Both the position numbers and the translations under genes were made by a program. Of a stretch of DNA of 64,000 nucleotides, positions 1 to 64,000 are shown piece after piece. Location: positions 62,001 through 126,000 of the forward strand of contig JAFSIC010000043.1 of assembly GCA_017439985.1 (NCBI GenBank). Direction: 5' to 3'. The number at the start of each line of letters is the position of its first letter. Position 1 is the first letter of the stretch. Origin of the DNA: Oscillospiraceae bacterium (lineage in GTDB: Bacteria > Bacillota > Clostridia > Oscillospirales > Ruminococcaceae). The notes under the pieces are model-generated. The model did not search any database. It saw nothing but the letters and a program-made list of their open reading frames with translations, and was not told where the DNA came from.

Positions 1-184
1 GAGCTGCCGCAGCCTCATCGGTGACGATAACACGCTTTGGAGAGAACTTTCTCGCCTGCTGTTCCAGTAATGTTATATTCCGATGAGCACAGAGGGTATG
101 CACCTGATAGTTGGCTTTTTCGCAAACATCAAGGCTCTGCGTACCAATCGAGCCGGTACATCCCAGAATCGAAACCTGTTTCAT
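1..184 (-). CDS. dxr: 1-deoxy-D-xylulose 5-phosphate reductoisomerase, N-terminal part (cut by window edge)
   Basis: Only the first 61 codons lie in the window; the gene runs off the left edge. The product starts MKQVSILGCTGSIGTQSLDV, which matches the NADPH-binding Rossmann motif at the start of Dxr (usual form GSTGSIGxxxLDV; here the first Ser is Cys). Dxr converts DXP to 2-C-methyl-D-erythritol 4-phosphate, the committed step of the MEP isoprenoid pathway, in the cytoplasm. The ATG (complement of 182-184) has an AAAGGAA ribosome site just upstream. It follows cdsA and uppS, the usual order uppS-cdsA-dxr. This places isoprenoid precursor synthesis beside the enzyme that makes the C55 lipid carrier. 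Confidence 0.93.
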   Translation of the reverse strand, partial: MKQVSILGCTGSIGTQSLDVCEKANYQVHTLCAHRNITLLEQQARKFSPKRVIVTDEAAAA

Positions 185-210
185 ACTAATTTCCTTTCTA
201 ACTAAAGACA

Positions 211-232
211 GGAGGTCACCGCAATGACCTCC
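211..232 (-). other. Intercistronic hairpin between cdsA and dxr
   Basis: There is a perfect 8-bp inverted repeat (GGAGGTCA / TGACCTCC) with a 6-base loop. On the minus strand it is followed only by a short T-rich stretch, so it is not a convincing intrinsic terminator. It may shape mRNA stability or processing inside the operon; that is inference. Confidence 0.45.
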
Positions 233-247
233 TTCAAACAAGCTTAC

Positions 248-1084
248 TTACAGAATCGTAGCGATCGGTGTACTCTGCACGATGCCCCAAATCAGCGGCA
301 GAACAAAGAGTACCGAATCGAAGCGGTCAAGAACGCCGCCATGACCCGGCATAATATTGCCGAAGTCCTTGATGCCAAACTGTCTCTTTACCAGAGAGGC
401 AGACAGGTCGCCGATGATACTGATGACAGAGGCACATGGTGCCAGAAGAGCCAGCGCAAGGTAGTTGACATTTGCTCCCGGAATCAGGAGTTCAAAGGCT
501 TTGCCCACCAGAAGCATACAGATCAGGCAAACAACGATGCCGCCGATGACGCCTTCCCAGGTTTTTTTCGGGGAAATGACAGGAGCCAGTTTATGCTTAC
601 CAATAGCACAGCCGACAAAGTATGCACCGGTATCGCTGAACCATGCGCCGCCCAGAGACAGGATCAGATAAAACAGTCCCAGTGCCATGCCGTATGTATC
701 GCGGAGATATACCGCAGAAGACAGAGACAGCGGAATGGCAAGGCTGATCATAAAGGTCATGGCGATCTGCTCCACCGGGGTCGATCTATGAGTCGCCAAC
801 AGAATGCAGAACAGCAGACCAATATACGGCAGGACAACCACCGGCAACAGATCCGCTCCCTCTGCACGAGGAATAAACGGGATCACTGCGGCGATGGCGC
901 AGCCCAGGATCAGCAGGGCTTTGTTTCGATCAATTTTTGTTGCGTGGAAAAACTCCCAGACCGCGATCACAGCAATCACTGCAATGGCCGCGTTGAGAAC
1001 CATGGTGTGGAACAGGCTGAGCACAAATGCCAGCACTGCCAGACCAATGATAGCAGAGAGTATCCTTTGTTTCACAACGATCAC
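248..1084 (-). CDS. cdsA: Phosphatidate cytidylyltransferase
   Basis: 278 aa, an ordinary length for CdsA. It makes CDP-diacylglycerol from phosphatidic acid and CTP, the branch point for membrane phospholipids, in the cytoplasmic membrane. The sequence is a chain of hydrophobic segments. Near the C-terminus it carries the CdsA signature: the S-LVKR...KDFG...PGHGGVLDRFDS region matches the family pattern SxxKR-x4-KD-x-G...P-x-HGG-x-x-DR. The SDTGAYFVG and SPKKTWEG stretches upstream are also typical. It sits between uppS and dxr on the same strand, 38 bp from uppS. Confidence 0.95.
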   Translation of the reverse strand: MIVVKQRILSAIIGLAVLAFVLSLFHTMVLNAAIAVIAVIAVWEFFHATKIDRNKALLILGCAIAAVIPFIPRAEGADLLPVVVLPYIGLLFCILLATHRSTPVEQIAMTFMISLAIPLSLSSAVYLRDTYGMALGLFYLILSLGGAWFSDTGAYFVGCAIGKHKLAPVISPKKTWEGVIGGIVVCLICMLLVGKAFELLIPGANVNYLALALLAPCASVISIIGDLSASLVKRQFGIKDFGNIMPGHGGVLDRFDSVLFVLPLIWGIVQSTPIATIL

Positions 1085-1122
1085 TCCAATTTTCGTTTTC
1101 TAATCTATCATAGAACTCTGTG

Positions 1123-1842
1123 TTATTTTGCGGTAATATCGCCGAAACGGCGGCTTCTTCCCGCATACTGCTCCAGAGCGGCATCCAGTTCTTTCGCGCC
1201 AAAATCAGGCCAAAGAACATCCATGAATACGAACTCAGAATAAGCGGCCTGCCAAATCAGGAAGTTGGACAGGCGCAGTTCGCCGCTTGGGCGGATGATC
1301 AAGTCTGGATCCGGTTGTTCCGCCGTGTAGAGCACGGAAGAAATCAGCTCCTCTGTTACAGCATCCGGAGACAGCGTACCGTCCTTCACCCGCTGTGCGA
1401 GGGCTTTGACACCATGGACCAACTCATCGCGGCCACCATAGTTCAGAGCAATATTGACGGTGATTCCCACGTTATTTTTCGTTTGCTCCTCTAATTTGCG
1501 GATCTTTTCTTTCAGTTCCGTGCTGAGAGGTGCAACATCACCGATGATTTTTACACAGATTTCCTTATTTTCATCTTCATGCTGGAAGGCTTCGTCCAAA
1601 TATTCTCCGAGGAGCTTCATAATTGCATCCACTTCCTCTTTGGGACGCTTCCAGTTTTCCGTGGAAAAAGCGTACACAGTCAGATATTCGATTTCCCGTT
1701 TCCGACAGTGCTTTACAATCTCACGAAATGCTTTGGCACCGGCTTTGTGTCCGGCAGTACGAGGGAGTCCCCGCTTCTTCGCCCAACGACCGTTGCCGTC
1801 CATAATAATACCAATGTGCTTCGGAAGGCTTTTCTGTTCCAT
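1123..1842 (-). CDS. uppS: Isoprenyl transferase (undecaprenyl diphosphate synthase)
   Basis: 239 aa, full length. It condenses isopentenyl diphosphate onto farnesyl diphosphate in cis to give the C55 carrier lipid used for peptidoglycan and polysaccharide export. The N-terminal HIGIIMDGNGRWAKKRG carries the catalytic Asp and the phosphate-binding loop. The middle block (YAFSTENWKRP) and the C-terminal RPSGELRLSNFL...F block are UppS signatures. Its product serves MraY/MurG in this window and probably the sugar transferase at about 50 kb. It lies in pyrH-frr-uppS-cdsA-dxr. Confidence 0.96.
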   Translation of the reverse strand: MEQKSLPKHIGIIMDGNGRWAKKRGLPRTAGHKAGAKAFREIVKHCRKREIEYLTVYAFSTENWKRPKEEVDAIMKLLGEYLDEAFQHEDENKEICVKIIGDVAPLSTELKEKIRKLEEQTKNNVGITVNIALNYGGRDELVHGVKALAQRVKDGTLSPDAVTEELISSVLYTAEQPDPDLIIRPSGELRLSNFLIWQAAYSEFVFMDVLWPDFGAKELDAALEQYAGRSRRFGDITAK

Positions 1843-1875
1843 AGCTTCCCTTCTTTGCGTTTTGTTCGGATATGG

Positions 1876-1903
1876 AGAGACCCACTGAAAGCAGTGGGTC
1901 TCT
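1876..1903 (-). other. Strong intercistronic hairpin between frr and uppS
   Basis: A perfect 12-bp stem (AGAGACCCACTG / CAGTGGGTCTCT) with an AAAG loop lies between the frr stop and the uppS start. No U-run follows on the minus strand, so it does not look like a classical terminator. It could be an attenuator, an RNase-processing site or a 3'-end protector for the pyrH-frr part. Confidence 0.55.
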
Positions 1904-1915
1904 GTTGTTCTGAAA

Positions 1916-2476
1916 TTAGATGGAAAGAACTTCGTTTTCTTTGTCTTTTACCATTTTATCAATGGTTTTGATGTAGTTATCGGTAACGTTCTGAACTTCT
2001 TTCTCGCCGTCTTTCTGTTCGTCCTCGGTGATTTCGTTGTTCTTTTTCTGTGCTTTCAGCTGATCAACGAAGTCGCGACGGATGTTACGGATAGCAACTT
2101 TAGCTTCTTCACCCATTTTGCTTACTTTTTTGCAGAGCTCTTTACGACGTTCTTCGGTTGGTGCTGGGAATACCAGACGAATAACGGAACCATCGTCGGT
2201 TGGGTTGATACCGATATCGGAAGCCTGGATCGCTTTGGTGATCAGTTTCATTGCGGATTTATCCCAAGGCTGGATCAGCAGAGTTCTTGCGTCAGGAGTC
2301 TGGATAGCAGCCATCTGGTTGATTGGGGTTGGAACGCCGTAGTAGTCAGCAGAAATGCGTTCCAGCAGAGCTGGATTTGCACGACCTGCGTTGATGGAAC
2401 GGAATTCGTTCTCCAGAGCAGTGATGGTTTTATCCATTTTGCCGCTAATGTCTTTGTTCAGTGCTTTGATGTTCAT
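1916..2476 (-). CDS. frr: Ribosome recycling factor
   Basis: 186 aa from the ATG at complement 2476 (MNIKALNKDISGKMDK). An open frame extends 10 codons further upstream, but GGAGAG lies just before this ATG and RRF proteins are about 185 aa. RRF with EF-G splits post-termination ribosomes. Family features are the GRANPALLERI stretch and the acidic/basic helical ends; the C-terminal half holds the INPTDDGSVIRLVFPAPTEE-type block typical of RRF. It is directly downstream of pyrH. Confidence 0.96.
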   Translation of the reverse strand: MNIKALNKDISGKMDKTITALENEFRSINAGRANPALLERISADYYGVPTPINQMAAIQTPDARTLLIQPWDKSAMKLITKAIQASDIGINPTDDGSVIRLVFPAPTEERRKELCKKVSKMGEEAKVAIRNIRRDFVDQLKAQKKNNEITEDEQKDGEKEVQNVTDNYIKTIDKMVKDKENEVLSI

Positions 2477-2545
2477 AATCAACTCTCCGTTCTGTGGCTG
2501 AGCCACGATATATTTTATGAAGATAGATTCAATAAAAGGCGTAAC

Positions 2546-3262
2546 TTATGCGTTATGGGACACAACGGTACCAACTTTGGTGTCACCCTCGGTCACGCGG
2601 ATAATGTTGTCCGGATCTTCCAGGCTGAATACAACAACAGGAATGTTGTTGTCAGAGCACATGGAGAAGGCGGTGATATCCATAACATTGAGATGTTTTG
2701 CGATAACTTCGTCGAAAGTAACGGTCTCGTAGCGTTTTGCATCCGGATTTTTCTTTGGATCGCTGTCGTAAACACCGTCAACGAGGGTTGCTTTCAGGAT
2801 CGCATCAGCGCCGATCTCAGCAGCACGCAGAGCGGATGCTGTGTCGGTGGAGAAGAATGGGTTACCAGTACCGCAACCGAAGATAACGATACGGCCTTTC
2901 TGCAGATGACGAACTGCTTTGTTGCGGATATAAGGCTCTGCTACCTGCTGCATGGTGATCGCAGTCTGTACACGAACATCGCAGCCCAGCTGTTCCAGAG
3001 AATCAGCCAGTGCCAGTGCGTTCATAACGGTAGCCAGCATGCCGATATGGTCCGCACGGGTGCGTTCCATGTCGCCGCTGCTGCGGCCTCTCCAGAAGTT
3101 GCCGCCGCCAACAACGATGGCAATTTCCACGCCGAGGTCATGGGCTTTTTTAATGCTCTGACAAATTTCGGTTACCTTATTATAATCCAGACCGGTCTTT
3201 TTATCGCCTGCGAGGGCTTCGCCGCTCAGTTTCAGCAAAATGCGACGGTATGCAAGACTCAT
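2546..3262 (-). CDS. pyrH: UMP kinase
   Basis: 238 aa, the usual size of bacterial hexameric UMP kinase (amino-acid kinase fold). It phosphorylates UMP to UDP. It starts [15 protein letters not shown], the N-terminal ATP-binding Lys-Leu-Ser-Gly block. The [11 protein letters not shown] glycine loop and the C-terminal [18 protein letters not shown] region are family hallmarks. A promoter lies just upstream (3321-3349), so here pyrH heads its own transcript; in many Bacillota it follows tsf in the same operon. Confidence 0.96.
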
Positions 3263-3320
3263 TTGTTACCACTCCCTGCTTTTTCTCCTGCGTCGGAAAA
3301 GGCGCAGATATTCTTATACT

Positions 3321-3349
3321 ATTTTACAATAATGTACACAATCTGTAAA
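3321..3349 (-). promoter_or_regulatory. Putative sigma-A promoter of pyrH-frr-uppS-cdsA-dxr
   Basis: On the minus strand TTTACA, 17 bp, TAAAAT, followed about 60 bp later by the pyrH start. The gene-free stretch 3263-3575 holds this promoter, an AT-rich region, and a possible plus-strand -10 (TATAAA at about 3475) for the alcohol dehydrogenase with a poor -35. I see nothing else there. Confidence 0.55.
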
Positions 3350-3575
3350 GCCCCCAAGTGACTTCTTCTGTCTGTTTCTTGCATTGTTTGCAAAGTTTTT
3401 ACCACTTTCTTTCAGAACAAATAACCAGAAAACTTGCAAAAGAATTGATACTTTCGGAGAAATTTTGAGAAATGATATAAAATTAACAGTCTCTGTCTTT
3501 TCTTTTTGATTTTTGTGGATTATCATTAGTCTGTACCCCAAGGGGAGAACTTATCATTAAAGGAGATTTGTGATT

Positions 3576-4721
3576 ATGGCAAACCGTATTATGCTCAACC
3601 AGACTTCTTACCACGGCGCAGGCGCTATCGCCGAAATCGTAACCGAAGCAAAATCCCATGGCTTCAAAAAAGCTTTTGTTTGCTCCGACGCTGATCTGAT
3701 CAAATTTGGTATTACCAAAAAAGTGACCGATCTGCTGGAACAGAATGGTCTGGCTTACGAGATCTTCTCTGATATCAAACCAAACCCAACCATCGAAAAC
3801 GTACAGTCCGGCGTTGCTGCCTTCAAAGCTGCAGAAGCTGACTATATCATCACCATCGGCGGCGGCTCTTCTATGGATACCGCAAAAGCCATTGGTATCA
3901 TCATTGCAAACCCGGAATATGAAGACGTAAGAAGCCTGGAAGGTGTTGCTCCTACCAAGAACCCTTGCGTTCCGATCATCGCTGTTCCAACCACTGCTGG
4001 TACTGCTGCAGAAGTTACCATCAACTACGTTATCACCGATGTGGAAAAGAAACGCAAATTCGTTTGTGTTGACCCACACGATATGCCAATCGTTGCTGTT
4101 GTTGACCCTGACATGATGTCCACCATGCCAAAAGGTCTGACTGCATCCACCGGTATGGACGCACTGACCCACGCGATCGAAGGTTACACCACCAAAGCAG
4201 CTTGGGAAATGACCGATATGTTCCATCTGAAAGCCATCGAAATCATTGCACGTTCCCTGCGCGCTGCTGTGGAAAATGATCCGAAAGGCCGCGAAGATAT
4301 GGCTCTCGGTCAGTACATTGCAGGTATGGGCTTCTCCAACGTTGGTTTGGGTATCGCTCACTCCATGGCACACACTCTCGGCGCTGTTTACGACACCCCA
4401 CATGGTGTTGCTTGTGCAATGATGCTGCCAATCGTTATGGATTACAACAAAGAATGCACTGGTGAAAAATACCGTGAGATCGCACGCGTAATGGGCGTGA
4501 AAAACGTAGATTCCATGTCTGTGGAAGAATACCGCAAAGCAGCTATCGACGCTGTTCAGCAGCTGTCTGTTGACGTTGGCATCCCAACCAAACTGGAAGC
4601 TCTGAAAGAAGAAGATCTGCAGTTCCTGGCAGAATCCGCTGCAGCTGACGCTTGCGCACCTGGCAACCCAAAAGAAGCTTCTGTGGAAGACTTCAAAGCT
4701 CTGTTCCGCAAACTCATGTAG
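3576..4721 (+). CDS. fucO: Iron-containing alcohol dehydrogenase, lactaldehyde reductase (FucO) type
   Basis: 381 aa from the ATG at 3576, which has AAAGGAG ten bases upstream (an in-frame GTG at 3570 is too close to it). It resembles E. coli FucO along its whole length: start MANRIMLNQTSYHG, NAD loop GGGSSMDTAKAIGI, and the block PTTAGTAAEVTINYVITD. The four metal ligands are visible as D195, H199, H262 and H276. Expected chemistry is NADH-dependent reduction of lactaldehyde, or a related aldehyde or ketone, to the diol. No fucose or rhamnose genes are nearby, so the in vivo substrate is open. Codon use looks biased like the neighbouring translation genes, suggesting high expression. It stands alone on the plus strand between tsf and pyrH. 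Confidence 0.9.
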   Translation: MANRIMLNQTSYHGAGAIAEIVTEAKSHGFKKAFVCSDADLIKFGITKKVTDLLEQNGLAYEIFSDIKPNPTIENVQSGVAAFKAAEADYIITIGGGSSMDTAKAIGIIIANPEYEDVRSLEGVAPTKNPCVPIIAVPTTAGTAAEVTINYVITDVEKKRKFVCVDPHDMPIVAVVDPDMMSTMPKGLTASTGMDALTHAIEGYTTKAAWEMTDMFHLKAIEIIARSLRAAVENDPKGREDMALGQYIAGMGFSNVGLGIAHSMAHTLGAVYDTPHGVACAMMLPIVMDYNKECTGEKYREIARVMGVKNVDSMSVEEYRKAAIDAVQQLSVDVGIPTKLEALKEEDLQFLAESAAADACAPGNPKEASVEDFKALFRKLM

Positions 4722-4807
4722 GCGCGGCGACCGCGCTGTCTGAATCGCGGCATCGTTTCTCAAATTTCTTGATTTCTGCCCGCGATTGATCCTTTCATCA
4801 ACAACAA

Positions 4808-4840
4808 AAGGCTCTCCGAACTCGGAGAGCCTTTCTTTTT
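4808..4840 (+). terminator. Intrinsic terminator after the alcohol dehydrogenase
   Basis: The stem AAAGGCTCTCCGA / TCGGAGAGCCTTT is followed by TCTTTTTT on the plus strand. Confidence 0.85.
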
Positions 4841-4845
4841 TACAT

Positions 4846-4879
4846 AAAAAAGACTCGTGGATTTCTCCACGAGTCTTTT
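4846..4879 (-). terminator. Intrinsic terminator of rpsB-tsf
   Basis: A 13-bp stem (AAAAGACTCGTGG / CCACGAGTCTTTT) is followed by T-rich sequence on the minus strand, just past the tsf stop. With the neighbouring plus-strand terminator it isolates the alcohol dehydrogenase from tsf. Confidence 0.8.
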
Positions 4880-4913
4880 GATAGCTTGTTGAAAAGAAAC
4901 CAGCTCTGACGAA

Positions 4914-5822
4914 TTATTTCATCATGCTTGCAACTTCGTCAGCGAAGTTGTCTTCTTTTTTCTCCAGGCCTTCGCCTTTTTCCAGACGTACGAAGCTAAC
5001 AACTTCCATTTTGCCGCCCATTTCTTTTGCTTTTGCAGAAACGTAGCCGCCAACGGTCTGTTTGTCATCTTTTACAAATGCCTGTTCCAGGAGGCAGTTT
5101 TCTTTATAGTATTTGTTGATTCTGCCTGCTACCATTTTTTCAGCGATAGCTTCTGGTTTGCCTTCGTTCATAGCCTGAACTTTCAGGATTTCTTTTTCTT
5201 TTTCGATTACTTCTGCTGGAACTTCAGCTGGGCAGAGGTAAGCTGGGTTGATAGCTGCGATCTGCATAGCTACATCGTGACCAACTTCTGCAAAGCCTTC
5301 TTTGTCAGCCAGATCGGTATCGAATTTAACCATTACGCCGATTGCGCCGCCACCGTGAACGTAGGTAGCAACGTCGCCTTCGTAACGAACGAAACGACGG
5401 ATTTTCATGTTTTCGCCGATTTTCTGAATTTTTTCGGTAACCAGTTCAGCAACTGTCATTTCCATGCCAGCTACTTTCAGGTTATTCAGAGCGTCAACGT
5501 CTGCTGGATTTTCGTTGATGATGGTCTGTGCAATAGCGGTAACCATATCCTGGAATTCAGCGTTTTTAGCAACGAAGTCGGTTTCAGCGTTAACTTCAAC
5601 AACTACGCCAACTTTTTTCTCGGTATCAACGAGAGCTTTAACCATACCTTCAGCAGCGATACGGCCAGCTTTTTTAGCAGCGGTAGCCAGACCTTTTTCT
5701 CTGAGGATTTCGATTGCTTTTTCACGGTCGCCGTTAGCTTCAGTCAGAGCTTTTTTGCAATCCATCATACCGCAACCGGTAACTTCGCGAAGTTCTTTAA
5801 CGTCCTGAGCAGTAAATGCCAT
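4914..5822 (-). CDS. tsf: Translation elongation factor Ts
   Basis: 302 aa. EF-Ts is the nucleotide exchange factor of EF-Tu. The N-terminal UBA-like domain (about 1-55) carries EVTGCGMMDCKKAL, where family members usually have TGAGMMDCKKAL. The core contains the VNAETDFVAKN hallmark of EF-Ts. It lies 54 bp downstream of rpsB on the same strand, the standard pair, with a GGAGG ribosome site. A strong terminator follows, so pyrH is not co-transcribed. Confidence 0.97.
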   Translation of the reverse strand: MAFTAQDVKELREVTGCGMMDCKKALTEANGDREKAIEILREKGLATAAKKAGRIAAEGMVKALVDTEKKVGVVVEVNAETDFVAKNAEFQDMVTAIAQTIINENPADVDALNNLKVAGMEMTVAELVTEKIQKIGENMKIRRFVRYEGDVATYVHGGGAIGVMVKFDTDLADKEGFAEVGHDVAMQIAAINPAYLCPAEVPAEVIEKEKEILKVQAMNEGKPEAIAEKMVAGRINKYYKENCLLEQAFVKDDKQTVGGYVSAKAKEMGGKMEVVSFVRLEKGEGLEKKEDNFADEVASMMK

Positions 5823-5876
5823 CTTAAATTCCTCCAGTACTTTATTTATAAGTTAAGTGGATATTCGTGACGATAA

Positions 5877-6605
5877 TTATTCAGCGTCAGCAGCAGCTTC
5901 TTCTACAGGAGCAGCTTCCTGCAGGCCCTGTCTGCCTTCGATGATAGCGTCAGCCATGGTAGCTGCGATCAGTTTAACAGCGCGGATAGCGTCGTCGTTA
6001 CCAGGAATTACGTAGTCGATTTCGTCTGGGTCGCAGTTGGTGTCAACGATTGCAACGATCGGAATACCCAGTTTTTTAGCTTCAGCAACAGCGATTCTTT
6101 CTTTTCTTGGGTCAACGATGAACAGAGCGCCTGGCAGTTTATCCATGGATTTGATACCGCCCAGGTATTTTTCGAGTTTTTCGATTTCCTGTTCCAGTTT
6201 GATAACTTCTTTTTTGGTCAGACGTTCGAAGGTGCCATCTTCCTGCATTTTGCGCAGCTGTTCCAGACGTTTGATACGTTTCTGGATGGTTTTGAAGTTG
6301 GTCATCATACCGCCCAGCCATCTAGCGTTTACGTAGTGTACGCCAGCTCTTTCAGCTTCTTCTTTCACAGAGTCGCCAGCCTGTTTTTTGGTACCAACGA
6401 ACAGTACGGTTTCACCGTTAGCAGCGATTTCTTTTACGAAAGCGTAAGCTTCTTCCAGTTTTTTAACGGTTTTCTGCAGGTCGATGATGTAGATGCCGTT
6501 ACGTTCGGTGAAGATGTAACGAGCCATTTTAGGGTTCCAGCGACGGGTCTGGTGACCAAAGTGTACGCCTGCTTCGAGAAGTTGTTTCATAGATACTACG
6601 GACAT
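5877..6605 (-). CDS. rpsB: 30S ribosomal protein S2
   Basis: 242 aa, with an acidic Ala/Glu-rich tail. The S2 signature is clear: the N-terminal [19 protein letters not shown] block and the [11 protein letters not shown] stretch. An internal Met at codon 6 would also fit the family, but AAGGAGG lies at the right distance from codon 1. The gene is preceded by a roughly 150-nt leader with nested stems and a strong promoter, which fits autogenous control by a ribosomal protein. Confidence 0.97.
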
Positions 6606-6636
6606 TTTAATTTCCTCCTTAATGGTTTGAAACCTC

Positions 6637-6712
6637 CGCCTTATGCACTTTACGGTGCTTCCGGAGCATCAGCATCTGCCCCTCCGGCACCCGCATCCGC
6701 AATTATAAGGCG
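6637..6712 (-). ncRNA. Structured 5' leader of rpsB-tsf (candidate r-protein leader)
   Basis: Between the promoter and the rpsB ribosome site the minus-strand RNA folds into nested perfect stems. The outer stem is CGCCUUAU (6705-6712) with AUAAGGCG (6637-6644). The inner stem stacks GGUGC/GCACC on CCGGAG/CUCCGG (about 6654-6691; one base is shared between the two inner helices). The region is markedly GC-richer than its flanks. The position suggests a cis-regulatory leader sensed by S2 or another factor. A 29-codon frame with GTG start (complement 6736) also runs through it, with weak support. The function is inference. Confidence 0.55.
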
Positions 6713-6758
6713 TGTGTTTTCTTTGTTGATTTTCACCTTCTGAAAATCATACGACGGT

Positions 6759-6787
6759 ATTATACCACCACTGTTTCTGAAATGCAA
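6759..6787 (-). promoter_or_regulatory. Promoter of rpsB-tsf
   Basis: TTGCAT, 17 bp, TATAAT on the minus strand: a perfect -10 with optimal spacing. The expected start of transcription is near 6752, giving a leader of about 150 nt before rpsB. Confidence 0.8.
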
Positions 6788-6825
6788 GAGCAAATTTCAA
6801 AAAAATTGCGTAAAAAGGCAACTTT

Positions 6826-7131
6826 TTATTCTTCTTTCACGGTATCTTCCCGGAAGGACGCTGCCCATTTGTTCCGTTTGCTCTTTTTTCTGGGCGGCGG
6901 AGCAATATTGACCAGAATAGTATCCTCTCCGATGATATGGATCTCCTCCCATGGAACGACGATATCCTCTTCCCTGCCGAAGAACAGCCAGCGGAATTTT
7001 CCGTAAATTACGATGGATTTCAGTTGAGCACTATGGGTATCGATCTCCACGTCCCCCACATAGCCCAGACGCGTTCCATCCTCCACACAGACAACATCCT
7101 TATAACGAAACTCCTGAATGCGGCAGATCAT
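6826..7131 (-). CDS. ylmC: YlmC/YmxH-family PRC-barrel sporulation protein
   Basis: 101 aa from the ATG at complement 7131, where GGAGGGAGG is the ribosome site; the open frame upstream overlaps the ftsZ end. It begins MICRIQEFRYKDVVCVEDG and contains GYVGDVEID and YGKFRWLFFGREEDIVVPW, typical of the YlmC/YmxH PRC-barrel proteins found beside division and sporulation genes in Bacillota. The C-terminal tail (about 80-101) is basic and unusual in length. The molecular role is not established; these small proteins are often sporulation-associated. It is last in the cluster, after ftsZ. Confidence 0.8.
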   Translation of the reverse strand: MICRIQEFRYKDVVCVEDGTRLGYVGDVEIDTHSAQLKSIVIYGKFRWLFFGREEDIVVPWEEIHIIGEDTILVNIAPPPRKKSKRNKWAASFREDTVKEE

Positions 7132-7217
7132 GCGCCTCCCTCCTTCTCTTATATCATTATGAAGGAAAACGGCCGCACATGCAAAAAGCAGAGCCGAAGC
7201 CCTGCTTTTATGTAGCA

Positions 7218-8321
7218 TTATTTGTTTTTGTTGAAGATGCTCAGGAAGTCGAAGGCATCTGCAGAGGAAGTTTCTTCTGCTGCAGCTTTTGGAGCAGCAA
7301 CAGGAGCTTTTACTTCTGGTACTTCCGGAACGTCGATGGATTCGATATCCATATCTTCCACACCGCTGTCAAAATCGGTAGCGATAACGGTTACAACCAT
7401 TTCGTCGTTGAGGGAATCGTCGAAGCTGGAACCGAAGAACAGTTTAACGTCAGGATGTACTGCGTCACGAACCAGTTTGGAAGCTTCTTTGATTTCTTTC
7501 ATACGAACAGATTTTGGAGCAACGATGTTCAGCAGAACGCGTTTTGCGCCATCGATGGTGGACTCCAGCAGTGGAGAGTTGATTGCTGCCAGAGCAGCTT
7601 CTCTTGCTTTGTCTTTACCGGATGCACGACCAACACCCATATGAGCGTTGCCTGCCAGAGACATAACGCGGCGAACGTCTTCGAAGTCTCGGTTAACCAG
7701 ACCGGTTTTCAGGATCAGGTCAGAAACAGCCTGTACGCCCTGATAGAGAACGCGGTCAGCTTCTTTCAGAGTTTCTTCGTATTCCAGTTCTTCGTAGATC
7801 TCTTCCAGTCTTTCATTTGGAATAACCAGCAGGGAGTCTACATTGTCTTTCAGTTTTTCGATACCTTTGAGGGCCTGTGCCATACGAGCGCCGCCTTCAA
7901 AGCTGAATGGTTTGGTAACAACAGCAACAGTCAGGATGCCTTTTTCTTTTGCAACGCGAGCGATAACAGGAGCTGCACCGGTACCGGTACCGCCGCCCAT
8001 ACCTGCCGCGATAAAGAGCATCTGTGCGCCCTGAAGAGCTGCTTCGATCTCTTCGATGTTCTCTTCTGCTGCTTTTTCGCCTTTTTCCGGATCGCCGCCT
8101 GCGCCGCGACCCTGGCTCAGTTTGGTACCGATCATGATTTTTTCAGAAGCTTTGGATTCACGCAGAACCTGTGCATCGGTATTCACAGCGATGAAGTCTA
8201 CGTTCTCCAGTTTTTCTTCGATCATACGGTTTACTGCGTTGCCGCCGCCACCGCCGACACCAATTACTTTTATTGTAACTTTACTTTCGTTGATTTCTTT
8301 GTCCATGTCAAAGCTAACCAT
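7218..8321 (-). CDS. ftsZ: Cell division protein FtsZ
   Basis: 367 aa. This tubulin-like GTPase assembles the cytokinetic Z ring. The N-terminal [13 protein letters not shown] nucleotide loop and the tubulin signature [13 protein letters not shown] are intact, as is the T7-loop region with NxDFEDV-type sequence. The C-terminal linker (about 320-350, Ala/Pro-rich) ends in a conserved-type peptide [13 protein letters not shown], the likely docking tail for FtsA, SepF or others. GGAGG lies 8 nt before the start. It has its own candidate promoter between ftsQ and ftsZ. No ftsA gene is present in this cluster, as in other Clostridia. Confidence 0.97.
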
Positions 8322-8385
8322 ACCTAATTCCTCCTATTTTTATAATACAAGCTGCAAGAACTTGATGATAATCCTATATAAGCAT

Positions 8386-8414
8386 ATCTTAACAGATATT
8401 CAACAGCTTTTCAA
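8386..8414 (-). promoter_or_regulatory. Candidate ftsZ promoter in the ftsQ-ftsZ gap
   Basis: TTGAAA, 17 bp, TAAGAT on the minus strand; a second overlapping set (TTGAAT, 17 bp, TATATA) lies slightly downstream. This would let ftsZ be expressed separately from the murein genes. Confidence 0.5.
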
Positions 8415-8462
8415 TAGTTTTTCCATGGGTTTTCCCCTAAATTTCCGAAAAATATTCGGATT

Positions 8463-9497
8463 TTATTCTTCTTCGGATTCTGTGCCTTCCGGAAGTTCTG
8501 ACAGCTCCTCGGTCGGGATTTCTTCTTCTGTTTCCGGAGCTTCTGTTGGAAGTTCCTCATCCTCTGCGAAGAATGCTTCCTCGTCCTCAAAGACAGTGAA
8601 AGCACGAGGGTCTGCGACACTGTCCACCGCGATGGCGCGAGTGTGCAGCTGCTTGCGATTGGTGATGTCGATGGTACCCTCAAAGTTCTCATTGGTATAA
8701 CCGGACAGCGGATGATTGTTAGCAATACCATCAGTCAATACCTTCTGCACGAAGGTGATCTTCTTGTCCAAATCGATCTCACCGCCGAAGTCGATGAGGA
8801 TGCGTTCATCGTAGAGCACCTTGATCTCGTTTATATCCGTAATTTGAACATAAGTCAGCGGTTCCAACAACTGTGCTTCTGCCGCCTCAATAAAACGCTG
8901 GATCATCTGCAGTTTCTCGTTCAGCTGACGACCTCCATCGTTGCTCTTGGCGTACAGATAGCTGCCGACGGTGAATTTTTCCTCTTCCAAACCCAGCAGA
9001 ACCGGAATATCACCTGCTGCTTCAATCATTTTGTTTTCCAACACTTTACCTGTTCTGGAAACAATGGCGTAGCCTTCCTCGGTGTAGGCCGCGCCCATCG
9101 GGCTTTCCTCCACCACATCAATAACAACAGTGGCCGGCAAACGGCGTTTGATATTCACAGACTGCAGATACGGGAAGCGGTCTTCCAGCATTTTTTCCGT
9201 ATCGGAAGCATTGATACCAAAGAGCTTGTCCCCTTTTTCGATACCGGAGCGGCTGATCAGTTCCTCCGAACTGTAATATGTATTGTTTTTTACCTGAATC
9301 GTGCTGACTTTGAACAGCACATTGGTACAGATGGTGATGCCTACTGCAATGCAGAACAGAAACAGGAACAGATAATGGAGGGTGTATTTCTGTTTTCTTC
9401 TCCGCGGATTACGGCGCGGCTGAGCACTTTGCCGCGTTTGCTGCGGTCTTTGCCGCTGCTGTCTGCGCGGAGCTTGTCTGTGTTGTCCACGTTCCAT
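8463..9497 (-). CDS. ftsQ: Cell division protein FtsQ/DivIB
   Basis: 344 aa. A long, very basic and Gln/Arg-rich cytoplasmic N-terminus (1-38) is followed by one membrane segment (about 41-63). Next comes a POTRA domain (about 64-135, starting VSTIQVKNNTYYSSEELI), the beta domain, and an acidic Glu/Pro/Thr-rich tail from about residue 305. This is the DivIB/FtsQ layout; the protein links FtsL/DivIC to the septal synthase. The Arg/Gln-rich start and the acidic tail are low-complexity extensions. It lies between murA and ftsZ. Confidence 0.88.
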   Translation of the reverse strand: MERGQHRQAPRRQQRQRPQQTRQSAQPRRNPRRRKQKYTLHYLFLFLFCIAVGITICTNVLFKVSTIQVKNNTYYSSEELISRSGIEKGDKLFGINASDTEKMLEDRFPYLQSVNIKRRLPATVVIDVVEESPMGAAYTEEGYAIVSRTGKVLENKMIEAAGDIPVLLGLEEEKFTVGSYLYAKSNDGGRQLNEKLQMIQRFIEAAEAQLLEPLTYVQITDINEIKVLYDERILIDFGGEIDLDKKITFVQKVLTDGIANNHPLSGYTNENFEGTIDITNRKQLHTRAIAVDSVADPRAFTVFEDEEAFFAEDEELPTEAPETEEEIPTEELSELPEGTESEEE

Positions 9498-9535
9498 AGG
9501 GAACCCTCCTTTTCAAAAATTATATCAAGCAGGTC

Positions 9536-9551
9536 GCCGGGTCGCCCCGGC
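9536..9551 (-). other. GNRA-type hairpin between murA and ftsQ
   Basis: A perfect GCCGGG/CCCGGC stem closed by a GCGA loop (minus-strand sense) lies just past the murA stop. It has no U-run. It may be a stable intercistronic hairpin. Confidence 0.35.
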
Positions 9552-9568
9552 TTCCTCATATATTCATA

Positions 9569-10831
9569 CTAATTCTCCTGCACGATGCAGGCACCTGCCC
9601 GGCTCAATACTGCAGGCAGATTTTCGTATCCTCGCTGAATATGGCGGATTTCCTCGATGGAAGTCTCCCCCTCTGCGGCAAGCGCCGCGATCATCAGCGC
9701 CGCTCCTCCTCTCAGGTCGGTACAGCGCACATTGGCATGGTGTAATCTTGAAACACCCCGTACAACGGCGATGCGTCCCTCACTGCGGATATCCGCACCC
9801 ATGCGGCACAGCTCCCAAGCCTGCTTATAGCGGTTCTGGAAGATATTCTCGGTGAAGATCGTTGTTCCCCGCGCGATCGTACTCAGCGCCATAATGGGCG
9901 CCAGTGCATCGGTAGGAAAACCGGGATAGGGCATCGTGGTGATATGCTTCACCGCTTTCAGCTGCTTCGGTGAGCGAAGAAGAATTTCCCGTTCCCCGAT
10001 TTCCAGTTCGCAGCCCATCTCCTCCAAAATCGGAAAAACAGCCCGCATATGATCGGGCTCGCAGTCAGAGACGGTCACAGTACTTCCCGTGATTGCTCCG
10101 CAGCAGAGATAGGTCACAGCTACAATGCGGTCGGGAATCACCGAACAACGGCAAGCCCCCAGCTTTTTCACACCTTTGATATGGACTGTGCCATCCTTTT
10201 CGATAAACACACAACCCCCTGCCCGATTGATAAAATCAGCCAGGGCTGCGATCTCCGGTTCGCGGGCTGCATTGCGGATCATGGTCTCCCCTTTGGCAAG
10301 GCTCGCCGCCAACATGATGTTTTCTGTCGCGCCTACACTGGGAAACGGCAAATCGATGCTGGCTCCATGAAGCTCATTGGGAACCTCACAGAGCAGCTGT
10401 TCTCCATCCTGCGTAAAGACCACACCCATCTTCTCCAGCGATGAAAGGTGCAAGTCAATGGGTCTGGGACCCAACTCACAGCCGCCGGGAAAACTCAAAC
10501 GAGCCTGTCGATATTTCGCCAGCAAAGCACCGAGAAAAACAATGGACGAGCGCATTTCCCGCATCAGTTGTTCGGGTATGCAGCAAATTCGGCTGTCGCC
10601 GGCTTCAATCAGCAGCACATCATCCTGCCGATGGGTTTTGCAGCCCAGATGGTCGAGGATGTGGCAGGCTGCCTCCACATCGGAAAGCTGCGGACAATTA
10701 TGAAGCTCACAGCCTCCTTCGCAGAGGAGCGCTGCCGCCAGAATCGGCAGGGCTGCATTTTTGGCTCCGTGGACCCTCAGGTTTCCCTCCAGTGTCCTTC
10801 CGCCTTTCACAAGATACCGTTCCATCTTCAC
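9569..10831 (-). CDS. murA: UDP-N-acetylglucosamine 1-carboxyvinyltransferase
   Basis: 420 aa, full length. MurA transfers enolpyruvate from PEP to UDP-GlcNAc, the first committed step of peptidoglycan synthesis. It starts (K)MERYLVKGGRTLEGNLRVHGAKNAALPILAA, where the KN pair binds substrate; the FPGGCELGPRPIDLHL loop and PYPGFPTDALAP block are family marks. The fosfomycin-binding loop normally reads G-C-x-I-G; here it is GGCELG, keeping the Cys. The start is GTG at complement 10831 (or ATG two codons later); the ribosome site is only moderately placed. Its position inside dcw, between murG and ftsQ, is typical of Clostridia. Confidence 0.94.
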   Translation of the reverse strand: MKMERYLVKGGRTLEGNLRVHGAKNAALPILAAALLCEGGCELHNCPQLSDVEAACHILDHLGCKTHRQDDVLLIEAGDSRICCIPEQLMREMRSSIVFLGALLAKYRQARLSFPGGCELGPRPIDLHLSSLEKMGVVFTQDGEQLLCEVPNELHGASIDLPFPSVGATENIMLAASLAKGETMIRNAAREPEIAALADFINRAGGCVFIEKDGTVHIKGVKKLGACRCSVIPDRIVAVTYLCCGAITGSTVTVSDCEPDHMRAVFPILEEMGCELEIGEREILLRSPKQLKAVKHITTMPYPGFPTDALAPIMALSTIARGTTIFTENIFQNRYKQAWELCRMGADIRSEGRIAVVRGVSRLHHANVRCTDLRGGAALMIAALAAEGETSIEEIRHIQRGYENLPAVLSRAGACIVQEN

Positions 10832-10936
10832 GTTGACCCACGCACCCTTTCTTTGCAGAAACTATGTCACCGTCGGACATTTCTACAAATATTCTATGCA
10901 TTGGCTGCAAAAGTGGTGAAAACGGAGCATTTTTCT

Positions 10937-12058
10937 CTATTTCAAGAGCTTCATGATTTCCTGATAAATGGTTTCGTTGGCATCAAGGATGGCCATACTG
11001 CGGGCATTGCTGCCCAGTTCTTTCAATCTCTGTGGGGCATTGCACAGCTCCTCTACCGTATCGCAGAGTTTTTTGCCTGTCAGATCCTTTTCTTCAATGA
11101 CAATAGCTGCATTGTTGTTTGCAAGCACCATTGCATTGTGGTACTGATGGTTCTCTGCCACATTGGGAGAAGGAATCAGAATGGACGCTCTGCCTGCTGC
11201 CTGCAGTTCGGAAAGGGTCAGCGCGCCGCTGCGGCTGATCATCAAATCAGCAGCGGCAAGACAGTCATCCATGTCATTGATATACTCGCGGATATCTGCT
11301 TTTGGCAGGTTGTTCGGGTCGAGACCGCGGTCTTTCAGTAAACCAGGGAACACGTCCACTCCGTACATTCCGGTCGCGTGAATGTGGCGCACTTTCGGCT
11401 GACTTTGTTCCCAAACCATCAGGTCAGCGACTGCTTCATTGAGGCGTCTCGCACCCTGACTGCCACCGAATGAGAGGATACAGATCTCATCCTCGGCAAA
11501 GCCGAATTTTGCCCTCGCCTTCTCACGGTCTGCGAAAATGATGCTTTCTCTTACCGGGTTGCCGCTGACACCGTACTCACAGGTATCCGGCAGATATTTT
11601 TTCGCTTCCGGAACCGCCAGCAGAATTTTATCCACATAGCGGGCCAGCAGCTTCGTTGTCACGCCCGGAAAAGCGTTGGACTCGTGGGATAGAGTTTTGA
11701 TGCCCAGTTTGGCAGCTTTTCGCAGAATCGGGCCGCTGACATAGCCGCCGGTTCCCACAACGATGTCCGGATTGAAGGCCTTAATCAGCTTCTCCGCACG
11801 ATAAGAAGCCGTGGTCAGATAGTATATGGACGATACATTATATTTGATATTTCGCCAGTTCAGTTTGCGCTGGATACCCTTGATGATGATAGGTGCAAAA
11901 TCAAAGCCTGCTTTGGTCACAAGCTTTGCCTCCATACCCTGCGGATTTCCTGCAAACTGAATCACAGCGTCGGGATGTCGTTCTCTTAAATAAGATGCAA
12001 CGGCAATGGCAGGATTGATGTGTCCGCCGGTACCGCCGCAGGCGAAAAGGATCCTCAT
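10937..12058 (-). CDS. murG: UDP-N-acetylglucosamine--N-acetylmuramyl-(pentapeptide) pyrophosphoryl-undecaprenol GlcNAc transferase
   Basis: 373 aa. This GT28 enzyme adds GlcNAc to lipid I to make lipid II on the inner membrane face. It has the N-terminal glycine loop ACGGTGGHINPAIAVA, the second loop VGTGGYVSGPI, and the C-terminal donor-site loop FGGSQGARRLNE with SRSGALTLSEL. It follows a 45-aa ORF and ftsW, in the order ftsW-[ORF]-murG-murA. Confidence 0.96.
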   Translation of the reverse strand: MRILFACGGTGGHINPAIAVASYLRERHPDAVIQFAGNPQGMEAKLVTKAGFDFAPIIIKGIQRKLNWRNIKYNVSSIYYLTTASYRAEKLIKAFNPDIVVGTGGYVSGPILRKAAKLGIKTLSHESNAFPGVTTKLLARYVDKILLAVPEAKKYLPDTCEYGVSGNPVRESIIFADREKARAKFGFAEDEICILSFGGSQGARRLNEAVADLMVWEQSQPKVRHIHATGMYGVDVFPGLLKDRGLDPNNLPKADIREYINDMDDCLAAADLMISRSGALTLSELQAAGRASILIPSPNVAENHQYHNAMVLANNNAAIVIEEKDLTGKKLCDTVEELCNAPQRLKELGSNARSMAILDANETIYQEIMKLLK

Positions 12059-12074
12059 GGATATTTCCTTCTTT

Positions 12075-12212
12075 CTACTTTTTTCTGCGGAAAATCCACA
12101 GCAGAGCCGCAGCGATCAGCAGTACGGCTCCGATCAAAATCAACTCACTTTTATTGCCGACAAAAGCGAAGATAAAGTCATTGTGTGCTTCGGGAAGAAT
12201 CGTCTGTTTCAT
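12075..12212 (-). CDS. 45-aa single-pass membrane protein resembling the FtsW catalytic-loop segment
   Basis: This short ORF sits between ftsW and murG and has a strong ribosome site, AAGGAG, overlapping the ftsW stop. Residues 6-16 read LPEAHNDFIFA, matching the SEDS signature around the putative catalytic Asp; ftsW next door has LPEVRNDFVFA at 291-301. Residues 20-40 form one membrane helix ending in FRRKK. FtsW likewise has a membrane helix right after its motif. So it looks like a separated mini-copy of one FtsW loop plus helix. The coding call rests on ribosome site, position and protein-like composition. Function is unknown: a regulator or decoy of the FtsW/PBP pair, or a relic of duplication. 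Chance similarity is possible but the 11-residue match is close. Confidence 0.7.
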   Translation of the reverse strand: MKQTILPEAHNDFIFAFVGNKSELILIGAVLLIAAALLWIFRRKK

Positions 12213-12221
12213 GGTTTCTCC

Positions 12222-13433
12222 TTACTCTTTTTCATGTCTTGCCTGTCTGGAAACCGCAAGAACAACACCGATTTCCGCCAGCATGATCAGCAGCGCGGTA
12301 CCGCCGTAAGAGAAGAACGGCAGAGAAATACCGGTGTTCGGGATCAAGTTGGTCACTACGGCAATATTCAGGAAGGCCTGCAGACCGATCTGGGTGGTGA
12401 TACCTGTTACCAGCAGGGAACCGAAACGGTCACGAGCGTGCATAGCGATGTGGTAGCCTCTCCAAACCAGCATGGCAAAGAGAATGATTACGAGACTTGC
12501 GCCGATGAAGCCCAGCTCCTCGCAGACGATTGCAAATACGAAGTCATTACGAACCTCAGGGAGATACATGTGCTTCTGACGGCTTTCGCCAAAGCCGACA
12601 CCCCACAGACCACCGGAGCCGATCGCCAGCAGAGACTGACGGGTCTGATACGAACCAGGGTCTGTTGTGGAGAATGGATCCAGCCAGTAAGTCAGACGAG
12701 TAACAACGTGCGCAAACTGCTCCAGAATAAAGTCCTGCAGCAGGAAGGCAACGACTAACAGCAAAACAAGCAGAGGGACACCGATTTTCAGCAGATTGCT
12801 GAACTTGGTGCCGCCAACCAGCATCATGGTCAGCGCGATAAAGCCGATCAGCAAGGTACCGGACAGATGCGGCTGGAAAATCAGAATCACCGCTACGGCG
12901 CCATAAAGAACGATGTAACGCCAGGTTCCTTCGATCATTCGACCCATTTTATCTTTGTCTCGATCCATCAGATGAGCAAAGAGCAGAATGACCGAGAATT
13001 TTGCGATCTCCGATGGCTGGAAGCTGAGAGGTCCCAACTGGATCCAGCGCTGTGCACCCTGCTGCGCCGGGAAGAGATAGCAGGCTGCCATCAGAATCAG
13101 AGAAACGCCGTAAGCCAGCCAGCTGAAGTTGCGCAGGAAGCGATAGTTGACCAGAGATGCCGCCAGCATTGCAGCAACACCGACCACCGCAAAGAACAGC
13201 TGACGGAGAATGTAGTAGTAGCTGTTGCCCAGATAATACAAGGAAGATGCATAACTGGAAGAAAACAGCGTGACCAGACCGATGCCCAGCAGAGTCAGTA
13301 CCAGAATGAGAAATGGGGTATCAAAGTGACCCAGCATAATGATCGGTTCATGGAATGTTTTGACCGGATTTCGGATGGCAGCACGTTCACTGTGCTGAGA
13401 AACACGGCGCTTTGCCTGAGATTTGCTTGCCAA
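12222..13433 (-). CDS. ftsW: Septal peptidoglycan polymerase FtsW (SEDS family)
   Basis: 403 aa from a TTG start at complement 13433 with AAAGGAAG upstream; earlier in-frame codons would overlap mraY and lack a ribosome site. SEDS glycosyltransferase that polymerises lipid II at the septum with its class B PBP. About ten membrane helices follow a basic N-tail. The motifs GAQRWIQLG...SFQPSEIAKF (130-147), LPEVRNDFVFAIVCEELG (291-308, putative catalytic D297) and PNTGISLPFFSYGG (365-378) are all present. The partner PBP is the SpoVD-type gene at 17-20 kb. Confidence 0.95.
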   Translation of the reverse strand: MASKSQAKRRVSQHSERAAIRNPVKTFHEPIIMLGHFDTPFLILVLTLLGIGLVTLFSSSYASSLYYLGNSYYYILRQLFFAVVGVAAMLAASLVNYRFLRNFSWLAYGVSLILMAACYLFPAQQGAQRWIQLGPLSFQPSEIAKFSVILLFAHLMDRDKDKMGRMIEGTWRYIVLYGAVAVILIFQPHLSGTLLIGFIALTMMLVGGTKFSNLLKIGVPLLVLLLVVAFLLQDFILEQFAHVVTRLTYWLDPFSTTDPGSYQTRQSLLAIGSGGLWGVGFGESRQKHMYLPEVRNDFVFAIVCEELGFIGASLVIILFAMLVWRGYHIAMHARDRFGSLLVTGITTQIGLQAFLNIAVVTNLIPNTGISLPFFSYGGTALLIMLAEIGVVLAVSRQARHEKE

Positions 13434-13470
13434 AATACTCTTCCTTTCTGTTGAGATGTACAGGCTCTTT

Positions 13471-14469
13471 TTAGAGTGCCAGAGCTGCCAGAACAGCAAT
13501 TACACAGCCAATCGCAGTCACTGTGGAGAAGACTGCAACGATTTTTTCTTCGCTCCAGCCGCTCATTTCATAGTGATGATGGATCGGGCTCATTTTGAAG
13601 ATACGTTTGCCGGTGCTCTGGAAGCTGATGACCTGCAGAATAACGGACATGGTTTCCACGATGTAGATAATGCCGACAAACAGCAGCAGTACCGGGAAGC
13701 GTACGCCGAATGCCAGTGCACACACAACACCACCAAGGAACAGAGAGCCGGTATCACCCATGAAAACTTTTGCAGGGTGGAAGTTCCAGCAGAGGAAGCC
13801 CAGACAGCCGCCGGCAAGAGCGCCTGCCAGCAGATTCATTTCGGTGACGCCGAGGATGGTAGCTACGATCATCATACCGATAGCTGCCACAAAGGTAACG
13901 GAAGAACAGAGACCATCGATACCGTCAGTCAGGTTTACTGCGTTGACGGTGCCGACGATAACAAACATTGCAAATGGATAGTACAGCAGACCAATATCAA
14001 GCTGACCGAGGAACGGGATCTGCAGGATGGTGGAGGTTGCTCCACCGAAGTGCAGAACTGCCAGATACAGCGCTGCGATCAACAGCTGACCTGCCATTTT
14101 CTGTTTTGCAGTCAGACCGAGGTTCTGTTTTTTTACCACTTTCACATAGTCATCAGCAAAGCCCAGAGCACCAAAAGCAGTTGCCATGAGAATACCGGCA
14201 ATGAAATACAGCTGGTTCAGAGAACCGGTGTCACTGCCGTTGATGTTCATGGTGATGAGACCCACCACTGCTGCAACAACGATACCCAAAATGAACATCA
14301 TACCGCCCATGGTTGGGGTGCCCTGTTTTGCTTTATGCCAAGTCGGGCCATCCTCCAGAATGGTCTGACCGAATTTCAGTTTTCTCAGGAAAGGAATAAT
14401 GAATTTGCCGGACAGAGCTGTGATCACAAATGCAGCCACAACGGCAATACCTAAACTCAGGATATCCAT
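13471..14469 (-). CDS. mraY: Phospho-N-acetylmuramoyl-pentapeptide transferase
   Basis: 332 aa, ten-helix membrane enzyme. It joins UDP-MurNAc-pentapeptide to undecaprenyl phosphate giving lipid I. Motifs seen: GPTWHKAKQGTPTMGG near the N-terminus, FADDYVKV (the DD pair), NAVNLTDGIDGL, and the C-terminal SPIHHHYEMSGWSEEKI. Just 3 bp separate it from murF, so translation is probably coupled. Confidence 0.97.
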   Translation of the reverse strand: MDILSLGIAVVAAFVITALSGKFIIPFLRKLKFGQTILEDGPTWHKAKQGTPTMGGMMFILGIVVAAVVGLITMNINGSDTGSLNQLYFIAGILMATAFGALGFADDYVKVVKKQNLGLTAKQKMAGQLLIAALYLAVLHFGGATSTILQIPFLGQLDIGLLYYPFAMFVIVGTVNAVNLTDGIDGLCSSVTFVAAIGMMIVATILGVTEMNLLAGALAGGCLGFLCWNFHPAKVFMGDTGSLFLGGVVCALAFGVRFPVLLLFVGIIYIVETMSVILQVISFQSTGKRIFKMSPIHHHYEMSGWSEEKIVAVFSTVTAIGCVIAVLAALAL

Positions 14470-14472
14470 ACT

Positions 14473-15843
14473 TTAACACTCCTCGTAGATTCTTTTGATA
14501 ATATCCTCCAGATGCACGCCGTGGCTCGCTTTGAACCACAGAATGTCTCCGGCTTTGATGCTCTTGTTTTTGATTTCAGACAGGATCTGCTCGCCCATGT
14601 CATCGCGCTCCAGGTGGTGAACAGCACTTTCGCCGCCATTTTCCAGGAAGCCCTGATAAGTATGCTTACTCAGTTCACCGCAGCAGAACACATGATCGAC
14701 ACCCTTTTCTGCTGCCCACTGACCGCATTCGGCGTGCAGCTGGTTGGCGTAGTCGCCCAGCTCCAGCATATCGCCGAGAACCATGATTTTTCTGCCCTCA
14801 CATGGCATGATGGCAAAAGCGGAAATTGCTGCTTTCAGAGAGTCGGGACCGCAGTTGTAGCAGTCCTCCACGATGGTTATACCTTTGAACTCCACCACGC
14901 GCTGACGCATGCCGGATGGAACATAGTTGTTCAGCGCAGCAATAATTTCCTCGTCCTCCATGCCGAACTCCTTGCCCACAGCGTAAGCCGCCAGAGCATT
15001 GAGTACATTGTGTCTGCCGAAGGTCGGAATGCGTGCCGGTATTTTCTTGCCGTCAGCACAGAGAGTAAAGGTAGTCTCACCCACAGATTCCTGCACATCC
15101 TCTGCCGTGATCGGACAGGATTTGTTGTCAATACCGTAGCGAATGATGCGGAAGCGTTCATCCTCGAAGCTGCCCAGCAGGTCATCATCGCCGCAGAGAA
15201 TCAGTGGTGAGCCCTCTTTCATGCCCTCACGAATCTCCATTTTCGCTTTGAGAATGCCCTCTCTGCTGCCCAGAAACTCGATGTGCTGCACACCGATATT
15301 AGTGATGACCGCCACATCCGGTTTTGCACGGCGAGTCAGATCGGAAATCTCGCCAAACTGATTCATGCCCATTTCGATAACGGCACATTCGTGCTCGTCA
15401 TTAAGATTGAACAGAGTTTTCGGCATACCAACACGGTTATTCAGATTACCTTCATTTTTCAGAGTCTTGAATTTGCTCTCCAGTACAGCGGCAATCATCT
15501 CTTTGGTCGTGGTCTTGCCCACAGAACCGGTGATGCCCACCAGCTTTACGTCAAATTGATCGCGGTATGCGCCGGCAATATCCAAAAAGCCCTGCTCGGT
15601 ATCTTTGCAGAAAATCAAACGAGAATCGTTTTCGTCGCCTTTGTCAACCAAAGCATAAGCCGCGCCTTTTTCCAATGCAGAAGCTACGTATTTGTGGCCA
15701 TCGAACACTTCACCGCGCAGAGCAACAAACAAGCTTCCTTCGCTGATGGTTCGGGAGTCAGTCTCGATGCGTTCGATGAGTGTTTCGTCGCAGCAGTCAA
15801 AACCAACCGCCGCAGCGATTTCTTTTATTTTAAGAGGTTTCAT
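14473..15843 (-). CDS. murF: UDP-N-acetylmuramoyl-tripeptide--D-alanyl-D-alanine ligase
   Basis: 456 aa from the ATG at complement 15843 (MKPLKIKEIAAAVGFD), preceded by GGTGGA. Cytoplasmic Mur ligase adding D-Ala-D-Ala. Central ATP loop GITGSVGKTTTKEMI, then NEGNLNNRVGMPKTL and IEMGMNQFGEIS, then the C-terminal domain with EDCYNCGPDSLKAAI. All are MurF-type features. It lies between murE and mraY. Confidence 0.95.
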   Translation of the reverse strand: MKPLKIKEIAAAVGFDCCDETLIERIETDSRTISEGSLFVALRGEVFDGHKYVASALEKGAAYALVDKGDENDSRLIFCKDTEQGFLDIAGAYRDQFDVKLVGITGSVGKTTTKEMIAAVLESKFKTLKNEGNLNNRVGMPKTLFNLNDEHECAVIEMGMNQFGEISDLTRRAKPDVAVITNIGVQHIEFLGSREGILKAKMEIREGMKEGSPLILCGDDDLLGSFEDERFRIIRYGIDNKSCPITAEDVQESVGETTFTLCADGKKIPARIPTFGRHNVLNALAAYAVGKEFGMEDEEIIAALNNYVPSGMRQRVVEFKGITIVEDCYNCGPDSLKAAISAFAIMPCEGRKIMVLGDMLELGDYANQLHAECGQWAAEKGVDHVFCCGELSKHTYQGFLENGGESAVHHLERDDMGEQILSEIKNKSIKAGDILWFKASHGVHLEDIIKRIYEEC

Positions 15844-15900
15844 TTTTCGTTCCACCAATCTATTATAGTCTATCTAATTTATTATACGGAATTTTCCTGT

Positions 15901-17310
15901 CTATTTCAATGGATTTGCCTGCTTCTTCTTACAAAATTCATAGACAATTTCCCTCTCTGAGAAATAAATCGTTCTGTTATCCAGAACCTGATAGGCTTCA
16001 TGGCCTTTTCCCAACAACAGCAGGAGGTCGCCATCTTCACACCAGTTGAGAGCCGTTTCAATGGCACAGCGGCGATCATACTGGAATTCCAGACTCTCAT
16101 CGTTGCAGTTCAGGTCAGAGCAGATCTGTCTCCATGCTTCATTTCTCGGGTTATCCGCGGTGAAAATCGCTTGATCCGCATAGCGCAGGACTGCTTCCGC
16201 CATCAAAGGACGGTCGCCTCGATCTCGCTCACCGGCACAGCCAAAGACCACATAAAGATGTTTAGGCTGCAGCTGCTTTGCAAGCTGCAATATCTTCTCT
16301 GCCCCATCGGAACTGTGGGCATAGTCGATCATCACGGTAAAATCCCCACAATCCAATCGCTCCGCTCTGCCCGGAATCGGCGGACAACTGCCCAGTGCAT
16401 CAGCCGCAGCCTGCAATGGGATACCAAGAAGATTTGCCGCCGCAAGTGCCGCAGCAGCATTGCTTGCGATGAAATCTCCCGGAGAATCCAGCTGTACTCG
16501 AGCGATTTCCTGGTTCCCAACAAGGCAAAATCGACTGCCTAACGGGCTGCTTAAACGTTGATAAACCGTATAGTCTGCCGCATCACTGTAAAGGGAATAG
16601 CTTGCGGCATGGTATTTTTCTCTGATAATCATGCCAAATTGATCATCATGGTTACAGAGCCCTTGTTTGCATTGTGTAAAGATATTTTGCTTTACATTAA
16701 AATATTCTTCCATTGTGCCATGCTGATCCAGATGATCGCGGGAAAGGTTGGTAAAAATACCTAGCTCAAAGCTCAAACCCGCCAATCGCTGCTGTGCAAT
16801 GGCCTGCGACGAGGCTTCCAGGACTACATGGGTGCAGCCATCCGCCTTCATTTGAGCAAGCAAGGGATACAGCTGCGATGCATCTGGCGTGGTGTAAGCG
16901 GAAGCGACTTCCTTACTTCCCCATTTGCTGCAAATCGTTCCGATCAACCCACAGGGCTTTCCGCAGCAATTCAAAAGATGCTGGAGCTGCCAAGCCACCG
17001 AACTCTTTCCGTTGGTTCCTGTCACGGCGATCAGCTTCATATCTTTTTGGGGTTCTCTCCAAAAGCGCTGACAGGCTAAACTGTAGTCTCTGCGCACGTC
17101 CTCGGAGAACAGAGTCCCCTCCAAATTTTCTCCGCAGACAATGCCTGCGGCGCCTTTCTCTTTCGCTTCCTCACAATATCGGACCGCCTGCTCCCCCACT
17201 CCATGGCAGAAGAACAGATTTCCCGGACGTACTTGACGGCTGTCCTGTGTCAGACCACTGATCTCCGGATCAACGTCCAAAACCCGATTCAGAATTTGAC
17301 TGCATTTCAT
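15901..17310 (-). CDS. murE: UDP-N-acetylmuramoyl-L-alanyl-D-glutamate--2,6-diaminopimelate ligase
   Basis: 469 aa from the ATG at complement 17310 (MKCSQILNRVL), where GAGGTG is the ribosome site; the frame is open nine codons further up without support. Mur ligase adding the third residue of the stem peptide. ATP loop VTGTNGKSSVAWQLQHLL; the DNPRNE motif near the C-terminus marks meso-diaminopimelate specificity rather than L-Lys. This predicts mDAP peptidoglycan. A terminator-like hairpin lies upstream, between spoVD and murE. Confidence 0.94.
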   Translation of the reverse strand: MKCSQILNRVLDVDPEISGLTQDSRQVRPGNLFFCHGVGEQAVRYCEEAKEKGAAGIVCGENLEGTLFSEDVRRDYSLACQRFWREPQKDMKLIAVTGTNGKSSVAWQLQHLLNCCGKPCGLIGTICSKWGSKEVASAYTTPDASQLYPLLAQMKADGCTHVVLEASSQAIAQQRLAGLSFELGIFTNLSRDHLDQHGTMEEYFNVKQNIFTQCKQGLCNHDDQFGMIIREKYHAASYSLYSDAADYTVYQRLSSPLGSRFCLVGNQEIARVQLDSPGDFIASNAAAALAAANLLGIPLQAAADALGSCPPIPGRAERLDCGDFTVMIDYAHSSDGAEKILQLAKQLQPKHLYVVFGCAGERDRGDRPLMAEAVLRYADQAIFTADNPRNEAWRQICSDLNCNDESLEFQYDRRCAIETALNWCEDGDLLLLLGKGHEAYQVLDNRTIYFSEREIVYEFCKKKQANPLK

Positions 17311-17335
17311 GCTGCACACCTCACATGTGCCCCTC

Positions 17336-17389
17336 AAAAAAAGACAGGGGCCAGAATCCAGACTTTATTGTACGATTTCTGTCCCCTGT
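17336..17389 (-). terminator. Terminator-like hairpin between spoVD and murE
   Basis: On the minus strand ACAGGGG pairs with CCCCTGT across a roughly 32-nt loop, directly followed by C and seven T residues. It may partly insulate the murein ligase genes from the mraZ-spoVD transcript, or act as an attenuator. Confidence 0.6.
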
Positions 17390-17430
17390 ATTTTGTCAAA
17401 TCCTGTGCATTTTTTGTCTGTGCTTTCTTT

Positions 17431-19740
17431 CTATCCCGCAGTTTCGGCAGGTTCTACGAAGTGTACTGTCACAACAGAACCGATCTCGACATTGCTGTCC
17501 GCCGGAGGATCCTGTGCGACAACAATGGTCTTGCTGCCCTCCAGATCCTGACCCTTGATTTGAATATTCAGGCCGGCGTTGATGATCATCTGATTAGCCT
17601 CCTGCGCTGTTTTACCAATAACATTCGGCACCTTCGCTGTCGAGCTGACTGCACTATCATCTGTGTAAAGAATAACTGTGCCGCCCTTCGGCAGTCTGGT
17701 TGGATTTTCCGGAATCTGTTTCAGAACCGTCGCACCGTCACCGATGATCTCGGTATTCAGACCTTTTTGACGGAGATAAATCTGCGCTTCATGCGGTTTT
17801 TCATCGATCAGATATGGAACTACGACAGTACCGTCGCCTTCCTCTTCTTCTGTCTCGGTGTAGCTTGGTTCGATACCAAGGTAAGGAATAATATCTTCCA
17901 GCAAAGCCGCAACGATTGGTACTGCAACGGTAGAAGACTGTGCATCACCAACAACAGGCTCATCCAAGGTGATGAGGACTGCGTATTCCGGTTCATCAGC
18001 CGGCAGATATGCGAAGAAGGAGAATACATACTCAACAACCTGTTCGCCGTCAACAAAGTTATCCAGCTTCTCACCGGTACCGGTTTTACCGCCGATGCGA
18101 TAACCCTCGATACGGGCATTACGACCGGAACCTTCGTCTGTTGCAACAACGACTTCTCCCATTTCCTGCATGATCTCTGAGGTTTCGTTGCTGACAACCT
18201 GGCGTTTGATCTTCGGCTCGTAACTCTCAACGATGTTTTTATCGGAGTCCACGATCTGTTTTACAACATAAGGCTGTACCAGGTAGCCGCCATTGATGGT
18301 CGCAGAAGCCGCAGTGATCATCTGGATTGGAGTGATCTTAAAGGTCTGGCCGAATGCGGAAGAAGACAATTCTGCGATACCCATTTTTTCTTCCGGATGG
18401 TAGATACCGGTTGCCTCACCCGGCAAATCGATGCCGGTCACTTCGGTCAATCCGAAGGAATCAAAATATTTCGAGAAATTGGATACACCCAGCACCTGAC
18501 CCATCTGCATAAACGCAGGGTTGCAAGAGCGCTGGATCGCTTCCATAAAGTTGATGTTGCCGTGACCTGCGTGTTTCCAGCAGCGAATACGGTTGCCTGC
18601 TACAATCTGATAGCCGGGGCAAGTGTATGGAGAGTGTACGGTTGCGGCACCGGTATCGAGAGAAGAAGCCGCAGTAACCAGCTTGAATACCGAACCCGGT
18701 TCATATGGGTCGGAAATACATTTATTTCTCCACATTGTCTGCTGTTCGATCTGCAACTGGGTAGCGTAGTCCTCTTCGTCCAAGCCTGTCAGACGCTCCT
18801 GCGCCTTCGGATCATCGACGACCATCGGCTGGTTCGGATTGAAGTCCGGTTTGGATGCCATGGCAAGGATCTCGCCGGTGTTGACATCCATAACAATACC
18901 GGTCACCCATTTCTGGACATCATGTTCCACCACAGCGATCTCCAGATGCTTCTCCAGGAACTGCTGGACCGTTGCGTCAATGGTGAGCACCAGAGAATTG
19001 CCATCCGTACCTTCGTAGAGCTTCTGGTACTCGAAAGGCATATCACCGCTGAGGCCGTTTCGGGCAGCAACCAGACGACCGGATGTACCGCTGAGTACAG
19101 AATTGTAGTAAGATTCCAAGCCATACGCGCCCTGATTCATGTCATTGACAAAGCCAAGCAAGGTCGACGCCAGATTATTGTATGGATAATAACGCTTGGT
19201 GGTTTCCACCAGAGAAATCGTGGAAACGCCATTGTCCTGAATAAACTTCACAACACGCTCATAAGTCTGACGATCCACGCGTTTTTTCAGTACCTCGTAG
19301 TAACTGTTTTTGTTCTGCGCCTTTTCTTCGATCAGCTCCGGTTCCACACCGAGAATTTCTGCCAGACTTTCATCGTTTGGACCGCTGTTGGAGATCTCCT
19401 CCGGGTCCAACTGCTTCAAATTCTCACCACGGGACAGCATACGGATCTGCTGCCATGCAGTCTCTTCGTTTTTGGACAGATTTGCCGGCTCAAAAATAAC
19501 ATTCCACACTGTGGCGCTCTGAGCCAACATTTTCATATTGGTATCATAAATCGAGCCGCGATGCGGATCGATCTCGATCTCACGCAGCTGTTGTGTGATT
19601 GCCATGGTCTGATATTTTTCACCCTCAATGATCTGAATGCGGAACAGATTCGCGATCAGCAGAAATACGATCAGCACGCAAACGATTAGTGAGAGAATAC
19701 GGATCTTCAAGCGGTCTCTTTTATTGATTCCGTTGGACAC
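17431..19740 (-). CDS. spoVD: Class B penicillin-binding protein with two PASTA domains (SpoVD/FtsI type)
   Basis: 769 aa. Short cytoplasmic N-terminus, one membrane helix (about 13-33), PBP dimerisation domain (RGSIYDTNMKML at 61-72), transpeptidase domain, then two PASTA domains (about 632-698 and 703-765). Catalytic motifs are intact: S350-V-F-K353, S405-C-N407, K552-T-G. It cross-links septal peptidoglycan with FtsW. As the only class B PBP in the cluster, between ftsL and murE, it could be the vegetative division PBP, the SpoVD cortex PBP, or serve both roles; sequence alone does not decide. Flanked by terminator-like hairpins on both sides. Confidence 0.92.
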   Translation of the reverse strand: MSNGINKRDRLKIRILSLIVCVLIVFLLIANLFRIQIIEGEKYQTMAITQQLREIEIDPHRGSIYDTNMKMLAQSATVWNVIFEPANLSKNEETAWQQIRMLSRGENLKQLDPEEISNSGPNDESLAEILGVEPELIEEKAQNKNSYYEVLKKRVDRQTYERVVKFIQDNGVSTISLVETTKRYYPYNNLASTLLGFVNDMNQGAYGLESYYNSVLSGTSGRLVAARNGLSGDMPFEYQKLYEGTDGNSLVLTIDATVQQFLEKHLEIAVVEHDVQKWVTGIVMDVNTGEILAMASKPDFNPNQPMVVDDPKAQERLTGLDEEDYATQLQIEQQTMWRNKCISDPYEPGSVFKLVTAASSLDTGAATVHSPYTCPGYQIVAGNRIRCWKHAGHGNINFMEAIQRSCNPAFMQMGQVLGVSNFSKYFDSFGLTEVTGIDLPGEATGIYHPEEKMGIAELSSSAFGQTFKITPIQMITAASATINGGYLVQPYVVKQIVDSDKNIVESYEPKIKRQVVSNETSEIMQEMGEVVVATDEGSGRNARIEGYRIGGKTGTGEKLDNFVDGEQVVEYVFSFFAYLPADEPEYAVLITLDEPVVGDAQSSTVAVPIVAALLEDIIPYLGIEPSYTETEEEEGDGTVVVPYLIDEKPHEAQIYLRQKGLNTEIIGDGATVLKQIPENPTRLPKGGTVILYTDDSAVSSTAKVPNVIGKTAQEANQMIINAGLNIQIKGQDLEGSKTIVVAQDPPADSNVEIGSVVTVHFVEPAETAG

Positions 19741-19777
19741 ACTGTCTCCCCCTGACTTCTATTTCCTTATTAAAATC

Positions 19778-19817
19778 AAAAAAGGAGCTAAGACGTTTGT
19801 ACTTCCCTCTTAACTCC
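19778..19817 (-). terminator. Terminator-like hairpin between ftsL and spoVD
   Basis: On the minus strand GGAGTTAAG pairs with CTTAGCTCC (one mismatch) and is followed by TTTTTTGATTTT. Partial termination here would lower spoVD and downstream expression relative to mraZ-rsmH-ftsL. Confidence 0.6.
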
Positions 19818-19840
19818 CTCTTCGCTGTTCTTATTGTATT

Positions 19841-20323
19841 TTACTTTGCCGCACGATATGCCCCATCCATGATGGAGTTCCATACTTTGGACAAAATACC
19901 GCTGCCTGCTTCCTCCGGGAGAGTCATGGTGTCGCCTTCGGAGAGATTCACATAAGTGATCTGGTCGTCGGTGAGTTTTGTCATGCCCATATCGCGGGTG
20001 ATGATGGTCTCAATGTTGGACAAAGCTACGGAGCTTTCCAGTTCAGCGGAAAGCATACGGTATTCATTTTCCAGCTGGGACAGCTGGTTGGTTTTTTCGC
20101 TCACTTCGTTGGTCAGCTCGGTGATGGCGATCTGATTGAACAGAATGGAGATGATTCCCACAAAGAACACTGCAACATAAGCCATGGTTTTCACCATAAA
20201 GTTGCGGTTCTGTGCCTGTTCCAGCTTCTTATTGCGGATCACTTTGAACTGAGGCTCGGTGCGCTGTTTTTTATTTTCAAAGAGTTCAAATTTATATGCG
20301 CTGCTGTCGTTATAATTCGCCAT
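19841..20323 (-). CDS. ftsL: FtsL-like cell division protein
   Basis: 160 aa: a basic cytoplasmic head (about 1-45), one membrane helix (about 48-68, MAYVAVFFVGIISILF), then a coiled-coil leucine-zipper-like segment (about 70-115) ending in a DMGMTKLTDDQITYV block, as in FtsL/DivIC septum proteins. FtsL bridges FtsQ and the FtsW/PBP pair. Sequence conservation in the family is weak, so the call rests on topology plus position between rsmH and the septal PBP. Confidence 0.8.
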   Translation of the reverse strand: MANYNDSSAYKFELFENKKQRTEPQFKVIRNKKLEQAQNRNFMVKTMAYVAVFFVGIISILFNQIAITELTNEVSEKTNQLSQLENEYRMLSAELESSVALSNIETIITRDMGMTKLTDDQITYVNLSEGDTMTLPEEAGSGILSKVWNSIMDGAYRAAK

Positions 20324-20362
20324 ACTCTTTTTCGCCGCCCTTAACGTAAATTCTATGCTAAA

Positions 20363-21295
20363 CTAATCCAGGATCTTTTCTAATACTCGCAGTTTGGAAC
20401 TTCTGCTGCGGTTGTTGCGCTCCAGTTCTTCTTTGGAAGGCTCGATCGGCTTTCTGCTGACGAGCTTTGCCCTTGGTTTCTTACCGCAAACGCAGATCGG
20501 AAACTCCGGTGGGCAGGTACAGCCTTTGGTGAACTCTGCAAACATCTGCTTGGTAATGCGATCTTCCAGAGAGTGGAAGGTAATGATGCAGAATCTGCCG
20601 TCGATCGCCAGACGATCAAAGCTGTCGGAAATGCACTGGCGAAGAACGCCCAGCTCATTGTTTACTTCAATGCGGATCGCCTGGAAGGTACGTTTCGCCG
20701 GATGGCCGCCCTCTCTTCTTGCTGCCGCAGGGATTGCTTTTTTAATGATCTCTACCAACTGTCCGGTGGTTTCGATCGGAGCTTCCTCACGTTCTTTCAC
20801 GATAAACCACGCGATTTTGGAAGCAAATTTTTCTTCCGAATAATCACGCAGGATGCGGGTTAGCTCCTCCTGAGAGTAGCCATTGACCACATCATAAGCG
20901 CTAAGTCCTTCCTGACTCATGCGCATATCCAGTTTTGCTTCCGCGTGGTAGGAGAAGCCTCGCTCTGCGGTGTCCAGCTGATGGGAAGAAACACCCAGAT
21001 CCAGCAGGATACCGTCCACCTTGTCAATGCCAAGGTTATCCAGGATCACCGGGATATCCTTGAAGTCACCGCGAACCACCTGTGCACATGGGTATGGGCT
21101 CAAGCGTTCGGTCGCTGTTTTGATGGCATCCGGGTCTTTATCGATGGCGATGAGTCGACCGGTGGTCAGACGCTTCGCGATCTCGCGGGAATGACCTGCG
21201 CCGCCCGCTGTACCGTCCACATAGATGCCGTCAGGCTTGATATTGAGGTTGTCAATGCACTCCTGAAGCAACACGGAAACGTGCTCAAATTCCAT
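20363..21295 (-). CDS. rsmH: 16S rRNA (cytosine1402-N4)-methyltransferase
   Basis: 310 aa from the ATG at complement 21295 ([13 protein letters not shown]), with AAGGG upstream; the open frame starts seven codons earlier without a ribosome site. SAM-dependent methyltransferase acting on C1402 in the decoding centre. SAM-binding loop [12 protein letters not shown], then [18 protein letters not shown] and the C-terminal [15 protein letters not shown] are RsmH hallmarks. Second gene of the dcw cluster. Confidence 0.96.
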
Positions 21296-21361
21296 CGATT
21301 TTCCCTTCTTTCTCATATAAACTATTATAGCAGATTTTTGGCTTAATTACAAGGTTTTTTC

Positions 21362-21383
21362 GCATTTTCCCGTATGAAAATGC
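21362..21383 (-). other. Intercistronic hairpin between mraZ and rsmH
   Basis: A perfect 8-bp stem GCATTTTC / GAAAATGC with a 6-base loop in the 102-bp gap. It lacks a U-run in either direction. Confidence 0.35.
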
Positions 21384-21397
21384 AGTAATTTCAGGGT

Positions 21398-21823
21398 TTA
21401 AAAATCCAGTCCGCACATGTCTTCTTCGATGAGTTCTGCGGTCATCTCGGAGACGCTCTGTTCCCATTTTTCCTTGTCCCAGATCTCCGCACGATCGCCC
21501 ACACCAATAACAACAATGTCCTTGGTCAGTCCCGCATACTCTCTCAGATTCTGCGGAAGAAGGATGCGGCCCTGCTTGTCCGGTTCTGCCATAAAAGCAC
21601 CGGAAAAGAGGAAGCGCTGCAGACGTTTCGCTTTCGCGATCGGCAGTTTGGTTACTTTTTCGGAGAGTTTGTCCCACTCTTCCATGGAATAAACGGCCAG
21701 ACAATCATCGCCGAGACCTTTGCTGACCATGAAATGGTCACCGAGGATCTCACGAAGTTTGGCGGAGAAGTTGAAACGGCCTTTTGCGTCAAGGCTGTGC
21801 TGATATTCACCTGTCAGTTGCAT
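21398..21823 (-). CDS. mraZ: Transcriptional regulator MraZ
   Basis: 141 aa from the ATG at complement 21823 (MQLTGEYQHSLDAKGRFNF), the usual MraZ start; a five-codon extension is open but lacks a ribosome site. Two SpoVT/AbrB-like domains, each with the DxxGR signature (DAKGR near residue 13 and DKQGR near residue 87). MraZ binds short repeats in its own promoter region and tunes the division cluster. A matching triple repeat lies upstream (21877-21901). Confidence 0.95.
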   Translation of the reverse strand: MQLTGEYQHSLDAKGRFNFSAKLREILGDHFMVSKGLGDDCLAVYSMEEWDKLSEKVTKLPIAKAKRLQRFLFSGAFMAEPDKQGRILLPQNLREYAGLTKDIVVIGVGDRAEIWDKEKWEQSVSEMTAELIEEDMCGLDF

Positions 21824-21876
21824 CTCCCCACCACCCATCTGTGCGTATCATTTTCAGGAAAAAGTACGGGTAAATT

Positions 21877-21901
21877 CACCCCAATTAACCACTTTTCACC
21901 C
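21877..21901 (-). promoter_or_regulatory. MraZ box: three 5-bp repeats with 10-bp period
   Basis: In minus-strand sense the region reads AGGGT, 5 bp, GTGGT, 5 bp, GGGGT. The three GGT-type repeats are separated by five bases each and lie just downstream of the -10 element. This matches the known architecture of MraZ operators (5-nt repeats with 5-nt spacers). Confidence 0.7.
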
Positions 21902-21910
21902 TATGCATTA

Positions 21911-21939
21911 AATTATACCTGTTCTCATAGAAAATTGCA
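21911..21939 (-). promoter_or_regulatory. Promoter of the dcw cluster (mraZ)
   Basis: TTGCAA, 17 bp, TATAAT on the minus strand; transcription should start about 10 bp before the MraZ box. Confidence 0.8.
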
Positions 21940-22051
21940 AGTCTTTCTCGTACGATTTGCACGATTTTTTCGGTCTATCTTTCCGAAAATTTTCTGCATT
22001 TCTCGTGATTTTGGTGAAATTTCCTCGGAAATATCTGCAAAAAGGCAAAAA

Positions 22052-22078
22052 ATCACCGCCGTTACTGACGGCGGTGAT
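22052..22078 (-). terminator. Terminator after the GNAT gene
   Basis: An 11-bp stem ATCACCGCCGT / ACGGCGGTGAT followed on the minus strand by TTTTTTGCC. A T-run (ATTTTT) lies on the plus side as well. Confidence 0.8.
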
Positions 22079-22086
22079 GGATTTTT

Positions 22087-22644
22087 CTATTTTCCTGTGA
22101 ATTCATGGCGCAGAATGCTGTAATGTGCCGCATCACAGATGCCTTGATTGTTCCAGTCGCTCTGACGGAGAGTGCCCTCGTATTTCAGGCCGCACTTTTG
22201 CATTACCTTGCCGGAAGCAGGATTGTTCGGGTCGTGGCGGGAAGATACGCGCAGAACACCAACTTCCTCAAACAGATAACGGATAACTGCTGTAAATGCC
22301 TCCGTCATGATGCCCTGTCCCCAATGCTTTCTGCTGAGCGCATAGCCCACTTCCATTGATTCTGCTTTTTCATTTGGTTCCACCACTGCGATAGAACCGA
22401 TCGGCTCGCCCAGCTCCTTTGGAACGATAGCCCACTGGTAATAATCCGGCTTTTCATAGTTTGCTACCCAACTTGCGTTGATTTTACGGCTGACTTCCAC
22501 CGATGGATGAGTCGGCCAAGTGAGGAACTTGGTCACTTCCGGGTCGGAAGCCCAGTTTTTGTACATAAAATCTCCATCGCCCTCCTGAAACCTCCGCAGG
22601 ATGAGACGAGGTGTTTCCAATGTTTTTGTGCCTTGATGTTTCAT
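22087..22644 (-). CDS. GNAT-family N-acetyltransferase (RimJ/RimL-like)
   Basis: 185 aa. It starts with ETPRLILRRFQEGD, the typical opening of RimJ/RimL-like acetyltransferases, and holds the acetyl-CoA motif region SRKHWGQGIMTEAF and NPASGKVMQKCGL. These enzymes transfer acetyl from acetyl-CoA to protein N-termini, antibiotics or small amines; the substrate cannot be told. It lies 1 bp downstream of a PTS EIIA gene and is likely co-transcribed with it. Confidence 0.85.
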   Translation of the reverse strand: MKHQGTKTLETPRLILRRFQEGDGDFMYKNWASDPEVTKFLTWPTHPSVEVSRKINASWVANYEKPDYYQWAIVPKELGEPIGSIAVVEPNEKAESMEVGYALSRKHWGQGIMTEAFTAVIRYLFEEVGVLRVSSRHDPNNPASGKVMQKCGLKYEGTLRQSDWNNQGICDAAHYSILRHEFTGK

Positions 22645-22645
22645 A

Positions 22646-23092
22646 CTATTTCACCAGATTTTCGTAGAGTTCTTTTGCATCATCGATATGCTGCAGTTTT
22701 TCACGCATATCACCCTCGGAAAGCTTCTGCGCCAGCTCCATCAGCACATTGATGTGACTGTTATCATTGAGCGCCGCCAGCAGAAAGACCAATTTCACCG
22801 GGTCGTTCTCCTTATGACCGAACTCCACCGGAGTTTCCAGGGAAACAACACTGATGGCTTCTTCCAGCACATCATCGCCCGGACGGGTATGCGCCAAAGC
22901 GATACCTTTGGTCAAAACCATGTAAGGACCTTCGGTTTTGACGGTGTCCACACAGCGCTGAATATAACTTTCTTTGATGGATCCGCTGTCCAGCAGAAGT
23001 GCTCCTGCCGCTCTCACAGCCTCTTCCCAATTTTCTGCACAAACAGAGCATTTCATTGCATTTTCGCTGATATATTTTGCAAGGTTTGCCAT
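22646..23092 (-). CDS. Stand-alone PTS EIIA domain protein (fructose/mannitol type)
   Basis: 148 aa, a single EIIA domain of the mannitol/fructose (PTS-2) family. The phospho-accepting His is in IALAHTRPGDDV; the hydrophobic block LVFLLAALNDNSHINVLMELAQKL is typical of the fold's C-terminal part. Normally EIIA passes phosphate from HPr to EIIB, but no EIIB, EIIC or HPr gene is here. It could serve a transporter elsewhere or act as a regulatory phospho-relay. Pairs with the acetyltransferase. Confidence 0.85.
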   Translation of the reverse strand: MANLAKYISENAMKCSVCAENWEEAVRAAGALLLDSGSIKESYIQRCVDTVKTEGPYMVLTKGIALAHTRPGDDVLEEAISVVSLETPVEFGHKENDPVKLVFLLAALNDNSHINVLMELAQKLSEGDMREKLQHIDDAKELYENLVK

Positions 23093-23245
23093 GATATCCT
23101 CTCCTTCAACTCCTATTTTTCTCCATCATAATATAGTAGAGCATATTTTGCAAGCCTTTTCTTAATAAGGATGTGTTATCGACAGAATCTATAAAAATAC
23201 GGCAAAACATAGAAATTTTCCATCGTTGATTTTGTCGCAATTTCA

Positions 23246-23273
23246 TTGACTTTTTTGTGCCTTATGTTAGCAT
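23246..23273 (+). promoter_or_regulatory. Promoter of the yjiM/yjiL-type operon
   Basis: TTGACT, 16 bp, TAGCAT on the plus strand, about 55 bp before the first start codon. Confidence 0.5.
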
Positions 23274-23326
23274 TAAAGTGGTAAAAAGTGAGACCCATTT
23301 TTAGTTGAAAGGCAGGTTTTTCTCAC

Positions 23327-24478
23327 ATGGAACTGATCAAATCTCTTCCTGATATTTATGACGAATTCAGCGAACAGCGCCGTAATTCCTTCATGGCTGC
23401 GTTCGAGATCAAAGAAAAAAACATCCCATTTGTAGGCACTTTCTGCTGCTACACTCCAAATGAGATCATCATGGCTGCAGGTGCTGTTCCTGTCAGCCTT
23501 TGCTCCACCTCCGATGAAACCATTCCGGACGCAGAGCAGGATCTCCCACGAAACCTCTGCCCACTGGTAAAATCCAGCTACGGTTTCGCAAAAACTCAGA
23601 AATGCCCTTACTTCTACTTTGCTGACCTGATCATCGGCGAAACCACCTGTGACGGTAAAAAGAAAATGTACGAAATGCTGGCAGATCTGAAAGATGTTTA
23701 CTGCATGGAACTGCCAAACCGTCAGTCTCTCATGGGCCGCAAGCTGTGGAGAGAAGAAGTTGTTGCTCTGAAAAACAAACTGGAAGAAAAATTCGATGTG
23801 GAAATTACCGAAGAGAAGATCCGTGAACAGGTTCGCATCATGAATAAGAACCGTCTGGCTCTTCGCCGTTTCTACGAACTGATGAAACTGGATCCACCTC
23901 CAATGGCAGGCTTCGATCTGTACAGCGTTCTCTACGGCTCCAACTTCAAATTCAACCGTCTGGAAGCTATCAAAGAAGTGGGCGCACTCACCGACCGTAT
24001 TGAAAAAGAATACAACGAAGGCAACCGCCCAATTCCAAAACGTCCGCGAATCCTTGTTACCGGCTGCCCAATCGGCGGCGCTGCAATGAAAGTTGTCAAA
24101 GCCATCGAAGACAATGGCGGCAACGTTGTTTGCTACGAAAACTGCGGCGGTGCAAAATCCGTTGACGAACTGATCAATGAAGAGGCTGAGGATATCTACC
24201 AGGCAATCGCAGATCGCTACCTGAATCTGGGCTGCTCCGTTATGACTCCGGACGACAATCGTTTCAAACTGATGGGTCGCCTGCTGGAAGAATACAAAAT
24301 CGATGCTGTTGTTGAAGTTGTTCTTCAGGCTTGCCACACTTACAACGTAGAATCCTACTCCATTAAGAAATTTGTCAATGACCACGGTCTGCCATATATG
24401 TCCGTGGAAACTGACTACTCCACTTCTGACGTTGGTCAGCTGAATACCCGCTGCGCTGCATTCATCGAAATGCTCTAA
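23327..24478 (+). CDS. yjiM: YjiM-type double-cubane cluster protein (2-hydroxyacyl-CoA dehydratase superfamily)
   Basis: 383 aa. It matches E. coli YjiM closely over its length as I recall it: the start LPDIYDEFSEQRR, the VSLCSTSDETI and AEQDLPRNLCPLVKSSYGF blocks, CPYFYFADLIIGETTCDGKK, ILVTGCPIGGAA, and the end ETDYSTSDVGQL. Twelve cysteines are present, including C40, C78, C108, C247, C273 and C336 in conserved blocks. The superfamily includes 2-hydroxyacyl-CoA dehydratases and benzoyl-CoA reductases. The YjiM branch, however, is related to DCCP, which holds a double-cubane [8Fe-9S] cluster and reduces small molecules with ATP. The natural substrate is unknown. Codon use is strongly biased, suggesting good expression. 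The activase gene follows. Confidence 0.88.
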   Translation: MELIKSLPDIYDEFSEQRRNSFMAAFEIKEKNIPFVGTFCCYTPNEIIMAAGAVPVSLCSTSDETIPDAEQDLPRNLCPLVKSSYGFAKTQKCPYFYFADLIIGETTCDGKKKMYEMLADLKDVYCMELPNRQSLMGRKLWREEVVALKNKLEEKFDVEITEEKIREQVRIMNKNRLALRRFYELMKLDPPPMAGFDLYSVLYGSNFKFNRLEAIKEVGALTDRIEKEYNEGNRPIPKRPRILVTGCPIGGAAMKVVKAIEDNGGNVVCYENCGGAKSVDELINEEAEDIYQAIADRYLNLGCSVMTPDDNRFKLMGRLLEEYKIDAVVEVVLQACHTYNVESYSIKKFVNDHGLPYMSVETDYSTSDVGQLNTRCAAFIEML

Positions 24479-24509
24479 GCGCAGACTTTTCCCGAAAGGT
24501 TGATTTCCT

Positions 24510-25268
24510 ATGTTAACGTTAGGTATTGACTCCGGCTCTACCACAACCAAAGGTGTGCTCTTCGACGGTGAGAAGGTTGTAAAATCTCTGATTATTCCTA
24601 CTTCCGCTACTCCGAGAGTAAGCATCAACGATGTGTACGATCAGCTGTACTGCGACGATGTTGTGTACACCGTTGCTACCGGCTACGGCCGTGAACTGCT
24701 GGATCGTGCGGATAAAAAAGTCACTGAGATCACCTGCCATGCACAGGGCGCTGCATTCCTTGATCCATCTGTTCGTGCTATTGTGGATATCGGCGGTCAG
24801 GACAGCAAAGCGATCCTGTTGGATAACGGTCTCAACGTGGTAGACTTCCTGATGAACGACAAATGTGCAGCCGGCACCGGCCGCTTCATCGAAGTAATGA
24901 TGCGTATCCTCGGTGAAGATCTCCAGAACATTGATGAGTTCGTTGTGGGCAAAACTCCGGCTAACATCACCAGCATGTGCACCGTATTTGCAGAATCTGA
25001 AATCGTCAGCCTGTTGGCAGAAGGTGTGGACAAAGGCGATATCGCGCTGGGTATCATCAACTCCATCTGCCGCCGCACCTCCTTCTTCGCGCGCAAACTG
25101 AACCTCCACGGAAGTATCTTCTTCAGCGGTGGTCTTGCAAAATTTGAAAGCTTCCGCAAAGCGCTGGAAGGTTATGTCGGCCTGCCTGTTGTTACCAGTC
25201 CAATGTCTCAGTACGCCGGAGCATTAGGCGCAGCTGTCATCGCTTGGAAAAAAGCAGCTAAAAAATAG
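24510..25268 (+). CDS. yjiL: YjiL-type ATP-dependent activase (ASKHA fold, [4Fe-4S])
   Basis: 252 aa. ATPase that drives a low-potential electron into the partner dehydratase or DCCP protein. ATP-binding phosphate loops GIDSGSTTTKG (5-15) and DIGGQDSKAI (93-102) are intact. Cluster-ligand cysteines expected at the homodimer interface are C119 (NDKCAAGTGRF) and C157 (SMCTVFAESEI). The spacing to the upstream gene is 31 bp with AAAGG at the ribosome site. Its presence as the sole partner, with no second dehydratase subunit, no CoA-transferase and no acyl-CoA dehydrogenase, fits the two-component DCCP/DCCP-R type. Confidence 0.9.
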   Translation: MLTLGIDSGSTTTKGVLFDGEKVVKSLIIPTSATPRVSINDVYDQLYCDDVVYTVATGYGRELLDRADKKVTEITCHAQGAAFLDPSVRAIVDIGGQDSKAILLDNGLNVVDFLMNDKCAAGTGRFIEVMMRILGEDLQNIDEFVVGKTPANITSMCTVFAESEIVSLLAEGVDKGDIALGIINSICRRTSFFARKLNLHGSIFFSGGLAKFESFRKALEGYVGLPVVTSPMSQYAGALGAAVIAWKKAAKK

Positions 25269-25288
25269 AATTTATCCCCTCCTTATTT

Positions 25289-25324
25289 GGACCGCAGCCT
25301 TGTTGGACTGCGGTCCTCTTTTTT
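25289..25324 (+). terminator. Terminator after yjiL
   Basis: A 9-bp stem GGACCGCAG / CTGCGGTCC followed by TCTTTTTT. Confidence 0.88.
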
Positions 25325-25414
25325 GTGGAAAGTTTTTCTTCTCCGCGCTGCGTATGAAATTCACTGAGCTGTCCATACTTTTGGTGCAAAACCAAAAGAT
25401 GGGATGTGGCTTCT

Positions 25415-26191
25415 ATGCATTTCAATAAAGTGGAGATCTGCGGCGTGGACACCGCTAAACTGCCCGTTCTCAGCGAGGAACAAAAAAATGAGCTTCTTTT
25501 CCGCTGCAAGCAAGGAGATGCACATGCACGACAGGAGATGATCAACGGGAATCTGCGTTTGGTCCTCAGCGTCATCCAGAAATTCACCAACCGCGGTGAA
25601 AATCTGGATGATTTGTTTCAAGTGGGCTGCATTGGTTTGATCAAGGCCATCGATAATTTTGATCCCAATCAGAATGTACGCTTTTCCACCTATGGCGTCC
25701 CAATGATCATCGGCGAGATTCGACGCTATCTGCGGGACAACAATGCCATCCGCGTCAGCCGTTCCATGCGGGACACCGCCTACCGTGCCATGCAGTGCAA
25801 GGAGCAATTCATCAATGAGCATCAGCGGGAGCCGACCATGGATGAGCTTGCCGCCCTTATGGAAACGCGGCGGGAAGATGTCGTTCTCGCCCTGGAAGCT
25901 ATCGTTGATCCGGTATCCTTGTACGAACCGGTTTATTCCGATGGCGGCGATACCATCTATGTGCTTGACCAGGTAAAGGACAACAAAAACGGCACTGAAC
26001 TGGACTGGATGGATGAGCTGTCCATTCGGGACAGTATCCGTAGTCTTGGTGAGCGAGAAAAACGCATCCTGCATCTGCGCTTTCTCCGCGGAAAAACCCA
26101 GATGGAAGTCGCTAAGGAGATCGGCATCAGTCAGGCGCAGGTCAGCCGACTGGAAAAGGGCGCACTGGAGCACATAAAAGACAGTTTATAA
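25415..26191 (+). CDS. sigG: RNA polymerase forespore sigma factor SigG
   Basis: 258 aa from the ATG at 25415 (MHFNKVEICGVDTAKLPVL); a GTG three codons upstream (25406) is an alternative, as neither ribosome site is strong. The opening NKVEICGVDTxKLPVL is specific to SigG. Region 2 reads NGNLRLVLSVIQKF...DLFQVGCIGLIKAIDNFD; then FSTYGVPMIIGEIRRYLRDNN; region 4 ends GKTQMEVAKEIGISQAQVSRLEKGA. SigG directs late forespore genes, including germination and spore-protection genes. It stands alone here; in many Bacilli and Clostridia it follows spoIIGA-sigE. Confidence 0.95.
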   Translation: MHFNKVEICGVDTAKLPVLSEEQKNELLFRCKQGDAHARQEMINGNLRLVLSVIQKFTNRGENLDDLFQVGCIGLIKAIDNFDPNQNVRFSTYGVPMIIGEIRRYLRDNNAIRVSRSMRDTAYRAMQCKEQFINEHQREPTMDELAALMETRREDVVLALEAIVDPVSLYEPVYSDGGDTIYVLDQVKDNKNGTELDWMDELSIRDSIRSLGEREKRILHLRFLRGKTQMEVAKEIGISQAQVSRLEKGALEHIKDSL

Positions 26192-26195
26192 CGAA

Positions 26196-26226
26196 AAAAG
26201 CACCTCGTGCGAGGTGCTTTTTCTTA
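26196..26226. terminator. Bidirectional terminator between sigG and the nucleotidyltransferase
   Basis: GCACCTC / GAGGTGC stem flanked by A6 and T5 runs, between convergent genes. Confidence 0.85.
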
Positions 26227-27141
26227 TCTTTTCCACAGCTCCTGTGGGTATGTACCATTGACTTTCAGATTTTTCATGGCTGCTCCCACGGACTCCTTGT
26301 CTTCCTTGTAGGTGACGCCATACCATTTATCCGGACTGCGCAGAACTTTGACGTCTGCCTTACCCGCTTTGATCATAGCATCCACTGCAGATGGCAGATA
26401 GAACTCCGCTTTCATCGGATCCATCAGTACTTTCTGTGCAAAGAAGAGTTCGAACTCCTGCTGCAAAGCTTCCAATGCACTGGCAGTGAAAGCCCACATG
26501 TTCATGGAAACCACAGTGTCCAGAGAAAGCTCCTGTTCTCCGTCCTCCTCTTTGAAGACAGCAACAGAGCCTCTACCCTCAATTTTAGTGCGTTCGGTAA
26601 TACAGGTCAGGAAGTGCTCCTCGTTTTCCTCGCAGACGCCGCGGGAAACAGAGCCATTTTCCGTCAGTGTGTTGCCGAGGCGATAGCCAACCATAGCATA
26701 ATGAGCAAGCTCATCATCCTTAGCAGTACTGAGATAATCATACAGCAACTGAAAAGCCTGCGGACCGTAGTAATCGTCGGAGTTGATGACCGCAAACGGA
26801 CCGTCAACAACGGAACGGCAGCAGAGCGCCGCATGACCGGTACCCCATGGTTTGGTTCTACCCTCCGGTGCAGACTGATCGGGCGGAATATCCGTCATGG
26901 ACTGATAGCAATACTGCACTTCTGCAAACGGACGGACTTTGGAGCCGATCAGACGCTCAAAATCAGCCTCATTTTCTTCTTTGATAATAAAAACAACTTT
27001 TTTGAAACCTGCACGCAGGGCATCATAAATAGAAAAGTCAATGATCAGCTCACCGTTGTCGCCGATGGGTGTGATCTGCTTCAGACCGCCAAAGCGGCTG
27101 CCCATGCCGGCTGCCAAAATGACCAGAGATGGTTCGTTCAT
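26224..27141 (-). CDS. Nucleotidyltransferase family protein (NDP-sugar pyrophosphorylase fold)
   Basis: 305 aa. N-terminal NTP-binding motif LVILAAGMGSRFGGLKQ, then GELIIDFSIYDALRAGFKKVVFI and the metal Asp in VINSDDYYG (about residue 120): the fold of sugar-1-phosphate nucleotidyltransferases. An alternative is a phosphocholine or similar cytidylyltransferase, as in Lic-type proteins. The sugar or head group cannot be told. It is downstream of the PASTA pseudokinase on the same strand but separated by a terminator. Confidence 0.82.
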   Translation of the reverse strand: MNEPSLVILAAGMGSRFGGLKQITPIGDNGELIIDFSIYDALRAGFKKVVFIIKEENEADFERLIGSKVRPFAEVQYCYQSMTDIPPDQSAPEGRTKPWGTGHAALCCRSVVDGPFAVINSDDYYGPQAFQLLYDYLSTAKDDELAHYAMVGYRLGNTLTENGSVSRGVCEENEEHFLTCITERTKIEGRGSVAVFKEEDGEQELSLDTVVSMNMWAFTASALEALQQEFELFFAQKVLMDPMKAEFYLPSAVDAMIKAGKADVKVLRSPDKWYGVTYKEDKESVGAAMKNLKVNGTYPQELWKR

Positions 27142-27255
27142 AAGCTGCTCCTTTCTTCACACAAAAATATCTATTGTAATGGCAGGATATGTCGTTTGAC
27201 TGCATTAGTATACCACAGTTCGACAGTGCCTGCAAGCAAACTATTTCTGATAAAA

Positions 27256-27286
27256 AAACAGCCGAAGCTGTTTGCTTCGGCTGTTT
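27256..27286 (-). terminator. Terminator of the PASTA pseudokinase gene
   Basis: AAACAGCCGAAGC / GCTTCGGCTGTTT stem followed by a T7 run on the minus strand; the 5' arm overlaps the final codons of the gene. Confidence 0.88.
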
Positions 27287-28877
27287 AGGCATCGGACTTT
27301 TTGTTTTTGTCTTTTTTATTGTCCTTCTCGTCTTTATCGGGAGCTTCTTTTTCCGCAGATTTCTCCGGGGTGACATAGATCTTCACCACAGTGGCGTCAG
27401 AACGAGCGATCTCTGTATCTGCCGGCGGGTCAGTACGGAAAACAGTGTTCGGCGTATAGTTGCTGTTCTCTACCGTATAAACGGTGTAAGCGATACCCGC
27501 TTCATCCAGCTGCTGCTTCGCACCATAAAGTCCCCAACCAATCAGATTCGGCATAGAAACTGAGTCTTTGCCTTTGCTGACCGTCAGCACGATGGTTGTC
27601 AGATGCGGAACCTGGGTATTTTTCGCCACAGACTGAGCAATGATTACACCGGCAGGGTAGCTGTCGCTGTACTCCTGCACAGGATTCAGGTTGAAATTCA
27701 CGCGATAAGCCTGGTTATTGAGGATATCGTCATACTTATGACCAACAAAATCAGGGACAGTATATAAAACCGTTTCTTCCGTTACGGAATTTCCCGGTTC
27801 TTCCTCGCCATTTTCGAAGATGCGGTCAGTTACCAGCCAATACGCGCCAAAGCCCAGAGCCAGCACCAGAATAATGAACAGCAAAACGCCGCCCAAAACT
27901 CTTGGAAGCAGATGCTTTTTCGGTGCTTCCTCTTCGTGTTCTGTTTCCAGATGGACGGTGTGCTCATTGGTATCGAGAATCGGCACCTCGTAAACCGTGG
28001 TATTGCCGGATACAGACTCCAACAGCGCAGAGGTAAAATCGTCCACTGTTGCAGAGCGCAGACTCGGGTCGAGCATCAGCGCACCACTGATGGCATCGGA
28101 CACATTTTCCGGGATGGCAGGATTTTTCTCCATAGGTGGCTGCAGCTCATCATTTTCCACACGCAGCTGTGCAGACTGAGGAACTTCCCCGCAGAGCATC
28201 CAGTACAGAACCGCACCCAGTGCGTAAACATCGCTCCAAGTGCCGCCCTTCCATTCGCCGCCTTCATACTGCTCCGGCGAGCTGAAGCCCTCGAACAGCT
28301 CCTGATCCAGCTCACCGTCGGAGGTTCTTGCCTCCAATGTGGAAAAACCACTGAGGATCAGATGTCCATCCTCAGTTACATAGAGGTTCTCCGGAGCAAT
28401 ACCCAGATGAACAACGCCTTTGTCGTGCAGCTGCGTTACGGAGTTCAACAGAGGCAGCAAGCCTTTTTTCGCTTCTGTCCAAGTAAAAGCAGAGCCTTTC
28501 TCTTCTGCGATTTCCTTGAGATTTTTCAGCTCCACGGCTTTTTTTACCACATAAACGGTATTGTGAGCATGGAACAGCTCCTCCACTGGATGGATATACT
28601 CCAGCTTCTGTTCATCGCCGCGGATGAGCAGGCGGAACAATTCTTCAAAGGCCGCCTGAGAATATTTATAAATAGTTTGAGATTCGTTGTTTGGCACCAG
28701 ATCCAAGCTTTCCGGGTCGCGAGAGACCATGGTGCGGGGAAGAAACTCCCTGATCCACCATGCCGTTCCGTTGGCTTGGGCTTCGTACACGCTGCTTTCC
28801 CCGTTGGAAAACAGCACTTTTCCGATGCAATACTGGTTCAGGCAGGTTCCTTCCGGCAGACAGAGGTCAAGATTCAT
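27285..28877 (-). CDS. Membrane-anchored PASTA protein with a degenerate Ser/Thr kinase domain (predicted pseudokinase)
   Basis: 530 aa from the ATG at complement 28877, which has GGAGG five bases upstream (a GTG at 28895 with AGGAAGGG is the alternative). Kinase-like domain about 12-290, one membrane helix 325-349, two extracellular PASTA domains (372-436 and 438-505), and a Lys/Asp-rich tail. The kinase fold is recognisable (N163, P201-E202 of the SPE motif, D216 of WSDVYALG), but key catalytic residues are missing. The VAIK lysine is R43, the HRD motif is H157-L-G159, and DFG is S176-G-F178. So phosphotransfer is unlikely. PASTA domains bind peptidoglycan fragments or beta-lactams in PrkC/StkP. 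A scaffold or sensor role in wall growth or germination is inference. Confidence 0.87.
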   Translation of the reverse strand: MNLDLCLPEGTCLNQYCIGKVLFSNGESSVYEAQANGTAWWIREFLPRTMVSRDPESLDLVPNNESQTIYKYSQAAFEELFRLLIRGDEQKLEYIHPVEELFHAHNTVYVVKKAVELKNLKEIAEEKGSAFTWTEAKKGLLPLLNSVTQLHDKGVVHLGIAPENLYVTEDGHLILSGFSTLEARTSDGELDQELFEGFSSPEQYEGGEWKGGTWSDVYALGAVLYWMLCGEVPQSAQLRVENDELQPPMEKNPAIPENVSDAISGALMLDPSLRSATVDDFTSALLESVSGNTTVYEVPILDTNEHTVHLETEHEEEAPKKHLLPRVLGGVLLFIILVLALGFGAYWLVTDRIFENGEEEPGNSVTEETVLYTVPDFVGHKYDDILNNQAYRVNFNLNPVQEYSDSYPAGVIIAQSVAKNTQVPHLTTIVLTVSKGKDSVSMPNLIGWGLYGAKQQLDEAGIAYTVYTVENSNYTPNTVFRTDPPADTEIARSDATVVKIYVTPEKSAEKEAPDKDEKDNKKDKNKKSDA

Positions 28878-28962
28878 GCTTTCCTCCAGTTTCACCGGTA
28901 TTCCCTTCCTTTCCATATTCAACTGTCATCAGTGCAAGGACACACTGACCGATTATCTTATA

Positions 28963-28991
28963 ATATTACCCTGTTTTTCCTTCTGTTGCAA
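28963..28991 (-). promoter_or_regulatory. Promoter of the PASTA pseudokinase gene
   Basis: TTGCAA, 17 bp, TAATAT on the minus strand, about 75-110 bp before the gene start. Confidence 0.5.
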
Positions 28992-29012
28992 GCCCTTGAC
29001 GAAAAAAATTAC

Positions 29013-29048
29013 AAAAAAACAGAGAACATACTGCATGTCCTCTGTTTT
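29013..29048 (-). terminator. Terminator of the small sorting-signal-like gene
   Basis: Minus-strand stem AAAACAGAGRACAT / ATGTYCTCTGTTTT (one G-U type pair) followed by a T-rich run. It separates the small gene from the pseudokinase gene. Confidence 0.8.
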
Positions 29049-29063
29049 CATGTCTCGTTTTGT

Positions 29064-29276
29064 TTACTTGTTCCCTTTTTTCTTCAAAGCGGATAAACCA
29101 ACCAGCGCAACGATCAAAACTGCAGAAACGATCAGCAGGATGGTCATCAGCTTTACGGTACCCTGTGTCTCATCGCCCATGATCGGGTTCAGTGCAAAGA
29201 CGCTCATGCTCATACCAACCAGAGAGCACACAAGAGTCAGTACACAGGTAAGCCACCGGGAAAATTTGTCAAACAT
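29064..29276 (-). CDS. 70-aa secreted/membrane protein ending in a sortase-signal-like segment
   Basis: 70 aa from the ATG at complement 29276, which has a perfect AAAGGAG seven bases upstream (the open frame extends nine codons further). Residues 1-28 look like a signal peptide. They are followed directly by N30-P-I-M-G34-D-E-T, then a hydrophobic helix (about 43-63) and a KKKGNK tail. The order pentapeptide, helix, positive tail is that of a cell-wall sorting signal (NPxTG class), with Met where Thr is expected, so cleavage is uncertain. Almost no mature protein would remain between signal peptide and sorting motif. Alternative: a plain two-helix membrane protein. Own terminator follows. 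Confidence 0.75.
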   Translation of the reverse strand: MFDKFSRWLTCVLTLVCSLVGMSMSVFALNPIMGDETQGTVKLMTILLIVSAVLIVALVGLSALKKKGNK

Positions 29277-29511
29277 GTTAAGACTCCTTTCGGGGCAATT
29301 CAATACTCAACATTCTCAATCACAAATCATACCATTATGATTCGATTAAATTATAATCGGTCAAACATCGGAAGTCAAGAAAGCCGTCGAAGCTGTTGCC
29401 ACTCTGTAATAGTTTGCAAATTTTTGTAACCTGTTCCCGGTTGTGTTTAAGACTTTTCCAATGGGACAAACTATCAGTGAACAAAATTTGTTCCAAAAGG
29501 AAGTGCTTATT

Positions 29512-29871
29512 ATGATGGTCAAACGCGGTGACATTTATTACGCAGATCTCAGTCCGGTGGTCGGTTCGGAGCAAGGCGGTGTCAGACCCGTTCTTATCGT
29601 CCAAAATGATGTCGGAAATAAATACAGCCCCACTGTGATTGCAGCCGCAATCACAAGCCAAACCGATAAATCCCGCTTACCTACTCACATCGATATCATC
29701 CCCGAACACTGTGGACTCAGTCGGGATTCCGTGGTGCTTCTGGAACAGATCCGTACCATTGACAAGCGGCGTCTAAGGGAAAAAATGGGCAGTTTGGATC
29801 CGGAATCCATGTCAGAAGTAAACAGGGCTTTATCCATCAGCTTCGGTCTCAATCGTCCGGGGACTACATAA
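29512..29871 (+). CDS. mazF: MazF/PemK-type endoribonuclease toxin
   Basis: 119 aa from the ATG at 29512 ([23 protein letters not shown]), with AAAGGAAG eight bases upstream; the longer open frame is not supported. The opening, the [11 protein letters not shown] block and [14 protein letters not shown] are hallmarks of the Bacillota MazF (EndoA/NdoA) family, sequence-specific mRNA interferases. I find no MazE-like antitoxin gene in the 208 bp upstream or just downstream; only a 30-codon frame without ribosome site. The antitoxin may be encoded elsewhere or the gene may act alone. It precedes spoIVB by 93 bp. Confidence 0.93.
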
Positions 29872-29964
29872 GTTCCCGCTCTTCTTCCTCAATCTTTCCC
29901 TCGTGATATTTCGTCGTACTCTGCAAAGAGTAAGTATGAATCCACGAAAAAGGAGTGATGTCAT

Positions 29965-31170
29965 TTGCGGCAATTCTATCGTTTTTTCGCCGGCGTACTT
30001 TCTGCCGCCATCGTTGGTGGAATGGCTCCTGCGCTCTATTTACAGGAGACGCTGCCAAACTGCTTTACGGTGGCAGCCGGTGAAGAACTGCAGCTTGCTC
30101 CGCAATATCAATATGTCAGCTGTCACAGCAGCCAACAGAACTCTGCTCTGAGCGTATCCAGCACCGGCAATCGAGAATATTCCACCGAACTGAAACTCTT
30201 TGGTCTGATCAAAATCAAAGATGCTTCCGTGCGGGTGGTGGAACCGCAGGAAGTCGCGATCTGCGGCGTACCTTTCGGCATTAAAATGACGACGGAAGGC
30301 GTCATGGTAGTCGGTACCGGTTCAGTTCAAACCGATGCGGGTATGGTCAGTCCTGCTCGTACTGCAGGGATTCAGGAAGGCGATCTTCTGCTGTCCATCA
30401 ACGGGCACACTGCCCTCAGCAACAGCATTATCGCTCAGTTGGTTCGGCAAAGTGCGGGTGCGCCTCTTACGCTCCGTTATCAAAGGTCGGAAGAAATTTT
30501 CACGACGCTCGTAACGCCCGCCCTTTCCATCACCGATGGACAATATCACATTGGCTTATGGGTAAGGGACAGTTCCGCCGGAATCGGCACACTGACCTTC
30601 TGCGACCCTATCAGTGGCGAATTTGCCGGCTTGGGACACGCCATCTGTGATGTGGATACCGGGCAGTTGATGCCCTTATCGCAGGGTGAGGTCGTCCATG
30701 CATCCATCACAGGACTGGCAGTCGGTCTGCCCGGACAGCCCGGTGAACTGCAGGGCACATTCTGCGGCGAACAAAACTGGGGAATCATTGAGCAAAACTG
30801 CAGCAGCGGCATTTACGGCCAGTTTCTCAACGATTGGCAAGGTTTCCCTTTGATTTCCACTGCTCACGCGCAGGAGGTGGAAACCGGTCCTGCCAGACTG
30901 CTCTGCACCATTTCCGGCACAGAGCCGCAGTATTATGATGTGGAGATCGAGCGTATCCATTCCTATGAGGACAGCTCCGGTCGGAACTTCATCGTCCACA
31001 TCACAGACACTCAGCTCTTGGAACAGACGGGCGGTATTCTTCAGGGAATGTCTGGGAGTCCACTCGTTCAGAACAACAAGCTGATCGGCGCCGTGACCCA
31101 TGTTTTCATTCAGGACCCAAGCCGCGGCTACGGCATTTTTGTTGAGAATATGCTGGAAGCTGCGGGGTAA
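29965..31170 (+). CDS. spoIVB: SpoIVB peptidase (S55 family)
   Basis: 401 aa with a TTG start at 29965, preceded by AAAAAGGAG. N-terminal membrane anchor (about 7-26), PDZ domain (about 105-185, with AGIQEGDLLLSINGH), then the S55 serine protease domain. Catalytic H225 (GLGHAICD) and S363 (QGMSGSPLVQNN) are present. In sporulation SpoIVB is secreted from the forespore and triggers SpoIVFB-dependent activation of pro-SigK. In most spore formers spo0A follows spoIVB; here the next gene is an unrelated regulator on the other strand. Confidence 0.94.
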   Translation: MRQFYRFFAGVLSAAIVGGMAPALYLQETLPNCFTVAAGEELQLAPQYQYVSCHSSQQNSALSVSSTGNREYSTELKLFGLIKIKDASVRVVEPQEVAICGVPFGIKMTTEGVMVVGTGSVQTDAGMVSPARTAGIQEGDLLLSINGHTALSNSIIAQLVRQSAGAPLTLRYQRSEEIFTTLVTPALSITDGQYHIGLWVRDSSAGIGTLTFCDPISGEFAGLGHAICDVDTGQLMPLSQGEVVHASITGLAVGLPGQPGELQGTFCGEQNWGIIEQNCSSGIYGQFLNDWQGFPLISTAHAQEVETGPARLLCTISGTEPQYYDVEIERIHSYEDSSGRNFIVHITDTQLLEQTGGILQGMSGSPLVQNNKLIGAVTHVFIQDPSRGYGIFVENMLEAAG

Positions 31171-31171
31171 T

Positions 31172-31207
31172 AATCAAGCCCACACCAAATTTGGTGTGGG
31201 CTTGATT
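31172..31207. terminator. Bidirectional terminator between spoIVB and the XRE/TPR gene
   Basis: A perfect 18-bp inverted repeat (AATCAAGCCCACACCAAA and its complement) with no unpaired loop bases, ending in ATTTATT on the plus strand and AATT/TTATTA on the minus. Confidence 0.8.
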
Positions 31208-31219
31208 TATTAAAAATGA

Positions 31220-32257
31220 TTACTTCGCAGAAATGCATCGGAGGCGATTGATTTCTCCGTGAATACGGTCAAGCTCACGTCCCTCTGTAATATTCCACTC
31301 CGTTTTCAATACATCCATCTGTTCATACAGGCTTGCGATTGCGGCATCATAGTTTCTCTGAATTTCATAAATATGTGCCGCCGTAATCTGAGCATCAATG
31401 TATTTCGGAGATGGCTGCAATTCAAATGCTTTTTTATAGTAATCGATCGCTTCGTCATATCGACATACAGAAGCCATTTCATCTGCCATCATTGCGTAAG
31501 TAAGCCAATCATTGCTGTGATCCAGCAACATTTGTTTCCAGATCGATTCCGCCTTTTCGTGTTCACCACGAGCCCAGCAAATTTTTCCCTGATAGAAAGA
31601 CGCACGACCACTGCCGTCCACCGTTTTCATCGCCTCACAAACAGATTCCGCTTCATCCAGACGATAGTCTGCAATCAATTCGTTCATCAGATACAAATAT
31701 CCTCTTCCATATCCCGGATTCTTGCGAACAAAATCTTTATAGTAAGCAATTCGCTTACTATGGTTGGCAAAATCCCAGTCAGAGATCGTTCCTTCCTGTG
31801 CACGCTGAAGATTGTTATGATTCTGTTTTACTTCAGGGTCCAGTTCCAAGGCTTCTTTTGCATACAATTCTGCAATTTTTCTGAACTCATCTGCTTTGTG
31901 ATTATACAGTTCTGCCAACAGACGGAAAGCATTGTTTTTACAGGAATTTTTACTGAGCGAATCCTTTAAAAATCGTTCTGCCTGAGCAAATTCATCAGCG
32001 CTCATGCTTTCCTTCATATCCATCATGTTTTCAATTCGCTCAAATTGTGCCTGTTCCGAGAGATTAAATAAATCATCAATGGTACATCCAAAGTAAACTG
32101 CAATTTCCGGCAGAATCTGAATGTCGGGCATGGAGATATTATTCTCCCACTTGCTGACCGTCTGGAACGAAACATTCAAGGCTTTTGCCAATGTGTCCTG
32201 TGTAATGCCTTTTCTCAGACGCAGTTGTTTGATTTTATTTCCAAGTTCTATATTCAT
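31220..32257 (-). CDS. XRE-family regulator with C-terminal TPR-like repeats
   Basis: 345 aa. N-terminal helix-turn-helix (about 6-60): LGNKIKQLRLRKGITQDTLAKALNVSFQTVSKWEN. The rest is all-helical with TPR-like pairs, clearest at about 190-310. This resembles Rgg/PlcR-like or SinR-TPR regulators that bind peptides, but also a broad class of clostridial XRE-TPR proteins of unknown ligand. No secreted peptide gene was found nearby. A divergent transporter gene lies 285 bp upstream; it may be a target (inference). Confidence 0.85.
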   Translation of the reverse strand: MNIELGNKIKQLRLRKGITQDTLAKALNVSFQTVSKWENNISMPDIQILPEIAVYFGCTIDDLFNLSEQAQFERIENMMDMKESMSADEFAQAERFLKDSLSKNSCKNNAFRLLAELYNHKADEFRKIAELYAKEALELDPEVKQNHNNLQRAQEGTISDWDFANHSKRIAYYKDFVRKNPGYGRGYLYLMNELIADYRLDEAESVCEAMKTVDGSGRASFYQGKICWARGEHEKAESIWKQMLLDHSNDWLTYAMMADEMASVCRYDEAIDYYKKAFELQPSPKYIDAQITAAHIYEIQRNYDAAIASLYEQMDVLKTEWNITEGRELDRIHGEINRLRCISAK

Positions 32258-32466
32258 AGGTGTTATTCCTTTCCTTATGATGAATTGTCACTGAAATCAT
32301 ATCGGCCGATAATTTCTAAATACAGTATAGTTCACGAAATGCAAAGAAACAATCACGGCGAAAGTGAGTCCGATAGCGCAAAAAGCGAAAAGAATCATCG
32401 CCCAGAACATCCCTACTATCTCTGCAACCAAGTAAAGAATAATGATTTTAATCTCTTTCCCCTCCC

Positions 32467-32495
32467 TTGACTTTCCTCACGCTTTGGACTATACT
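32467..32495 (+). promoter_or_regulatory. Promoter of the OPA transporter / PHP operon
   Basis: TTGACT, 17 bp, TATACT on the plus strand. An inverted repeat CCTGT-TAAC-ACAGG (32504-32517) lies at the expected transcription start and may be an operator. Confidence 0.65.
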
Positions 32496-32542
32496 CTCTT
32501 TAGCCTGTTAACACAGGAAAACATCAGAAAGAAGGCGACGTT

Positions 32543-33757
32543 ATGTTGCAAAGCCTGAAAAAGCAAAGCGTCAGAAATGCGCTCCTCATCGGTACTCTCT
32601 GTTCTCTGTCCTATCTGGGCGTTTATTTCGCCAGAAACATCCTCAGTGCGGTCACTCCGCAGATTATCGCAACAACCGCTTACAAGGAAGATTACATCGG
32701 TTCTCTGTCCTCCCTGTACTTTGGATTTTACGCGGTGGGACAGCTGATCAATGGTATCGTCGGCGACAAAGTCCGTGCACGTTTTATGATTAGCTTCGGC
32801 TTGATTTTAGCCGGTGTCAGCAGTCTGATCTTCCCCTTTGTCATGGAATGGCAGCTGGGCGCTCAGCTGATTTACGGCATGACCGGCTTCTTCCTTGCTA
32901 TGATTTACGCTCCGATGACGAAGGTCGTCGCAGAAAACACCGAGCCGATTTACGCAACCCGCTGCAGCCTCGGCTACACCTTCGCATCCTTCCTCGGCTC
33001 TCCGATGGCAGGCGTTGCTGCCGCTCTGATGACTTGGCAGATGGTATTTTACGCAAGCAGTACGATCCTCATTGTGATGGGTGTTCTGTGCTTTGTGGCG
33101 TTCCTGATTCTGGAGCGAAAAGGCATTGTCGCTTATGGTCGCTATGAACCGCCGGAAGGCAGTTCTCAGGGCATCAAAGGTCTGCTGGAACACCGCATCA
33201 TCAAGTTCACCTTCATTTCTGTTATCACCGGTATCGTCCGTACCTCTGTGGTCTTCTGGATGCCGACTTATTTCTCTCAGTATCTGGGCTATACACCTGC
33301 TACCGCTGCAGGTATCTTTACAGCAACTACCTTCATCATGTCCTTTGGTACCTTTATCGCAGTTTTTCTTTATGAAAAACTGGGCCGCAACATTGACCTG
33401 ATGCTCTTTTTAGTGTTCAGTGCATCCACCGTGTTCTTCCTGCTGGTTTACTTTGTGGAACAGCCTGTTATCAACATCGTACTGTTGGTTCTGGCTATTA
33501 TGGCTTCCAACTGTGCGGCAAGTATGCTCTGGAGCCGCTACTGCCCAAGCCTGCGAGACACCGGTATGGTTTCTTCTGCCACCGGCTTCCTTGACTTTAT
33601 GAGCTACATGGCAGCTGCTGTTTCTTCTATGCTCTTTGCCAATGCAGTCAATGCCATCGGCTGGAAGAATCTGATCCTTATTTGGCTGGGTCTGGTGCTC
33701 TTCGGCGCCATCATCTGCCCGCCAAAAAGCGCGAAAAACGCGCCTTCTCTTGACTAA
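32543..33757 (+). CDS. MFS transporter, organophosphate:phosphate antiporter (GlpT/UhpT)-like
   Basis: 404 aa with about twelve membrane helices. The beginning (helix 1 with YLGVYFARNILSAVTPQII), the loop GQLINGIVGDKVRARF and the mid-loop with charged residues are like GlpT/UhpT family members. It probably exchanges a phosphorylated metabolite for phosphate. The next gene, 20 bp away, encodes a PHP-type phosphoesterase, which would fit use of an imported phosphate ester. The substrate is not determined. Confidence 0.83.
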   Translation: MLQSLKKQSVRNALLIGTLCSLSYLGVYFARNILSAVTPQIIATTAYKEDYIGSLSSLYFGFYAVGQLINGIVGDKVRARFMISFGLILAGVSSLIFPFVMEWQLGAQLIYGMTGFFLAMIYAPMTKVVAENTEPIYATRCSLGYTFASFLGSPMAGVAAALMTWQMVFYASSTILIVMGVLCFVAFLILERKGIVAYGRYEPPEGSSQGIKGLLEHRIIKFTFISVITGIVRTSVVFWMPTYFSQYLGYTPATAAGIFTATTFIMSFGTFIAVFLYEKLGRNIDLMLFLVFSASTVFFLLVYFVEQPVINIVLLVLAIMASNCAASMLWSRYCPSLRDTGMVSSATGFLDFMSYMAAAVSSMLFANAVNAIGWKNLILIWLGLVLFGAIICPPKSAKNAPSLD

Positions 33758-33777
33758 TCAATAATGAGGTTTCACAT

Positions 33778-34581
33778 ATGAGATATTCTACCCTGCACAC
33801 CCATACTATTTTTTCCGACGGCAAACATATGCCGGAGGATAATGTCCTTTCTGCTATTGCAAAAAATATGGTTTCCATCGGCTTTTCCGACCACAGCTAC
33901 ACAGACTTCAAGCTGGACTGCTGTATCAAACCGGTGACTACCCCGGCTTACATTGCCGAAATTCGCCGCCTGCAGAAAAAATATGCTGACCAGATCGAAA
34001 TCTATCTTGGTATGGAGTATGACGGTTTCAGCACTGTAGAAAATCGTGAGCTTTATGACTACATCCTCGGCGATGCTCATTATCTTAAGATCGGCGATGA
34101 GTACTGCACCGTGGATGATTCCAAAGCAACTCAGCTGGAGCACATTCACAAACATTTTAGCGGAAATGCCATGGCATATGCTAAAGCCTACTTTGAAACC
34201 TATGTGGACAGTGTGCAGCGTCTGAAACCGGAGATTCTGGGACATTTCGATCTGCTGACCAAATTCAATGTATTCGATGAAAGCGCTCCGACTTATCAAA
34301 AAGCTGCACTTGATGCTCTGACCACCTCTTTGAAGGTTTCTCCTCTTATTGAGATGAACACCGGTGCTATGAGCCGCAAAGCCAAAGACAGCCCATATCC
34401 TGCCCCATTCCTTCTGAAAGAAATTCTGAATCAGGGTGGTCATATCATCCTCAACAGCGACAGCCACGACCTGAATCATCTGGACTTTTATTTTGATGAA
34501 TCCATTGAGATTCTACGCTCTGTGGGTTACAAACACATCGTACAGCTCATCGGCGGCAAATTCGTCGAAGTTGGAATTTAA
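33778..34581 (+). CDS. PHP-domain phosphoesterase (histidinol-phosphatase type)
   Basis: 267 aa. N-terminal PHP motif STLHTHTIFSDGKH (metal His residues), then GFSDHSYTD, EYDGF, GHFDLL and the C-terminal NSDSHDL. These metal-binding motifs match the HisK/HisJ class of histidinol phosphatases. No his genes are nearby, and its tight coupling to an OPA transporter suggests it may hydrolyse an imported phosphate ester instead. Terminator follows. Confidence 0.85.
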   Translation: MRYSTLHTHTIFSDGKHMPEDNVLSAIAKNMVSIGFSDHSYTDFKLDCCIKPVTTPAYIAEIRRLQKKYADQIEIYLGMEYDGFSTVENRELYDYILGDAHYLKIGDEYCTVDDSKATQLEHIHKHFSGNAMAYAKAYFETYVDSVQRLKPEILGHFDLLTKFNVFDESAPTYQKAALDALTTSLKVSPLIEMNTGAMSRKAKDSPYPAPFLLKEILNQGGHIILNSDSHDLNHLDFYFDESIEILRSVGYKHIVQLIGGKFVEVGI

Positions 34582-34587
34582 GCACAC

Positions 34588-34622
34588 AAAAAAAGCACCT
34601 CTTCCGAGGTGCTTTTCTTTTT
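34588..34622. terminator. Bidirectional terminator after the PHP gene
   Basis: AAAAGCACCTC / GAGGTGCTTTT with a 4-base loop and T/A runs at both ends, between convergent genes. Confidence 0.87.
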
Positions 34623-35979
34623 ACAGCTGTTTCATTGTTTTTTCGACCAGGTCACTGATTTTTACTGTTCCCACACCGAAAATGGAGGTATGGATGGTGT
34701 CGTTCAGCGGTTTCAGCCACTGTTCATCAATGGAAGAAGCTCCATTTCTCATGCCCAAAATCGAGCCGACAGTTGCGCCGTTGCAGTCCGTATCGAAGCC
34801 GGTCTCCACTGCCATACAAATGGAACGGCTGAAATCACCCTCACCGTAAAGCAGAACTGCCGCTACAATGACAGCATTGGAAATGGTGTGACACCAGTCA
34901 TGGGTACTGTGTTCGTCGTAAGTCTGATGGATTTTAGCAAAACAAGCTTCCTGTGTCATGCCGTTTTCCCAATCGGTAAGCACACCGCTGATTGCTTCAT
35001 ATAAACGAGAGCTCTGCGGGATCTGTGCCAAGCCCCCCAAAATGATATCCTTGATGTTCTCTGTCGTAGCCGCACAGGCGATCATCGCTGCTGCCCACAT
35101 TTCGCCGTAAATACCATTCTTGATATGGGAAATGGAAGCGTCACGGAAGGCCATTTCTGCCGCAAGTTCCGCATTTCCCGGATTGATATAGCCAAAGTAG
35201 TCTCCTCGGATCTGCGCACCGATCCATTCTCGGTACGGATTTTTATAGATCGCAGACTGGGTCGGCACAAATCCATTGACAAAGTTTTTATATGCTACTC
35301 GCTCCGCAGTGCAATAGGCATCTTTTCGCTGGGTATCCAGCCATAAACGGGATAAATCATACGGGGTAAATTCTCTGCCGTACTTCTCGATCAACAACTG
35401 AGAGAGAACTGTATAATTGGTATCATCATCCACAGGCATTCCGTCCACCAAATCCCCAAATGGCTTGGAACTCAGCGGATATGGATATTTTTCATAGAGG
35501 TGCTGCGGCATATCCGCCGCATTGATGTAACGATGCAACGGGTAATTTCCGCTGTTTTTCAGGACAGGAAGCAGGTCCTCCGTCATAAAGCCCTCCACCG
35601 GCTTCCCAAGCAAGCAGCCTACGGTTCTGCCCAGCCAAGCACCACGGATTTTTTCCTTCAACTGTTCTGTTGTTGGGATCACAGCTGAAAATTCGTGGGC
35701 CTTTCGCAGAGCGCGAATACTCTCCAAATCAGACGGCTCATTGTATGGATAGCCTTCCCTCTGCTTTGCTTCGGAGATCATGTGGAAAATCGTTGTGCCC
35801 AGCTCCTGCTTGTGTGGACTGCGGGGCAGCTTGGAAACTGCCTTCATCAGCTCCTCCAGATGGGCCACATCCAGACCTTCCTCCACTGATTGAGTGTATT
35901 CCACCATCAGGTCTTCTTCATACAATTCCCAGAAATGGATCTGTTCCAAATTCGGCTGTAACGCCTCATGTTTCGTCAT
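34621..35979 (-). CDS. ADP-ribosylglycohydrolase family protein
   Basis: 452 aa. A central helical domain bears the family's metal motifs: GAWLGRTVGCLLGKPVEG, MPVDDDTNYTVL (D-D-T metal site) and, near the C-terminus, ETGFDTDCNGATVGSILG (the GxDTDxxxAxxG site). The N-terminal about 120 residues are an additional helical region. Family members remove ADP-ribose from proteins or hydrolyse related N-glycosidic bonds; a catabolic role on a nucleoside-like substrate is also possible. No ADP-ribosyltransferase gene is visible in the window. Confidence 0.88.
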   Translation of the reverse strand: MTKHEALQPNLEQIHFWELYEEDLMVEYTQSVEEGLDVAHLEELMKAVSKLPRSPHKQELGTTIFHMISEAKQREGYPYNEPSDLESIRALRKAHEFSAVIPTTEQLKEKIRGAWLGRTVGCLLGKPVEGFMTEDLLPVLKNSGNYPLHRYINAADMPQHLYEKYPYPLSSKPFGDLVDGMPVDDDTNYTVLSQLLIEKYGREFTPYDLSRLWLDTQRKDAYCTAERVAYKNFVNGFVPTQSAIYKNPYREWIGAQIRGDYFGYINPGNAELAAEMAFRDASISHIKNGIYGEMWAAAMIACAATTENIKDIILGGLAQIPQSSRLYEAISGVLTDWENGMTQEACFAKIHQTYDEHSTHDWCHTISNAVIVAAVLLYGEGDFSRSICMAVETGFDTDCNGATVGSILGMRNGASSIDEQWLKPLNDTIHTSIFGVGTVKISDLVEKTMKQL

Positions 35980-36006
35980 GATTCTGCCTCCTTTCTTTAT
36001 AAAATC

Positions 36007-36035
36007 ATCATAACACAGAAAAAGAACGGAAACAA
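36007..36035 (-). promoter_or_regulatory. Promoter of the ADP-ribosylglycohydrolase gene
   Basis: TTGTTT, 17 bp, TATGAT on the minus strand. On the plus strand a TATAAT (36063-36068) probably serves the MATE gene, with a poor -35. Confidence 0.5.
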
Positions 36036-36120
36036 TGTCTTTTCCTCATCAACAAAATGTGCTATAATTGTACTGTTCATCTTTTTTACCAGTTAAATCA
36101 CTGAAAGGAATTTGAGAAAA

Positions 36121-37500
36121 ATGCTTAGTATCAAAAAACTCTTTGAGCCAACCGATATGACTGTTGGCACGCCGTGGAAAAGCATCGTTCTGTTCACCAT
36201 TCCGATGCTCATCGGCAACATTGCACAGCAGCTCTACAACACCGTTGACAGTATCGTTGTTGGCCACTACATCGGTGACTCTGCACTGGCTGCCGTAGGT
36301 TCCGCCAGCCCGATCCTGAATATGCTGCTGGTTCTCTTTGTTGGCATTTCTGCCGGTGTTGGTATCATGGTTTCCCAGTACTTCGGAGCGAAAAACCGTG
36401 AAGAACTGTCCCACACCATCGGTACCTCCATCACCATCACAGCCCTTTGTTCCATTCTCTTGATGATTGCCGCTCCATTTGCTGTTCGTCCTGTTCTGGA
36501 AATGCTGAACACTCCTGTGGGCATCATCGACGGCTGCGATTCCTACCTGACTATCATGATGTACGGCGTAGCAGGTATGGCGTACTATAACATCCTCAGC
36601 GGTATTCTCCGCGGTATGGGCGACTCCTTCTCCGCGCTAATCTACCTGCTGATTGCCACCGTCATCAATATCTTCCTCGATGTTTATTTTGTAGCGGAAG
36701 TTCAGATGGGCGTTGGCGGCGTTGCACTGGCAACCGTTATCGCGCAGGGTATTTCCTCTGCTCTCTGCCTTGTAAAACTGGCTCGCATGAGAGCTACCTT
36801 CGATCTCGGTGTAAAACAGCTGAAACCAACCAAAAAACACAGCGGACAGATCGTTAAACTCGGTCTTCCTTCCGGTCTGACTCAGATGATCTTCTCCTCT
36901 GCGATGATCGTGGTTCAGTCTCTGACCAACAGCTTCGGTGAGACCCTCATCGCAGCTAACGTAATCGTAATGCGTGTTGACGGCTTCGCTATGATGCCAA
37001 ACTTCTCCTTCGGTACTGCACTGACCACCTACACCGGTCAGAATGTCGGTGCAAGAAAACTGGACCGTGTTGCAACCGGTGCGAAACAGGGCACCCTCAT
37101 TGCTCTGGCAACCTCCGCGACCATTACTCTGATCATTCTGATCTTCGGCAGACAGCTGATGAGCCTCTTCACCAGCACCCCTTCCCTGATCGACCAGAGT
37201 ATGTATCAGATGCGTATTCTGGCTGTGGGTTACATCGCTATGGCAGTGACCCAGTGCCTCTCCGGCGTTATGCGCGGCGCAGGCGATACTGTAACTCCAA
37301 TGTGGGTATCCCTGATGACCACCGTTCTGATTCGAGTTCCTGTTGCTTACGGTATCTCCTTCCTGACCAGAACTCCGGAACTGCCGGTTGGTCGCTTCGA
37401 ATGTATCCCAGGCTCCCTGCTGATCTCCTGGGTATGCGGTGCACTGATCACCACCTTCTTCTTCAAGAAAGGCGCTTGGCGTCAGAAAGCTGCGCTGTAA
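36121..37500 (+). CDS. MATE-family efflux transporter
   Basis: 459 aa from the ATG at 36121; a TTG three codons up is too close to the GAAAGGAA site. Twelve membrane helices in two six-helix halves. N-terminal TPWKSIVLFTIPMLIGNIAQQLYNTVDSIVVGHYIG is typical of NorM/DinF-like MATE pumps; the second half has MMPNFSFGTALTTYTGQNVGARK. Exports drugs or metabolites with Na+ or H+ exchange; substrate unknown. Confidence 0.92.
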   Translation: MLSIKKLFEPTDMTVGTPWKSIVLFTIPMLIGNIAQQLYNTVDSIVVGHYIGDSALAAVGSASPILNMLLVLFVGISAGVGIMVSQYFGAKNREELSHTIGTSITITALCSILLMIAAPFAVRPVLEMLNTPVGIIDGCDSYLTIMMYGVAGMAYYNILSGILRGMGDSFSALIYLLIATVINIFLDVYFVAEVQMGVGGVALATVIAQGISSALCLVKLARMRATFDLGVKQLKPTKKHSGQIVKLGLPSGLTQMIFSSAMIVVQSLTNSFGETLIAANVIVMRVDGFAMMPNFSFGTALTTYTGQNVGARKLDRVATGAKQGTLIALATSATITLIILIFGRQLMSLFTSTPSLIDQSMYQMRILAVGYIAMAVTQCLSGVMRGAGDTVTPMWVSLMTTVLIRVPVAYGISFLTRTPELPVGRFECIPGSLLISWVCGALITTFFFKKGAWRQKAAL

Positions 37501-37506
37501 GTGCAA

Positions 37507-37541
37507 AAAACAAAGCCACCCGATTGTGTGGCTTTTTCTTT
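37507..37541. terminator. Terminator between the MATE and Cof genes
   Basis: AAAGCCAC / GTGGCTTT stem followed by T-rich sequence on the plus strand and GTTTTTT on the minus strand. Confidence 0.83.
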
Positions 37542-37543
37542 TG

Positions 37544-38380
37544 TTATTCTTCCACAAAGCAGAATTTATAAATCGCTTTTGCTACACCGTCTTCATCGTT
37601 GCTGGCAGTGATATAGTCAGCAGCTTCTTTGGCTTCCGGCTCTGCATTGGCCATAGCAACTCCGATGCCCGCACTGCGGAGCATGGACAGGTCGTTGAGC
37701 GCATCACCGAAGGACATGGTCGCATCTTCTTCCAAGCCAAGATGGCGAGCCAGCGCTTTCAGTGCTTCCCCTTTGGTTGCATAAAGCTGGTTGACCTCCA
37801 GATTATTGTAGGCAGAACTGGTCACAGCAATGTTCTCGAAACGCTGCGGCAGCTCCTCCATCATCTTTTCACGGAAGGACAGGTCACTGGTGAAGAACTG
37901 TACTTTCTGTACGCCCAGCTTACGCTCTGCAAGAAATTCCTTCAGCTCCGGAACCGGTTTACGCAAATCGCGGAGCATTCTGTTGTAATGGATGTTTGGT
38001 GCATAAGTGTCGATATCCGCTTTCATGGACTCTGTCATCCAGCCGCAGTTATCCTGATAGCAATCATAAATCAGCGGATGCCCGTCAAATTCTTTCAGAA
38101 TTTCAACAGACTGATCCCAAGGCAGCTCTGCCTTGTAAATCACCTCACCGCTGCGGGTATCTGCCAACTGAGCGCCGTTGATGGTGATGGCATAGTGAAT
38201 AAAGGGCAGATTTCTGATTACTTCGGGAATTCCGCCATAAAAGCGGCCGGTGGTCGGCACGATTTCAATGCCGGCTTCCGCTGCACGTTCCAAAGCGGCA
38301 CGATTGCCTTCACTGAGGTTTTTATCGGAGTCCAGAAGAGTGCCGTCCAAATCGAGGGCGATGATACCAATTTTTTTCAT
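37544..38380 (-). CDS. Cof-type HAD-superfamily hydrolase
   Basis: 278 aa from the third of three tandem ATGs (AAGGGG best spaced; the first at 38386 is possible). HAD motif I IIALDLDGTLLDSD, motif II region PTTGRFYG, C-terminal FGDALNDLSMLRSAGIGVAMANA (motif IV). These enzymes dephosphorylate sugar phosphates, FMN or other phospho-metabolites. It is 12 bp downstream of the cyclophilin gene and probably in one operon. Confidence 0.92.
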   Translation of the reverse strand: MKKIGIIALDLDGTLLDSDKNLSEGNRAALERAAEAGIEIVPTTGRFYGGIPEVIRNLPFIHYAITINGAQLADTRSGEVIYKAELPWDQSVEILKEFDGHPLIYDCYQDNCGWMTESMKADIDTYAPNIHYNRMLRDLRKPVPELKEFLAERKLGVQKVQFFTSDLSFREKMMEELPQRFENIAVTSSAYNNLEVNQLYATKGEALKALARHLGLEEDATMSFGDALNDLSMLRSAGIGVAMANAEPEAKEAADYITASNDEDGVAKAIYKFCFVEE

Positions 38381-38392
38381 CATCATTTCCCC

Positions 38393-38953
38393 TTAGTCCA
38401 CCCAATATTTGATGTTTGGCTTTGGATAGTCCACACCGAAGGTTTCTACTTCCACATGAACCATAAATTCATCCACAACAGGCTGTTTTACTTTTGCTTT
38501 TTCCATGCCTTTTGGAGAAACTTCCTGCAGCTCCACATTCTCGATGCGTTCCACTTCTTCATAGCCGTCAATGACTTTACCAAAAGCTGCGTATTTGCCG
38601 TTCAATCTCTCAGCTGCCTCGTCTGCAAGAGTGATGAAGAATTCACAGCCGTGAGCTTCGTCACTGCCGTTGCCTGCCATCGCAACGATGCCTTTCGCAA
38701 ATTTCAGCTCGTTTTTGATGCCATTGGCTTCAAATTCGCCTTCCAGCATATAGTCACAGCGCTTATCATCGAAGAAGCAGTAAGACGGCTGCAGCACAAA
38801 GCCCGGAACCACACGTTTGATCAGACGGTTTTCGTACATATTTTCTTTGGCAGCCCAGATAAAGCTGTTTACTGTATTTGGTGCGTATTCTGGGTACAGT
38901 TCCACAGTAATGACGCCTTTGCCGGTATGGATTTTTGCGATTGGATGTTTCAT
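38393..38953 (-). CDS. Cyclophilin-type peptidyl-prolyl cis-trans isomerase
   Basis: 186 aa from the ATG at complement 38953 (MKHPIAKIHTGKGVITVELYP), GGAGG upstream; the frame also opens two codons earlier with TTG. Cyclophilin features: YPEYAPNTVNSFI, LIKRVVPGFVLQ, GSDEAHGCEFFITL and YAAFGKVIDGYE. The cytoplasmic type, no signal peptide. The end of the protein extends past the core fold. Confidence 0.92.
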   Translation of the reverse strand: MKHPIAKIHTGKGVITVELYPEYAPNTVNSFIWAAKENMYENRLIKRVVPGFVLQPSYCFFDDKRCDYMLEGEFEANGIKNELKFAKGIVAMAGNGSDEAHGCEFFITLADEAAERLNGKYAAFGKVIDGYEEVERIENVELQEVSPKGMEKAKVKQPVVDEFMVHVEVETFGVDYPKPNIKYWVD

Positions 38954-39023
38954 TCTCAATTCCTCCTCATGGATTTTCTGGCTTCATTATAACACAAGCC
39001 TGCATAAATAGCTATCATTTCAC

Positions 39024-39062
39024 TGAAAAAGCCCTCTCCCCGTGGTATTAGGAGAGGACTCT
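39024..39062 (-). terminator. Terminator of the CotH chimera gene
   Basis: Minus-strand stem AGTCCTCTCC / GGAGAGGGCT followed by TTTTT. Confidence 0.83.
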
Positions 39063-39063
39063 T

Positions 39064-41175
39064 TTAGTTCAGAGTATCTTTCAGCTCACTATAAGAAAGT
39101 GCTCGACCGTAAATTTCACAGCTATGAATCGTTCCATGGAAGAACTGACTGTTCTGTCCGTTTTCCATCACATGATGACAACCGATATACAGACTGTCGT
39201 CATGAATCGCCGGCTGACTGTAATCACCCCAAATGGAGCAATCCACCACTTGTTCTGTACCGTGAACCTTGTATCTCACCACTTCCGGCAGGCCCTTACG
39301 GAATACAAGCACCAGTTTCAGGCGCTGGGAAGATTTGATGTCGCCGCTGAACGAGGAACCGCCTGCGTTAGGCATACCGTACAGCTCAATGGTACCGTCG
39401 CCCCATGGATTGGTTCGAAGATCCAAACCACCGTAGTAGCCACCCGTTTCACCGGTACAGCAAAGGATATTCTGGTTGCGTCCGCTTTCGCTCAGATCGC
39501 CCTGTGTCAGGTCCAGAATAACGCTGAAATCCTGAGCTCTGCTGAACAGTTTTACACCGCTGTCCACATAGGTGCTTCCGTCAAAAACAGTCTCCTCCAT
39601 GGAGAAGAGTAGCTTGTCTTTGCCTCCCATTACATCGAACTGTTCATCACAGTAAGTCAGACGCTGACAGATAAAATCTCTCATCTGCTGAATGGTCAGC
39701 TGACCTTTCAGGTACTGATTTGGCCAAATTTCTTCCTCCTCGGCATAAAGCTCCGAACCGATCCATTCATCCATACGTTCTGCTTTACTGAACAGATTTG
39801 GGATGCTGTAAACTGTGCGGCGCAGTTCACAATAACGCTCATACAGTTCCTGTGGATACAGCTTTTCCAGTCGCTCCCACAGCAGGCTGTATGGCTCTTC
39901 AAACTGATCCGGACAATCCATCGTAGGACTTGCAAAACCATTTTCCCAGTGAATACCGAAACTGCGGTCCATGTCATTCGCACCACAATGCCAGATGGTT
40001 CCGTCATAGGTGGCAAGCAGAATATTTTTTGCCATACCATCCACACCACAGATCACATACTGATGAATGAAATAATCCAATGCACTCTGCACATCCAGAT
40101 GCTCAGCAATATGTTCTTTGAATGTCTCGTCATCACTGTCTTTGATGCAGGAAATCAGCGCGTTCAGTGAGTTTTTCAGTGTCTCGTTATTCTGACCCGC
40201 AATGACACTCCACGCCTCACCGTCGACACCATTCCACAGAGCGCGGAAGTTGCATGGTGTTTCCGTCAAGCTGCTGCCGCTGTTGATTTCCGCACAGAGA
40301 AGTGCATGATTTGGGTTTTCATCATCCATATTCCACTGCCATGCGGATTTCGGGATGGTCCATGTATAGACGCCCTGATAAATGCCGTTGACATACAGCT
40401 TGATCGGGAAAGCATCCGAAGCACCGAAATTAGAACTTGCACGCAGCTCCTGTGGAAGCTCTCTGCTTGCCGCCGCTTCGCTCCACAACTGAGCGCCCAG
40501 CCAGTCGCGCAGCTGTGAGTGATCCAGATAATTTGCCCTAAGTACAAAATGATGATGAGGCTTCCAGTCACGGAAAGCATGAGCTTCATTGGTTTCATGG
40601 GCTTCATCCGTGTACAGATGAATGGTATAGTTTTTCTTCGGATATACAGCAGAACTATCGCCTTGCACTGCCAATGATACAAAGCTGTGGAACTCATCGC
40701 TTTTAGAGCGATACTCCAGTTCCATCGGCAGTATGCCCTCCTCCTTGTTGTTTGGCAAGGTACCGCTCAGATAGACACGAGGCAAATCATCGTCGGCCGG
40801 TTCCAGCTTTGCGATGATTTCCGGACGCGGAAAATCTCCACCCTCCAGACTGCCCGATGTCTCCACTGTGAAACGAGCCAAATCGGTTACGATGCGCTTG
40901 GAAACGCGGTTGTTTTCGTAACATTCGCCGTGAACGCATACCTCCCAGCAGCCTGAACCCAGATTCAAACCTGCTTCCGCAGGAATGCGGTCCTCAGTCA
41001 GCGGCAGATCATAAACCTGTTCGCCCTGTCGAAAATGTGCCCACTTCGACAGGCCATTCCAATCGTTGCCGAGAAAGACAAAGTCTGCTTCAAAGTAATT
41101 GATCGTGTCCGCGACCATGACAGACGGAACATAGACCTGCAGATTTTGACCTTCGATGTTGAATTGTAATTTCAT
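39064..41175 (-). CDS. CotH kinase-like protein with phage-baseplate-like N-terminus and LamG-like C-terminus
   Basis: 703 aa in three parts. Residues about 1-115 (MKLQFNIEGQNL..., FVFLGNDWNGLSKWAHF, WEVCVHG) resemble the N-terminal domain of clostridial phage tail/baseplate (BppU-like) proteins. About 130-500 is a CotH domain: VQGDSSAVYPKKNYTIHLY, LRANYLDHSQLRDWLGAQLW, and CGANDMDRSFGIHWE, the Asp-rich active-site block. About 530-703 looks like a LamG/concanavalin lectin fold (KLLFSMEETVFDGSTYVDSG ... GRALSYSELKDTLN). CotH phosphorylates spore coat proteins in Bacillus. No signal peptide. Its base composition and codon use resemble the surroundings, so it is not clearly a recent import. The role (spore coat, or a structure with phage ancestry) is open. 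Confidence 0.82.
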   Translation of the reverse strand: MKLQFNIEGQNLQVYVPSVMVADTINYFEADFVFLGNDWNGLSKWAHFRQGEQVYDLPLTEDRIPAEAGLNLGSGCWEVCVHGECYENNRVSKRIVTDLARFTVETSGSLEGGDFPRPEIIAKLEPADDDLPRVYLSGTLPNNKEEGILPMELEYRSKSDEFHSFVSLAVQGDSSAVYPKKNYTIHLYTDEAHETNEAHAFRDWKPHHHFVLRANYLDHSQLRDWLGAQLWSEAAASRELPQELRASSNFGASDAFPIKLYVNGIYQGVYTWTIPKSAWQWNMDDENPNHALLCAEINSGSSLTETPCNFRALWNGVDGEAWSVIAGQNNETLKNSLNALISCIKDSDDETFKEHIAEHLDVQSALDYFIHQYVICGVDGMAKNILLATYDGTIWHCGANDMDRSFGIHWENGFASPTMDCPDQFEEPYSLLWERLEKLYPQELYERYCELRRTVYSIPNLFSKAERMDEWIGSELYAEEEEIWPNQYLKGQLTIQQMRDFICQRLTYCDEQFDVMGGKDKLLFSMEETVFDGSTYVDSGVKLFSRAQDFSVILDLTQGDLSESGRNQNILCCTGETGGYYGGLDLRTNPWGDGTIELYGMPNAGGSSFSGDIKSSQRLKLVLVFRKGLPEVVRYKVHGTEQVVDCSIWGDYSQPAIHDDSLYIGCHHVMENGQNSQFFHGTIHSCEIYGRALSYSELKDTLN

Positions 41176-41244
41176 GTTTCATTCCTCCTTTGACTCCATC
41201 ATACCCCTGCGGTCCTTTTATTTCGTCCGCCAAAATTCCGCAAA

Positions 41245-41273
41245 TTGCCTTTCTGCGTCCAACACGTTATAAT
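41245..41273 (+). promoter_or_regulatory. Promoter of the flippase gene
   Basis: TTGCCT, 17 bp, TATAAT on the plus strand, about 30 bp before the start codon. Confidence 0.7.
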
Positions 41274-41303
41274 GGATCTATCCAACGGAAAGGAGGCTCC
41301 GCC

Positions 41304-42701
41304 ATGCATGAAAAAGCCGGCTATTTGCTGAGAAATATGTTTTATTTTGGGCTTGGAAGCATGATCCCAAAGATACTGACGATGCTCGTTGTGCCGTTGT
41401 ACACCACCTGTCTGAGTCCGGCTGAATATGGCACTGCCGACCTGCTGTTCAGCACTTCCGGTCTCTTTCTCGCCCTGTTTACATTAAATATTTCAGAGTC
41501 AGTCCTTCGCTTTGCTATGAACCAAAGCTTCCCCCAAGAGCAGATTCTCGCAGCTTCCCTGCGGGTCATGCTGACAGGCAGCGCCATACTTGGATTGGGG
41601 CTCCTGCTCTTTTCTTTCCTTATGCCGTCTGCGGACCGCAGTTTACTCATTCTATTCTATCTGACGTTTCTTTCTCTTGGACTGGATAGTATGATCTCTG
41701 CTTTCTGTCGAGGCATTGACCGCATTAGCGTGCTGATTCAGGGGCAAATCCTGCATTCTGTCTTGACGCTTTGTATCAATCTGCTCTTTTTGCTTGTGTT
41801 CCGCTGGGGGTTGAGGGCTTATCTGCTTGCCTCCATCCTTTCCTACCTGTCCTCAACACTGTACTGTATGCTTCGTTGTCAACTGCTGCGCTCCTTGAGC
41901 CTTCGCTGTTCTCACACCATCCTAAGGGAAATGCTGGCTTACTCTGCCCCTCTGGTTCTCAGCACAGCGGCTTGGTGGCTCGGTTCTGTCATGGACCGCT
42001 GGCTTTTGAATTGGTATCATGGCGCGGCAGCTGTCGGCTTATACGCGGTTGCTTTTAAAATCCCTGCGATTTTCACGGCATTTCAAAGTGTTTTCTCGCA
42101 GGCTTGGCGTCTTTCCGCCATCAAGGATCTGGATCCGACAGATCAGGATCACTTCATTGCTAAAGCATATGAAACCATGAAATCCTGCCTCATTCTTCTC
42201 TGTTCTCTTCTGCTTTTGTTCCATCAGCCATTGGCTACCCTTCTTTACTCCAAGGAATTCTATGCTGCGTGGAAATATACCCCCATCATCCTGCTTTCTC
42301 TGTTATTCAGCGCTTTCTCCCTGTTTCTTGAGGATTTGTATCGCGGACTGAAAAACAGCAAAGTTATTTCGCTGACTCTCTGCTTCGGAACTATCGTGAA
42401 CCTCCTGTTTAATCTGCTGTTGATTCCGCAGTTCGGCATCTATGCTGCTGCTTTTTCCTCACTGCTCAGCTCTATGGCAGTGTGGGGACTGCGCCGTTTG
42501 ATACTGCGAAAATATATTCATCTTACACTTCAAAACAAAAGTATTTTTGCCTGCATTCTCTTGATTCTGCAAAGTGGATTCGCCTGCCTTGGCGAGTCTG
42601 CATTTCTTCCGCAGCTTCTGCTGTTTCTTGGCTTAGTGCTCCTGTATTATCGCGAGTTTTTGGCGATGATGCAAAAAAATAACAGGACAAGACACATTTA
42701 G
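41304..42701 (+). CDS. Oligosaccharide flippase family protein (Wzx-like)
   Basis: 465 aa from the ATG at 41304 with AAAGGAGG seven bases upstream; the open frame extends 38 codons upstream without support. Twelve to fourteen hydrophobic helices; the start AGYLLRNMFYFGLGSMIPKIL and the PLYTTCLSPAEYGTADLLFS loop are typical of the polysaccharide export (PST/MVF) family. It would flip an undecaprenyl-linked repeat unit outward. It is convergent with the polymerase gene: stops overlap by four bases inside one terminator. Confidence 0.88.
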   Translation: MHEKAGYLLRNMFYFGLGSMIPKILTMLVVPLYTTCLSPAEYGTADLLFSTSGLFLALFTLNISESVLRFAMNQSFPQEQILAASLRVMLTGSAILGLGLLLFSFLMPSADRSLLILFYLTFLSLGLDSMISAFCRGIDRISVLIQGQILHSVLTLCINLLFLLVFRWGLRAYLLASILSYLSSTLYCMLRCQLLRSLSLRCSHTILREMLAYSAPLVLSTAAWWLGSVMDRWLLNWYHGAAAVGLYAVAFKIPAIFTAFQSVFSQAWRLSAIKDLDPTDQDHFIAKAYETMKSCLILLCSLLLLFHQPLATLLYSKEFYAAWKYTPIILLSLLFSAFSLFLEDLYRGLKNSKVISLTLCFGTIVNLLFNLLLIPQFGIYAAAFSSLLSSMAVWGLRRLILRKYIHLTLQNKSIFACILLILQSGFACLGESAFLPQLLLFLGLVLLYYREFLAMMQKNNRTRHI

Positions 42702-42716
42702 TGTCTTGTCCTGTTT
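42681..42716. terminator. Bidirectional terminator overlapping the flippase and polymerase stops
   Basis: A perfect 15-bp stem AACAGGACAAGACAC / GTGTCTTGTCCTGTT with ATTTA loop. It has T-runs in both directions, and both stop codons lie in or next to the loop. Confidence 0.85.
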
Positions 42717-43954
42717 TCTTCTGTTTTGCAACTTTTCTTTCCATGAGCAAGGGCCAATGCCCAATAAAAAAGATAGGCAGCCTCCGTGCGCAGGGATGAA
42801 TTGTAAATCAAAATCAATAGTGCACAAACGGACAGCACACGACCGGTTTGACAATGGATGACATTGCCTCCTCTGCGCTGATTTCGGGCACAAAGATGCT
42901 CATTGAGAACGAAAAATCCAAAAACAAACAGTAAGCCCACCCAGCCCATCTCCAGATACAGAAAGGCTGTTGATAACCAGGTATAGTGAGAGTCACCGTA
43001 ACGCTGATAAAAGCTTGTATTCAGCAGTTCAAAATGGGATGTTTCGCAGTTTCCAAGTCCCAGACCAAAGAGTTGGCTCAGTGGGTCCTGCAAGAACCAT
43101 TCGTTAGCCAGTGGGATCACCGTCAGGCGATTAAAATCTCCGCTGGATGTATAGCCACGACTGCTGATTGCTGCTTTCAGCAAACCTTGCGGAGACAAAA
43201 CTTCCGTAAATTCCGGATAAAGTCCTATTAAAAGAATCGCCGCGCCAATCAGTCCCCCGCTTCCCAACAATATAAGGAGTGCACTGCGCCGGGAGGGGCG
43301 ATTGAGCAGCAACAGCAAGACTGTAATGAGGGCAAACTCTATATAGAAAATCTTCAGTTCTGCCAAAGCTGACAGCAGCAGCGCTGACGAACATTTCATT
43401 GAACAGCTGAGCAAATTCTCTTTCCCATTCAGGAAGCGACTCAAACTACGGCTGACAATGACAACAAAGAACAGATTGCTGTATGCATTGCAGCCTACTT
43501 CTGTACCGAAAATTCCGCCCAGATTGTCCTGACCCAAACCAAGAACAGCAAACTGATACAAACTCAGTGCCAAATTAAGCCAAAACAGTAAGTCAAAGAC
43601 GCGAAACACAGCTTCCGCATCCTGCTCGGTCTGAAACAAACAGACTGCCGCAAAGAACGGATAAAAGCGGAAATTATTCCTTGCACCCCACAGATAGTTG
43701 ATCATCGAACGATAATGAAACAAATATAAGAGCGCTGATGTCAGTACAAAAGCCAGCATCCAATACAGCAGCGGGCGAATGGGACGAAAATCAAGTTCTC
43801 TCCGATATAAAATCAGTAAAGCCAACAGAGCACACCAGCCAAGGTCAAGTACATATCGGCAGCTATATGGCATAAAACTGAGAAAAAACGGCAGCAATCC
43901 AAGCAGGAAAATGATATACTCGGCGAGACTGCGTTTACGAATCCGAAGATGCAT
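42698..43954 (-). CDS. O-antigen ligase/polymerase-like membrane protein (Wzy candidate)
   Basis: 418 aa with about ten to twelve hydrophobic helices and a large loop near 300-350 containing GLGLGNCETSHFELL and GDSHYTWLSTAFLYLEMGWVGLLF, the type of loop found in Wzy/RfaL proteins. It is last in the polysaccharide operon and overlaps the GT2 gene by 20 bp. Wzy polymerises repeat units at the outer membrane face (here, the outer face of the single membrane). Sequence conservation in this family is low, so the call is by topology and context. Confidence 0.78.
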   Translation of the reverse strand: MHLRIRKRSLAEYIIFLLGLLPFFLSFMPYSCRYVLDLGWCALLALLILYRRELDFRPIRPLLYWMLAFVLTSALLYLFHYRSMINYLWGARNNFRFYPFFAAVCLFQTEQDAEAVFRVFDLLFWLNLALSLYQFAVLGLGQDNLGGIFGTEVGCNAYSNLFFVVIVSRSLSRFLNGKENLLSCSMKCSSALLLSALAELKIFYIEFALITVLLLLLNRPSRRSALLILLGSGGLIGAAILLIGLYPEFTEVLSPQGLLKAAISSRGYTSSGDFNRLTVIPLANEWFLQDPLSQLFGLGLGNCETSHFELLNTSFYQRYGDSHYTWLSTAFLYLEMGWVGLLFVFGFFVLNEHLCARNQRRGGNVIHCQTGRVLSVCALLILIYNSSLRTEAAYLFYWALALAHGKKSCKTEENRTRH

Positions 43955-44960
43955 GACATCTCTCCTTCCAACATTGACATTTCAGCATGAGAAGGCACAG
44001 ATTTTCGCAGCGATGCTTCAGCAAAATGCAAAACAGACGCTTGGCTGTACTCATGGGGCGATAGTCACAGTGATGCAGTGCATCCTGTAAGCAAGCGTCT
44101 CTAAAAATCATTCGCAGTTCCTCGTCCTGTTTTGTGAGGCATAACTGCTTCATAAGACCCAGGCAGTTGTTTATGAAAGGATTCCCCACAGTATCCAGAA
44201 CTGTCTGAGGGTAGGCTTTTCTTCGACATAGGGCCAGCATCTCCCGATAACAATGGCAACAGCGCTCAAAGCGTTTTGCTTCATGGCTTCTGCTGAGAGA
44301 ATTCGCACGCTGACGGTATCGGTAGAGAGTTTGAGGAAGGAGGGTCACGCTGTGAACTTCAGACAGCAACTCCAACAGAGAATAGTGATCTTCCGAAATG
44401 ATCTCCCGTTCCGATACGAAACGCCACTGACTGCGGCGGAACAAATCTGCGGAATAAAGCAGAGACCATGCGCTGAAGCAGCAGTTTTCCCCACGAAGCA
44501 AACGCGGAAGAAATTCATTCTGTACTGCTTCTCCATGGTAGGACTCTTCTTTCCGTGCACCACTGAAATGCAGAGTCCTGCCCTTTTCACTGATGGTTTC
44601 GCATCCAAAGCTGATCAGCTCCGCTCCATTTTTCTCAGTAGCTTTCACAGCCTGCTCCACAGCTGTAGGCAAAAGAAGATCATCGCTATCCACAAAGCAG
44701 ATGTAGTCACCGTGACTGCAAGCGAGTCCGCTGTTTCGAGCATAGCCGAGCCCTTCGTTGCTTTTGTGGAAAACTTGAATCCTTCTGTCCCTCTCCGCCC
44801 ACGCATCGCAAAGCAGCGGACTGCGGTCAGTCGAGCCATCATCGACCAGAATGATCTCCAGCTCTGTGTAGCTTTGCGAGACAATGCTTTCTACACAATC
44901 ATCCAGCCATGGCTCCACATTGAAAATTGGAACAATAACAGAAACCAAGGGCTTATTCAT
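43935..44960 (-). CDS. Glycosyltransferase family 2
   Basis: 341 aa from the ATG at complement 44960 (MNKPLVSVIVPIFNVEPWLDDC), with GGAGG upstream. GT-A fold: LVSVIVPIFNV, DDGSTDRSP (about 38-46), and the metal motif CFVDSDDLLLP (about 85). Inverting transferases using nucleotide sugars. The gene overlaps its upstream neighbour by 8 bp and its downstream neighbour by 20 bp. Confidence 0.93.
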   Translation of the reverse strand: MNKPLVSVIVPIFNVEPWLDDCVESIVSQSYTELEIILVDDGSTDRSPLLCDAWAERDRRIQVFHKSNEGLGYARNSGLACSHGDYICFVDSDDLLLPTAVEQAVKATEKNGAELISFGCETISEKGRTLHFSGARKEESYHGEAVQNEFLPRLLRGENCCFSAWSLLYSADLFRRSQWRFVSEREIISEDHYSLLELLSEVHSVTLLPQTLYRYRQRANSLSRSHEAKRFERCCHCYREMLALCRRKAYPQTVLDTVGNPFINNCLGLMKQLCLTKQDEELRMIFRDACLQDALHHCDYRPMSTAKRLFCILLKHRCENLCLLMLKCQCWKERCHASSDS

Positions 44961-46035
44961 TGTTACTGCCCTCCCTGTTTCTCTCACAGGTCGATAGCAG
45001 ATCCAGTGCGTCCTTACTGATGAGGCCCCTTCGATGAGCGCTCACAGCCGGGATCTCTTCCATGGAATACGGCTTACCGAAGGACAGGAATTTGTGCTTC
45101 AGCACCCACCATGCAGGAATCCAGATATACTTATGCATCGCCGGAGAAACCGAACCGATCATCCAGCAGTTTCGGGAACAGTTTCTCACTTCCCGACGGA
45201 TACACTCCGCCTGTTCGCTGTTCCACAGTTCATCCCACGACTGAGAATTGAGGTTTCCCATGACCAATTTTTCTCGCGTGCCGTTGCAAGGCATCACATC
45301 TCCGTACGGATCGATGAAAAAGGTATCAAAGCTCATGTCGCAGGGCAGCAAACGTTTTTGACCGTAAATATAGCTGATCAGCCCATGATTGAAGTAAGCC
45401 CGGAACCACTTTTTCGGACTGTTGGAGTGCAGCAGCTCATTGACCAATCGCTCCAGATTTTGTGCAACCATCGGACGATCATGGATGATATTGTTTGTTT
45501 CCACGAAGTAGAAGCTGTTGTGCAGACTTGCCGTAGCAAACTCCATACCCAATTCATCGGATAAACGATACAGCGGCAGCAAATCGGAAGCATTGCGGTC
45601 CTGTACAGTCATACCGAAACCAATGTCCTTCATCCCCATTTCTTTCAGAGTGTTCAGTGTTTCATATCCACGGCGGAAGCCATCGTCCAGACCACGAATG
45701 GCATTGTTGGTTTCCTCCAAGCCCTCGATAGAAATGCGTATCCCCAGCTGCGGAAATTCTTTGCACAACTCGATGATGCGCTCAGTGAAGAATCCATTGG
45801 TGGAAATAACGATACGATCGCTTTTCTTGTAGAGTTCACGAACAATTTCATGCAAGTCCTCCCGCAGGAAAGGCTCTCCTCCGGTGATGTTAGTGAAATA
45901 CATTGCCGGCAGTTTGCGTATGGTTTCCAAAGTCAGTTCCTCTTCAGGACGGGAAGGCTCTTTATAACGGCTGCACATGGTACAATGTCCGTTGCAGCGG
46001 TAGGTCACAATGACCGTACCGTTCAATTTCTTCAT
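44953..46035 (-). CDS. Radical SAM protein (SPASM-like C-terminus) within the polysaccharide operon
   Basis: 360 aa from the ATG at complement 46035, GGGAG upstream. N-terminal cluster motif C-NGH-C-TM-C (CxxxCxxC) in VTYRCNGHCTMC, followed by the ITGGEPFLREDL glycine motif and ISTNGFF. Further Cys are C234 in LLPCDMSF, C248 in DVMPCNGT, and CSRNCW, suggesting extra Fe-S clusters as in SPASM/twitch proteins. Radical SAM enzymes of this type modify peptides, proteins or sugars; in this operon a sugar or lipid-carrier modification is plausible but not shown. It is translationally coupled to GT genes on both sides. Confidence 0.88.
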   Translation of the reverse strand: MKKLNGTVIVTYRCNGHCTMCSRYKEPSRPEEELTLETIRKLPAMYFTNITGGEPFLREDLHEIVRELYKKSDRIVISTNGFFTERIIELCKEFPQLGIRISIEGLEETNNAIRGLDDGFRRGYETLNTLKEMGMKDIGFGMTVQDRNASDLLPLYRLSDELGMEFATASLHNSFYFVETNNIIHDRPMVAQNLERLVNELLHSNSPKKWFRAYFNHGLISYIYGQKRLLPCDMSFDTFFIDPYGDVMPCNGTREKLVMGNLNSQSWDELWNSEQAECIRREVRNCSRNCWMIGSVSPAMHKYIWIPAWWVLKHKFLSFGKPYSMEEIPAVSAHRRGLISKDALDLLSTCERNREGSNNE

Positions 46036-46036
46036 A

Positions 46037-47179
46037 TCAGCACTCCCTTTCCATGGATTCAAAAACCTTATTGTATTGGGCAGCGATGGTATCCCATGAA
46101 AATCGCTCCTGCACCCTATGCCTCAGCTGTGCACTGTTCTGTGAACCTACAAGCTCCAACTCGCTTGGGAACAAATCCTTTGATTTTCCGCAGAAAACAA
46201 GCGGAACCGCTGCCGACATCGATTCTAACCAGACCAGACTAAAGGCCTCGTAGTCCGAACTATGCAGGGTGGCTTCCGCGCAGTTATAGAGTTCGTTCAG
46301 TTCTGCTCCCGGCGGGATGATTCCAAAATAGCGAAGCTGTTCTGCAACGTCTTCCTGTTTCGCCAAGGCAAGCAGGTCACGATGGTAGCTTTCATCTACG
46401 ATACCTCCCGCATAACCAAACAGCAGATTTTTATCCGCTTTCAGCTGCGGCAGCAAATACTCCAGAGAGCGCCGCTGGCCCTTATTTTCATTGACAGAAC
46501 CCACCTGCAGCATCAAGCGGTATCCTTCCAATCCCCACTTTTGGCGCAGCTTCGCCTTTTCTTCATGGGACAGCGGACGATAAATCGCCGTGTTGACTCC
46601 ATTTCCAATACGATAAACACGTTCTTTCGGCATCTGCAGATTCTGCAAAAGATTCTCTTCCATCTTCTGATTCAGAACAAACACTATGTCCGCCGACTTC
46701 ATACAGGCTATTTCCTGATAATAATTTCGACGAAGGAGGGCTTCCGCCTCTGTCCACTCTCTGCTCCAATGTCCGTTATGATTGGTATAAACGATTTTCG
46801 CCTTTTGCCGCAGTTTATGGGGCGTCAGCACTTGGAAAAAGAACTGGTTGTACTGATTATGAAAGTGCAGAATGACCGGCTCTTTACTGTTTTTCAGAAT
46901 AGTCTGCAGTTTCTGCGTCAAAGAGAGAGAATACAGCACCCTTCGTGCTTTATGCAGCAAGCCCAGCCGAACATCGCTGTTCCTCAACCAAGCCGGAAAA
47001 GGAACTTCTTCTATCGGCACTTCACAATCCTTGCGCTGAGGGTCTTCCATATCAAGAATGGTCACATCTACGCCAAGTTTCTGCAGAGAGCAGGATAATT
47101 CATAGACTACTGTTTCCGTCGCCGCAGAGATTTTCGGTGGAATGGATGTATAACCCGTTCCGATTTCATAGCATTTCAT
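46037..47179 (-). CDS. Glycosyltransferase family 4
   Basis: 380 aa, GT-B fold. N-terminal MKCYEIGTGYTSIPPKISAATE and the C-terminal donor-site block EATLHSSDYEAFSLVWLESMSAAVPLVF (ExxxxxxxE) are typical of GT4. It retains configuration at the sugar transferred from a nucleotide sugar. The next gene begins 2 bp after its stop, and it overlaps the gene before it by 14 bp. Confidence 0.9.
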   Translation of the reverse strand: MKCYEIGTGYTSIPPKISAATETVVYELSCSLQKLGVDVTILDMEDPQRKDCEVPIEEVPFPAWLRNSDVRLGLLHKARRVLYSLSLTQKLQTILKNSKEPVILHFHNQYNQFFFQVLTPHKLRQKAKIVYTNHNGHWSREWTEAEALLRRNYYQEIACMKSADIVFVLNQKMEENLLQNLQMPKERVYRIGNGVNTAIYRPLSHEEKAKLRQKWGLEGYRLMLQVGSVNENKGQRRSLEYLLPQLKADKNLLFGYAGGIVDESYHRDLLALAKQEDVAEQLRYFGIIPPGAELNELYNCAEATLHSSDYEAFSLVWLESMSAAVPLVFCGKSKDLFPSELELVGSQNSAQLRHRVQERFSWDTIAAQYNKVFESMEREC

Positions 47180-48374
47180 GCTGACCTCCGTACAATTTCA
47201 TCAGACTGTTGTAGTAGCTTTCAGAGCTTTCAAGAGGGATTCTTCCCTTAGCGATGAGGCGTTTTTGTAAGTCCTCATCCTTCCACAAGCGCTCGATTTT
47301 CTCCGCCAAATCATCGGCATTTCCCGCTTCAAAAAGCAAGCCGGCCTCACTATAACGGAGCAGCTCCGGGATACCTCCCATTCGGCTGCCCAAAACCACT
47401 GTCCCTAACATCTGTGACTCCAGAATCGAGTAGGGACAATTCTCATGCCAAAGCGACGGAACAAGCGTCATCCTCGCTTTACGAATCAAATTCTCCAGTT
47501 CTTTTCCGCTGAGAAAACCAACAAATTTTGCATTGTTGACTTTATTGATTTCGACTTCAGCGGGGCCAAAACCTGCAAATACAAAAGGAATGTCGGGCAG
47601 CATTTTGGCGGCCTCTAAGACAGTGAGGGTCCCCTTTTCTTCGGAAAGATGTCCGAATTCCAGCACATAATCTTCTTTTTCAATCGGTTGATCCGTTTCT
47701 TTTTCTATGAAATTATGTAGTACGATGCACTTTCCCCGAAATCTTTTGTCGCACTCCAGTTTATTTTTCATAAATTCGCTGGGACAAATGATATAATCCA
47801 ATTCATCATAAGCCTTGCTGCATTTCCAAACCACCGCATCGATCACAGCCAACAGGCTTTTCAGGTAGGAGTTTTTCACACATTTTCTTCTCAAACAGTG
47901 GACTGGAGAGCGATTCAAACAGCGTTCGCAACACTCACCTTTTGAATCCAGGAGGCTATGATTGGGGCAAATGAGTTGATAATCATGAGCTGTACTGAGC
48001 ACCCTCAAAGAGGCAGAATATTTTCGGCGATAATCCCGAACTGCCAACAGCACGGACGGTGTCAGATGATACTGAATATTATTAAAATGCACCACATCCG
48101 GCTGAAATGTTTCCAGAACCCGATACAGTTTTCGCCGCGCTTCCCGACAGTAAATCACACGCAGGGGTGCTGACCAATTTTTTCGGATCCCTGTGGAAAA
48201 ATCAATGGCAGAGACCTCTTCTTCCGCGGAATTTCCAACAAGATTCCGTTGGTCCGCCATGCCAAAATACTCCACTTGATGTCCCTGCCGTTTCAGCAGG
48301 TCGCCCAAACGAAACAGATAGGTCTCTGTTCCGCCTTTTGGATAGAGAAACTTATTGACCAGCAGAATTTTCAT
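47166..48374 (-). CDS. Glycosyltransferase family 4
   Basis: 402 aa. Opens MKILLVNKFLYPKGGTETYLFRLGDLL (glycine-rich acceptor loop) and has VVHFNNIQYHL and the C-terminal SEEKGTLTVLEAAKMLPDIPFVFAGFG block with LWHENCPYSILESQMLGTVV. A Cys-rich stretch CCERCLNRSPVHCLRRKC at about 145-162 is a typical insertion in a subgroup of bacterial GT4. Overlaps the upstream gene by 23 bp. Confidence 0.92.
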   Translation of the reverse strand: MKILLVNKFLYPKGGTETYLFRLGDLLKRQGHQVEYFGMADQRNLVGNSAEEEVSAIDFSTGIRKNWSAPLRVIYCREARRKLYRVLETFQPDVVHFNNIQYHLTPSVLLAVRDYRRKYSASLRVLSTAHDYQLICPNHSLLDSKGECCERCLNRSPVHCLRRKCVKNSYLKSLLAVIDAVVWKCSKAYDELDYIICPSEFMKNKLECDKRFRGKCIVLHNFIEKETDQPIEKEDYVLEFGHLSEEKGTLTVLEAAKMLPDIPFVFAGFGPAEVEINKVNNAKFVGFLSGKELENLIRKARMTLVPSLWHENCPYSILESQMLGTVVLGSRMGGIPELLRYSEAGLLFEAGNADDLAEKIERLWKDEDLQKRLIAKGRIPLESSESYYNSLMKLYGGQHEML

Positions 48375-49491
48375 GTTTGTGCCTCCTGTTCAATAAAATT
48401 TCATATTGGTTCAGAGTCTGTTCTGTAACCGTATCCCAACTCTCCAACTTCGTACTTCGAGCCCTTGCTTTGCGGCGAAATTCCTCCACAAGAATCGGTT
48501 TGTCGCAGAGCTGTTGGAGGCAGTCTCTCAGTTCAAAACCTTGACCTACTTCCACGCAGCAGCCACTTTCTCCGATCACTTCCCGACACTCCGGAATATC
48601 CGAGGTAACACAGCAGGCTCCATGACTCATTGCCTCCAGAAGCGTCAACGGCATTCCTTCCAATGAGGACGGCAAAAGATACAGATAGCAATTACTGTAC
48701 AGTTCTTCCAGCAAACTCCCCTCCACAAAGCCTGCAAAAAGGATACGTTCCTCTCCTTCTGCCAAATTGTACAAATGCCTCACATAGTCATCACTGTCGG
48801 AGCTCGCCCCTGCAATGACCAGTTTCTTATCGGTTTTCAGATGAAGAAACGCCTCTATCAAGTGATGGACTCCCTTTTCCGGAACGAAACGTCCAACAAA
48901 CAGCAGATAGGAATCTCGTTCCAGACCGAAACGTTTCCGAATTTCATTTGGCGGAAGTTCTTCACTCCGTGAGCATCCATTGGGAATACGGACCGTCTGA
49001 CGCTGATATTTCTGCAGGAAATACTCTTCTGCACTTTGACTGAGAACGATGATCTCATCCGCAAAATGCAGAGCCATTTTCTCTCCCCAATATAAAAAAC
49101 GAGAAGCAAAGCTCCCCTTCCACTTTTCTCTGTCCCAATCCAGACCATGGATCGTTACGAGCACATATTTTCCAGTCAGCTTTGGCAGAAAACTGAAAAA
49201 GGCCGGACCTTCTCCATGAATATGGACAACGTCACAATCGCTGAACATGGCATACAGCGCAGCAAAAAAGGCAGCGCTGACCGCAGCCAATCCTTTTTCT
49301 CGAATCGTTGGAACTGTACGCAACTGTACACCGCGGTATTCGCTATACTTTTTTGAGCTGTTCATTCTGCGGTTACAGCACAAAACACGATGACCTTTTG
49401 CCGCCATTCGGGTTGCCAGCTCCTCCACAGCAACTTCTATCCCACCCGCTCTGGAGGGCAGGTCTTTTTGTCCGAACATGATAATATTCAT
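48352..49491 (-). CDS. Glycosyltransferase family 4 (DUF1972-like rhamnosyltransferase group)
   Basis: 379 aa. The start MNIIMFGQKDLPSRAGGIEVAVEELATRM is like the first-transferase group that adds a sugar such as rhamnose to the initiating hexose. Donor block SSLEGMPLTLLEAMSHGACCV near 285-305. It is second in the operon, 3 bp after the sugar transferase, which fits action early in repeat-unit assembly (inference). Confidence 0.9.
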   Translation of the reverse strand: MNIIMFGQKDLPSRAGGIEVAVEELATRMAAKGHRVLCCNRRMNSSKKYSEYRGVQLRTVPTIREKGLAAVSAAFFAALYAMFSDCDVVHIHGEGPAFFSFLPKLTGKYVLVTIHGLDWDREKWKGSFASRFLYWGEKMALHFADEIIVLSQSAEEYFLQKYQRQTVRIPNGCSRSEELPPNEIRKRFGLERDSYLLFVGRFVPEKGVHHLIEAFLHLKTDKKLVIAGASSDSDDYVRHLYNLAEGEERILFAGFVEGSLLEELYSNCYLYLLPSSLEGMPLTLLEAMSHGACCVTSDIPECREVIGESGCCVEVGQGFELRDCLQQLCDKPILVEEFRRKARARSTKLESWDTVTEQTLNQYEILLNRRHKHENSAGQ

Positions 49492-49494
49492 CGT

Positions 49495-50109
49495 TTACTC
49501 TCCATTCATGCTGAGCACCGCACCAACGGTAGAAAGTAGGATTTTACAGTCCACGGAAAAGGAACGCTCCCGCAAATATTTCAAATCCCAACGCAGCCAA
49601 TCTTCAAAACTCAGGGAATTTTTCTTTGGCTGTACCTGCCAATAACAGGTCATTCCGGGCTTGATGGAAAGACGTCGCTTTGCTCTTTGATCATATTTTG
49701 CAGCTTCATCCGGCATGGCCGGGCGTGGACCCACGGCGCTCATTTCTCCACGCAGAACATTCCATAGCTGCGGCAATTCATCCAAACTGCTCTTTCGCAG
49801 GAAACGTCCAAAGCGAGTGATTCGAGGATCGTTTTTGATTTTGAACACAGGGCCATCCATTTCGTTGTATTGTTCCAGCTCTTTTCTCAATTCTTCTGCA
49901 TTTGGGCACATACTGCGGAACTTGTACATCGTAAATAGCTTCCCGTTCTTTCCCACTCGCTGCTGTGCAAAAATAGGAGACGCACCGGGACTATCCAGCA
50001 CGATGAGCAGCATAATAATCAGCATTGGAACAGAAAAGAGCAGCAGATTAAACAAGGCAAATCCAATATCACATAGCCTTTTGAATCGGCTATAAAGGCT
50101 TTTCTTCAA
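49495..50109 (-). CDS. Initiating sugar transferase (undecaprenyl-phosphate hexose-1-phosphate transferase)
   Basis: 204 aa with a TTG start at complement 50109 and AAAGGG nine bases upstream. A short N-terminus with one membrane segment (about 14-38), then the PGT core: QQRVGKNGKLFTMYKFRSMC, LRKSSLDELPQLWNVLRGEMSAVGPRP and RLSIKPGMTCYWQV. It puts the first sugar phosphate on undecaprenyl phosphate, starting synthesis of an exopolysaccharide or capsule. Short, single-domain form, as in many Bacillota. First gene of the operon behind a clear promoter. Confidence 0.95.
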   Translation of the reverse strand: MKKSLYSRFKRLCDIGFALFNLLLFSVPMLIIMLLIVLDSPGASPIFAQQRVGKNGKLFTMYKFRSMCPNAEELRKELEQYNEMDGPVFKIKNDPRITRFGRFLRKSSLDELPQLWNVLRGEMSAVGPRPAMPDEAAKYDQRAKRRLSIKPGMTCYWQVQPKKNSLSFEDWLRWDLKYLRERSFSVDCKILLSTVGAVLSMNGE

Positions 50110-50163
50110 GGATCTTCACCCTTTCCAAACGACAAAATTCGACAAAAATACTAAATTAATTTG

Positions 50164-50193
50164 ATAATATCAGTTTGGCAAATAAACTGTCAA
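50164..50193 (-). promoter_or_regulatory. Promoter of the polysaccharide operon
   Basis: TTGACA, 18 bp, TATTAT on the minus strand. A 14-bp perfect palindrome TTTTTGTACAAAAA (50199-50212) lies directly upstream of the -35 and could be a regulator site. The rest of the gene-free stretch 50110-50415 is AT-rich and carries the promoter of the next plus-strand gene. Confidence 0.7.
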
Positions 50194-50351
50194 CTTGCTT
50201 TTTGTACAAAAAACGCATTTGTTATAGTTTGCAGACAAAAACCCTCATTTTTATACTTTTTCAAGTCAACATGCCATACTTTCCGTGCACTTTCATACCC
50301 ATCCTCAGTTCCATATTTCAGATGCAATCTCAAATTGTCAAGATGCTTACC

Positions 50352-50381
50352 TTGTAAAAGCGGCTCCTCCTGTGCTATAAT
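50352..50381 (+). promoter_or_regulatory. Promoter of the aminotransferase / aspartate-dehydrogenase-like operon
   Basis: TTGTAA, 18 bp, TATAAT on the plus strand, 35 bp before the start codon. Confidence 0.6.
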
Positions 50382-50415
50382 TTAACTCAGTAAAGAGAGG
50401 AAAGGCAGTGATCGG

Positions 50416-51591
50416 ATGCTTAATCAGAAATTGATCGATGAAGAGTATGGCTTTTTAGGAGACGCCATTTTCTTGAATGTTTCTCAGGTGGTAATGCCTC
50501 CAAAACGTGTGCAGGACGCATACCGCCGCTTCATGGACGATTATGTTGCCAACTTCGGCATGGATGTGGTTTCCCGTGCTTGGGATATTGTCAACAATGC
50601 CCGTCCAAAACTGCAGAAACTCATCGGTGCGAAAGAAGCCCATGAAATTGCTTTTGTGAAAAATACCGCCGAGGGTATTTCCATTCTCGCCAACGGTCTG
50701 ACCTACCATGAGGGCGATAATATCGTCATCGCCGATCAGGAACATCAGTCTGTGCTGTTCCCATGGATCGCGGTTCATGAACACTATGGTGTGGAACTGA
50801 AAATCGTAAAATCCGTCAATCGTGAAATTCCAACAGAGGACATGATCGCTGCCATCGATGAACACACCCGTGTGCTGATCGTATCTGCTGTGCAGTTCTC
50901 CACCGGCTTCTGCTCCGATTTGAAACGACTGGGCGAAGCTTGTCGAGAAAAAGGCGTTATCTTCGCCGTGGACGGCATTCAGGCTCTGGGCAGACTGCAG
51001 CTGAACGTACAGGACTGCCACATTGACTGGTTAGCTGCCGGCTCCAACAAAGGTCTGCTGGGCACATTGGGCGCTGGTTTCGTGTACTGCTCCGACCGTA
51101 TCGTAAAGGACATTATTCCTTGCTATGCCGGCTATCAGAGCACTGTCAGCCATGTTGCTCCACCATCTGTCACCACGGAATTCGACCATCTGGAATGGTA
51201 TCCTCACGCCCGCCGCTTTGAATCCGGCAACCTGAGCTACAACTGCATTGAAGCCATCTCCAACGGTGTGGATTTGATTCTGGAACTGGGTATCGAAAAC
51301 ATCGACGCTCACATCCGCAAATTGGAGAAACATCTGCGCGAGCAAATCTCAGATTTGAGCCTGCCTGTTGTACAGGCCGAGGACGAGAAGCACTGGGGCG
51401 GTGTGATTTGTGTGTACTACCCTGCTGAACACGAGGATGATGTCGTTCGTATTCTGCAGAGTCACAACATCTACTGCACTATGCGCGGCGGCTACATCCG
51501 CTTCGGTCTGGAATTCTATAATACTCTGGAGCAGATGGACATCGTTTCCGCCACACTCCATGAAATTGACGCCATAAACAAGGAGAAATAG
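50416..51591 (+). CDS. Class V aminotransferase-fold PLP enzyme
   Basis: 391 aa. Fold-type I PLP enzyme near cysteine desulfurases and isopenicillin N epimerase-like proteins. The PLP lysine is in AAGSNKGLLGTLGAGF (about residue 217), the pyridine Asp in FAVDGIQALG (about 193), and NTAEGISIL near residue 84 binds phosphate. The function of this branch (desulfurase, epimerase, lyase or aminotransferase) cannot be told. Only 2 bp separate it from the next gene, so the two products likely act together on an amino acid. Confidence 0.85.
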   Translation: MLNQKLIDEEYGFLGDAIFLNVSQVVMPPKRVQDAYRRFMDDYVANFGMDVVSRAWDIVNNARPKLQKLIGAKEAHEIAFVKNTAEGISILANGLTYHEGDNIVIADQEHQSVLFPWIAVHEHYGVELKIVKSVNREIPTEDMIAAIDEHTRVLIVSAVQFSTGFCSDLKRLGEACREKGVIFAVDGIQALGRLQLNVQDCHIDWLAAGSNKGLLGTLGAGFVYCSDRIVKDIIPCYAGYQSTVSHVAPPSVTTEFDHLEWYPHARRFESGNLSYNCIEAISNGVDLILELGIENIDAHIRKLEKHLREQISDLSLPVVQAEDEKHWGGVICVYYPAEHEDDVVRILQSHNIYCTMRGGYIRFGLEFYNTLEQMDIVSATLHEIDAINKEK

Positions 51592-51593
51592 AA

Positions 51594-52397
51594 ATGAAAA
51601 AGAAACTTGCTATCATTGGTTGTGGTGCGCTGGGCCGTATCCTTGCTACCAATGTCCATAAACTGCTGAATGAACAGTATGAGATCTGCGGTCTTTACGA
51701 CCTCTGGCAGGAGGGCGCGGAAAAACTGGCTGCCGATGTGGGCAGCAAAGCCTGCGCTACCATTGAGGAGCTGTACGCTCTGAAACCGGACTACACGGTG
51801 GAAATCGCAGGTATTCCCGCTGCAAAAGCTTACGGAGAAACCATTCTTCGTGAGGTCAGTGACCTGATCGTTGTTTCTGTTGGCTCTCTGGCTGACGAAA
51901 GCTTCAAACAGAGTCTGATCTCTGCCGCAGAAGAAAGCGGTCACAAGCTGTATGTGGTCAACGGCGCCATCGGCGGCTTTGATCTGATGCAGATTTTCGC
52001 GCTGATGGGCGAATCCAAAGTCAGCATCGAAAGCACCAAAGCTCCCCGCAGTCTCAATGGCGCACCATATCTCAATGGTCGCGAGCTGTCCGAAAGCGAG
52101 GAAGAACTGGTCTTCTGCGGCGGCGTACAGGATGCCATCGCAGGCTTCCCGAAAAATGTCAACGTTGCGGTGGCAACCGCTCTCGCTTCTGACAATCCAA
52201 ATACTGAAGTACGCATCCGTTCCGTTCCGGGCAGAGCAGAGAACTCCCATGCCATCACCATCGAAGGCGCACACATGAAAGCAGAAATCAAAGTAACCTC
52301 CACTCCTGACCCTGTCAATCCGAAATCCAGTGTCAGTGCAGCATGGAGCGTTGTTGCTCTGCTGAAAAACCTGGCCTCCCCTGTGTTCTTCTACTAA
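51594..52397 (+). CDS. Aspartate dehydrogenase-like (NadX family) oxidoreductase
   Basis: 267 aa. N-terminal NAD(P) loop AIIGCGALGRIL, then the family's VVSVGSLAD, NGAIGGFDLMQI and FPKNVNVAVATALAS blocks typical of L-aspartate dehydrogenase (DUF108/NadX). The family converts aspartate to iminoaspartate or reductively aminates oxaloacetate. No quinolinate synthase (nadA) or nadC gene is adjacent, so a role in NAD synthesis is not supported locally. Pairs with the PLP enzyme and ends in a terminator. Confidence 0.85.
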   Translation: MKKKLAIIGCGALGRILATNVHKLLNEQYEICGLYDLWQEGAEKLAADVGSKACATIEELYALKPDYTVEIAGIPAAKAYGETILREVSDLIVVSVGSLADESFKQSLISAAEESGHKLYVVNGAIGGFDLMQIFALMGESKVSIESTKAPRSLNGAPYLNGRELSESEEELVFCGGVQDAIAGFPKNVNVAVATALASDNPNTEVRIRSVPGRAENSHAITIEGAHMKAEIKVTSTPDPVNPKSSVSAAWSVVALLKNLASPVFFY

Positions 52398-52403
52398 ACA
52401 GAA

Positions 52404-52440
52404 AAACCGTCCCCGCATCTGCGGAGGACGGTTTCTTTTA
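52404..52440 (+). terminator. Terminator after the aspartate-dehydrogenase-like gene
   Basis: Stem AAACCGTCC / GGACGGTTT with an inner CCGC/GCGG extension, followed by CTTTTA. Confidence 0.8.
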
Positions 52441-52471
52441 TCGATCGCTTGTCCCGAAAGGAGAATTTATT

Positions 52472-53005
52472 ATGAATGAAAAAAGAGATTTGCGCGGCAT
52501 GACAGAAGCCGAATCCATCGCCTACTACAAAAGCCTCAGTTTTCCAAAGCCGGCATTGACTGCCGATATTGTCGTTCTTGCAAAGCAAGAGGATCATTAT
52601 GAAGTTCTGCTGATCCAGCGAAAAAATCACCCTTTCATCGGGCAGTTTGCTCTTCCGGGCGGCTTTGCCGATGAAAATGAGCCGGTAGAACAGACTGCTG
52701 CCCGCGAACTGGAGGAAGAGACCTCTGTTCATGGTCTGCCTATGAAATTGGTCGGCATTTTCAGTAAGCCGGGCCGAGATCCACGCGGCTGGATCGTTTC
52801 TGCCGCTTATGTTTCTGTTGTCAACGCGAAAGAACTGCAGGTTTGTGCCGGTGACGATGCCGCAACTGCTGACTGGTATCCGCTGGAATGGAGGGAAGAC
52901 CATTTGCTCCTCCGATTGAATGGGCAGTGGCAGGACAGCTCTGTCCTCGCTTTTGACCATGCAGACATTCTGAAACAAGCCTTCTCTATGGCCGATTCTT
53001 TATAG
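52472..53005 (+). CDS. Nudix hydrolase (ADP-ribose pyrophosphatase / NrtR-domain type)
   Basis: 177 aa from the ATG at 52472, GAAAGGAG upstream; the longer frame overlaps the preceding gene and lacks a site. The Nudix box is complete: GGFADENEPVEQTAARELEE plus ETSV, that is G-x5-E-x7-R-E-x2-E-E. Opens with an LTADIVVLAKQEDHYEVLLIQRKNHP stretch. Hydrolyses nucleoside diphosphate-X such as ADP-ribose. Its stop overlaps the convergent SDR gene by 6 bp. Confidence 0.9.
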   Translation: MNEKRDLRGMTEAESIAYYKSLSFPKPALTADIVVLAKQEDHYEVLLIQRKNHPFIGQFALPGGFADENEPVEQTAARELEEETSVHGLPMKLVGIFSKPGRDPRGWIVSAAYVSVVNAKELQVCAGDDAATADWYPLEWREDHLLLRLNGQWQDSSVLAFDHADILKQAFSMADSL

Positions 53006-53707
53006 ATTCAAATTCCAGCCGAAATCATTGTGGTAAATCATCTGTCGGGTCATGCCGCCATCAATACAGATATTTTCACCTGTGATAAAGCCTGCCTTTT
53101 CTGAGCAAAGGAAGAGGACCATGTGAGCAATATCCAATGGATTTCCCACTCGTCCTACCGGCTGCTGAACGGCATCAGCACCCTCGTAAACTGTATAATC
53201 CGTGTCGATCCAGCCGGGAGAAATCGAGTTAACACGCACTTTTCCCGCGAGGCTGACTGCCAATGCGTGAGTCAGTGCAGAAATACCGCCTTTGGCACTG
53301 GTGTAGCTCTCCGTCTGCGGCTGACTCATACGGTCGCGAGACGACGAGATGTTCACGATGCTGGCACCCTCTGCAAAGTGCTGTTGAAAGAGCTTCGTCA
53401 GATAGAAAGGCGCAGTCACGCCAACTTTCAGTGCATACTCAAAGTCCTCGTAGCTGGCTGTATCAATGCCCTTGCTCAAAGGCAAAGCGTTATTGATAAG
53501 GTAATCCACATGACCGCAGTCCTCAATGACCTGCTCCGCAAAACGCTCCAAGGTCGCTTTATCTGCCAGATCTCCTTGGAAATAATCATTCTCCAACAAA
53601 TCAATGGTGCAGACCTTCGCGCCCTCTTTGGCAAATTCCTCGCAGATACACTTGCCGATTCCATGAGCACCGCCCGTCACAACCACAACTTTATTTTCAA
53701 AGTCCAT
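53000..53707 (-). CDS. Short-chain dehydrogenase/reductase
   Basis: 235 aa, classical SDR. Cofactor loop VVTGGAHGIGKCI (TGxxxGxG), then LINNALPLSKG (NNA), catalytic Ser in VNISSSRDRMS, YTSAKGG with the Tyr-x3-Lys pair (Y154, K158 approx), and NSISPGWIDTDY. Converts an alcohol or carbonyl with NAD(P)H; substrate unknown. Stop codon overlaps the Nudix gene; on the minus strand it follows thrH by 10 bp and may be in its operon. Confidence 0.9.
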   Translation of the reverse strand: MDFENKVVVVTGGAHGIGKCICEEFAKEGAKVCTIDLLENDYFQGDLADKATLERFAEQVIEDCGHVDYLINNALPLSKGIDTASYEDFEYALKVGVTAPFYLTKLFQQHFAEGASIVNISSSRDRMSQPQTESYTSAKGGISALTHALAVSLAGKVRVNSISPGWIDTDYTVYEGADAVQQPVGRVGNPLDIAHMVLFLCSEKAGFITGENICIDGGMTRQMIYHNDFGWNLNL

Positions 53708-53717
53708 ATTCTTCTCC

Positions 53718-54326
53718 TTACAGCGCTGCTTTGATTGCAGTCAGCAGTTCATCGTAGGTTTCGTATGCCTGCAGGTCCGGATTATCGGCTTTGATGTAAT
53801 CAGGGCTGCGGAAGAGGAAGCCCGCTTTGCTGGCGCGAATCATGCCCAAGTCATTGTAGCTGTCTCCGGCGGCAATGGTCTCAAAGCCTACAGATTGCAG
53901 CGCTTTTACGGTGCTGTACTTGCTCTTTTCCACACGCATTTTGTAGTCCACGATCTCACCGTTTTCCGCAACCTCCAGAGTGTTGCAGAACAGGGTCGGC
54001 CAACCCAGTTTTTCCATCAGCGGCATACCAAACTGAGTAAAGGTATCGCTGAGAATGATGACCTGCGTCATTTTTCTCAGTTCATCAAGAAATTCTTTTG
54101 CACCCGGATATGGGTCGATTTTTGCGATGGTAGCCTGGATCTCTTTGAGTCCCAGGCCGTGCTCCTTCAAAATTGCCAGGCGTTCTTTCATCAGCTTATC
54201 ATAATTCGGTTCGTGGGCGGTGGTTCGTCTCAGCTCCGGAATTCCGGTCACTTCCGAGAATGCTACCCAAATCTCAGGCACCAGAACGCCCTCCATGTCC
54301 AAACATACGATATTCAGATTACTCAT
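53718..54326 (-). CDS. thrH: ThrH: bifunctional phosphoserine phosphatase/homoserine phosphotransferase
   Basis: 202 aa. HAD protein that matches ThrH throughout: IVCLDMEGVLVPEIWVAFSE (nucleophile D10; DxE, Glu12 in place of the second Asp, as in ThrH), VIILSDTFTQFGMPLMEKLG, CNTLEVAENGEIV, and IAAGDSYNDLGMIRASKAG (metal site). In Pseudomonas, ThrH can move phosphate from phosphoserine to homoserine, replacing homoserine kinase. Here it is 12 bp after thrC and no thrB is present in the window, which fits that role. Confidence 0.92.
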   Translation of the reverse strand: MSNLNIVCLDMEGVLVPEIWVAFSEVTGIPELRRTTAHEPNYDKLMKERLAILKEHGLGLKEIQATIAKIDPYPGAKEFLDELRKMTQVIILSDTFTQFGMPLMEKLGWPTLFCNTLEVAENGEIVDYKMRVEKSKYSTVKALQSVGFETIAAGDSYNDLGMIRASKAGFLFRSPDYIKADNPDLQAYETYDELLTAIKAAL

Positions 54327-54338
54327 ATTGTCTCCCCC

Positions 54339-55787
54339 TTATTGAACTGCAATGTCAGTGATTTTCTCTGCCGGAATGACTTCCTTGAAGCGTTCCGGCA
54401 TATTTTTCAGCATGGTCAAGCTATCCGGTGCGGAAATACCTGACAGTTTTTCCAGCTGCTCGATGGCTTCAAAGTCACTGAGCGGAGCTTCTTGTCCCAG
54501 TGCAGTCAGTACCACTCTCGGGAATTTATATGGATTCGCCGTGGAAAGAACCACCATCGGACGCTCTGTGATAAAATGCTCTGCCACTCCCAAGGCGACA
54601 GCAGTGTGAGTATCTGCAAGATATCCGTACTGCTCATTGTAGCGACCGATGATCTCCGCGCAGGCTTCCTCGCTGCACCAACCTGCGGCGAAATCTTCCC
54701 GCAGTGTCTCAAGGGTCTGCTCATCTACGCTGTAAACACCCTTTTCTGACAACTCTTTCATCCAGCCTGCTACCTGCTTCTCATCGCCGCAGGCATTATA
54801 CAGCAAACGCTCCAGATTACTGGAAATCAGGATATCCATAGATGGAGAACCTGTCTTGTGGAATGGACGATTGGCATCATAGGTTCCTGTTGCAAAGAAA
54901 TCTGCCAGCACATTATTCTGATTGGCTGCACAAATCAACTTGCCGATTGGCAGACCCATTTTTTTCGCATAATATCCGGCGGTAATGTCACCGAAATTAC
55001 CCGTTGGAACACAGTAATCAATGACGGTTCCGAAAGGCAGATTTTCCTGTTCCAGAACACGGAAATAGGAGTAGAAATAATACACGATCTGCGGTACAAG
55101 CCGTCCCCAGTTGATGGAATTTGCACTGGAAAGACGGATGTTTCTTTTCTCCAGCTGCACCTCCACGGCAGGATCCCGGAAGGCTTTTTTTACGCCGGTC
55201 TGTGCATCATCGAAGTTGCCTTCTACTGCATAAACTCCCACATTTCCACCCTGCTGACTTGCCATCTGCAGACGCTGGATCTCACTGGTGCCGTCGTTGG
55301 GATAGAACACAAAGATGTCGATTCCATTCAAATCCTTGTAGCCTTCCAACGCTGCCTTTCCGGTGTCACCGGAGGTCGCAACCAGAATACGGGTCTTTTC
55401 TGTTCTGCCCAGCATTCTCTTTGCCTCCACCAACAGACGCGGCATCAGCTGTAACGCATAATCTTTGAAGGCACAGGTCGGGCCATGCCACAGCTCCAGT
55501 GCATACAGTCCGTCCTTTACTTTAACGGTATGACCTGCCTTTCCGTGGAAAGCGGGTCCGTAGGCCTCTTCTGTCGCCTGTTTCAGAAATTCTCTATCGT
55601 AATCCGGCAGGAGATATGGCAGCAGCTCCGCCGCAAGCTGCGGATAACTCAGCTTCTCCAGACCTTCCATCTTGACCTGCGGAATCTCTTCCGGAATAAA
55701 GAGACCTCCATCCGCCGCCAAACCTTTGACGATAGCCTCCGCTGAGCTGACTTTCTCCCCTGTATTTCTTGTACTGAAGTAATTCAT
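54339..55787 (-). CDS. thrC: Threonine synthase
   Basis: 482 aa from the ATG at complement 55787 (MNYFSTRNTGEKVSSAEAIVKGLA), GAGGAG upstream; the open frame runs 26 codons further up without support. PLP-dependent enzyme turning O-phosphohomoserine into threonine. PLP lysine in ELWHGPTCAFKDYALQLMP, phosphate loop ATSGDTGKAALEGY, and SANSINWGRLVPQIVYY: all typical of the long ThrC class. Followed by thrH. Confidence 0.95.
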   Translation of the reverse strand: MNYFSTRNTGEKVSSAEAIVKGLAADGGLFIPEEIPQVKMEGLEKLSYPQLAAELLPYLLPDYDREFLKQATEEAYGPAFHGKAGHTVKVKDGLYALELWHGPTCAFKDYALQLMPRLLVEAKRMLGRTEKTRILVATSGDTGKAALEGYKDLNGIDIFVFYPNDGTSEIQRLQMASQQGGNVGVYAVEGNFDDAQTGVKKAFRDPAVEVQLEKRNIRLSSANSINWGRLVPQIVYYFYSYFRVLEQENLPFGTVIDYCVPTGNFGDITAGYYAKKMGLPIGKLICAANQNNVLADFFATGTYDANRPFHKTGSPSMDILISSNLERLLYNACGDEKQVAGWMKELSEKGVYSVDEQTLETLREDFAAGWCSEEACAEIIGRYNEQYGYLADTHTAVALGVAEHFITERPMVVLSTANPYKFPRVVLTALGQEAPLSDFEAIEQLEKLSGISAPDSLTMLKNMPERFKEVIPAEKITDIAVQ

Positions 55788-55818
55788 TACACTGCTCCTC
55801 TCCCAATGTACTGCTTTA

Positions 55819-55847
55819 ATCATATAGCAAAATAACTGTTTTGGCAA
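55819..55847 (-). promoter_or_regulatory. Promoter of thrC-thrH
   Basis: TTGCCA, 17 bp, TATGAT on the minus strand, about 30 bp before the thrC start codon. I see no T-box or leader peptide there. Confidence 0.55.
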
Positions 55848-55871
55848 ATCAAAAATTTTAGTCAAAACTCA

Positions 55872-55905
55872 CAAAAAAGCTCCCGCTTATAACGGGAGCT
55901 TTTTC
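55872..55905 (-). terminator. Terminator of the SGNH / M29 operon
   Basis: AAAAGCTCCCG / CGGGAGCTTTT stem with a 7-base loop and a T6 run on the minus strand, just past the SGNH gene stop. Confidence 0.85.
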
Positions 55906-56589
55906 TTATGCTTTAACTACAGCCAAAATACGATCACATTGATCCTTATCAAGGGAAACCTTTACCCTGTCATCTTCCAGCAAGGTTGGCTTACTGAAAT
56001 CAACGACGCAGTCACCGATGAAGTTGTGACCCATGCCGCTGACCTCTGTAGAAACATCACCGCAGAGCAGCTTGCAGAAAGTTGCCGCGATGAGGAAATC
56101 TCCGTACGGGCCTGCGTGTTCGCCATCTTTATGGAACAGGTCAATGTCCGACTGTTCTGCCAAGATTTTCTGCCAATATCTGCCGATCGGAGCCAGCAGA
56201 GCATTCTGTTCCTGCGCCAATTTTTCGCAAGTGTCGATCATTTTCTGCTGATTTTCCGGGAAACGCTTCTCTGCCCAGGTCATGTAAACCACAGGCTTCA
56301 CGCCGCAGCGATGGCAGAGGTCGATGATCTCTGCGCCGATACTCAGTGTAGATTCGATCGGTGGGTATGGATGTGCCGCCTGCTGAATGATGCAGTAATC
56401 ATAAGCGCCATACATCAAATTAAAGCGCAGAGAGAAATATTCTTTACGATGCCATTCCCAGTCGCGACCGGAGTATGCCAGCATGGTTACTGTCGGCTTC
56501 TCACCTGTGGTTTTCTCCACAAAGCGAGCAAACAGCTCCGGCATATCATGGAAATAGGTGTGGCTGTTGCCTAAAAATAAAACCTTCAT
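55906..56589 (-). CDS. SGNH/GDSL-like hydrolase
   Basis: 227 aa. N-terminal block VLFLGNSHTYFHDMP (GNSH variant of the GDS block carrying the nucleophile Ser), then IIQQAAHPYPP and C-terminal HKDGEHAGPYGDFLIAATF with the Asp-x-x-His pair. No signal peptide. The family has esterases, lipases and sugar deacetylases; substrate unknown. It follows the aminopeptidase gene by 21 bp and probably shares its promoter. Confidence 0.8.
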   Translation of the reverse strand: MKVLFLGNSHTYFHDMPELFARFVEKTTGEKPTVTMLAYSGRDWEWHRKEYFSLRFNLMYGAYDYCIIQQAAHPYPPIESTLSIGAEIIDLCHRCGVKPVVYMTWAEKRFPENQQKMIDTCEKLAQEQNALLAPIGRYWQKILAEQSDIDLFHKDGEHAGPYGDFLIAATFCKLLCGDVSTEVSGMGHNFIGDCVVDFSKPTLLEDDRVKVSLDKDQCDRILAVVKA

Positions 56590-56610
56590 ATCTTCTCCCC
56601 CAGAATCTTT

Positions 56611-57813
56611 TTAGAGCACGAAGTCACCCTGATCAAAAACAACAACCTCTTTGCCGTCTTCGGTGGTACCCACGATACGCAGGTCAGGAGTGCCGACCAT
56701 GAAGTCAATATGGATCTGAGAATCATTGAGAGTCCATTTTTCATCGTTCAGTGGTCTGCCCAGTGCGCGGCCCAGTGCCAGATGACAGGATGCGTTTTCA
56801 TCGATGAGGGTGGTGTAGTAAACAATGTTGGACATGGAGATCGGAGAGTGGTAGTCAACAAAAGCAACCTCACCCAGATAGCCTGCATTTTCGTCCATAG
56901 AAACGAGAGCTTCCAGCATTTCCTTGCCTTCTTCCGCCAGCACTTCCACAACTTTGCCGTTTTCAAAGCGGAAGCCGAAGTTCTCGATGCTCTTGCCGCC
57001 CAGAACCAGTGGTCTGGATGCGTAAATCACACCATCGGTGCCGAATTTTTCCGGAGAAGTGCAGATCTCTTCGGTTGGAATGTTTGCCTGGAAGCGGATC
57101 GCATCAGCAGGCGCATCATGGCCGAATTTGGAATATGGAGTCAGTGTAACGGTCAGATCGGTGCCGTTGCCTGCGGTGTAGTGCAGTTTTCTGAAGTTGT
57201 AGGAGTCCACTTTCTTGCCGCGTTCGCTCTTCTCACGGCGTTTCTGTTCCCAGGTTTCCACAACATCGTTAGTCTCATCAATGTAGCAGAGTTTCAGTAG
57301 CAGCTTCCACAGCTCTTCCAGAGCCTGTTCCTTTGGAACATCTTTCAGAATATATTCTGCCCAGTTCTGGGTTGGGATCATCGCGATCAGCCACTGGCAG
57401 TGTTTATCACGGCTGGCTTTGCGCATGATATTGCGAACTGCGTCAGTGTGAGCAAAAATCGCATTGGCCTGTGCTTCCGGAACATCCTCCATCAGTTTTG
57501 GATTGACGCCTTCCAGACGAACATAGCAAGCGCCCTGATCCAGATACATCTGATTCTGACGTTCTTCCCAGTCCTCTACTTTTCTCATGTCAGCATCGCT
57601 GCGGTATTTGGCAGCTACTTTCATATTTGGTTCATCCAGATAGTGAACGATAACATTGGATGCACCCAGCTTATAGCATTCTTCTGCGAAAATCGGAGTA
57701 AAATCTGCGCCTTCGATGGTAGCTTCCACCAGTACAGGCTGACCTTTCTGAACATTCAGACCAACTCTGGCCAGTGTGTAGGCGTATTTCTGTTTCATTT
57801 CAGCAAGATTCAT
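56611..57813 (-). CDS. Aminopeptidase (M29 family, AmpS/AmpT-like)
   Basis: 400 aa, the usual length of M29 aminopeptidases. Metal ligands are expected in EEICTSPEK (the first Glu), YLGEVAFVD, and the NASCHLALGRA and NDSQIHIDFMVGT blocks, all visible near the C-terminus. It releases N-terminal residues from short peptides, with two Co or Zn ions. Clear promoter upstream; the SGNH gene follows. Confidence 0.93.
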   Translation of the reverse strand: MNLAEMKQKYAYTLARVGLNVQKGQPVLVEATIEGADFTPIFAEECYKLGASNVIVHYLDEPNMKVAAKYRSDADMRKVEDWEERQNQMYLDQGACYVRLEGVNPKLMEDVPEAQANAIFAHTDAVRNIMRKASRDKHCQWLIAMIPTQNWAEYILKDVPKEQALEELWKLLLKLCYIDETNDVVETWEQKRREKSERGKKVDSYNFRKLHYTAGNGTDLTVTLTPYSKFGHDAPADAIRFQANIPTEEICTSPEKFGTDGVIYASRPLVLGGKSIENFGFRFENGKVVEVLAEEGKEMLEALVSMDENAGYLGEVAFVDYHSPISMSNIVYYTTLIDENASCHLALGRALGRPLNDEKWTLNDSQIHIDFMVGTPDLRIVGTTEDGKEVVVFDQGDFVL

Positions 57814-57863
57814 AGCAAGACCTCATTTCAAATTGATCGTGGCAAAGTGCCCATCTTGTACTA

Positions 57864-57892
57864 ATACTACACTTTTTAGCGTTTTGAGTCAA
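57864..57892 (-). promoter_or_regulatory. Promoter of the M29 aminopeptidase gene
   Basis: TTGACT, 17 bp, TAGTAT on the minus strand. Confidence 0.65.
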
Positions 57893-57902
57893 TAAAAATC
57901 CC

Positions 57903-57942
57903 GCAAAAACAACAAAATCTTCGCCCTTAACGAACGAAGATT
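57903..57942 (-). terminator. Terminator of the response regulator gene
   Basis: AATCTTCG / CGAAGATT stem with an 11-base loop and a TTGTTGTTTTT tail on the minus strand. Confidence 0.75.
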
Positions 57943-57962
57943 CTGCGATTTTGAACAGTATA

Positions 57963-58646
57963 TTAAATGACAAAGCGATAGCCCAGGCCGCGAACTGTAT
58001 GGATATATCGGGGTTCAGACGGGTCGTCTTCGATTTTCTGACGCAGACGATTAACATAAACCATCACAGCATTTTCATCAATGATGCTGTCTCCCCAAAC
58101 CATTTCATAAATCATATCTTTGGAGAAAATACGATTGACATTGTCCATAAACAGCTTGATCATTGCATTTTCTTTAGCAGACAGAGAAATCTCCTCTCCG
58201 TTTTTGTAGAAACGCAGGGTGCTGGTGTTGTAGGTAAACGGCCCTGCGCTGATCTGCTGGCTGGAACCGGGCAGGTCATTGCGGCTTCGGCGGATCAGAG
58301 CCTTGATTTTCGCGCCCAACGTGATGGGGTTGAACGGTTTTGTGATGTAATCATCGGCGCCGATGTTCAGACCATACAGTGTGTCGATATCCTCTTTGCG
58401 TCCACTGATAATGATGATCGGCGTCTGGATCCCCTGCTTACGAATCGACTCTACTGTCTGAAAACCATCCATTCCGGGCATATTGATATCCATGAGAATC
58501 AAATCAAAACGCTTTTCACTCAATCGTTTTAATGCTTCTTCACCACTGTTGGCAATTTCCGCCTCCATGCCACTGCTCTGTACCGCTTTGCTCAGCGTCA
58601 GAGAAACAGACTGGTCATCGTCAACGATCAAAATAGTATCAGCCAT
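57963..58646 (-). CDS. OmpR-family response regulator
   Basis: 227 aa from the ATG at complement 58646, AAAGGAGG upstream. Receiver domain with DDD at 9-11, phospho-acceptor D53 (LILMDINMPGMD) and a Lys in ADDYITKPFNP; winged-helix DNA-binding domain from about 125, with LRQKIEDDPSEPRYIHTVRGLGYRF at the C-terminus. It binds direct repeats as a dimer. The sensor gene is divergent 87 bp away. Possible targets are its own region and the DUF4418/ABC operon. Confidence 0.93.
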   Translation of the reverse strand: MADTILIVDDDQSVSLTLSKAVQSSGMEAEIANSGEEALKRLSEKRFDLILMDINMPGMDGFQTVESIRKQGIQTPIIIISGRKEDIDTLYGLNIGADDYITKPFNPITLGAKIKALIRRSRNDLPGSSQQISAGPFTYNTSTLRFYKNGEEISLSAKENAMIKLFMDNVNRIFSKDMIYEMVWGDSIIDENAVMVYVNRLRQKIEDDPSEPRYIHTVRGLGYRFVI

Positions 58647-58658
58647 AAAAAAGCCTCC

Positions 58659-58710
58659 TTTACAAGTGAAACCGGATTCAGTATAATCACAAGTATACAC
58701 AGCTTGTCAA
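58659..58710. promoter_or_regulatory. Overlapping divergent promoters between response regulator and histidine kinase
   Basis: Plus strand: TTTACA (58659), 17 bp, TATAAT (58682). Minus strand: TTGACA (complement 58705-58710) with -10 candidates in the same TATAAT region; none is ideal. The two promoters appear to face each other across one -10 region, and the plus -35 overlaps the response regulator's ribosome site. Confidence 0.5.
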
Positions 58711-58733
58711 ATTTTTGCAAGGAGGTGGCACAT

Positions 58734-60440
58734 TTGCAGAAAAAACAAGAACGGCTTTTTCGCATTGCCATTGCAGGGATCATTTGCTTTCTGCTTTTGG
58801 GCGTCTGTCTGATTTTAACGACCTATCAGGATTATCGGGAGCAGTTCATTCAGCAGCAGGAAAGCCAGAAACTGCAGCTTGCCCAGGCTGTTGACCGCAA
58901 CATTGAGTCTCTGCTTAAGCAAAGCCGCAACAGTTTGGAGTACATTATCGGCTTGGAACAGTTCCAAATCGAGGAAAAACAGTGGCTTCACAGCGGCAAA
59001 AGCGGCAATCTGCTTCGCTATCTGACCGACAATCATCTGAACCGCAACGATTTGATCGCGGGCATTGCCATTATGAAAGACGGCAAATTCATTCCCGATG
59101 AGCACGGCTACACGACCTATCAGTTTCTTGATGATGACGCACTTTCCCCTCACCGAATCTGTATCGGAACCACAGGGCGCTATTATCTCGCTCTCATCTG
59201 CGAAGGTCAGGGCGGAGCTTCCTATGCAAGCATGATCGATCTGCAGCTGCTGTATCAGAAGGTCAGCAGTATCGAACTGACCGAAGCGGATCAGTTGATT
59301 CTGCTGGATCACAGCTGTTCAATTTTGCAGCATTTCTGCAGCGACAGCCGAGAAATCAAAAACACGCTGGTAGAAAGCTGCCCCAAACGAGAGGACTTCC
59401 AACTGCTGATCTCTGCGGAGCGAAATCAAGTTCAGAACAGCTATCCCTTCGTGTACCGGACGCAGAAGATGTCTGACGGCTACAATGCCCGCATCTCCAT
59501 CATTCCAAGCGGACTCAGCGCCAATCAAAGCTTTGCCATCGGTCTTATCAGCAATACGGATACTGCACTGCAGCCACTGCACAGTGCATCCTTCCGCTGG
59601 CTTCTGGGTGGATCGATCCTGCTGGCAGGCATCAGCCTGTTGCTGATCCTTGTTCTGCATTTTCGTCGTCGTGACCTGCAAATCGCGCAGGAACTGGAAC
59701 TGCTCCAGCAGAAAAATATCGCTATGGAAGAATTACAGCGCAAAACGCAGGAAGTCGCTCATCATCAGCGATTGGAAATGATCGGTACTCTAACTTCCGG
59801 TATTGCCCATGAGTTTAACAATCTGCTGACACCGATCATGACTTACAGTATGCTGACTTTGGAACAGCTCAATCCCGAACAGGAAGAATTGTATGACAAT
59901 GTTCTGGAGATCTACAACTCCTCCCGCAAGGCCAGAGAGATCACCTCGCAGCTGTCACAGTATTCCAGAAAAAACACGGACGAAAACAAGCAGTATCTGA
60001 ATCCGGATCTGCTCATCAGTAAGGTGCTTCATGTGGCTTTACCTGCCTGTCCGCAGAATGTGACCGTAGATTCCCAATGCAGCAATAAGCATTTACGCAT
60101 TTACGGAAATGAGACACAGCTGTCGCAGCTTCTTCTGAATCTGATGCTCAATGCCTTCCATGCCATGACCGAGGAAGGCGGACAGCTGACCATTTCCACT
60201 CACACAGAAAACGGACAGCTGCATATTGTGCTTCAGGATAACGGTTGCGGTATTCCAAGCGACGTTCTGCCTCATATTTTCGAGCCATTCTTCACAACGA
60301 AAGAGGGCGGCAAGGGCAGCGGTCTTGGTCTTGCCATTGCACAGCAAATTGCCGAAGACCATCAGGGTTGTCTCAGCGTTCACTCCGTGGAAGGCGAAGG
60401 CAGTATCTTTACCCTCACTCTCCCCGCTTACCTTGATTAG
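58734..60440 (+). CDS. Sensor histidine kinase (NtrB-like HisKA) with extracytoplasmic sensor domain
   Basis: 568 aa with a TTG start at 58734 and AAGGAGG eight bases upstream; the open frame begins ten codons earlier without a site. Two membrane segments (about 9-30 and 289-309) enclose a large extracytoplasmic domain. A helical linker (about 313-345) follows, then an H-box with H359 (SGIAHEFNNLLTPIMTYS) and the ATPase domain (LLLNLMLNAFHAMTE; DNGCGIPSD; KGSGLGLAIAQQIAEDHQG). The H-box is of the NtrB-like kind, unusual beside an OmpR-type regulator. Ligand unknown. Likely divergent partner of the response regulator. Confidence 0.9.
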   Translation: MQKKQERLFRIAIAGIICFLLLGVCLILTTYQDYREQFIQQQESQKLQLAQAVDRNIESLLKQSRNSLEYIIGLEQFQIEEKQWLHSGKSGNLLRYLTDNHLNRNDLIAGIAIMKDGKFIPDEHGYTTYQFLDDDALSPHRICIGTTGRYYLALICEGQGGASYASMIDLQLLYQKVSSIELTEADQLILLDHSCSILQHFCSDSREIKNTLVESCPKREDFQLLISAERNQVQNSYPFVYRTQKMSDGYNARISIIPSGLSANQSFAIGLISNTDTALQPLHSASFRWLLGGSILLAGISLLLILVLHFRRRDLQIAQELELLQQKNIAMEELQRKTQEVAHHQRLEMIGTLTSGIAHEFNNLLTPIMTYSMLTLEQLNPEQEELYDNVLEIYNSSRKAREITSQLSQYSRKNTDENKQYLNPDLLISKVLHVALPACPQNVTVDSQCSNKHLRIYGNETQLSQLLLNLMLNAFHAMTEEGGQLTISTHTENGQLHIVLQDNGCGIPSDVLPHIFEPFFTTKEGGKGSGLGLAIAQQIAEDHQGCLSVHSVEGEGSIFTLTLPAYLD

Positions 60441-60443
60441 ACG

Positions 60444-60473
60444 AAAACTCCCCGATTTCGGGGAGTTTTTTCT
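60444..60473 (+). terminator. Terminator after the histidine kinase
   Basis: AAAACTCCCCGA / TCGGGGAGTTTT stem with T6 tail. Confidence 0.87.
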
Positions 60474-60508
60474 GTTTTAGCCATTTTGATTGAGGAAATC
60501 AATAGACC

Positions 60509-60522
60509 TTAATAAATGTTAA
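60509..60522 (+). promoter_or_regulatory. TTAA direct repeat upstream of the DUF4418/ABC promoter
   Basis: TTAA at 60509 and again at 60519 (10-bp period); the same bases also form the inverted repeat CCTTAA-TAAATG-TTAAGG (60507-60524). It lies just upstream of the -35 at 60534, a suitable place for an OmpR-type activator such as the neighbouring response regulator. Inference. Confidence 0.4.
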
Positions 60523-60533
60523 GGGTGGATTTA

Positions 60534-60561
60534 TTGGTAATTAAGATGAGCTTGTTATACT
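60534..60561 (+). promoter_or_regulatory. Promoter of the DUF4418/ABC operon
   Basis: TTGGTA, 16 bp, TATACT on the plus strand, about 40 bp before the first start codon. Confidence 0.6.
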
Positions 60562-60599
60562 AAAGTCATCAAAAATCACCAAGCAAAGGAGATTTACTT

Positions 60600-60983
60600 A
60601 TGAAAAACAAAATTACATCCATCGGAAGCATTCTTGTTGGTCTTCTGCTTTCTGCAGGTCCACAGTTCCTCTTCCTGCCTTGCCCAACCACTGAGAAGTT
60701 TATGAAATGCTTCTGGAGCTGCAAAGCTCTTATCGTAGTCGGTGCAGTCATCGCTCTCATCGGTCTGCTGCAGCTGATCAGCAAAGAAGCAAAATCCCGC
60801 AAAGTTCTGTCTGTTGTTGGCCTGGCACTCTGCATTTCCGCCATTCTGATCCCAACTGTGATCATCGGCGGCTGTGTAAAACCTGATATGGCCTGCAAGA
60901 TGCTGACCTTCCCTGTTACTCACACTCTGTCTGCCATCGGCATCGTTTTTCAGGGTCTGACTCTTATCAGCAAGGAAAAATAA
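60600..60983 (+). CDS. DUF4418 family membrane protein
   Basis: 127 aa with four hydrophobic helices. Helix 1 is at 8-28, then a Cys-containing loop with CPTTEKFMKCFWSCKA (paired cysteines as in DUF4418), and further helices near 44-60, 70-90 and 105-122. AAGGAG lies upstream. DUF4418 proteins have no known biochemical role but are often found next to FtsX-type ABC transporters, as here. It may be an accessory subunit or sensor of the exporter (inference). Confidence 0.85.
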   Translation: MKNKITSIGSILVGLLLSAGPQFLFLPCPTTEKFMKCFWSCKALIVVGAVIALIGLLQLISKEAKSRKVLSVVGLALCISAILIPTVIIGGCVKPDMACKMLTFPVTHTLSAIGIVFQGLTLISKEK

Positions 60984-61094
60984 TGACTTGGCCCCATACC
61001 TTTTCGTCTCCGGTATCGGGGCCAAATCAAAGAACCTTACCTTAACGGATATTCAGAAAACCATTACAGAATATTTCATTTACAAGGAGTAACC

Positions 61095-62309
61095 ATGAAA
61101 CAATTTGTTACACTCAATATGGCGCTGAAAAATCTGCAGCGCCGCCCGGTCAGAAGCTGGTGTATGATTTTCTTCGTATTCATGCTGGCCGCTTCCCTTT
61201 TCTTCTGTACCGTACTGACCGACAGCTTATCCGAAAGCCTCGAAAAAACTACCAACCGCATGGGTGCGGATGTTATCGTTGTTCCGGAAGAATACGAAAA
61301 AGACATGGCTGACGCTCTGTTCCAGGGCAACATCAGTTCTTTTACCTTCGACAAACAGTGGCTCGGTGAAATCACCGGTGTTGAAGGAATCGCCAAATCC
61401 TCCCCGCAGCTGTATCTGAGAACTCTGGCTGCAGACTGCTGCTCCACTGCGGTTCAGCTGATCGCCTTTGATCCGGAAACCGACTTCATCATCACTTCCT
61501 GGCTCAACGACGACGGCATTGAGCTGCCGAAAAAAGGCGAAGTCATTGTCGGCTCCAAAATCACCCCGGAAACAGATGGAAATGTCATCTTCTTCAATAA
61601 ACCGTACAAAGTGGTCGGTCAGTTGGAAGAAACACGCAGCAACTACGATGCCTGCGTATTTATGACCTATGAAACCGCTGACGAAATCGTTCACAGTGAC
61701 AAATGGATCGAGGCCTTTGGTGAAGCAGGCGCAGCAGAAAATCTGGTTTCCTGCCTGATGATCCGTGCGGAACAGGGCATCGACAAAAACGATATTGCTA
61801 CCAAGATCAACTATCGTCTGAGCAAAGACTGTCCGGTTCGTGCATACACCATGAACGGTCTCCTCTCCGGCGCTATGAATACTGTCAACAGCATGGACAA
61901 TTACAGCAGTATTCTGATGATCCTGATTTCCATTCTGGTTATCGCTGCTCTGGTTTGCATCTTCACTATCACTATTAATGAACGCACCAAAGAATTCGGT
62001 ATTCTGGCTTCTTTGGGTGCCGGCAGCGGTAAACTGGCCGGCTTGGTACTTTCCGAAGGCTGTATGATCGGTCTTGCAGGCGGTCTCATCGGTGTTATTT
62101 TCTCCATCGTCGGACTGCTTATTTTCGGCAACACCATCGTTGTTCTTATGGATATTCCGAAACTCATCACCGCACTGGATTATCTGCTGATTCTCGGTCT
62201 GAAATGTATGGCACTGGCTCTGGTGGTATCCATCGTTGCCTCTCTGTACTCTGCATGGAAAGTCAGCCGCAACAGTCTTGACACTCTGATCAAAGGGGAG
62301 GAAATGTAA
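61095..62309 (+). CDS. FtsX/MacB-type ABC transporter permease
   Basis: 404 aa. Topology of the type VII (MacB) superfamily: one N-terminal helix (about 20-42), a large extracytoplasmic domain (about 45-265), then three helices near 275-300, 325-345 and 360-385. The ERTKEFGILASLGAGSGKLAGLVLSEG block links to the ATPase. Its stop overlaps the ATPase start (TAATG). Such systems often move lipoproteins, peptides or antibiotics rather than act as uptake pumps; the substrate is unknown. Confidence 0.88.
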   Translation: MKQFVTLNMALKNLQRRPVRSWCMIFFVFMLAASLFFCTVLTDSLSESLEKTTNRMGADVIVVPEEYEKDMADALFQGNISSFTFDKQWLGEITGVEGIAKSSPQLYLRTLAADCCSTAVQLIAFDPETDFIITSWLNDDGIELPKKGEVIVGSKITPETDGNVIFFNKPYKVVGQLEETRSNYDACVFMTYETADEIVHSDKWIEAFGEAGAAENLVSCLMIRAEQGIDKNDIATKINYRLSKDCPVRAYTMNGLLSGAMNTVNSMDNYSSILMILISILVIAALVCIFTITINERTKEFGILASLGAGSGKLAGLVLSEGCMIGLAGGLIGVIFSIVGLLIFGNTIVVLMDIPKLITALDYLLILGLKCMALALVVSIVASLYSAWKVSRNSLDTLIKGEEM

Positions 62310-62971
62310 TGCTGAATGTAAAAAATCTGACCAAAACCTTTGACCGCCAGAATCGTCACTTCGATGCGGTTCACGAGGTCAATTTCTCCATGAAGGGCGG
62401 CGACTTCTGTGTCCTGACCGGTCCATCCGGCTGTGGTAAAAGTACCTTCTTCCACCTGCTCTGCGGCATCACAAAAGCAGACGGCGGCGAGGTATTCTTC
62501 GATAAAAAGGATATCTGCAAACTCAGCGACAAGGAACTGGCTGCTCTGCGTGCAGAGAAAATCAGCTATGTTCTGCAGGGTGACAGTCTGCTGCCAAACT
62601 TCACCGTTCTGGAAAATATTTGCCTGCCTCATCAGCTGAGTTGCGGCAGAACAGATTTGGAGAAAAAAGCAATGGAACTGCTGAGCCATTTTGGTCTGGA
62701 AGCCATGGCAAACGACTATCCTTCCAACCTCTCCGGCGGTGAACGCCGTCGTGTTGCGATCGCAAGAGCTTTTGTTCACGACCCTAAACTGATCATCGCT
62801 GACGAACCAACCAGTGATCTGGATGAAGAAAATACAGCAATGATCATTGATTTCTTCCAGCAGCAAGCCAAGCAGGGCAAGGCGATTTTGATCAGCACTC
62901 ACGATCTCTCCTGTCTGCGCCCGGGTATGATTCGTTATCAGATGGAAAAAGGCTGCATGAAAAAAGCATAA
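62309..62971 (+). CDS. ABC transporter ATP-binding protein (LolD/MacB type)
   Basis: 220 aa. Walker A GPSGCGKST, Q-loop LQGDSLLPN, signature LSGGERRRVAIARA, Walker B LIIADEPTSDLD and the switch His in STHD. Together with the permease it makes a complete exporter. Co-translated with it by one-base overlap. Confidence 0.95.
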   Translation: MLNVKNLTKTFDRQNRHFDAVHEVNFSMKGGDFCVLTGPSGCGKSTFFHLLCGITKADGGEVFFDKKDICKLSDKELAALRAEKISYVLQGDSLLPNFTVLENICLPHQLSCGRTDLEKKAMELLSHFGLEAMANDYPSNLSGGERRRVAIARAFVHDPKLIIADEPTSDLDEENTAMIIDFFQQQAKQGKAILISTHDLSCLRPGMIRYQMEKGCMKKA

Positions 62972-62977
62972 AAGTTT

Positions 62978-63010
62978 CCCCTGTCCGCTAAAATGGGCAG
63001 GGGTTTTCCT
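62978..63010 (+). terminator. Terminator of the DUF4418/ABC operon
   Basis: CCCCTGTCC / GGGCAGGGG stem (one mismatch) followed by TTTTCCT. Confidence 0.7.
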
Positions 63011-63075
63011 CATTGCTTGCAATTTACCCTGATTTGTGGCATAGTGAAAGAAAGAGAATCCAAAGGAGGTCTTTT

Positions 63076-63720
63076 ATGAAACAGATCATCGCAATCAACT
63101 GCAGTCCTCGCAGCGGCTGGAACACCGATATTCTTGTTCGTGAAGCTGCCCGCGGTGCCGAATCTGTCGGCGCACAGGTCACCGTCATTGACCTGTACAA
63201 GTTAGATAAATTCAACGGCTGTATGTCCTGCTTCGCCTGCAAAACCGAAATGAATTACGGCAAATGTGTTTATCCCGATGCCCTTGCCCCTGTTCTGGAA
63301 CAGATTCGTCAGGCGGACGGTCTGATTCTCGGTGCGCCGAACTATCTGGGTGACGTCAGCGCAGGCTGCCGCGCGCTGTATGAACGTCTGATTTTCCAGT
63401 CCCTTACCTACCGCAAAGAACTCCCTTGCTGCAACGAGCATAAAATCCCTGTGCTGTTCATCATGACCAGCAATGCGCCGGAGGAATATTACACCCCGGA
63501 TGGCTATGGCGCTATGATCAAACGCTACGAAAACAATTTCAATACGTTTGTCGGCCCATGCAAAACCATGATCTGCGGCAACACTCTGCAGGTCCATGAT
63601 TACAGCCGCTACAACTGGACCATGTTCGATCCGGAAGCCAAAAAAGCCCGTCACGAAGCGATTTTCCCTCAGGAAAAAGAAAAAGCCTTCCAACTCAGTG
63701 CTGAAATCTTCAAAGACTAA
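63076..63720 (+). CDS. Iron-sulfur flavodoxin-like NADPH-dependent FMN reductase family protein
   Basis: 214 aa from the ATG at 63076, AAAGGAGG upstream. Flavodoxin fold with FMN phosphate loop INCSPRSGWNTDIL and Cys-rich loop CMSCFACKTEMNYGKC (compact CxxCxxC, [4Fe-4S] type as in ISF proteins). GAPNYLGDVSAG is the second FMN loop. Transfers electrons in anaerobes; partner unknown. Terminator follows. Confidence 0.87.
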   Translation: MKQIIAINCSPRSGWNTDILVREAARGAESVGAQVTVIDLYKLDKFNGCMSCFACKTEMNYGKCVYPDALAPVLEQIRQADGLILGAPNYLGDVSAGCRALYERLIFQSLTYRKELPCCNEHKIPVLFIMTSNAPEEYYTPDGYGAMIKRYENNFNTFVGPCKTMICGNTLQVHDYSRYNWTMFDPEAKKARHEAIFPQEKEKAFQLSAEIFKD

Positions 63721-63731
63721 CGCAAACGCAA

Positions 63732-63779
63732 AAAAGCTTACAGAAAACCAAAGAGGTTTTCTGTAAGCTTTTCTTTTTC
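63732..63779. terminator. Bidirectional terminator after the flavodoxin gene
   Basis: An 18-bp stem AAAAGCTTACAGAAAACC / GGTTTTCTGTAAGCTTTT followed by CTTTTTCT on the plus strand and GCGTTTGCG on the minus strand. Confidence 0.85.
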
Positions 63780-64000
63780 TTATGCGGTTTTCATCAGTTT
63801 ACGGTAGCATTTGAACCAGTAGAGACCCAGAACGATACTGGTGATGATCCAGCTGAGCGGGAAGCACATATAGATCACATCCAGAGATCTGTGAAGCTGG
63901 AAGACGGTCCAGATCCAAGTCAGACGGACACCGCAGATACCAACGATGGTCAGGATGGTTGGGCCGGTGGAATAACCGAAACCACGCATAGATGCAACGA
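63780..64000 (-). CDS. MATE-family transporter, C-terminal part (cut by window edge)
   Basis: The final 73 codons of a gene that begins beyond the right edge. The protein ends ASMRGFGYSTGPTILTIVGICGVRLTWIWTVFQ...PLSWIITSIVLGLYWFKCYRKLMKTA: last two helices and the short basic tail of a MATE pump, with the RGFGYSTGP loop typical of the family. A second MATE in this window, distinct from the one at 36-37.5 kb. Confidence 0.8.
   Translation of the reverse strand, partial: VASMRGFGYSTGPTILTIVGICGVRLTWIWTVFQLHRSLDVIYMCFPLSWIITSIVLGLYWFKCYRKLMKTA

What the first reader, a model, noticed from the sequence alone, without database searches (positions are those of the whole stretch)
39064..41175. CotH kinase-like domain fused to a phage-baseplate-like head and a LamG-like tail
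Seen: a three-part 703-aa protein: a beta-rich head like those of clostridial phage tail proteins, a CotH domain with its Asp-rich active-site block, and a lectin-like end. Known: CotH proteins phosphorylate spore coat proteins; baseplate heads anchor receptor-binding parts. Inference: the protein may be targeted to a tail-like or spore-surface structure and phosphorylate or bind there, a domain arrangement I do not know from standard examples.
Basis: partly seen in the sequence, partly recalled or inferred. Interest (0 to 1): 0.75.

Follow-up and report, generated by a model that had tools for sequence, protein, structure and literature searches.

The report
Lone phage-tail-type kinase gene
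A bacterial chromosome carries, with no virus genes recognised around it, a single intact gene whose protein looks like an enzyme from the tip of a virus tail: a tail-docking head, a kinase of the kind known from spore coats, and a sugar-binding-like end.

The parts
39064..41175 (-). 703-aa gene: tail-type head + CotH kinase + LamG-like end
40855..41175 (-). head, residues 1-107: all-beta domain of the phrog_19695 type; predicted fold ranks nearest to phage baseplate proteins
39625..40791 (-). CotH kinase domain, residues 129-517
40633..40638 (-). K180-K181 of the QGxSSxxxxKKN motif (K180 in 102, K181 in 108 of 110 distinct CotH domains)
40024..40041 (-). D379...N384, catalytic-loop pair (110 and 109 of 110); D379 corresponds by alignment and spacing to B. 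subtilis CotH D228 (inference)
39967..39975 (-). D401-M-D403, metal-binding-type pair (109 and 107 of 110); D401 corresponds to B. subtilis CotH D251 (inference)
39064..39594 (-). LamG/ConA-like end, residues about 528-703 (weak profile match, shared with viral CotH relatives)
41184..41189 (-). ribosome-binding site AGGAGG, 8 nt before the ATG
   Evidence: read from the sequence
39026..39064 (-). terminator-like hairpin straight after the stop codon (-21.9 kcal/mol, z -4.4)
41304..42701 (+). context: divergent Wzx-type flippase gene, first of the surface-polysaccharide genes (ATG chosen by me)
38393..38959 (-). context: cyclophilin-type peptidyl-prolyl isomerase, 104 bp downstream

Best explanation
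This is a phage tail-tip enzyme gene now standing alone in a bacterial chromosome. The protein is made in the cytosol (no signal peptide by eye). Its head is of the kind found on proteins of the distal tail region of clostridial phages and probably docks to the tail; its end probably binds a surface glycan; between them sits a CotH-type kinase with an intact active site that transfers phosphate from ATP. Because ATP is plentiful only inside the producing cell, I think the phosphorylation most likely happens there, on a tail or envelope component, before release; action on the target cell surface is the alternative. Shown: the CotH part and its intact residues, phage relatives of head and kinase, the lone position, its own ribosome-binding site and terminator-like hairpin. 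Inferred: docking, glycan binding, kinase activity, substrate. Not resolved: whether the host now uses the gene or merely carries it.
Confidence: 0.6

Rival explanations
1. Domesticated: the host keeps the gene for its own use, phosphorylating or binding its envelope or a competitor's, perhaps together with the neighbouring surface-polysaccharide genes; the head serves as an oligomerising or surface-docking module and the protein leaves the cell by lysis.
For: Intact ORF and catalytic residues; own RBS and terminator-like hairpin; codon usage nearer to genes outside the polysaccharide locus than to the polysaccharide genes (0.695 against 0.510-0.628, small and partly circular yardstick); no hallmark match in 104 kb. 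Of 20 other head loci fetched, 13 gave no hallmark match, and one pair (L241, L248, same genus) keeps a head gene beside the same neighbours, 38% identity over 539 residues.
Against: No match in any of 40 relatives, 5 of them of the same genus; no other of 391 class genomes matches the head part (E <= 1e-10); no partner genes seen; no signal peptide by eye. The 13-of-20 count leans high, see Tried and rejected.
Confidence: 0.22
2. Passive remnant: the last intact gene of a decayed prophage or phage-like element, without present function.
For: Single gene, narrow distribution; other head genes in Clostridia also lie near holin- and lysin-like genes (by eye) without further recognised phage genes.
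Against: Short intergenic spaces, 104 bp downstream and 128 bp to the chosen Wzx start, with its own hairpin; catalytic residues kept. Pseudogene debris was not searched for specially.
Confidence: 0.2
3. Spore-coat kinase: a CotH acting on spore-surface proteins, with the head as an unusual anchor.
For: Genome has SpoIVA; this is the only CotH match in it; CotH kinase activity shapes the coat in B. subtilis (PMC7821199, passages).
Against: CotH groups with phage-type domains; head is of a phage family; ten neighbours scanned are polysaccharide, transport, hydrolase and isomerase genes or without Pfam match. No Bacillus CotH was in the tree, so orthology was not tested directly.
Confidence: 0.07
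4. Assembly or binning artefact: a phage fragment wrongly joined into this contig.
For: The genome is a 63-contig draft; the one sister genome with a close isomerase shows another context, so the junctions have no confirmation.
Against: Gene sits inside a 147-kb contig with plausible gene ends on both sides; codon usage does not stand out.
Confidence: 0.05

Closest known systems
Phage proteins with a CotH domain (matches to phrog_9391, 27151, 28731, 9915; Klebsiella phage ST437-OXA245phi4.1 gp13; Bacillus phage G gp353; CotH-C-type-lectin proteins mentioned in PMC8008677)
   Same: CotH domain in a phage-encoded protein, in several cases with other N-terminal and C-terminal parts
   Different: No recognisable head of this type except in L056; phage-encoded, whereas this gene stands alone in a chromosome
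L129, BppU_N + Phage_fiber_rpt + CotH + Big_2 protein on a 9-kb contig of a Clostridia MAG (isolate cow5.11)
   Same: Nearest CotH found (49%), tail-type head at the N-terminus
   Different: Head is a BppU_N by Pfam (just over cut-off); end has an Ig-like Big_2 domain; longer (1260 aa)
L056, viral contig IMGVR_UViG_3300012979_000006
   Same: Same type of head (profile E 7.4e-8) fused to the same type of CotH
   Different: Head very divergent (19% identity, 22%), two Big_2 stretches, lies among tail-like genes (by eye)
N-terminal domain of phage TP901-1 ORF48 (PDB 3uh8; the BppU N-terminal domain by my recall)
   Different: No sequence similarity detectable between 16 heads and 6 BppU_N-like sequences, of which only L129's was checked by Pfam (hhalign probability 0.6%)
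CotH of Bacillus cereus (PDB 5jd9/5jda)
   Same: Kinase fold and catalytic residues
   Different: 15% identity; the solved chain matches residues 129-517 only, so no head and no lectin-like end; spore-coat protein

Membership tests
CotH kinase (PF08757) | profile match above the curated cut-off | tested here: met
   106.5 bits against 23.8
CotH kinase (PF08757) | atypical kinase fold of 5jda | tested here: met
CotH kinase (PF08757) | catalytic Asp pair (D228 and D251 in B. subtilis, per PMC7821199) | tested here: met
   D379 and D401 by alignment and spacing
CotH kinase (PF08757) | phosphorylates a protein with ATP | not testable with these tools
   needs an assay
Phage-tail CotH proteins | CotH within the phage-type group | tested here: met
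   80-row group 99*, 23-row clade 98*; quick tree, family CotH sampled by best score
Phage-tail CotH proteins | tail-type N-terminal domain on the same chain | tested here: met
   phrog matches, relatives in the tail region of annotated phages
Phage-tail CotH proteins | gene lies in a phage tail module | tested here: not met
   no match to 26 hallmark proteins in the window or 20 kb either side; no portal, no Sipho_tail
BppU_N (PF10651) | sequence profile match | tested here: not met
   no Pfam match of the target's head; no BppU_N match in any of 16 heads; hhalign 0.6%
BppU_N (PF10651) | BppU N-terminal fold | tested here: inconclusive
Laminin_G_3 / ConA-like lectin (PF13385) | profile match above cut-off | tested here: inconclusive
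   0.0054, below cut-off; target and 4 viral ends match at E <= 0.1, best 1.9e-4; no PDB profile match; model unreliable there
Spore-coat CotH | orthology with Bacillus CotH, coat-gene neighbours | tested here: inconclusive
   ten neighbours scanned show no coat family; no Bacillus CotH in the tree
Spore-coat CotH | found in spores, mother-cell expression | not testable with these tools
   needs proteomics or expression data

The most novel reading that the evidence does not exclude
Clostridia repeatedly capture single phage tail-tip proteins as chromosomal genes and keep them working; here the captured one is a tail-docking kinase that the bacterium uses to phosphorylate its own or a rival's surface.
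Probability: 0.17. Interest if true: 0.75.

Novelty: new variant of a known kind. Interest (0 to 1): 0.45.

Why it matters
Kinases of this family in phages are printed as existing but unstudied (PMC8008677, passage). The data here show a large phage-type CotH group, fused to different N-terminal and C-terminal parts, with the four key acidic and amide residues kept in 106 of 110 distinct domains, which makes the question 'why does a virus tail carry a kinase?' testable. The lone chromosomal copy offers a compact protein for biochemistry and a test case for domestication of tail-tip enzymes.

Tried and rejected
Spore-coat reading as the main explanation: set aside as unsupported. A hidden prophage at the locus: not found by phmmer with 26 hallmark proteins over the window and 20 kb on either side. 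That set was picked and labelled by eye from session loci, so absence is not proof. Among the 20 other head loci 7 matched, but 5 of these 7 (L235, L237, L239, L244, L247) supplied a query themselves and only L242 and L251 are independent hits; loci that supplied no query are less likely to be caught, several stretches end at contig ends, and one of the 13 negatives (L252) shows a phage head-type gene by eye. So 13 of 20 'without hallmark' leans high; I lowered the domestication and novel-case odds slightly for this. Codon usage: four of the five genes outside the polysaccharide locus (all but the isomerase, 0.796) are the yardstick itself, so their high values are partly circular. BFVD holds viral proteins only, so that the 32 matches at E <= 0.001 are viral is by construction. 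In one search the four phage CotH were chosen because they resembled the target, so that contrast with the family CotH is biased; the tree is the better test, with the limits named there.

Insertion at a tRNA: no tRNA in the window. Flanking direct repeats: only short ones, the longest resembling two ribosome-binding regions. Sigma-70 promoter: none listed just upstream on the minus strand. Empty site in a sister species: G001 has the isomerase (78%) in another context, so no empty site could be read. Head-only scans of viral contigs: A3 and A8 found nothing, A6 gave 3 loci; the single-protein scan with the whole target found nothing. PDB sequence searches: whole protein none, head profile one chance-level hit, phage 80alpha gp68 at E 0.81, C-terminal profile none. 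The C-terminal part of the AlphaFold model has pLDDT under 50, so its fold was not used. NCBIfam none. Co-occurrence: of 8 other order genomes with a CotH-end match, 4 also have a head match (31 of 393 others do; assumes the two calls drew the same genomes), hypergeometric 0.0018; set aside because 3 of the 4 are one genus and the CotH there carry lipoprotein-like signals (by eye). 'CotH kinase' with 'phage tail' and 'CotH' with 'BppU' gave 0 papers each. Of the listed papers I saw passages of six (PMC8008677, PMC7821199, PMC4159848, PMC4791379, PMC4428218, PMC10818511) and of PMC9012536 a reference; in PMC4791379, PMC4428218 and PMC9012536 'coth' is only part of an author's name; PMC10818511 names CotH as a poor structural hit of a haloarchaeal plasmid protein. 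The rest I saw as listings. The library holds open-licence papers only.

Rows dropped before counts: CotH domains under 250 aa or sharing over 60% of their 5-mers with a kept one were left out, and of the family CotH only the 30 best-scoring with loci (of 71 positive genomes) were used. In one search, 140 ORFs gave 111 distinct domains, 2 short ones were left out and the target added, making 110; the four that lack one of the four residues are L139, L148, L154 and the truncated L178. In some searches, 20 of the 31 non-own head places were fetched. The 140 CotH ORFs include contigs fetched twice; one search shows 109 distinct N-termini. The 28 rows of A5 (25 relatives' CotH, the target, two heads) were a selection.

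Full report
What is there. The gene is on the minus strand at 39064-41175, ATG start, 703 residues. It has AGGAGG 8 nt before the start and a hairpin followed by T right after the stop (-21.9 kcal/mol, z -4.4, 0 of 200 shuffles as good), so it reads as a single-gene transcription unit. On one side lie a cyclophilin (104 bp away), a HAD hydrolase and a MATE transporter; on the other, divergently, a Wzx-type flippase, followed by a 418-aa ORF without Pfam match and by glycosyltransferase, radical-SAM and sugar-transferase genes.

End. Residues 528-703 match Laminin_G_3 only weakly. Of 140 CotH ORFs in fetched viral and genome loci, 11, from 8 viral contigs, have a similar end, one of them (L060) weakly, and the target's and four viral ends hit Laminin_G_3 at E <= 0.1, best 1.9e-4. 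A glycan-binding role is an inference.

Relatives of the kinase. CotH is common in the host's family (71 of 148 genomes). In a quick tree of 112 rows, 80 rows (57 phage, 22 genome contigs, the target) form a group at 99*; the target pairs with L129 (99*) and sits in a 23-row clade with 20 phage rows (98*); the 30 family CotH, the best PF08757 scorers with loci, lie on the other side (support 82, drawn open), and the target is flagged for unusual letter make-up. 'Phage' there means taken from IMG/VR or the phage collection. Annotated examples in or by tail modules: Klebsiella phage ST437-OXA245phi4.1, after tail protein I, and Lactobacillus phage JNU_P11, downstream of the tape measure. L129 is BppU_N (24.1 bits, cut-off 23.1) + Phage_fiber_rpt + CotH + Big_2; L056 and L057 are CotH + Big_2 by Pfam. 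The group also contains proteins of Clostridia MAGs that look secreted (signals by eye).

How unusual is the pairing? With a 25-sequence head profile only L056 among the CotH ORFs has such a head (E 7.4e-8; the next CotH ORFs are at 0.38 and weaker). Of 24 loci with heads (20 fetched places plus L034, L046, L047, L049) none shows CotH in the fetched stretch. Head profile: 32 of 394 genomes of the order, the own included. CotH-end profile at 1e-20: 9 of 394, the own included. Whole protein at 1e-10: 6 of 391 genomes of the class, the own included, the other five matching from residue 123 on at the earliest. So the pairing is rare in what was searched, while tail-type head plus CotH as a plan is not unique.

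The lone position. No hallmark match in the window, L052 or L053 (104 kb), no portal, no Sipho_tail, one head and one CotH in a genome rated 94% complete. Codon usage of the target (0.695) is near murG (0.685) and below the isomerase (0.796), and above the polysaccharide genes (0.510-0.628); the yardstick is four genes, murG among them, so this is a rough indication. Among 20 other head loci, 7 have a hallmark match and 13 do not; this count leans towards 'none', as told under Tried and rejected. L241 and L248, of one genus, keep a head gene beside the same neighbours (38% identity over 539 residues; neighbours 54-77%). This suggests, without proving it, that such genes can be kept by hosts.

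Mechanism. Most likely the design is: head docks to a tail, end touches a glycan, kinase modifies a component with ATP. Since a free virion has no ATP supply (general knowledge), I favour modification inside the producing cell before release; surface action with ATP from lysed cells is the main alternative. None of this is shown by experiment here.

Known or new. [quoted passage not shown] PMC4159848 (table row seen) lists CotH in 6 diversity-generating target proteins. The ten literature searches listed no paper on CotH with BppU or on 'CotH kinase' with 'phage tail'. I therefore call this a new variant of a known kind, of moderate interest.

Noticed in passing
L233, L238, L240, L241/L248, L245, L249, L250: The same tail-type head occurs in Clostridia chromosomes, in most of these loci next to small membrane (holin-like), amidase, M23 or CHAP-like genes (labels by eye), with no hallmark match: possibly a recurring head-holin-lysin cassette, remnants or domesticated lysis units.
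   Followed up: partly
L243 6321-9200: A head protein with a calcineurin-type phosphoesterase end (Metallophos 1.8e-8) and a weak collagen match stands beside LicD- and glycosyltransferase-like genes (by eye), a parallel to the window gene.
   Followed up: partly
L130, L132, L134-L138, L141, L149, L153: Phage-type CotH domains also occur in proteins of Clostridia MAGs whose N-termini look like signal or lipoprotein peptides (by eye); domain exchange between tails and secreted proteins is likely.
   Followed up: partly
phrog_9391, phrog_27151, phrog_28731, phrog_9915: PHROG families of unknown function whose profiles match the CotH part of the target; they may deserve the name CotH kinase-like.
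   Followed up: no
window 41304-50109: Eight surface-polysaccharide genes have lower codon adaptation (0.51-0.63) than the genes compared outside the locus, as expected of a horizontally acquired island; small yardstick.
   Followed up: no
G285, G397, G442, G536: Four of eight other genomes with a CotH-end match also have a head match elsewhere (hypergeometric 0.0018), though three are one genus.
   Followed up: partly
L095 6791-8044 and 9283-10533: One viral contig carries two CotH genes facing each other.
   Followed up: no
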